A stretch of 24,802 bases of DNA from IMG/VR virus record IMGVR_UViG_3300042558_003650, positions 1 through 24,802 of that record; one strand, 5' to 3'. Position numbers and translations under genes: made by a program. Shown piece by piece: positions 1 to 24,802 of this stretch. The notes beneath the pieces are model-generated. The model was not told the DNA's origin, did not search any database, and worked only from the letters and a program-made list of their open reading frames with translations. Source of the stretch: a virus. The first letter of the stretch is position 1, and every line of letters starts with the position of its first letter.

Positions 1-1482
1 CTGGATGGCAGCAAGACCGAAGAGCAGCTGTACTCGCTGCTCGACACGGGCTACGCACGCCGCTGCTTCTTCGCCTACAACCGCAGCACGGACAAGCGCA
101 CCGACCTCACCCCCGAGCAGCTCTACGAGATGCGTACCAAGCAGGACTCTCACCAGTTCCTGCAAGACTACGCGGACCATTTGGAGAGCCTGGCTGATGT
201 GCTCAACGCCAACAAGCAACTGGCCATCAGCAAAGACACCTCTCTGCTGCTGAACGAGTACGAACTGCTGTGCAGCAAGCGAGCCAGTGAGCTGCCGGTG
301 CATGACGAGCTCAAGAAGAAGGAAGTGGCTCACCGTCACTTCAAGAGCCTGAAGCTCGCAGGTGCCTACGCTTTCATCGACGGCAGCCCTGAAGTCACCG
401 AGCAGCATCTGTACTACGCCATCAAGTTGGCCGAAGAATCGGGTGCAGCCTTCAACCAGTTGCTGACGCGGGACCGCCCCTACGTCAAGCTGGCCAAGTA
501 CATCGCAGACATCGGCCGCGAAGTGACGCAAGCCGACATGGTCGAAGATCTCCCGTTCTACAAAGGCTCGTCGGCACAGCGTGCTGAGATGATGACCCTG
601 GCTACAGCCTGGGGCTACAAGAACAACATCGTCATCAAGAAGTCGTTCAGCGACGGCATCGAGTTCATGCGCGGTGAGGCCCTCAAGCCCACCAACCTGG
701 ACGAGATGGTGGTGGCTTGGAGCACGGACATCGTCGAAGGCTACAAGCCTGAGCTGGCTCCGTTCGACAAGCTGCACATCCTGACCCAGAAGCAAGGCCT
801 GCACTGGACTACGCACCACCTGACCAACGGCTACCGCAACGAGGACAACGCCATCCCCGGCTTCAACCTCGTGGTGATCGACGTGGACGGTGGAGTGAAC
901 ATCAGCACCGCCAAGCTGTTGCTCAAGGACTACAAGTTCCTGCTCTACACGACCAAGCGGCACACCGACACCGAGCACCGCTTCCGCATCGTCCTGCCCA
1001 TCAACTACGAGTTGAAGCTGGACGCCAAGGACTACCGAGAGCTGATGAACAACATCAAGGACTGGATGCCCTTCGATGTGGACACGGCTACGTTCCAGCG
1101 TGCTCGCAAGTGGCTCAGCCACGATGGGCACTTCGAGTACCAAGACGGCCAAGTGCTGGACGTTCTGCCCTTCATTCCGAAGACCAGCAAGAACGAAGAG
1201 CGCAAGGCACTGCTCGACAGCCAGCAGAACCTCGATGCGCTCGAGCGCTGGGTCATGAACAACATCGGTGACGGCAACCGCAACAACATGCTGCACCGCT
1301 ACGTTCGGATCCTGGTGGACGCTGGCTTTGGCTTCGATGACATCCGAGTCAAGGTCTTTGCCCTGAACGACAAGATCGCAGACAAGCTGAGCGAAGCTGA
1401 GCTTCTGTCCACGGTCATGACGACAGCAGGCCGAGAGCTGATCAAGCGCGGGAGCGCTGGAGCAAGCTCGACTACTCCGTGA
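1..1482 (+). CDS. Helicase-like / AEP-type primase replication protein (N4 gp43-like), 5'-truncated
   Basis: The frame is open from the first base, so this is the C-terminal 493 residues of a longer protein; the ATG at 130 is internal. Three parts are visible (numbering from window base 1). Residues 1-150 resemble the end of a phage helicase/ATPase module (DTGYARRCFF at 15-24, then an SPEVTEQHL helical lid). Residues about 160-216 look like a winged helix. Residues about 285-380 look like an archaeo-eukaryotic-type primase core: motif I VIDVDG (D294, D296), motif II HTDTEHRFRIVLP (321-333), motif III FDVDTATFQRARKW (358-371). The likely role is priming and unwinding in phage DNA replication, together with the downstream ATPase and SSB. 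Assignment to N4 gp43 rests on position and general character. The primase motifs are persuasive; the helicase part is inferred because its Walker motifs lie outside the window. Confidence 0.75.
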   Translation: MDGSKTEEQLYSLLDTGYARRCFFAYNRSTDKRTDLTPEQLYEMRTKQDSHQFLQDYADHLESLADVLNANKQLAISKDTSLLLNEYELLCSKRASELPVHDELKKKEVAHRHFKSLKLAGAYAFIDGSPEVTEQHLYYAIKLAEESGAAFNQLLTRDRPYVKLAKYIADIGREVTQADMVEDLPFYKGSSAQRAEMMTLATAWGYKNNIVIKKSFSDGIEFMRGEALKPTNLDEMVVAWSTDIVEGYKPELAPFDKLHILTQKQGLHWTTHHLTNGYRNEDNAIPGFNLVVIDVDGGVNISTAKLLLKDYKFLLYTTKRHTDTEHRFRIVLPINYELKLDAKDYRELMNNIKDWMPFDVDTATFQRARKWLSHDGHFEYQDGQVLDVLPFIPKTSKNEERKALLDSQQNLDALERWVMNNIGDGNRNNMLHRYVRILVDAGFGFDDIRVKVFALNDKIADKLSEAELLSTVMTTAGRELIKRGSAGASSTTP

Positions 1483-1503
1483 TGGAGTAGGCAGTAAGGG
1501 CTA

Positions 1504-1522
1504 ACCCCTAGAACATAGGGGT
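1504..1522. other. Intercistronic hairpin
   Basis: Perfect 7-bp inverted repeat, ACCCCTA - GAACA - TAGGGGT, 22 bases after the primase stop. No T-run follows, so it is not a convincing intrinsic terminator. It could be an RNA-processing or regulatory stem in the about 100-base gap before the next gene, which otherwise shows no coding potential. Confidence 0.4.
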
Positions 1523-1583
1523 ATCCCAAAACGGTAGAGAAAACGATAGTCCGGCCATTGCAACCAAACCCTCGGGATTGGAC

Positions 1584-2057
1584 ATGATGGCCCTGACTCC
1601 TACCCACCTCCATCTGTTTGTTGAAACCAAGGCACCAACCGGTGCCTGGCAAGCAGAGGCAGCTGCAACCTTTCGGGAAAGAGAATCTCTGATCCAGAAG
1701 GGTTGCTTGCTGCGAACCATGGAAGAAATCCCTTGCCCCAAAGATCGGCTGCTCTACAGCATGCTGACCGATGGGGTATGGGATTCTCTGCCCTGGTCAT
1801 GCTGGGCAAAGGGGTTTCCAGAAGACGCATCACCAGAGCTGCAAGCTCTGAGAGAAACCTGGAACACCGAGGGATTCGGTGACAACTATCTCACCGTCCA
1901 AGAGCTGATGGAAAAGTACATCGAGCTCGGCACAGACCACAGGCCAGAAGCCCAGGTGCTGAAGCTGAGACTCGCTGACCTTATCTACACCCTGACTGCC
2001 ACACTGAAGAAAGCCACTCCTGCGGATGAGCGCAGAGTAGTGTTCTGGTTTCAGTAG
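1584..2057 (+). CDS. Conserved phage hypothetical protein (157 aa)
   Basis: Function unknown. I prefer the ATG at 1584, with GGGA about 6 bases upstream, over the in-frame TTG at 1578. The middle of the protein (KDRLLYSMLTDGVW ... GFPEDASPEL ... YLTVQELMEKY) follows a pattern I associate with a widespread uncharacterised phage family: a charged 'DR-x-LF/LY-x-LxxV' segment, then 'GLP/GFP-x-D-xS', then 'WLTL/YLTV-x-EL'. No signal peptide or membrane segment is seen. It sits alone between the replication protein and a strong terminator, so it probably ends that transcription unit. It has more rare-looking codons and lower GC than its neighbours, which may indicate a separately acquired gene. Confidence 0.65.
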   Translation: MMALTPTHLHLFVETKAPTGAWQAEAAATFRERESLIQKGCLLRTMEEIPCPKDRLLYSMLTDGVWDSLPWSCWAKGFPEDASPELQALRETWNTEGFGDNYLTVQELMEKYIELGTDHRPEAQVLKLRLADLIYTLTATLKKATPADERRVVFWFQ

Positions 2058-2067
2058 CTACATCAAA

Positions 2068-2088
2068 CAGGTGCCCTCCGGGCACTTG
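2068..2088. other. Hairpin with 3-base loop, N4-vRNAP-promoter-like geometry
   Basis: CAGGTGCCC - TCC - GGGCACTTG, a 9-bp stem with one G-T pair. On the minus strand the loop reads GGA. N4 vRNAP recognises single-stranded hairpins with 5-7 bp stems and 3-base loops; the N4 P2 loop is GGA as I recall it. If this were such a promoter with the minus strand as template, transcription would run rightward from about 2089. A terminator starts 12 bases later, so a first-stem or attenuator role is equally likely. Confidence 0.3.
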
Positions 2089-2100
2089 GTGATCACGTGC

Positions 2101-2125
2101 AAAGCCACCTTCGGGTGGCTTTTTC
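2101..2125. terminator. Intrinsic terminator with UUCG loop
   Basis: AAAGCCACC - TTCG - GGTGGCTTT followed by TTC: 9-bp stem, stable UUCG tetraloop and T-run on the plus strand. The A-run before the stem could let it work in both directions. It ends the unit containing the 1584-2057 gene and separates it from the ATPase. Confidence 0.85.
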
Positions 2126-2156
2126 TTTGGTCACTACAACTTCATCGAGACCATCA

Positions 2157-2888
2157 ATGAGTCAAACCACAGTCAACGACAAGCTCGTCCTGATCGGCGG
2201 CAAGTCGGCAGTGGGCAAGTCTGCGTCCCTCATGGGACTGCAGAAGCCCGAAGGTGTGATGTATTTGAACTGCGAAGCCGGCAAGAAGCTGCCATTTCGC
2301 TCCAAGTTCAAAGAGCTCACCGTCACGGATCCCATGCAGATCTACGAGGCCTTCGAGGTCGCGGAGACGATGCCCGAGATCCACACCATCGTCATCGACA
2401 CGCTGACGTACCTGCTGGAGATGTACGAGTCGATGTACGTGCTCAACTCGGCCAACACCATGCAAGCCTGGGGCCAGTTCGCCCAGTACTTCAAGGTGCT
2501 GATGCAGCAGCACGTGGCCAAGAGCACCAAGAACGTGATCTTCCTGGCTCACGTGGCCGACAAGCTGAACGAGAACGAGATGGTCATGGAGACCTCTGTT
2601 CCCGTGAAGGGCTCGCTCAAGAGCAACGGCATCGAGAGTTACTTCTCGACGGTGTTGAGCGCCCGCAAGGTGCCGCTCAAAGCCCTGAAGGAGATGAAGA
2701 ATCCCCTTCTGGTGATCACACCCGAAGAAGAAGCGCTGGGTTTCAAGTACGTGTTCCAAACTCGGCTGACCAAGGAAACGGTCAACGAGCGCATGCGCGG
2801 GCCTCTCGGCCTTTGGGCTGCCAACGAGATCTACATCGACAACAACATGCAGCATGTCATCGACAGGCTGAACCAGTACTACGACTGA
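2157..2888 (+). CDS. RecA/Sak4-like P-loop ATPase (N4 gp44-like)
   Basis: A 243-residue P-loop NTPase. Walker A is GKSAVGKS at about residues 15-22; a Walker B-like strand IVIDT carries D81. The compact single-domain layout and 'nucleotide-binding protein next to SSB' position match the phage RecA-like/Sak4 or AAA_24 group, which acts in recombination or replication of phage DNA. ATG 2157 is chosen because the P-loop starts shortly after it and the upstream extension back to 2097 would be read from inside the terminator. The Shine-Dalgarno is weak (GAGA about 6 bases upstream). N4 gp44 is a core gene at this position. Whether it promotes annealing, loads SSB or acts as a helicase accessory cannot be told from sequence alone. 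Confidence 0.8.
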   Translation: MSQTTVNDKLVLIGGKSAVGKSASLMGLQKPEGVMYLNCEAGKKLPFRSKFKELTVTDPMQIYEAFEVAETMPEIHTIVIDTLTYLLEMYESMYVLNSANTMQAWGQFAQYFKVLMQQHVAKSTKNVIFLAHVADKLNENEMVMETSVPVKGSLKSNGIESYFSTVLSARKVPLKALKEMKNPLLVITPEEEALGFKYVFQTRLTKETVNERMRGPLGLWAANEIYIDNNMQHVIDRLNQYYD

Positions 2889-2926
2889 GATTCATAAACC
2901 CTGCTAGAGATACTCTCCAAGCAGGG
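2885..2926 (+). promoter_or_regulatory. Nested hairpin and possible sigma70-like promoter upstream of SSB
   Basis: CCCTGCT (2899-2905) pairs with AGCAGGG (2920-2926). Inside, AGAG-ATA-CTCT forms a second small stem that contains AGATACTCT (2908-2916), a 9-mer repeated in the late region. The same stretch can be read as a weak sigma70 promoter: CTGAGA (2885-2890), an 18-base spacer and GATACT (2909-2914), giving a leader of about 60 bases before the SSB start. The stem is seen directly; the promoter reading is inference. Confidence 0.4.
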
Positions 2927-2963
2927 AATATGAAATACAGTTACCTCCCTTCACCCAAATCCC

Positions 2964-2975
2964 CTCTCCAAGGAA
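2964..2975 (+). promoter_or_regulatory. Ribosome-binding block of SSB, shared with capsid gene
   Basis: CTCTCCAAGGAA ends 6 bases before ATG 2982 and contains a good Shine-Dalgarno (AAGGAA). The identical 12-mer precedes the major capsid gene (23986-23975, minus). This fixes the SSB start and marks both genes as probably highly translated. Confidence 0.6.
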
Positions 2976-2981
2976 ATCATC

Positions 2982-3725
2982 ATGAGCTTGCTCAAGAACC
3001 TCGCATCCGACCAATCCATCGCCAACGAGAAAGACACCCTCGGCGGCAGCCGTGTCCTGGACACCGGCCTGCACATGCTGAACATCACCCTGGCCTACGT
3101 CACCGTCGCCGCCAGCGGTGCCCTCGGCTTGGTGCTGGGCGCCAAGACCAGCTCCGGCCAGGAGTACCGTGAAACCCTGTGGATGTCCTCGGGCACCGCC
3201 AAGGGCGCCAAGAACTACTACGAGAAGGACGGCGAGAAGATCTACCTGCCGGGATACCTCGTGGCCAACAGCCTGGCCCTGCTGACCGTGGGCAAGGAGA
3301 TCAGCGAACTGGACACCGAAGAGAAGGTTGTCGGCGTCTACAACGCAGAAGCCAAGCAGGAAGTGCCCACCAAGGTCAACATGATCATGGACCTGCTGGG
3401 CCAGCAGATCCTGGCCGGCATCGTCAAGCAGACGGTGGACAGGACCAAGAAGAACGAGGCGACCGGCGCCTACGAGGCCACGGGCGAGACCCGTGACGAG
3501 AACGTCATCGACAAGCTGTTCCGTGCCAAGGACCGCATGACGACCGCCGAGATCCGTGCGCAAGCCGAGACGGCCACGTTTGCCGACACCTGGGCCGAGA
3601 AGAACACGGGCGTGACCCGCAACCGTGCCAAGGGTGCCGCAGCCGCTGGCAAGCCGGGTGCTCCTCGCCTGAACGGTGCTGCAGCCGCAGCCGGCGCCCC
3701 CAAGAGCAAGAGCCTGTTCGGCTGA
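2982..3725 (+). CDS. ssb: N4-type single-stranded DNA-binding protein
   Basis: A 247-residue protein recognised as an N4 gp45-like SSB mainly from size, position after the P-loop ATPase and overall character: a compact N-terminal core (about 1-190) rich in beta-type segments, then a basic Ala/Gly/Pro/Lys-rich tail ending KSKSLFG. N4 SSB is unrelated in sequence to bacterial OB-fold SSBs; it coats phage DNA during replication and activates host sigma70 RNAP at late promoters through its C-terminal region. The start is set by AAGGAA 7 bases upstream. The gene follows a nested hairpin that could allow autoregulation and is followed by another stem-loop (3734-3756). The C-terminal SLFG is repeated at the end of the 4716-5081 product, which suggests a shared docking tail. 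Confidence 0.75.
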   Translation: MSLLKNLASDQSIANEKDTLGGSRVLDTGLHMLNITLAYVTVAASGALGLVLGAKTSSGQEYRETLWMSSGTAKGAKNYYEKDGEKIYLPGYLVANSLALLTVGKEISELDTEEKVVGVYNAEAKQEVPTKVNMIMDLLGQQILAGIVKQTVDRTKKNEATGAYEATGETRDENVIDKLFRAKDRMTTAEIRAQAETATFADTWAEKNTGVTRNRAKGAAAAGKPGAPRLNGAAAAAGAPKSKSLFG

Positions 3726-3733
3726 TGCCCTGA

Positions 3734-3756
3734 CCAGCTCTCTTCAAAAGAGCTGG
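3734..3756 (+). other. Stem-loop after SSB, weak terminator or attenuator
   Basis: CCAGCTCT - CTTCAAA - AGAGCTGG, 8-bp stem and 7-base loop, nine bases after the SSB stop. Only GTTTCCC follows, so termination would be partial. It may protect the SSB mRNA or lower expression of the downstream genes. Confidence 0.45.
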
Positions 3757-3781
3757 GTTTCCCTTCCTCACGAAAGATCTC

Positions 3782-4111
3782 ATGGATCAAGCCAAGCCCG
3801 CCCAACCCCAGGAAGAACTCCTGGAGATCACCGACATCGACACCTTCGTCCGTCACCTGACGGCCTGGCATGCCAGCAAGATCGCCTTGCTGCGCCACAT
3901 GGTCGACATGCCTGAAGGCACCGAGTTCTCGGTCGAAGACGGTCCCCAGACCGTCTTGACCGGTGAAGTCCGTGTCGCCTTCCAGACCGGCATCCGCCTG
4001 GCCATCAGCGAGCTCGAGAACCTGCCTTTCGAGGCCATGGTTTCCATCGACGAAGCTGACGCTCCTGGTGAAGTCGCTGCAGCTGTCACGGGCACTGCCC
4101 TGGTGAACTGA
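3782..4111 (+). CDS. Hypothetical protein between SSB and resolvase (109 aa)
   Basis: Function not recognised. The protein is acidic and soluble with no membrane segment. The layout 'TAWHASKIALLRHMVDMPEG ... LTGEVRVAFQTGIRLAISELENLPFEA' recalls small conserved phage proteins with a helix, a short beta region and a 'LPF' ending, often found near recombination genes. Its TGA overlaps the ATG of the RuvC-like gene by one base, so the two are translationally coupled and probably act in the same process. The start ATG 3782 has only a weak purine-rich upstream stretch. Confidence 0.75.
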   Translation: MDQAKPAQPQEELLEITDIDTFVRHLTAWHASKIALLRHMVDMPEGTEFSVEDGPQTVLTGEVRVAFQTGIRLAISELENLPFEAMVSIDEADAPGEVAAAVTGTALVN

Positions 4112-4731
4112 TGCTGCTCGACCGGCCTTTGCGTGTCGTGGGCTTCGATCCCAGTCTTCGGAACTGGGGTGTTGCCCATGGCACGTTTACCGGTGAGTCG
4201 CTGCAGATCGAATCAGTGGCGCTTGCTCAACCTGTTTTGCCTACAGGCAAACAAGTGAGGCAAAACTCACTGGATCTGGCTGCAGCAGAGTGGCTCTACC
4301 GGTACGCCATGGTTTCAGTAGTAGACGCTGATGCTGTCTTTGTGGAAGTTCCACAAGGATCGCAAAGCGCTCGTGCTTCTGCAGCCTACGGGGTAGTCGC
4401 CGGAGTTCTTGGCAGTCTCAGGGCCAACAGCATTCCCTTTTTTGAGCTCACGCCCACTGAAGTCAAGCTGGCTACTGGACTGACCAAGAACGCCACCAAA
4501 GAGCAGATGATCACCTGGGCAATGGCCCAGCACCCCAACAACAACTGGCCCCGCTACGTTCGAGGCGGAGAAACCAAGGTGTCTGAGTCCAAGGCAGAGC
4601 ACATGGCAGATGCAGTCGCTGCCATTCATGCCGGCCTGAACCTCACCAGCTTCAAGCAAATGTTGAAGCTGTCCTTTCCCCCTGCCCTTCCAAACCAAAC
4701 CAAAGAAAGCATCCTATGCTCATCACCCTGA
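4111..4731 (+). CDS. RuvC-like Holliday-junction resolvase / RNase H-fold nuclease
   Basis: 206 residues with the RuvC acidic pattern: VVGFDPSLRNWGVA places D13 on the first strand, AVFVEVPQG gives E79, and KAEHMADAVAA supplies H164 and D167 on the last helix. These match the four catalytic positions of RuvC-family resolvases. It probably cleaves branched replication or recombination intermediates before packaging. The gene begins at the ATG overlapping the previous stop (TGATG) and ends 16 bases inside the next gene. The middle segment with K149-type region is typical of the fold. RuvC-type genes are common in phages that have Sak4-like ATPases. Confidence 0.85.
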   Translation: MLLDRPLRVVGFDPSLRNWGVAHGTFTGESLQIESVALAQPVLPTGKQVRQNSLDLAAAEWLYRYAMVSVVDADAVFVEVPQGSQSARASAAYGVVAGVLGSLRANSIPFFELTPTEVKLATGLTKNATKEQMITWAMAQHPNNNWPRYVRGGETKVSESKAEHMADAVAAIHAGLNLTSFKQMLKLSFPPALPNQTKESILCSSP

Positions 4732-5081
4732 AACAAGCCGAGATCGAACAAGCCCTCAAGCAGTTCATCGCTTCGCGTGGCATCGCCGTCGCCGGCAAGA
4801 CCATCACCATCGAGTTCACCTCGGGCCGCAAGAACAACGGTCTGTCGGCTGAAGTCGACATCGAAGGCGACGAGCCTGCTGCTGCTGCCATCGGCACCGT
4901 CACTGGCCCGATCACCACTGGCCTGGTGCTCCCAAGCACCGCTCCCCTGAGCCTGGTCATCGGCAGCGGTTCTGCCGGTGTCGTGGAAGCCAGCTCGGCA
5001 GTCGAGCCGGTGGCCGCTGCTGAGCCCGTGGCTGAAGCCGCAGCGCCTGCGCCTGCTGTCAGCAGCCTCTTCGGCGGCTGA
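4716..5081 (+). CDS. Small protein with SLFGG tail, partner of SSB? (121 aa)
   Basis: Function unknown. Residues 1-50 form a compact alpha/beta segment (MLITLKQAEIEQALKQFIAS, then a beta-rich TITIEFTSGRKNNGLSAEVDI), a layout I recall in short phage proteins near recombination genes. Residues about 55-110 are an Ala/Val/Pro/Glu-rich flexible linker. The last residues, VSSLFGG, nearly match the SSB end KSKSLFG. It overlaps the resolvase by 16 bases and shares TGATG with the following membrane-protein gene, so translation is coupled. A role as an SSB mimic or competitor for the same partner is inference. Confidence 0.7.
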   Translation: MLITLKQAEIEQALKQFIASRGIAVAGKTITIEFTSGRKNNGLSAEVDIEGDEPAAAAIGTVTGPITTGLVLPSTAPLSLVIGSGSAGVVEASSAVEPVAAAEPVAEAAAPAPAVSSLFGG

Positions 5082-5317
5082 TGTCAGGGCGCATCGTGCT
5101 GCAAGGACTGGCAGCCTTGCTAGTCCTTGCAACGGTGGTGGGGACGTTCTACTTCTTCGCCATCGCCTTGGCTGCCATCGGCGCAGTGATCGGGGTTGCC
5201 ATCCTCGGCATCCTGGCCATCTGGGCTGTGTACTCAGTCTTGAAAGACCACCTGCTGTTCAAGTACCACAGGTGGCGAGCCCGACGCCAGCATCAAAAGC
5301 AAGCCAAGAAGGCTTGA
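5081..5317 (+). CDS. Small two-helix membrane protein (78 aa)
   Basis: Residues about 7-27 and 30-52 are strongly hydrophobic and could form two closely spaced transmembrane helices. The C-terminal 25 residues are very basic (HRWRARRQHQKQAKKA), as expected for a cytoplasmic tail. Size and charge are holin-like, but it lies at the end of the replication block, not beside lysis genes, so a membrane anchor or inhibitor of host functions is also possible. The ATG overlaps the previous stop, and a strong terminator follows 15 bases downstream, so this is the last gene of the operon. Confidence 0.7.
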   Translation: MSGRIVLQGLAALLVLATVVGTFYFFAIALAAIGAVIGVAILGILAIWAVYSVLKDHLLFKYHRWRARRQHQKQAKKA

Positions 5318-5331
5318 CTCGACTGCAAGGC

Positions 5332-5359
5332 AAAACCCCCAGAGTGATCTGGGGGTTTT
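5332..5359. terminator. Bidirectional terminator between convergent operons
   Basis: AAAACCCCCAGA - GTGA - TCTGGGGGTTTT, a perfect 12-bp stem with a GNRA-type tetraloop, flanked by T-runs in both directions. It sits between the 5081-5317 gene (plus) and the end of the vRNAP gene (minus), so it stops both middle and late transcripts. Confidence 0.95.
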
Positions 5360-5371
5360 CCTTTGAGGTCT

Positions 5372-8300
5372 TTACTTCAGCAACGACATCGTTGCGTTCA
5401 CCAAAGGCAGCTCTGCAGGAGCGCCCACGATTCCCAGCGGGCCTGGGGTAATCGCCGGTAGCCCAAACCGGTACAGTATTGAGCTTTCCGTCACCAAGTC
5501 CATCCGGCCAAAGTACTCATGCAGCGCAGCAGCCATCAGCACTTGAGCAGGGCGCTCTTTACCCAGCTTCAGAAGCACTCGCTGGATGTAGAGGAAGTAC
5601 TTGGTGAACATGGTGATACCCATGTCGTCCAAGTACTGCAAGCCACGGTGCATCGGAATGTCGTAGTTCACAAACGTCTCTGAAGCACGCTGGATTGCCT
5701 GCGCCTTGTCTATCGGGTTTTTCTCCCGAGTCGTCAAGTGCATGTAGATCGAGTAACGGCCCACAAAGTCTGACAGCTGAGTGATTCGGCTGAGCGCCTG
5801 GTAAGCCGGCGTGTCGTGGGTCATGTAGATCCACTTGCCTGCTTCCCGCACTTTCGGGTTCAGCTTGCTGGTGAGTGTGCCCAGCTTGGTTTCAAGCGCA
5901 GCCTTGTACGAGTAGATGTCGTCATCGTCGGCAACGTCTTCCACAATGCTGGGCATCAAGCCAGCGTCGATCAGCTCACGCACAGGGTTGCGAAGCAGAG
6001 AATCTTCCAACATCGCAATGCGAGCTTGGATCTCGTCTTCATCCCCACGGGTGTAGCCGCTCTCCAGCTTCAAGCGCAGCTGAGCCAGCTCAGCACGATC
6101 CACACGGTAGTCAGTAGCTCCTTTGATCGCCACACGAGCGTAGTGAGCTTGCTCCCACGGCATGATCCCGTAGATCAGCAGCAGAGACACGTTGGACTTC
6201 AAGTTGCCCACCAGAGTCTGGATACCTCGAACAACGATGGTGTCCTTGATCTCTCGCACAATCTCTTGAGAGCCTCGCTCAACCTGGCGCAGTCGAGTAC
6301 CGGCAGTGCGAGCAAACACCTGAGCTTCTTTGTCGCCCATCTTGCGCAAAGACTTGGCGTAGGTGTAGAACGCTCCTTCGGTGAACGACACAAAGAGCTC
6401 TTCCAGTTTGTTCATGCGGTCTTGATCGCGCATCTCCAAACCAAGACGAGCAGCATGCCGTTGAGCAGCTCGCTTGTCGAAAGGCTTGGTCACGCTGACC
6501 TTACGGTAGCCAAAGGTCACGTCCAGAAGATCTTGCGGCACAAACATGCCCGAGTCGCCCCACACAGAACGAATGGTGGCCTGGGTGCTGTCAGGCAGCA
6601 GCCGGTACATCTCTCGCAGCTCAGGGTCTTCGCTGTCATGCGAGATCTGAACAAAAGACTTCGGACGCTTCGAGTACTCGTCGCGGTACACCTGCTTCAG
6701 CGCTTTGATCACTTCCCGGTTGTGAGTGACCGAGTTCTCTTTGTCGTAGATGCTGCCTGCCATGGCACCCAGCACATCGTCAAAGCGGGAGTTCCGCTGC
6801 AGCAGCTTGTCCTTGACCTTTTCTTCCATCAGGTAGCGCCAGGACACCACTTCGCCCCGCTCGTTGAGCACAGGGCTCATGAAGCGGTTTTTGCTCATCC
6901 TGGGGTCAAACCTCGGCTGGGGGTTGAACAACGCCATGGAGGCCTGTTTCCGGGCTTCCGTGATGGCCCCTGCTTGCTCCGTGTTCTCCACGCCTTCGTC
7001 AAAGGCGTTGCTCATGCCGCCATAGCGCACCGAGCCTTTGGCTGCCATGCCCGTCAGCGACAGGCTGGCCGTGACGTAAGGCATGTGCCCACCGTCTTTC
7101 AGCGAGAAGATCTGCGCTTCGGTCTCAGCAGGATCGTTTGGATCCTTGCGCAGCTTCGGGCCTTCTTCGTAGCCGCTCTCCTTGAAGTAGGCAATCTCTT
7201 CAGGCGAGCGAGCCACCACCAGGGCCACGTGCGGGCTGTAGATCTCCGAGGTGTAGCCCTTCATCTGCAGTGCTTCGCTGCCCGAGAAAAGTCGAGCCTT
7301 CGACTCGTTCTCCAGGCGACGGTGCATCCGCAGCGTCATCTCGACACCGTTGGCTTCAGCACCACGGGACATTTCAGCCCGCAGCACATCCTTGGCCCAA
7401 AGCATCTGGACGCCGTCTGCGTACTCAAGTGCGTACAACGAAGCCAGCTCGTCGATCAGCCGCTCAGCTTTGGCAGCATCGACAGGGGCGATGTCTTTGG
7501 CTTTGGGCGTGCCGTAGAGCCGAGCAATGTTGCCAGCGTTCATCATGCCCATGGCACTGACCTGACGCCCCGTCATCTTGAAGTAGCCCAGCGCCTTGGC
7601 CTGGTAGGTGTAGTAGTGGATGTATGGAGCAAGCTCAGGCTGTGAAGCCAGGGCACCAATCCGAGCCTTGACTGCAGCCTCACGTTCAGTCTCGCTTTCC
7701 ACCAGCTCTTGCAGCTTGGCCATGTCCAGAGGCGTGCCGCTCACCGTGGTCGACTCCAGCAGCACGTGCATGCCACTGCGCAGGAACACCCCAGTCACAG
7801 CAGAGCGTTGACCGTCAGTCAGGTTCTCACCTTCGTTGATGTAGGACTTGAGCACAGCTTTGCCCACATCACCAATGATGTCCTGGCGACGCTTCTCCAG
7901 ATCCTTGAGCTGACGCAGCAAGAACTGGAAGAGTTCCGAAGGTCCACGCAGCGAGTTCATCAAACCAGCTGCAATGCCTTGACGCTCCTTGAGTGCCGAG
8001 TCACGCAAGGCAAACATGGCGTCGATCACCTGGTTGGCTTGTTCCTTCAGCACGATCCCAGCCGTGGTGCCAGCCAACTGCACCACACCAAACCGGCTGT
8101 TTTTCACCAGGTCAGACTCGACCACTTTCAGCGCACCGGTCTTCAGAGCGTCGGCACCTTTGTTCATGGTGTCCGACACGGAAGAGAACATGCTTGGCCC
8201 CGTAGCACGAGCCAGGCGGGCACGCTTCTTTGCTTCCATGGAAGCAAGTTGCCCCGCCAGCTTGCCCAAGCGGGTGTTCATGTTCTCGCCTGCCACCGTA

Positions 8301-11300
8301 CCAGTCAGCTTGCCCGTCACCAAAGCCAAGGCTTTGTGGAAGAGGTAAGTCAGTCGGTCGGCCCAGCTCTGAGGACCGGTGGAGGCCTGGCGAACAGCAG
8401 TAGCCCGCTGCAGTGCTTGGTTCACCTCTTGGTGCCCCAGACCCATCGCCACAAACCTGGTGATGTAGTCCGAGCGCTTGTCAGCACCTTGCTCGACAGC
8501 AAACAGGAAAGCGTGCAAGTCAGGATCCGTGAAGTCGCTCGGCTTCAAGGTGTTCCGCGCTTCCACGTACAGCTTGCTGAGCTCACGGTACAGCAAGCCA
8601 GTCTGAGCAATGTCATCCAAGGAAGCACGCATCGTCGCTTCCACTTGCTCGATCACAAAAGCCTCTTGCTCCGTCACCAAGCCGGGAAGAGCCGGCAGCA
8701 CCTTCGAGGCAAACGGCGCTTCCCCGGTCAACTGAGCCTTGACCCACACATCGTGCGGCGTCATGGCCACAGTGCCTTGCAGGTTGGCTGCCCAGCTTCC
8801 CTTGGGGCCATGCACCTTGTCCGACACTGCAGTCAGCAGGCCCTTCAGAGACTCCTGGAACCCGCTGTTCAGTGTCTTGCCCGTAGCACTCACCGTCGAA
8901 GGCAGAGCATCAAAGATCTGCTCGCTGGTGTAGCGCATCGCAGGGTGTGCGTTACCTGGAGCTTGCTGGCTCAGATTTTGAGCTACTGCAGGCTTTGCAG
9001 TGCTCTGCTCAACGTACTTGAACAAGCCAGCAACATCACTGATCAGCACAGTCAGTGCGTTGGTGGCTTTGTCTTTGTTGGCAACGCTTGTGTCTTTGAA
9101 AAAGAACCGACGCACAGTTTCGATGAACGACTTCATCCCACTGACCAACGAGTTGTTCTTGTTCTTGTGCTCCTTGACTTGGATCTTCGCCAGCACCTTG
9201 GTCTGGAAGTCCCGGTTCGTCATGCCCCAGGCCACCAGCTCTTGCACGTTCAGTGCAGCGTTGCCAAAGCCCAGCTCTGGATTCGCAGCCAGGAAAGTCT
9301 TCACTTCCTGCAGCAGAGTTTCCAGCTCAGTCACCAGCGCCTTGGCTTCAACAGTATCAGGACGCGCGATGGCTTCAGCCAAAGCTGCGTGGATGATCTC
9401 GTGCATCAGCACTTCAGGCCCCACAGCCGCATGCGTGAACGCAGGGCTGAGAACGTAGATCTCGCGTTGACCACGGTTGGTGGCGACGTACCAGCCCCTG
9501 GAGTTGCTCAAATGAGCCTTCTCCAAGACATCTCCAGCAGGGGTGTCAGGCGTCACATACTTCACCGTCACAGACTCACCAGCAGCTTTGACTGCCCGGT
9601 TGAGCAAGGCCACCAGGCCTTCTTCTTGAGACCCGCTACCCTGCAGCTGAGCCCGGATCACCGGGAGCAGCTCGCGCACGCTCACACGGCCACGAGACGA
9701 CAGCAGCTTGACCAGCTCTTCGTTTTGCAGCGCCGGATTCGAGCCACCCAAATCCCCCCAAGCGTTCTTCTTCGCAGGATCTTGAGCCGCAGCATTGCGT
9801 GCCAAAGCCTGGATCGTCTCTGCCTTCTGCTGTGTCGGCAAGGCATTCACAGCCGTCTTCACAGCTTCCACCGTGCCTTTTTTTGCAGCTTCCTTCACTT
9901 CCGGAGCCACACCAGGCGCTTCCAGAGCAGTCATCAGCTTCACGCCTTCAGCACCCAAAGCCTTGGCAGACTTCATCTCGACTTCGTTGTCCGTGCCGTC
10001 CGTCTCAGCTTCGAGCTTCACTTCCACAGGAGCAGGAGCGTTGGGCACCTCACGCCCGTAGAGCACCTCTTCGAGGTAGCGAGCAGCCATGGGAGCCATT
10101 GACTCCGGCTGGGAATCCAGTTGCTCAAGCATGGCTTGTGCAGCGTTGCGGATCTTCTCCGTCACGACAAACTGACCCCCTTCCCAGGTGTACTGGTCAA
10201 CAGTCTTCATCTGAGCAATCGTGCCCAAGCGAATACGGTCAGCAGCCAGAGCCAGCATCTCTGCTTCAGCCAGCATGTGGCTCACTGCGTCTTCGACAGG
10301 AATTGCACCCTTCTTCTTCTTGCCGTTGATCTGCTTGGCGATCTGCTCGTAGGCAGCACGCGCAGCAGACACAGGCAGCTTGCCCGAGCGCACCATGCGA
10401 GCCAGGGCAATCACCTGACGCTCCAGCATCCGGCGAGCTTCAGCAGCCGGAGAGTAGGTCAGCAGGTTCTCTACCGTGGTCTGGTTGATGTTCTTCGAGG
10501 CTTGGGCAATGTTCTCGACACTCACAGCCTGCTCGTCGTGAATGTTCAGAGCCTGGAAGTCCGCACCCATCTCATCGGCAAAGTGCATGTTGCCGCTGTC
10601 CAGCGAGTGGATCGAGTACGGAGTGCCTGCAGCACCTGGTGCAGCTTCTGTAGAGCGCACAGCGCCAGTAGCCACCTTGTTGCTGTCTCTACCCACCAGA
10701 GGGGTGCCCACTTGCACAGTGCTCTGGAAGATAGGATCTCCGCTCAAGCCACGGTCTTCCTTGGCCATGTAGATGCCAGCCGCGAGATCGTTGCCTTCAG
10801 CCGTGTAGACCGAGTTCATCGCAGGACGCAACGGACCTAGGCTCTCCCAGAGCTCTTGCTCTTGAGCCTGGTTCAAGTCGTGCAGAGGAATGCGCTTGCC
10901 CGTGGGCACAGCAGGCAGAGCCTTGCCGTTCTTGTCTCGGCCAGGAGACTTGCGCTCTTCACGGTACGCCAGATCACCAGACTCCATCAGACGCTGGATC
11001 ATCTGTTCACGAGCTGCAGCGTAGGCAGCTTCGTAGAGTCGGTAGCCAGTCTCGATCACCTTGTTCAGGGTGCGCCGGCGCTCAATGAACGTGGCGAAGT
11101 GAGCTTCCATGGTCTCTTCGACCGCATAGCCCATGATCTGGTAAAAAGCCTTCTCCAGCGCTCGACGCTGCGGGAACAGATTGTCTGCCAGCAACTGCTC
11201 TGCAGTGGCAGATTCGTTCAGAGGCTTGCCACCCCCCACCACGATCAGAGTGTTCAGGGCCTGGATCAGCTCCGTCAGGTCAGCAACATCTTTGCGCTTA

Positions 11301-14300
11301 CCCTGAGCTACATCTTCAATGGTCGTGTAGATCCCTTCGATGAAAGCGTTCTGCATGTTGGCCACAGACTTCGACAGCTGTGAACCAAACGCAAACGAAG
11401 TCATCGGGGTTTTCATCAGGTTGCGAGTAGCACCCGACACCCCATCAGCGCCCTCACGCAGGGGCTTGGTGATCTTCTGGAAGGCAGCCCAGATCTGCGG
11501 GTCGAAACCAGCAGACTCTTCGATCATTTTCAGCACCTGGTTGCCCAGATCCTGGTACAGGTCTTGGCCGCCCTTCTCAGCGTACTGACTGAAGTGCTCT
11601 TCTTCGTTGCCCAAGGCAAACATGCCGCCTTGGTTCATGACCCGGTAAAGGCCTTCCACAGTCTCTGCAGCGCCCAGAGCCAGGTGCGTCAGCACAGGGC
11701 CGTTGGTCTTGCCGTCAGCGCCCACCAGCAGGTTGACCTCGAAGTCAGCGCCAGTCTCTGCAGCTTCCAAGTACTGCGCCAGGGCCAGCAGGCCCTGCAG
11801 CGACATCATCTTCTCAGCACCGCCAGCCACCTGAGACACCAGCTTCTGGTTCTCAGGCGTCCAGACGCTCATGTCTTTGCGCAGCACACCTTGACGGATG
11901 ACTTCTGCAGCACGACGCACATCCGAAGTCGGATCGTTGAAGATCTTCTGGTAGCCAGAAGTCTTCATCGTTTCTGCGTTGGTTTGCTTGTCCGTCTTCA
12001 CACCCAGCGCCTGAGCCACCGAGATCTTGAACTCAGTCAGCAGCGCTTCGTTGCTGAAAGAGATCTTCGTCTTCCAGTTCGGGCGCGTGAAGGCAAACCG
12101 GTGCAGCTTGCTCGACTGCATGTTGAGCGACTGGGTCTTGATGCCCACACGGAAGTTGCGCCAGACCTCGTACTCGACAAACATCTGCCGATCTTTGGCC
12201 CGTTGGACGATCTGCCCAAAGACACCAGCCGGCAAATCTTCACGGAGAGTCTCAGGCAAGCCCAGCATCTCCATCATCTGCTCGTACTGCACCGACAGGT
12301 TGTCGTTCTGAGCTTCGATGCTGCCCAGACGTTCAACGTGAATCTTGCTCCCGTCAGGCTCGACCCAACCAGCAGCTTCCAGCGTGGCTTGCTTGCCAAG
12401 GCCCAGCATCAGATCCAGCATCTCAGGGATCACCTGGTGCGGCACCTTCTGAGCACGGTTCAGAACCTTGGCCAACTTGGCAGGAATCTTCTGACGGGTG
12501 CCCTTGGCAAACTCTTGCTTGAACTTGGCTGGCTTCTCCAGAGCCGTGCGGGTCAGCGACTCCACACCAAACATCTTGTCCACAGCCGATCCAGAGTACC
12601 GGTTGGTGTTCTTGATGTCTTCGATTTCAAGCCAGGCTGAAGCACTGCCAGCCAGGCCTTCACGAGAGAACTGGACGTACTTGAACTTGGTCTCGGCCCC
12701 GTAGCGCTCAGCTTGCTTCTCGGAGTCTTTGAAGAAATCCTGAGCTACCTGACGTGCGTTCATCTCATGCCGCACCAGCACTCCCTTGCGCTCCAACAGC
12801 GCCAGGGCATGCACACCCAGAGCAGCCTGCAGACGAGGCAGCAAGTCTTGCGGTGCGTCTTTCATGGCACGCAAGCCCAGGGCTTCCACAGCGGCTTGGC
12901 CCAGCGTGTTGATCACGACTTCTTCAAAGCCAGCCATGTGCTTCAGAGCTTGGCGACCTTCCAGCGTCAGCACATCACCTTCAGCTCGCCCGTGCATCTC
13001 CAGGATCTCCAGGGGCAGCTTGGCCTTCGGAGTGTTGGCCTGATCAAGCGTCCAGCGGTAGGCCGAGTAGGCAACAGCGGTCAGCACGTTCTCGCTGAAC
13101 TTGCCAGTGCCCGGATCCACCAGGTAACGGCTCATGTCCTGATGCTGGAAGTCCTTGCTGATCTGAGCATAGGCCTCGGCATTGGGCATGTTTTCCCGCA
13201 GGTTCGAGAGCCAGCCAGAGCGAACGACCTTACCGTCACGCACTTTGTCGCTCAGCACCTGGCCAAAGTTCTTCAGTGCTGCCAGAGCTTGGATGCGCTC
13301 AACACTCTCAGCGTTGTACGAACGCAGCTTGTCCTTGAAAGCCTTCGGCAGGTACTGCCACTGAAGCAAGTTGTCTTGCCGCCATGCACTGAAGAAGTCT
13401 TGAAGCGAAGCCAGCGGCTTACCAGAGACTTCCTTGCTACGGCCAGCGACTTGGTTAAAGAACGCTGCCACCAAGTTCACACCACGGAACACAGCGCCCA
13501 CTTTGCTGGACTCAAGAGCAGCACGGTCTTGCTCTGCAGCTTGGAGTGCCGGCAGCTTGCCTTCAACTGCCAGGTCAGCGCTGCCTTCTTCCAGGTCTGT
13601 GGTTTCTTCCGTCGCCGTCTCCGCCAGCACTTCGGTCTGCGCCGGCTGCGCCTGCTCGACCTCGGCTGGCTGCACGGCTCCGAGAGTAGCTTCAGCAGGT
13701 GCAGCAGACGACGCCACCGGAGCCACAGGCGCAGCCGTAGTGGCGACGGGGGCAGAAGCCGGCACAGAAGGCGCAGGAGCAGGGGTAACAGCAGAAGGAG
13801 CCCCGTTGGTAGCCGGAGAAGGTGCAGAGGCTGTTGCAGGGGCTTTGGCGAGCTCCACGGCAGCACGGATGCTGTCCCGGCTTGCCTTGATAGCCTGGGC
13901 TTCGGTACGAATGTCCTGCACCACACCAATCGAACCAGGGTGGATCCGCAGGCTTCCGCTGTCACGAAGCTCTTTCTCGACTTCCTTCAAGTCCCTGGTC
14001 GGGTCGATAGGCTGCACTTCCCACCCGCCTTGCTCCAGCTTGACCAGTGCCACACCCATGGTGTTGCCTTGGGTGTTGCGAAGTTCAGTGGCTTGAGCCA
14101 GTGCTTCCCTGGCCTTGACTGCTTTGTCAGCATGGCTGGCCAAGAACTTTTGCAGACCAGCCACTTGCTTCAGTGCCATGTCGACGTTGCCGCCAGCCAG
14201 AGCCAGCCCTGCACGGCGGGTGTAGTCGGCAATGCCCAGCTGACGGGTCTTCGGATCCCCGTTCAGCACTTCGCTGCGGACCTTGCTCCCAGTCTTCAGC

Positions 14301-16240
14301 TTGTTCATCGCCACCTGAGCAGCAGACAACTGCCGCAGTGCCACGCGCTGTGCAGGTGCCAGACCGTTGCTCGTGTCGTCAGCCAGTTGCAGAGCAGCTT
14401 CCGGGCTCAAAGAACCAGGAGAAGACATCGACAGGTTGATGATGACCCGTGCAGCTTCCTGAGACTCTTGCACAGCAGCCTGATCGTTCTGATCCACAGA
14501 CGCAGCAGCTTTGGTGCGCAGAGCAGCAATGGCATCAGCGTCTTGAGCGATGCCTTCAGCGGCCTTGACCATGTCCAGGCTAAACGTCTGCAGAGTCTTC
14601 TGCACATCGTTGAGCTCAGTGTCCAGAGCTGCGCGCTTCTTGTTGAGCTCGACCAGCTCTTTGCCTTCAGCCACAGGCGTAGCCAGGATCTGCTCCAGCT
14701 CAGCACGCTTGGCTTCGTTCTCAGGCGTAGCCGGCAGAGCAGCCAGCTCAGCTTGTGCTTCCTTGCGCCCGTTGGGCGTCTGGTAGTACAGGGCGTCCGA
14801 CTCAGCTTCCATGGTCTGCTTTGCAGCCAGGGCCTTGACGAAGTTCTCGTTGCGCTGTTCCGGCGTTGCGTCTTCCTTGAAACTCGTGGCGTAGAGAGAA
14901 GCCACCGCCTGCTTCGGAGAGTAGAGCGGAGATTCCTTGTTCAAGAACACCGACACATCACCGGTCTGCTCAGCCATTTCAGCAGCAGCCTTGTTGATTT
15001 CCCGCTTTGCAGCGCTGTCCACGGCGTCTGCAGCTTTCGAGGCCACACCCGAGAGCGTCTCACCCACTGCCGTCACACCGCCAGTGAGAGCGCCACCGGT
15101 CATGCCACCGATGGCACCACCCACGTAGATGTCTTCAGCAGTGGCCGGTTTCAGCCCAGCGACCCCTTCCAGGTAAGTCTGGCCAGCTTCCGTGGGAGCT
15201 TCGGTAGCCACACCCTTGGCCGTGGCCTTGCCGGTGTTCAGGATGGCTGCCTTGAGCCCCTTGCGAGCAATCTCGTCACCAGCTTCTTTGGCTGCCTTGG
15301 CCCCAATGCCCAGAGTCTTCAGAGACAGCACGTCTCCGACTTGCTCCAGAGCCACCGTACCGGCAGCAGCCAAAGCCATCGTGGTACGGGTGTCGGCATC
15401 AGGAAAGGCACCGTTGTTTTCAGCCTGGAACTTCTCCAGGCCTTTGCGGTATGCCTCGGCACCGTAGCCCACGTTGCTGGCGGTCAAAGCACCCATGCCA
15501 ACCTTGCCAGCAGCACCGACCAGGAGTTGGGGAGCGTTCTCCGCTGCGTACTCGACGACTGCCATCGGGTTGCTGCCAGCAGCGCCCACAGCGTTGTAGG
15601 CCAGCTTGCCTAGGCCAGCCAGCACATCACCAGCGCCCGAGATCGACTTCTTGTTGGTGATCTCGTCCCAGCCTTGAGTCACTTGTGCCCAAGGGCTGGC
15701 AAAGCCTTCCCGCAAGTCTTCTTGCAGGGCTTGCTTCTTCGTCTCGTCCACGATGGAGCCGATGTTGAAGAAGCTGTCCACCTTAGACGAGATGCCACGG
15801 AGTTGCTTCGACTGATCGAAGTAGCTCATGGCCGTCCGACCACGAGGGTCGTTGGGGTTGACCGGAGCGTTCAGCAGGTCGATGTCACGGGGCGTAGCTT
15901 CACCACGCACCATCCGGTTGTAGGCGTTGTAGTGGTTCTCGTCCAGAGCTGTTTCTGCCGCCGAAGCGATGGCATCCGAAGGCAGCGAAGCCAGATCACC
16001 AATCAGCCGGGAGCCGCCAGAAACAATGTTGGCACCCAGGTTCACAGCCTGGCCAGCGATGCCGTCTCGATCCAGGCCAAGACGACCAGACCAAGAGAGG
16101 TCTTCAGGCTCGATCTGGACAGGCTGAGCCTGCACCAAAGAGCGAAGGCTTTCTACCTTTTGACGCCGTGCTTCGAGTATCTGGGCAAACTTACCCGAGC
16201 TTGCGTTTTGCACAGAGACAAAAGGATTGGAGCCGGACAT
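5372..16240 (-). CDS. Giant virion-associated RNA polymerase (N4 gp50-like vRNAP)
   Basis: 3,622 residues, close to N4 vRNAP (about 3,500). In N4 this enzyme is packaged, ejected with DNA and transcribes early genes from hairpin promoters. Residues 1-800: N-terminal ejection/virion region with Gly/Ala-rich hydrophobic stretches (e.g. about 370-400). About 797-880: Pro/Ala linker. About 880-2050: polymerase core with T/DxxGR-like WRNFR (R1364), motif A GADGKTNG (D1509), motif B RNLMK (R1606, K1610) ending in F1618, HSLD, and motif C IHD (D1902). Spacings resemble N4 (135/111/281 in N4 versus 145/101/292 here). About 2240-2345: HEIIH (2280-2284) with E2334, metallopeptidase-like. The C-terminus (about 3470-3622) has the N4-type aromatic region (FVNYDIP, FTKYFLYIQ). 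I see no cysteine in the whole chain. Shine-Dalgarno GGGA lies 7 bases before the ATG. The gene is preceded by its own terminator-bounded leader. Confidence 0.93.
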   Translation of the reverse strand: MSGSNPFVSVQNASSGKFAQILEARRQKVESLRSLVQAQPVQIEPEDLSWSGRLGLDRDGIAGQAVNLGANIVSGGSRLIGDLASLPSDAIASAAETALDENHYNAYNRMVRGEATPRDIDLLNAPVNPNDPRGRTAMSYFDQSKQLRGISSKVDSFFNIGSIVDETKKQALQEDLREGFASPWAQVTQGWDEITNKKSISGAGDVLAGLGKLAYNAVGAAGSNPMAVVEYAAENAPQLLVGAAGKVGMGALTASNVGYGAEAYRKGLEKFQAENNGAFPDADTRTTMALAAAGTVALEQVGDVLSLKTLGIGAKAAKEAGDEIARKGLKAAILNTGKATAKGVATEAPTEAGQTYLEGVAGLKPATAEDIYVGGAIGGMTGGALTGGVTAVGETLSGVASKAADAVDSAAKREINKAAAEMAEQTGDVSVFLNKESPLYSPKQAVASLYATSFKEDATPEQRNENFVKALAAKQTMEAESDALYYQTPNGRKEAQAELAALPATPENEAKRAELEQILATPVAEGKELVELNKKRAALDTELNDVQKTLQTFSLDMVKAAEGIAQDADAIAALRTKAAASVDQNDQAAVQESQEAARVIINLSMSSPGSLSPEAALQLADDTSNGLAPAQRVALRQLSAAQVAMNKLKTGSKVRSEVLNGDPKTRQLGIADYTRRAGLALAGGNVDMALKQVAGLQKFLASHADKAVKAREALAQATELRNTQGNTMGVALVKLEQGGWEVQPIDPTRDLKEVEKELRDSGSLRIHPGSIGVVQDIRTEAQAIKASRDSIRAAVELAKAPATASAPSPATNGAPSAVTPAPAPSVPASAPVATTAAPVAPVASSAAPAEATLGAVQPAEVEQAQPAQTEVLAETATEETTDLEEGSADLAVEGKLPALQAAEQDRAALESSKVGAVFRGVNLVAAFFNQVAGRSKEVSGKPLASLQDFFSAWRQDNLLQWQYLPKAFKDKLRSYNAESVERIQALAALKNFGQVLSDKVRDGKVVRSGWLSNLRENMPNAEAYAQISKDFQHQDMSRYLVDPGTGKFSENVLTAVAYSAYRWTLDQANTPKAKLPLEILEMHGRAEGDVLTLEGRQALKHMAGFEEVVINTLGQAAVEALGLRAMKDAPQDLLPRLQAALGVHALALLERKGVLVRHEMNARQVAQDFFKDSEKQAERYGAETKFKYVQFSREGLAGSASAWLEIEDIKNTNRYSGSAVDKMFGVESLTRTALEKPAKFKQEFAKGTRQKIPAKLAKVLNRAQKVPHQVIPEMLDLMLGLGKQATLEAAGWVEPDGSKIHVERLGSIEAQNDNLSVQYEQMMEMLGLPETLREDLPAGVFGQIVQRAKDRQMFVEYEVWRNFRVGIKTQSLNMQSSKLHRFAFTRPNWKTKISFSNEALLTEFKISVAQALGVKTDKQTNAETMKTSGYQKIFNDPTSDVRRAAEVIRQGVLRKDMSVWTPENQKLVSQVAGGAEKMMSLQGLLALAQYLEAAETGADFEVNLLVGADGKTNGPVLTHLALGAAETVEGLYRVMNQGGMFALGNEEEHFSQYAEKGGQDLYQDLGNQVLKMIEESAGFDPQIWAAFQKITKPLREGADGVSGATRNLMKTPMTSFAFGSQLSKSVANMQNAFIEGIYTTIEDVAQGKRKDVADLTELIQALNTLIVVGGGKPLNESATAEQLLADNLFPQRRALEKAFYQIMGYAVEETMEAHFATFIERRRTLNKVIETGYRLYEAAYAAAREQMIQRLMESGDLAYREERKSPGRDKNGKALPAVPTGKRIPLHDLNQAQEQELWESLGPLRPAMNSVYTAEGNDLAAGIYMAKEDRGLSGDPIFQSTVQVGTPLVGRDSNKVATGAVRSTEAAPGAAGTPYSIHSLDSGNMHFADEMGADFQALNIHDEQAVSVENIAQASKNINQTTVENLLTYSPAAEARRMLERQVIALARMVRSGKLPVSAARAAYEQIAKQINGKKKKGAIPVEDAVSHMLAEAEMLALAADRIRLGTIAQMKTVDQYTWEGGQFVVTEKIRNAAQAMLEQLDSQPESMAPMAARYLEEVLYGREVPNAPAPVEVKLEAETDGTDNEVEMKSAKALGAEGVKLMTALEAPGVAPEVKEAAKKGTVEAVKTAVNALPTQQKAETIQALARNAAAQDPAKKNAWGDLGGSNPALQNEELVKLLSSRGRVSVRELLPVIRAQLQGSGSQEEGLVALLNRAVKAAGESVTVKYVTPDTPAGDVLEKAHLSNSRGWYVATNRGQREIYVLSPAFTHAAVGPEVLMHEIIHAALAEAIARPDTVEAKALVTELETLLQEVKTFLAANPELGFGNAALNVQELVAWGMTNRDFQTKVLAKIQVKEHKNKNNSLVSGMKSFIETVRRFFFKDTSVANKDKATNALTVLISDVAGLFKYVEQSTAKPAVAQNLSQQAPGNAHPAMRYTSEQIFDALPSTVSATGKTLNSGFQESLKGLLTAVSDKVHGPKGSWAANLQGTVAMTPHDVWVKAQLTGEAPFASKVLPALPGLVTEQEAFVIEQVEATMRASLDDIAQTGLLYRELSKLYVEARNTLKPSDFTDPDLHAFLFAVEQGADKRSDYITRFVAMGLGHQEVNQALQRATAVRQASTGPQSWADRLTYLFHKALALVTGKLTGTVAGENMNTRLGKLAGQLASMEAKKRARLARATGPSMFSSVSDTMNKGADALKTGALKVVESDLVKNSRFGVVQLAGTTAGIVLKEQANQVIDAMFALRDSALKERQGIAAGLMNSLRGPSELFQFLLRQLKDLEKRRQDIIGDVGKAVLKSYINEGENLTDGQRSAVTGVFLRSGMHVLLESTTVSGTPLDMAKLQELVESETEREAAVKARIGALASQPELAPYIHYYTYQAKALGYFKMTGRQVSAMGMMNAGNIARLYGTPKAKDIAPVDAAKAERLIDELASLYALEYADGVQMLWAKDVLRAEMSRGAEANGVEMTLRMHRRLENESKARLFSGSEALQMKGYTSEIYSPHVALVVARSPEEIAYFKESGYEEGPKLRKDPNDPAETEAQIFSLKDGGHMPYVTASLSLTGMAAKGSVRYGGMSNAFDEGVENTEQAGAITEARKQASMALFNPQPRFDPRMSKNRFMSPVLNERGEVVSWRYLMEEKVKDKLLQRNSRFDDVLGAMAGSIYDKENSVTHNREVIKALKQVYRDEYSKRPKSFVQISHDSEDPELREMYRLLPDSTQATIRSVWGDSGMFVPQDLLDVTFGYRKVSVTKPFDKRAAQRHAARLGLEMRDQDRMNKLEELFVSFTEGAFYTYAKSLRKMGDKEAQVFARTAGTRLRQVERGSQEIVREIKDTIVVRGIQTLVGNLKSNVSLLLIYGIMPWEQAHYARVAIKGATDYRVDRAELAQLRLKLESGYTRGDEDEIQARIAMLEDSLLRNPVRELIDAGLMPSIVEDVADDDDIYSYKAALETKLGTLTSKLNPKVREAGKWIYMTHDTPAYQALSRITQLSDFVGRYSIYMHLTTREKNPIDKAQAIQRASETFVNYDIPMHRGLQYLDDMGITMFTKYFLYIQRVLLKLGKERPAQVLMAAALHEYFGRMDLVTESSILYRFGLPAITPGPLGIVGAPAELPLVNATMSLLK
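9206..9535 (-). other. HExxH metallopeptidase-like segment inside vRNAP
   Basis: Residues about 2236-2345. A WYVATNRGQREIYVLSP beta-type lead-in is followed by VLMHEIIHAAL (H2280, E2281, H2284) and, about 50 residues on, NVQELVAWGMTNRDFQ with E2334 as a possible third zinc ligand. This matches the usual layout of the zincin-like peptidases found in phage polyvalent proteins (HExxH, then an 'EFxAxxxsnpxFQ'-type helix). All key residues are present, so it could be active; activity is not proven. Confidence 0.65.
10526..12163 (-). other. T7/N4-type RNA polymerase catalytic core of vRNAP
   Basis: Holds R1364 (T/DxxGR position, T7 R425), D1509 (motif A, T7 D537), R1606 and K1610 (motif B, T7 R627/K631), F1618 (where T7 has Y639 and N4 Y678), HSLDSG about 1883-1888 (T7 HSQDGS) and H1901-D1902 (motif C, T7 H811-D812). 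Motif B aligns with T7 without gaps: R-x3-K-x7-[Y/F]-G-S. All catalytic residues are kept except the Tyr to Phe change. Confidence 0.9.
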
Positions 16241-16244
16241 AGAT

Positions 16245-16257
16245 ATTCCCAGGAGAG
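16245..16257 (-). promoter_or_regulatory. Ribosome-binding block of vRNAP
   Basis: CTCTCCTGGGAAT on the minus strand, GGGA 6-7 bases before ATG 16240. It is a variant of the CTCTCCAAGGAA block used by SSB and the capsid gene, and of CTCTCCAAGCAGGGAATAT at 2913-2931. Confidence 0.5.
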
Positions 16258-16283
16258 TATGTCCTGAGATTCTAGAGTAAATG

Positions 16284-16305
16284 AAAAACGGGCCGAAGCC
16301 CGTTT
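16284..16305 (-). terminator. Intrinsic terminator between gp51-like gene and vRNAP
   Basis: On the minus strand AAACGGGC - TTCG - GCCCGTTTTTC: 8-bp stem, UUCG loop and T-run. It lies 29 bases after the gp51-like stop and 44 bases before the vRNAP start, so vRNAP needs read-through or its own promoter. Confidence 0.9.
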
Positions 16306-16315
16306 GTCTGTATTT

Positions 16316-16338
16316 GCTGAAAGAGTATCTATTTCAGC
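16316..16338 (-). other. Hairpin over the gp51-like stop codon with AGATACTC loop
   Basis: GCTGAAA - TAGATACTC - TTTCAGC (minus strand), 7-bp stem, 9-base loop. The gp51-like stop TGA lies in the stem and the repeated AGATACTCT 9-mer (16330-16322) occupies the loop. It precedes the terminator by about 10 bases, so the leader of vRNAP contains two successive stems. Confidence 0.5.
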
Positions 16339-17809
16339 GCTGTCGCAGAGAAGCATCCACTTGCTGACGAATCAGTTTCAGAGTATCTGGGTCTGATCTT
16401 TGAAGGTCAACTTTGCCGTCAGACCCGATCACAACACCAGGCACCATAGTCTTGGCACGACGAGTAAGCTCATCAACAAAGGCTTTGTCTCGCTTGTAGT
16501 CACCGCTGGCCAGAGCTTCCGGCAGCTTGACACCAGGGTACTCACCTTTGGCTTGCTGCCCACGAATCAGCGCAGCAACTTCACGAGCAGGCATGGGAGC
16601 TGCAGCCAAAGGAGCAGCACCACGGCCAGCAGGCGTACCAGCGTCACGGGCCTTGGCAGGAGTACCGTCTTCGCCAGGAGCAATACCAGCAGCGCCCATG
16701 CTCTCCAGCATGGAAAGAGCAAAGTCCTTGTTCTCGTAACGCTTCTGCAGCAACTTGATGATGTCAGAAGCAGTGCCACCGTCAGTGCGCCAGGTGCTGC
16801 CAAAGGTGTCGCTGCCTTTGGTTGTAGCCGCAGCCACCACTTCACTGATCGAGATAGGAGCCCGGTAAGTCTTCCCATCCACCTTGATTGGGATACCCCC
16901 TTGCTGCTGAATGGCACCAGCCGCCGCAACCACAGCTTGAACTTCGTCTTCGCTGAGTTTTCCGACGCCAGTGAGGTTCTCCCGAAGCGTCTTGGCTCCG
17001 GTGTTGTTGTCAAACCAGCCCAGAGCCAGGGGACCAGTCTTCAGGATCTTGTCGGCCTTTTCTCGTTCGAGCTTGGCTGTCAAAGCATCCGAAGCAGTTT
17101 GCGCCTTGAGCTGGGCAGCACTGAGCCTGCTCGACGCTTCAGAGCTTGCTGCCGCAGCGTTGGAAGCACGAGTGCTCGCACGAAGCTGATCCAGTTCCAA
17201 AGGTGCCCGAGCTTCAGCACGTGCTGCGCCTTCACGCTGGAACCGTTGGTCTTCTGCTTCGTTGACCATCCGGAACTGCTCGCCTTGACGGGTCAGCAGA
17301 GCACGAGTGATGTCAGCGCCAAAGCGATTCCGAAGAGCCGGGTTGGCTTCCAGGATCTGGCCCACACCACCCACGTTGCCGTTCAGTGCTTCCAGCATGG
17401 CTTGCGACTGCAGAGGCCGCAGCTGCACAGTTTCCTGCGCATCGTTGTACTGGTTCTCAGCCAGACCACGTTGCTGCAGGGTAGCCAAACGGCTGTCCAG
17501 GAACTGGCGAGTAGCTCCCAGGTCGATCTGAGCACCGTACTGCGAGCGCAGAGCTTCGAGCTCACCCGAAGCCACAGCAGCCTTGAAGCCTTCAGGCGTG
17601 GCGTACTTCTGCATCGCTGCAGTCAGGAACGCATCGGTGTTGTTGGTCTTCCCCGTCTGCCAGTTGGCTTCGTCGTTAGCTTGTGCCCCCTTCAGGAGAT
17701 CACCCAGCGTCGCCATGCCAGCGTTGAAAGACTGCTGTGCAGTCTGGAAAGTACGGCTCGGATCCCCGAGGTTGGGCGCTTCGATGTTGCGCCAGGTGAT
17801 GACAGCCAT
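16334..17809 (-). CDS. Internal virion protein (N4 gp51-like), 491 aa
   Basis: Probably packaged with vRNAP, judging from its place directly upstream and its make-up. Residues 1-80 (FQTAQQSFNAGMATLGDLLKGAQANDEANWQ) form a helix of the type seen in podovirus internal/ejection proteins. Residues about 190-265 are Ala/Arg/Gln-rich and should be coiled coil. Residues about 385-420 are a Pro/Ala/Gly linker before a C-terminal helical region. No cysteine, no signal peptide, no enzyme motif. ATG 17809 follows AGGAG by 6 bases and the gp52-like stop by 12 bases. The function (tail tube extension, DNA ejection or vRNAP docking) is inference from synteny. Confidence 0.8.
   Translation of the reverse strand: MAVITWRNIEAPNLGDPSRTFQTAQQSFNAGMATLGDLLKGAQANDEANWQTGKTNNTDAFLTAAMQKYATPEGFKAAVASGELEALRSQYGAQIDLGATRQFLDSRLATLQQRGLAENQYNDAQETVQLRPLQSQAMLEALNGNVGGVGQILEANPALRNRFGADITRALLTRQGEQFRMVNEAEDQRFQREGAARAEARAPLELDQLRASTRASNAAAASSEASSRLSAAQLKAQTASDALTAKLEREKADKILKTGPLALGWFDNNTGAKTLRENLTGVGKLSEDEVQAVVAAAGAIQQQGGIPIKVDGKTYRAPISISEVVAAATTKGSDTFGSTWRTDGGTASDIIKLLQKRYENKDFALSMLESMGAAGIAPGEDGTPAKARDAGTPAGRGAAPLAAAPMPAREVAALIRGQQAKGEYPGVKLPEALASGDYKRDKAFVDELTRRAKTMVPGVVIGSDGKVDLQRSDPDTLKLIRQQVDASLRQR
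16382..16410 (-). promoter_or_regulatory. Candidate sigma70 promoter inside the end of the gp51-like gene
   Basis: TTGACC (16410-16405), exactly 17 bases, then GATACT (16387-16382) on the minus strand: 5/6 and 4/6 matches to sigma70 boxes with ideal spacing. The start would be near 16375, 135 bases before vRNAP, and the leader would run through the hairpin and terminator. The -10 is part of AGATACTCT. It lies in coding sequence, so chance is possible. Confidence 0.45.
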
Positions 17810-17821
17810 GCGGTCTCCTGA

Positions 17822-18355
17822 TTACTTGATGCCGTACTTGCCCATGTAGGAACCCACCGACTCATAGGCACCAGGGTTGGAGGCCACACGAGCCTTCTGA
17901 CGGTCTTCCAGAGCGCTGTTGGTCGTGCTCTTGCTGGCTTCCCAGTTGCGCTCGAAAGACGACTTCTGAAAGTTCAGTTGATCCTTGGCCAGGCCGTACT
18001 GCTTCATGCCCATGTAGAGGTTGCCCAGAGCACTCACACCACCCAGGGCCAAGCCACCCCAGCCTTGTTGGTTGAAGCCGTCAGCGTCTCGTCCACCCAG
18101 CATCCCGCTCAAGAACTGGCTCATGGCAGTGGGGGCGTTGGGCTGAGCAGTCAGCGTGCCCGAACCAGCTGCCCAGGAAGGGATGACCGAAGTGGGAGCG
18201 ATGTTGCTCTCCATGACCGTAGGGGCCAAGGAGTTCATCCCAGGGTAGGCTTTGTAGGCATCCAGCGTTGCAGAACCAGTGGGCAGCTTGGGCAGCATCC
18301 AGTTCATCTGCATCAAGCCTTGGGGATCCATGGGGTTGTACGTTTGGTACGGCAT
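17822..18355 (-). CDS. Virion protein (N4 gp52-like), 177 aa
   Basis: Small, cysteine-free protein. Residues 1-95 are Pro/Met/Asn/Tyr-rich and probably flexible; residues about 97-120 are a Gly/Ala/Leu-rich hydrophobic helix (GWGGLALGGVSALGNLYMGM); residues about 120-165 (YGLAKDQLNFQKSSFERNW ... ALEDRQKARVASNP) are a charged helix of a kind I recall from podovirus internal or DNA-transfer proteins. AAGGAA 7 bases upstream supports ATG 18355. It lies 9 bases after the gp53-like gene and 12 before the gp51-like gene, forming a tight three-gene unit. The single hydrophobic helix could insert into a host membrane during ejection; this is inference. Confidence 0.75.
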   Translation of the reverse strand: MPYQTYNPMDPQGLMQMNWMLPKLPTGSATLDAYKAYPGMNSLAPTVMESNIAPTSVIPSWAAGSGTLTAQPNAPTAMSQFLSGMLGGRDADGFNQQGWGGLALGGVSALGNLYMGMKQYGLAKDQLNFQKSSFERNWEASKSTTNSALEDRQKARVASNPGAYESVGSYMGKYGIK

Positions 18356-18364
18356 GGGGATTCC

Positions 18365-20587
18365 TTAGTAAACCGGAAGTTCTTCCGGCAGAGTATCTGA
18401 AATCGTTGGCAGAGTCAGGGCCATATCAACATACGAGTCGATGGCCTTATACCCGATAGTACCAACATTGCCTGAATGGACTGTTCGATTGAAGAAGTTT
18501 TCCGGGGATTCCCCGAAAATGATCATTGGATTGAACCGGGTAGTTTCCTGCAGCAAGTCTTGAGCTTTCTTCAAGAGCTCATTCTTCTCAGTCATCTCGT
18601 CTTGTAGGGCGCTGAACTCAGTAGCCAGGCCCGCCAGGTCTTCCATGACCACAGTTCCCGAGGCTTTGACCAGGTTCAATGACACCTGGAGAAGCTGAGC
18701 TGCGGTTGCTGGCAGACCAGTAGTGCCTGCTTGAGCCCAGTTGGCACCGCCAACAATGGCTGCCACCACTGCCAGGAACAAAGCAGATTCGACTCCAAGC
18801 TCCTTGACCAAGAACTCGAAGAACTTCTTGGTTGCGTAGGAGATCAAGATGGTGACTACGACAAACTGAACAAAGGCATACAGAGTCGTCACTGCAGCCA
18901 GCGTTGCTCCGTAGTCGTAGACCGCCATAACGATGGCGATGATGAACAAAATCGTTGAGAAGAAGCTCTGCTGATACCACTTCACCTTCACAACTTGAAC
19001 GCTGTTCACAATCACATGTAGTGCTTTGGAGTAGAGCCGCTCCTGAAACTGCAGTGAGTAGTTTCTGGTGATGGAGTAGTCCAACGGAACCAGCAAAGAA
19101 ACACTGGTCTCAGTCTCTACGTCGCTGTGATCGCCTTCAATGAAATAGCGCATCTCCAGGTCTTGCACCTGAATCTCTTCGTAGGTCGAGTCCGTGATCT
19201 GTCTGCGGTAGCAGTGAAACGAAGGAACTCGAGGCTTGGGTTCCAAAGCCTCCTGAGTCGTGACATCTACTGGCTCAGCCTCTACAGCGGCGATGACCTG
19301 GCTGGAAGTCTCCCCGACCTTGAGGCCAGTCACCGTCCCGGCGATGACGCGCTTGCTGATACCCGTAGAAGACAAGGTGTGCTTCACCAGGCTGTCAGCA
19401 ACGGTGATCGCTTCTCGTGGCCACTCAGTGTTGATCGCCCGGCCTACCACCCAAGGGTCGACGTTGTTGTACCCGCTGTCGTAGAGCTCGCTAAAGAAGT
19501 CAAAGAGGTAGCGACAAGAGTCTTTGTCTGCGCTGCTCGCCGGCACCATCAAGCCAATGTAGGCCTGGGCCACATCCCCAATGTCTGGGTTGGCATGGAT
19601 GGCCTCATCGAGCTCGTCGTAGCTCACGCCCAGCTTCTTGCAGATCTTCACTGAATCCAGGTACTGAACGGAGTTCTGGTTCACAGAGATCCGCTGCTTG
19701 TTCGTCCGAAAGTGGATGAACGGAAAGAAGTCCTTGCTGAGATCCTCTGCTGTCGAAGTGCCCGTGAGCACATTGTCCAGAGTCGGATGCACAGCAGAAC
19801 CAACCTCGTAGATCCAGTACTTCTTGACACCCCCCACGTAGTAGCTCACCTGCACAAAGTCGCTGGAGTCTGCGTACTCACTGTTGGTGATGTCAAAGCT
19901 GCCGCTGATGACAGGCCCAGTAGGCGTGTCGTCGTAGGCGTACAGCACCCTGGCGAAGTCGTCTGTAGCCGCAGGATCGACTCGCACAGCACTGTGCTTG
20001 TTGACCATGTCGTTGAGCTCAGGGTACAAAAACTGGGCCTTGCGATTGGGGCTTGGCCGAGTGTTCGGAGGCTGGCCCCACTGCGCTGTAGCGATAGGCA
20101 AGTAGCTCCCTGCCCTGCTCTGCGGAATCACCACCAGGATGTCATCCAGGTACACGTCCTTGCCCAAGGTCGTGCTGAGAGTGTTCAGTCTGTTGTTGGC
20201 TGTGTTGTAGCCATGGTTCTGCACCAGCTTGAGCCAGGTGATGTGCAAGATGTTCGGTGCCCCGATGTGCAGGTATTCAATGCTGACCGGCTGGCCTTCA
20301 AGCGTGTCGAGTACCGCCTGAACAGCAGGTTGATGCGCTGAGCTTGCAAAGCGCTTCACACCAGGGGTGCCGAAGACGTAGCGGTTCTTTGCGAAGTTGT
20401 GCATCGAGCGCACGCGAGAGCCCACGCTCCGGAACAGATCGGTCAGGATGGCATTGGGCAGATCCTTGTCTTGCAAGATCCCCCGAAGCGTTCCTGAGAT
20501 GACCGAGCTGGGGATCAGATCATCTTGGATCAGCCGGCTGGCACTCGTGCCCACATAGGTCTTGTACTTGCTGCTGAACAGGCCCAT
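18365..20587 (-). CDS. Large virion protein with membrane segments (N4 gp53-like), 740 aa
   Basis: The start is ATG 20587 (MGLFSSKYKTYVGTS), with GGGAG 7-8 bases upstream; an in-frame ATG at 20614 would lie inside a terminator stem. The N-terminal 500 residues look like a mixed alpha/beta structural domain without motifs I recognise. About 541-558, 560-582 and 597-613 are three hydrophobic segments (FFSTILFIIAIVMAVY, LYAFVQFVVVTILISYA, ALFLAVVAAIVGG), followed by a helical tail to residue 740. Three cysteines are present, unlike gp50-52. Position matches N4 gp53. Membrane segments in a virion gene suggest a role at the inner membrane in DNA/vRNAP delivery, by analogy with podovirus ejection proteins; not established here. 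Confidence 0.75.
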   Translation of the reverse strand: MGLFSSKYKTYVGTSASRLIQDDLIPSSVISGTLRGILQDKDLPNAILTDLFRSVGSRVRSMHNFAKNRYVFGTPGVKRFASSAHQPAVQAVLDTLEGQPVSIEYLHIGAPNILHITWLKLVQNHGYNTANNRLNTLSTTLGKDVYLDDILVVIPQSRAGSYLPIATAQWGQPPNTRPSPNRKAQFLYPELNDMVNKHSAVRVDPAATDDFARVLYAYDDTPTGPVISGSFDITNSEYADSSDFVQVSYYVGGVKKYWIYEVGSAVHPTLDNVLTGTSTAEDLSKDFFPFIHFRTNKQRISVNQNSVQYLDSVKICKKLGVSYDELDEAIHANPDIGDVAQAYIGLMVPASSADKDSCRYLFDFFSELYDSGYNNVDPWVVGRAINTEWPREAITVADSLVKHTLSSTGISKRVIAGTVTGLKVGETSSQVIAAVEAEPVDVTTQEALEPKPRVPSFHCYRRQITDSTYEEIQVQDLEMRYFIEGDHSDVETETSVSLLVPLDYSITRNYSLQFQERLYSKALHVIVNSVQVVKVKWYQQSFFSTILFIIAIVMAVYDYGATLAAVTTLYAFVQFVVVTILISYATKKFFEFLVKELGVESALFLAVVAAIVGGANWAQAGTTGLPATAAQLLQVSLNLVKASGTVVMEDLAGLATEFSALQDEMTEKNELLKKAQDLLQETTRFNPMIIFGESPENFFNRTVHSGNVGTIGYKAIDSYVDMALTLPTISDTLPEELPVY
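18373..18398 (-). other. AGATACTCT motif plus hairpin at the gp53/gp52 junction
   Basis: On the minus strand AGATACTCT (18398-18390) is followed directly by CCGGAAGAACTTCCGG (18388-18373), a 6-bp stem with 4-base loop ending 6 bases before the gp53-like stop codon. The gp52 start is 18 bases beyond the stem. A processing or attenuation site is possible. Confidence 0.4.
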
Positions 20588-20598
20588 TTGCTTCTCCC

Positions 20599-20624
20599 AA
20601 AAAAGAAGGGGCACAAGGCCCCTT
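20599..20624 (-). terminator. Intrinsic terminator after the gp54-like gene
   Basis: On the minus strand AAGGGGC - CTTGT - GCCCCTT then C and six T. 7-bp GC-rich stem with a clean T-run, between the gp54-like stop (20650) and the gp53-like start (20587). Its T-run is directly followed by the gp53 Shine-Dalgarno, leaving no room for a separate promoter, so gp53 depends on read-through or on a promoter within gp54. Confidence 0.9.
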
Positions 20625-20649
20625 GTTTTGTTTCACCAGGGCAGATTGA

Positions 20650-21789
20650 TCAGGCCCCGACACCTTCAAGCAGCTTGTTGACTGCCCGGCCCACCGATGC
20701 GTCATCGAGCTTGTTGGTGGCGTTGGCCTGGGTGCCTTCGTCAGTCGTGCGCCGCACGTTCCAGCTGTCCACCATGAGCTTGGCAGCCTTCTGCTCAGCG
20801 TCTCGGGTGAAGCCGTTGGTTTGAGCCACGTACAGAGCCTTCTGACGCCCCACCACGCTGTCGGCATCCACCGCCACAGCAGAGACCTGAGCACGCTCTG
20901 TGACGATCTTCTGAGCCAGCAGATCGGTCTCGGCAGTGGTCTTGCCTTTGGTCAGCATCAAGACATCGTATTCAGCCCGCAGCTTGCATTCCTGGGCCAC
21001 CAGGACAGTGCCTTCGGTTTCAGCGTTGGTGGTCTTCACCACAGTCAGCGCTTTGTCCAGCACCATCTGCTCGTTCTGACGCACCAGGTTAGAAGTCTGC
21101 TGTTCGATCTGGAGCTTCTGGGCCACCAGATTGGTGGTCTGCTGGGACACCTGTGCAGCTTGAGCGTCCAGCACAGCCCCTTGTTTGGGGATGTTGAGGG
21201 CTTCAGCCACCAGGTTCGTGGTTTGCTGCAGCACCTGAGCTGCCTGACGATCCATCAGAACACCCTGCTTAGGGATGTTCAGGGCTTCGGCTTCCAGGTT
21301 GGCAGTCTGCTGCTCAACCTGAGCAGTTTGAGCGCCAACACGAGCGGTCTCAGCTTCGATCTGCAGCTTCTGACTGGCCAAGTTGGCTGTCTCTTGAGTG
21401 AGACGGGCACGTTGAGCGGTGGCGGTCAGAAGCTCGTCTTGCAGGTTCAGCAGTTGCTGGTTCAGCACTGCGGTCTGCTTTTCCACCTGAGCTCGTTGAG
21501 CAACAGCGGTCAGACGCTGCTCTTCAAGAAGCTCAAGGTTCTTCTCTTTCAGCACGGCATCCTGGTTGGTTGCCGTCTGGTTCATCAGGAACTGCAAGGC
21601 CGTGCCCATGACAGCCTGCACAGAACCCAGGTACACCTGAGCGTACTCTGCACCCTTGATCCGACCTTTCTCGAACTCCTGCTCCAGGTGCGCTTTCGTC
21701 GTCCGCATGAGGACATCGAACACACCTGCACCAGCGATGTTCGCAGCAGTGAGGTCAGCCAGTTGGATCGGATTGAAGGGTGCAGTCAT
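20650..21789 (-). CDS. Coiled-coil repeat virion protein (N4 gp54-like), 379 aa
   Basis: Residues 1-80 are a helical N-terminal domain; about 80-265 form a very long Gln/Ala/Leu-rich heptad region ([17 protein letters not shown] and relatives); about 270-379 are a mixed charged tail. Two near-identical 28-residue units occur at 160-187 and 188-215, and looser copies flank them. One cysteine. This organisation and position fit N4 gp54, a packaged/structural protein as I recall. A rod that lines or spans a tail or capsid-core structure would suit the coiled coil. The Shine-Dalgarno is poor (GAGA), so translation may depend on gp55-like termination 37 bases upstream. Confidence 0.75.
21121..21312 (-). 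repeat. 28-residue (84-bp) tandem repeat in gp54-like gene
   Basis: Two full units plus the start of a third. Each begins QQT(A/T)NL and contains [10 protein letters not shown]168 and E196 are 28 residues apart. 28 is four heptads, consistent with a continuous coiled coil extended by duplication. The two copies differ at silent positions, so the duplication is not recent. Confidence 0.75.
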
Positions 21790-21826
21790 TCAGGTTCTCT
21801 GGGTTCTGTGTAAGCCGCGGACTTGA

Positions 21827-22402
21827 TCAGTCCACCGACTGGGCCATGGCTTGGCGACGAGCCAGGTCAGCCAGTTCTTCCTTAGTCAGCTGGGGCAGGA
21901 TTTCGATGGCGAACTCCTTGATCAGCTTGCCCTTGCGCACCTTCTCGCCACGTGCGCCCGTGACCGTGTAGAAGCTCTGGCACTGACGGGCTTCCAGCAT
22001 GTCGAGCATGATCTGGGGGATGTGCCAGCCATCGTCGGCGTTGAACGGGATGTACTTGCGCACGGTGCCGATCACACGGTTGCTCACCGAGAAGATCTCG
22101 CCTTCCCATTCCTTCTTGTTCGGGTTCATGCACTGCAGGCGCACACGGATCAGCTTCATGGCTGCGTCGTAGTGGGCCTTGGCCAGCTCGTCGGCAGTCG
22201 GAGGACGCACCGTAGGAGCGACACCGGCAGTCTGTTCGGCCACTGCAGCTTCGGGTGCAGCCTGGCCTTGGATCTTGGCGTTCACCTTCTCACGCAGCTT
22301 TTCCAGGCCGATGGAAGGGTGGTAGCTGATGCCCAGCAGATCGGCACGTGCCTTCAGGGCACTCAGTTCGTCTTGGGGAGCATCGTCGTGAAGGGAGTCC
22401 AT
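21827..22402 (-). CDS. Conserved virion-cluster protein with HeH/SAP-like N-terminus (N4 gp55-like), 191 aa
   Basis: Residues about 11-45 (LSALKARADLLGISYHPSIGLEKLREKV) look like a helix-extended-loop-helix/SAP-type motif, often DNA- or protein-binding in phage head genes. A Pro/Ala linker (about 48-70) leads to the conserved region KLIRVRLQCMNPNKKEWEGE ... SNRVIGTVRKYIPFN ... GWHIPQIMLDMLE, a pattern I recall from several podovirus proteins next to the capsid gene. The C-terminus is helical. Two cysteines. There is no strong Shine-Dalgarno. The gene follows the capsid terminator, so it is expected to be expressed at a lower level than capsid. Function unknown. Confidence 0.75.
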   Translation of the reverse strand: MDSLHDDAPQDELSALKARADLLGISYHPSIGLEKLREKVNAKIQGQAAPEAAVAEQTAGVAPTVRPPTADELAKAHYDAAMKLIRVRLQCMNPNKKEWEGEIFSVSNRVIGTVRKYIPFNADDGWHIPQIMLDMLEARQCQSFYTVTGARGEKVRKGKLIKEFAIEILPQLTKEELADLARRQAMAQSVD

Positions 22403-22438
22403 GTGTCTGTCTTGTCTTTCAGTTGGGAGAAATCTTTC

Positions 22439-22470
22439 AAAAAGGGGAGCCAGTTGCCCAGCTCCCCTTT
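22439..22470 (-). terminator. Intrinsic terminator after major capsid gene
   Basis: On the minus strand AAAGGGGAGC - 10-base loop - GCTCCCCTTTTTG: 10-bp perfect stem ending in T-run, 18 bases after the capsid stop. It fits a step-down between capsid and gp55. Confidence 0.9.
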
Positions 22471-22487
22471 CTTACTTCACTGCTGGC

Positions 22488-23969
22488 TTACAGCAGAGCT
22501 GCCGTCATGATCAGGCCCAGACGCTCCGAGCGGAGGATCATGAAGCCGTAGTACCACTTGATCGACATGAAGCCGGTCTCACCGTAGGGATCGGTGCGGT
22601 CAGCCGTTTCCAGGCCAGGCTTCTTGTTGTGGATGGTGAACTTCGTCGACTTGCCGTCCGTCTGGAACGAGATGGTCGTGAAGGCACCTTCACCGATCGC
22701 CAGCATCGGGAACACGTCGTAGCGACCGTTGGTGCGGTAGTACAGCGGATCCGAACCGTAGGCACCAGCGCCGGCCCACTTCGTCATCTCGGGGACGACG
22801 ATGATGCGCCAGTTGTCCACCGCGCCCACCTCACCCATCATGGTTGCACCACCAGCGGCGTACTTCTCGATGGAGATGAACGCCGGGTTGTTGTGCAGAT
22901 CCTTCATCGCCTTGATGGTCGGCAGCAGCTCCGAGCCGATGTACAGCGGACGCGCACCGGGGATGACACGGGTGTCCACCATGCGGGTGCCGGTGAACAT
23001 CGTGGTCTGCTTCGGCGTGCGAGCGTTGTCCAGGTCGATGGACAGGCGCATCAGGTCACCGTAGTCGACCAGGCCCTGGTTGGCACCGGCAGCAGCGGGA
23101 TCGATGGTCTGACGGCTCGTGGCGTTGCCAGGCCAGCGGATCGTGCTTGCCGAGGTCAGCAGGTCGATCTGCAGGGCATCTTCCGTCATCTCGGCAGCGC
23201 CGTTGACCATCTCACGGGTCACGTGCTGTTCGAGGTCGGCGTCCGAGTCGAAGTCCAGCGATTCCTTGGTGTACTCGTCGAAGAAGCCGAACTTCTCCAG
23301 CGAGCCTTCCAGTTCACGGCGCTTGAAGCCGACACGGTTCACCCGGCCACCGTTTTCCGACAGCACCGGCATCTTGCCGTTGATCAGGCCGATGTCCTTG
23401 GACGAGCCGTACAGGTTGCCCGAGCCACGCTGCACCGTCGCACCGAAGCCCAGAGCCGCCACCGCGTTGGCGTTGGTCAGGTTCAGGTACTTCACGACAC
23501 GGTTGGGGGCCATAGTCGTGTTCAGCGAGATCAGCGTGCGGCCAGCACCACCCGAGCCACCGGCACCAGCGGTAGCGACGTTCTGCTGACCGTTGGAGGG
23601 ACCGTTGACGTTCAGGTTGATGGCGGTCACCGCAGCAGCAGCCGTCGCATCGGTCACCGTGATGAAGTCCGGGAAGCTGACGTAGTACTCGGTGATGGCG
23701 ATGGTGGCGCCGGCAGCGTCGATGCCCTGGTCGTTCAGGTTGGCGTCGTCGAGCAGCGGCAGGTAGTGGTAGCGCTTGATCTTCTTGCCCATGTTCTTGG
23801 GCATCGAGATGGCGTCAGCGACCTGGGTGAAGTACTGCTCCTTGCGGGCCTCGATCAGCGCCTGCTTGATGAAGTAGTGCGGCTGGAGTTGGCCCTGCTG
23901 CACGACACCGTTGACGGTGCCACCAGTGTTGATGTCCGAATCCGGACCTGCTTTGAATTCACGAGTCAT
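22488..23969 (-). CDS. Major capsid protein (N4 gp56-like, HK97-type fold expected), 493 aa
   Basis: Recognised by position and signature segments: MPKNMGKKIKRYHYLPLLDD near residue 55, GNLYGSSKD and GGRVNRVGFKRRELEGS around 180-220, TREMVNGAAEMTEDALQIDLL about 250-270, and a C-terminal region resembling N4-family capsids. It is longer than N4 gp56 (401 residues as I recall). Residues about 100-150 are Ala/Gly/Asn/Ser-rich and look like an inserted surface or N-arm loop. No cysteine. AAGGAA in a 12-mer shared with SSB lies 5-6 bases before ATG 23969. It forms the capsid shell and should be the most abundant virion protein. Confidence 0.88.
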   Translation of the reverse strand: MTREFKAGPDSDINTGGTVNGVVQQGQLQPHYFIKQALIEARKEQYFTQVADAISMPKNMGKKIKRYHYLPLLDDANLNDQGIDAAGATIAITEYYVSFPDFITVTDATAAAAVTAINLNVNGPSNGQQNVATAGAGGSGGAGRTLISLNTTMAPNRVVKYLNLTNANAVAALGFGATVQRGSGNLYGSSKDIGLINGKMPVLSENGGRVNRVGFKRRELEGSLEKFGFFDEYTKESLDFDSDADLEQHVTREMVNGAAEMTEDALQIDLLTSASTIRWPGNATSRQTIDPAAAGANQGLVDYGDLMRLSIDLDNARTPKQTTMFTGTRMVDTRVIPGARPLYIGSELLPTIKAMKDLHNNPAFISIEKYAAGGATMMGEVGAVDNWRIIVVPEMTKWAGAGAYGSDPLYYRTNGRYDVFPMLAIGEGAFTTISFQTDGKSTKFTIHNKKPGLETADRTDPYGETGFMSIKWYYGFMILRSERLGLIMTAALL

Positions 23970-23974
23970 TTCGA

Positions 23975-23986
23975 TTCCTTGGAGAG
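23975..23986 (-). promoter_or_regulatory. Ribosome-binding block of capsid gene
   Basis: CTCTCCAAGGAA on the minus strand, identical over 12 bases to the SSB leader (2964-2975), ending 5 bases before ATG 23969. Confidence 0.6.
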
Positions 23987-24012
23987 ATTTGAGAAAAGTT
24001 CAGGGTGAAAGA

Positions 24013-24802
24013 TCAGATGCGACGCGAAGTCATCTTCTGGAACTCTTCATCCGACATCGACAGAGGGTTGAACTCTTCTTGCGGAGCGGAAGAGACAGGA
24101 GTTGGCTTGGCCGGAGCCGCTGCGCGCTTCTTGTCTTTGATCAGCTGTTCCTTCGTGGCCGTCTGAGGTTTCGGCTGGATGAAATCACCAGGCTTGGCTT
24201 CTTCGGTTTTCCCCTGGCGTCCCAGGTGGTCGAAGCCGCCACGTGCATTGATGTCATCCCCGACTTGCTTGTAGGCCTGCAAAGAACTCAGCCCATTGAG
24301 TTGGCCGAAAAGGCTCTTGCGCTCGATCTCCTTGGCGATCACGTCATAAAAGCCAGCTTCGATGTGGCTGTTGATGAGCTTGAGCAACTGAGGAGACTGC
24401 GCAACAACCTTTCGGCTTTCTTCGTCCCACTGCTTGGTCACCACATCGATCGTTCGTTGGAAGGACGGGGTGCTCTGGATCTCGTCCAGCACCTCATCCA
24501 ACTCGACCTCACGAGCGTCGACCTTGCGAGCGGTTGGCGTGTAGCCATCGGCTTGCTTAGCGTCCAGATCCATGGGATCTAGACCGCTTTCCTTGACCAG
24601 CTTGTTGACCGCACCCGGAACCTTCTTGTCCAAGTCGATCAAGTAGCTGAGCTTTTCTTCGCTGAGCAGCCCGTTGTTCTCGAGCATCTTCAGCAGCATC
24701 AGGTTGGGCTTGAGCGCCGCCATCTTCTTGGCGTAGTTCGCACCCATCTGCATCAGCTGGATTGCCTCGTCCACGTTCTGGACAGAGATTTCCTTGCCGT
24801 TG
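24013..24802 (-). CDS. Scaffold/tape-like head protein (N4 gp57-like), 5'-truncated
   Basis: The reading frame stays open to the window edge (NGKEISVQNV precedes the GTG at 24774), so the start is missing and 263 residues are visible. It is highly charged and helical: ANYAKKMAALKPNLMLLKMLENNGLL, then KLSYLIDLDKKVPGAVNKLVKES, a middle region, and a Lys/Pro/Ala-rich linker before an acidic C-terminus ending MSDEEFQKMTSRRI. The opening 'NGKE ... GANYAKKM' is typical of phage scaffolding or head-assembly proteins, and the gene lies 43 bases upstream of the capsid gene. Some N4-like annotations call this position 'tape measure'; scaffold is my preferred reading. No cysteine in the visible part. 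Confidence 0.7.
   Translation of the reverse strand, partial: NGKEISVQNVDEAIQLMQMGANYAKKMAALKPNLMLLKMLENNGLLSEEKLSYLIDLDKKVPGAVNKLVKESGLDPMDLDAKQADGYTPTARKVDAREVELDEVLDEIQSTPSFQRTIDVVTKQWDEESRKVVAQSPQLLKLINSHIEAGFYDVIAKEIERKSLFGQLNGLSSLQAYKQVGDDINARGGFDHLGRQGKTEEAKPGDFIQPKPQTATKEQLIKDKKRAAAPAKPTPVSSAPQEEFNPLSMSDEEFQKMTSRRI

Follow-up and report, generated by a model that had tools for sequence, protein, structure and literature searches.

A phenylalanine at the place of T7 Y639 in a virion RNA polymerase, and its association with a histidine across a branch of Schitoviridae

Described polymerases and the window enzyme

Ribose selection in single-subunit RNA polymerases is known largely from mutants of the T7 enzyme. 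In the parts of the literature drawn on here, the 2'-OH of the sugar is linked in T7 to Y639 and H784 (PMC13286181), H784 having been given a minor-groove role in another paper (PMC4551944), and the Y639F mutant, in which H784 is in place, uses both rNTPs and dNTPs, its use of dNTPs being strengthened by S641A (PMC8155940). For the virion RNA polymerase (vRNAP) of phage N4, present at 4 +/- 1 copies per virion (PMC12633501) and counted with the genes that N4 requires to replicate its DNA, the catalytic residues R424, K670, Y678, D559 and D951 have been given (PMC2784036), as well as a HExxH motif in the C1 part of the C-terminal domain (PMC12633501). The vRNAPs of N4, a roseophage, LUZ7 and LIT1/PEV2 are free of cysteine (PMC3715699, PMC2784036). 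The N4-like phages of Pseudomonas include LIT1, PEV2 and DEV (Litunavirus), the last of them a component of a cocktail for experimental therapy (PMC10925440), together with LUZ7 (Luzseptimavirus), phCDa (Shizishanvirus) and 98PfluR60PP (Littlefixvirus).

A supplementary legend of the 2010 paper on LUZ7, LIT1 and PEV2 names "the Y678F substitution", and the main text, in the portion cited here, assigns the corresponding supplementary figure to the second, heterodimeric polymerase (PMC3715699). The legend is hardly about that enzyme, because the gp16-like subunit of LIT1 has Tyr in motif B; the number 678 belongs to a residue of the N4 vRNAP. Read by eye, the second T7-like polymerase of LIT1 (putative RNAP2, L324:7726-8967) has both Tyr and His (FYGSK and VIHSID); judging from these sequences, the vRNAP alone is without the Tyr within LIT1. 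The Phe substitution is thus known since 2010, and the polymerase described here is a new, distant Phe-type member.

The DNA that we analysed (the window) comprises 24,802 bases, positions 1 to 24,802 of IMG/VR record IMGVR_UViG_3300042558_003650, a fragment without the larger part of the phage genome, and carries a very long open frame (Table 1) of which residues 69-3613 match positions 28-3401 of the 3406 in PHROG 2206 (virion RNA polymerase), with a printed E value of 0. By this near end-to-end family match, its product is a predicted member of the Schitoviridae virion RNA polymerase family. As in LUZ7 and LIT1/PEV2 (PMC3715699), cysteine is absent, here from all 3,622 residues. Pfam returned nothing for this protein at the default limit and, at E values up to 1, two sub-threshold matches, vRNAP_dom_2 among them. 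The HExxH motif is conserved in this distant N4 relative as HEIIH (H2280-H2284, window 9389-9403, minus strand). PHROG matches also indicate an N4-like neighbourhood, including a primase, a ssDNA-binding protein, a virion structural protein, a major head protein and a tape measure; the genes standing where N4 has gp52 and gp51 match families of unknown function. Two genes of 177 and 749 aa occupy the place of the N4 ejection proteins, and between them and the vRNAP sits a 491-aa protein (16334-17809, minus strand) with a good match to the unknown-function family phrog_6467 for residues 1-216 only; the counterpart position in LUZ7, between the vRNAP and the gp52-like gene, holds ORF74. Residues 16-491 of the 493-aa major head protein (22488-23969, minus strand) are spread over profile positions 20-346, suggestive of about 150 additional residues in this protein.

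The AlphaFold2 model of the polymerase core (mean pLDDT 91.2, pTM 0.90) matched N4 vRNAP chains with Z scores of 21.3-29.4 (937-959 residues aligned, rmsd 4.2-4.6, 16% identity) and T7 RNAP with a best Z of 18.2 (519 residues aligned, rmsd 3.8, 12-13% identity); as modelled, the core has the mini-vRNAP fold, related to that of T7 RNAP. With N4 vRNAP (gp50) the window enzyme shares its giant size, the predicted fold, the catalytic Arg, Lys and Asp residues and a HExxH motif after the core, whereas N4 has Tyr678, no His at the place of T7 H784, and FDG instead of HD in motif C. With T7 RNAP it shares the predicted single-subunit polymerase fold, motifs B and C and a His at the 784 place; unlike the T7 enzyme, its core is embedded in a protein of 3,622 aa whose family is packed in virions, and, as wild-type T7 has Tyr, its pair of Phe and His is that of the T7 Y639F mutant. 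The vRNAPs of the Pseudomonas phages listed above resemble it in both residues, the Phe at the N4 Y678 position and the His at that of T7 H784, and their motif B has the same shape (RNVIKKPLTAMMFGSN in LIT1, PEV2 and DEV; RKVIKQPLTAMMFGSN in LUZ7). Identity with LIT1 is 29.2% over 93% of the queried stretch (tblastn), and the window lies on another branch. We use "Phe-type" for enzymes that combine these two residues, a grouping made here, and file the window as Phe-type (LIT1-like) and not Tyr-type because the Tyr of the Rx3Kx7YG pattern is replaced by F1618.

Table 1. Features of the predicted virion RNA polymerase, with their positions in the window
Feature	Position	Strand	Basis
Virion RNA polymerase (vRNAP), 3,622 aa	5372..16240	-	One open frame; PHROG 2206
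Polymerase core, aa 945-2057, N4 mini-vRNAP counterpart	10070..13408	-	AlphaFold2, structure matches
R1364, Arg of T/DxxGR (T7 R425, N4 R424)	12149..12151	-	Alignment; Arg in 190/190
Motif A D1509 (N4 D559, T7 D537)	11714..11716	-	N4 alignment; Asp in 190/190
G1514, place of T7 G542 (Asp+5)	11699..11701	-	Gly in 169/169 rows
Motif B, R1606 to G1619, RNLMKTPMTSFAFG	11384..11425	-	Translation; Arg and Lys in 190/190 cores
F1618 (TTT), place of T7 Y639 and N4 Y678	11387..11389	-	Alignments and profile slide
S1620, place of T7 S641	11381..11383	-	hhalign, profile slide
H1878 (CAC), place of T7 H784	10607..10609	-	Profile slide, alignment
Motif C H1901-D1902 (T7 H811-D812; N4 D951)	10535..10540	-	Alignment; Asp in 190/190

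Placement and distribution of the motif B phenylalanine

The initial annotation of this DNA had set F1618 on T7 Y639 and N4 Y678 without gaps, and three approaches agree with that placement. In a phmmer comparison, motif B aligned gap-free with the N4 vRNAP, FAFGSQ lying over TIYGSG. An hhalign comparison of a 61-sequence alignment (A9) with T7 RNAP, weak as an overall match (probability 0.72%, E 0.079), had motif B as its sole aligned stretch, ungapped from R1606 and pairing F1618 with Y639 and S1620 with S641. When a profile of the Phe rows was slid along the whole T7 RNAP, F1618 fell best on Y639, at 4.8 s.d. over the mean, the next best place reaching 3.3. The codon is as clearly TTT as had been stated, and a sequencing error is very unlikely because the same stretch occurs with 100% identity in one further IMG/VR contig (L002 and L023 are one contig, possibly no independent sample) and Phe is found in 72 other distinct cores. 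The catalytic residues, also described beforehand as intact, are so: R1364, D1509, R1606, K1610 and D1902 are identical in all 190 cores compared, the motif A assignment resting on the N4 alignment because the T7 profile slide missed D537 and had its best place at K711.

To establish how common the Phe is, vRNAP cores of at least 480 aa were collected from named phages, IMG/VR relatives and one MAG contig. From 313 rows we retained 190 distinct cores, the window included, nine rows below the length threshold having been removed (L002, L023, L245, L114, L083, L304, L250, L094 and L201). Phe stands at the Y678 place in 73 cores and Tyr in 117, proportions that are not a population frequency because the scans favour relatives of their seeds: the peptide patterns of the IMG/VR scan exclude the Phe/Tyr site yet have this preference, and two scans comprise the best 80 matches. 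The 20 phages fetched for the census, from 277 phage records that tblastn matched, have Phe in LIT1, phCDa and 98PfluR60PP and Tyr in the other 17; these three phages and the IMG/VR cores rule out a Phe unique to the window phage. PEV2, DEV and LUZ7, chosen later as Pseudomonas relatives and standing outside the 190, also have Phe and the His at the H784 place. Both codons of each residue are in use (TTT 46, TTC 26, TAT 82 and TAC 35 among 189 cores). A scan of genome contigs detected one relative with Phe plus His, JANJVG010000124.1 (L322), a contig of 127 kb assigned to a Burkholderiaceae MAG, which is possibly a phage or provirus inside a bacterial bin.

Mapped on vRNAP trees, as the initial annotation had envisaged, Phe groups as a clade trait. 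In a first tree, built from 127 rows that share less than 80% identity, the window belongs to a set of 23 rows, all with Phe (SH-aLRT 96), nested in a set of 37 rows with 33 Phe and 4 Tyr (SH-aLRT 97), and the N4-type half has Tyr in 63/63 rows. The nearest relatives of the window among the matches listed are uncultivated contigs, with 42% identity at most, and its mostly Phe clade includes the Pseudomonas phages LIT1, LUZ7, PEV2, DEV, phCDa and 98PfluR60PP. For a second tree, rows at least 80% identical to a kept row were removed, leaving 150, and the 60 N4-type rows were thinned, leaving 101. All 58 Phe rows of this tree fall, with 11 Tyr/Gln and 2 Tyr/His rows, in one set of 71 (SH-aLRT 98), and at least seven changes between Phe and Tyr are needed along its branches. 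By this reconstruction from sequence, Phe is an old inherited clade trait that has undergone several switches, the tree being silent on their direction. The initial annotation had left open how common the Phe is, with the proviso that its being universal in the clade would lower the novelty, and the outcome went that way, given the 73 cores, the clade distribution and the 2010 legend. What is added here is the extent of the substitution and its link with a His.

Association of the phenylalanine with a histidine at the T7 H784 place

Slid along T7 RNAP in the same way, the Phe-row profile placed H1878 (in IHSLDS) best on H784, at 4.4 s.d. and with close runners-up (3.9 and 3.9); the slide also placed the motif C Asp on D812, and 24 residues separate the His from this Asp in the window, against 28 in T7. 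Across the 190 cores compared, His is present at this place in 73/73 Phe cores and in 17/117 Tyr cores, so that the place is without His in 100 of the Tyr cores and in none of the Phe cores. By alignment, these other Tyr cores have Gln in 25 cases and another residue in 75; counting back from the Asp, they have Gln in 23 and another residue, mostly Gly, in 77, the placement of gaps affecting two of the 25 Gln calls (L019 and L159) and no His call. The N4-type rows have Ile or Val in this column by alignment and mostly Gly when counted back from the Asp. Within the 71-row set, the Tyr/Gln rows form four groups (L061/L079/L203/L318; L074; L084; and an Acinetobacter/Klebsiella/Pectobacterium/Enterobacter group), and two single Tyr rows retain the His (L051 and L242).

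On the 101-row tree, a model in which the two sites depend on each other was preferred over an independent one (LR 24.9, 4 d.f., p 5e-5). The dependent model also won after removal of the N4-type clade, of the long branches, of both, and of both plus the Acinetobacter/Klebsiella clade (LR 22.7, 22.7, 19.5 and 16.9, respectively; p 1.5e-4 to 2e-3), two-site models of this kind being open to sway by few events. With one extra rate, the His was estimated to be lost at 0.42-0.58 per unit branch where Tyr is present and at close to 0 where Phe is. Coupling to the Phe/Tyr switch was also calculated for 127 of 584 columns, namely those whose most frequent Phe-row residue is shared by no fewer than 60% of the Phe rows and by no more than 90% of the Tyr rows: the H784 column came first (24.8; next 19.1; median 5.0), a column that had been chosen from knowledge of T7 and after inspection of the 21 rows aligned first, themselves included in the tested set. 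Restricted to well supported branches, three independent pairs were available, with the His following in 1.5 of them on average and never the reverse, which is not significant; another pair test of this kind gave no significant result either.

Other residues were considered as partners of the Phe. The motif C His is a weaker candidate: it was found in 57/57 Phe rows with a residue there in an earlier, smaller set, but it is not fixed among Phe-type enzymes because L249 and L264 have Phe in its stead (NIFDA and DIFDA), and it follows in 0.2 of 2 independent pairs on average. The S641 place, with Ser in 63/73 Phe cores and 85/117 Tyr cores, offers no strong contrast between the two types and was discarded as a compensating site. 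The earlier suggestion that the enzyme might compensate elsewhere therefore survives in part, with indirect support at H1878 and none at the Ser and Gln positions following F1618 to which it had pointed, the S1620 place being Ser in most cores of both types. Position 1363 (12152-12154, minus strand), where the T/DxxGR motif has Gly, is Phe in the window, Gln in 60/73 Phe cores and Gly or Asn in 91/117 Tyr cores; its coupling to the Phe/Tyr switch is the third strongest among the tested columns.

Explanations of the Phe-type site and their meaning

We lean, with modest confidence, towards a His-based reading of the sugar with mild relaxation, in an enzyme that remains an RNA polymerase. F1618 would be an old natural form of the residue at T7 Y639/N4 Y678, inherited within a large branch of Schitoviridae vRNAPs in which reading of the 2'-OH would no longer pass through the Tyr hydroxyl and would rest on H1878, the His at this place apparently not being lost while Phe is present. 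The N4-type enzymes would represent the reverse, with Tyr kept and His absent. Since the catalytic set is intact and Gly is present at the T7 G542 place, the Phe-type enzyme would stay an RNA polymerase and would probably reject dNTPs somewhat less well. Cellular rNTPs exceed dNTPs, and such weakening may be cheap for an enzyme acting early in infection, in few copies per virion and on the rNTP-richer pool. It looks as though at least one residue of the Tyr/His pair must remain, as both are present in T7 and in the second polymerase of LIT1, the Tyr in N4 and the His in the window branch. The Phe branch may be relaxed, since T7 Y639F, with H784, still uses dNTPs, His alone not having restored selectivity in that enzyme (PMC8155940). 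That Tyr and His are two interchangeable ways of reading ribose, and that the Phe/His branch accepts dNTPs or 2'-modified NTPs much more readily than the N4 and T7 enzymes, is a possible but more doubtful extension.

It is rather unlikely, although the initial annotation had raised a tolerance of dNTPs as a possibility, that Phe-type enzymes admit dNTPs like T7 Y639F and make some mixed RNA/DNA products that are tolerated or used. The natural pair of Phe and His is the one of that mutant, a user of both kinds of substrate (PMC8155940), and the N4 vRNAP is essential for N4 DNA replication (PMC2784036), but this replication role concerns a Tyr enzyme, and S1620 is kept in the window, with no parallel to S641A (PMC8155940). 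The His in all 73 Phe cores further suggests that selection on sugar or base-pair reading persists. In the open-licence literature searched, we found neither the Phe-His link nor biochemistry on a Phe-type vRNAP, nor any description of such an enzyme using dNTPs.

Near-neutral drift appears improbable. The Tyr hydroxyl would matter little where rNTPs greatly exceed dNTPs, Tyr and Phe would interchange through a single base (TAY/TTY), and the His would be kept for catalysis or base-pair checking, its link with Phe reflecting shared ancestry. The repeated Phe/Tyr changes and the use of both codons of each residue fit such a scenario, as do the Tyr lineages L051 and L242 that retain His inside the Phe set and the small number of independent pairs; against it, the linked-site model is ahead in all five row sets, no tested column is coupled more strongly than the T7 partner site, and Phe is maintained across diverse rows, including 23/23 in the first-tree set of the window. 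Finally, an artefact, namely a misread base, a frame error or a misalignment hiding another Tyr that serves at the F1618 place, is scarcely credible given the clear frame, the gap-free alignment to N4 and T7 and the presence of Phe in 73 distinct cores, which rule out chance or error as the source of the Phe.

A whole natural branch of vRNAPs carries the equivalent of Y639F, and because it includes the laboratory phages LIT1, LUZ7 and PEV2, a comparison becomes possible that asks whether an RNA polymerase operates in nature without the Tyr hydroxyl, the His carrying the load. If they are relaxed, the Phe-type enzymes would be ready-made tools for 2'-modified RNA; if they are strict, they would represent a second solution to ribose selection.
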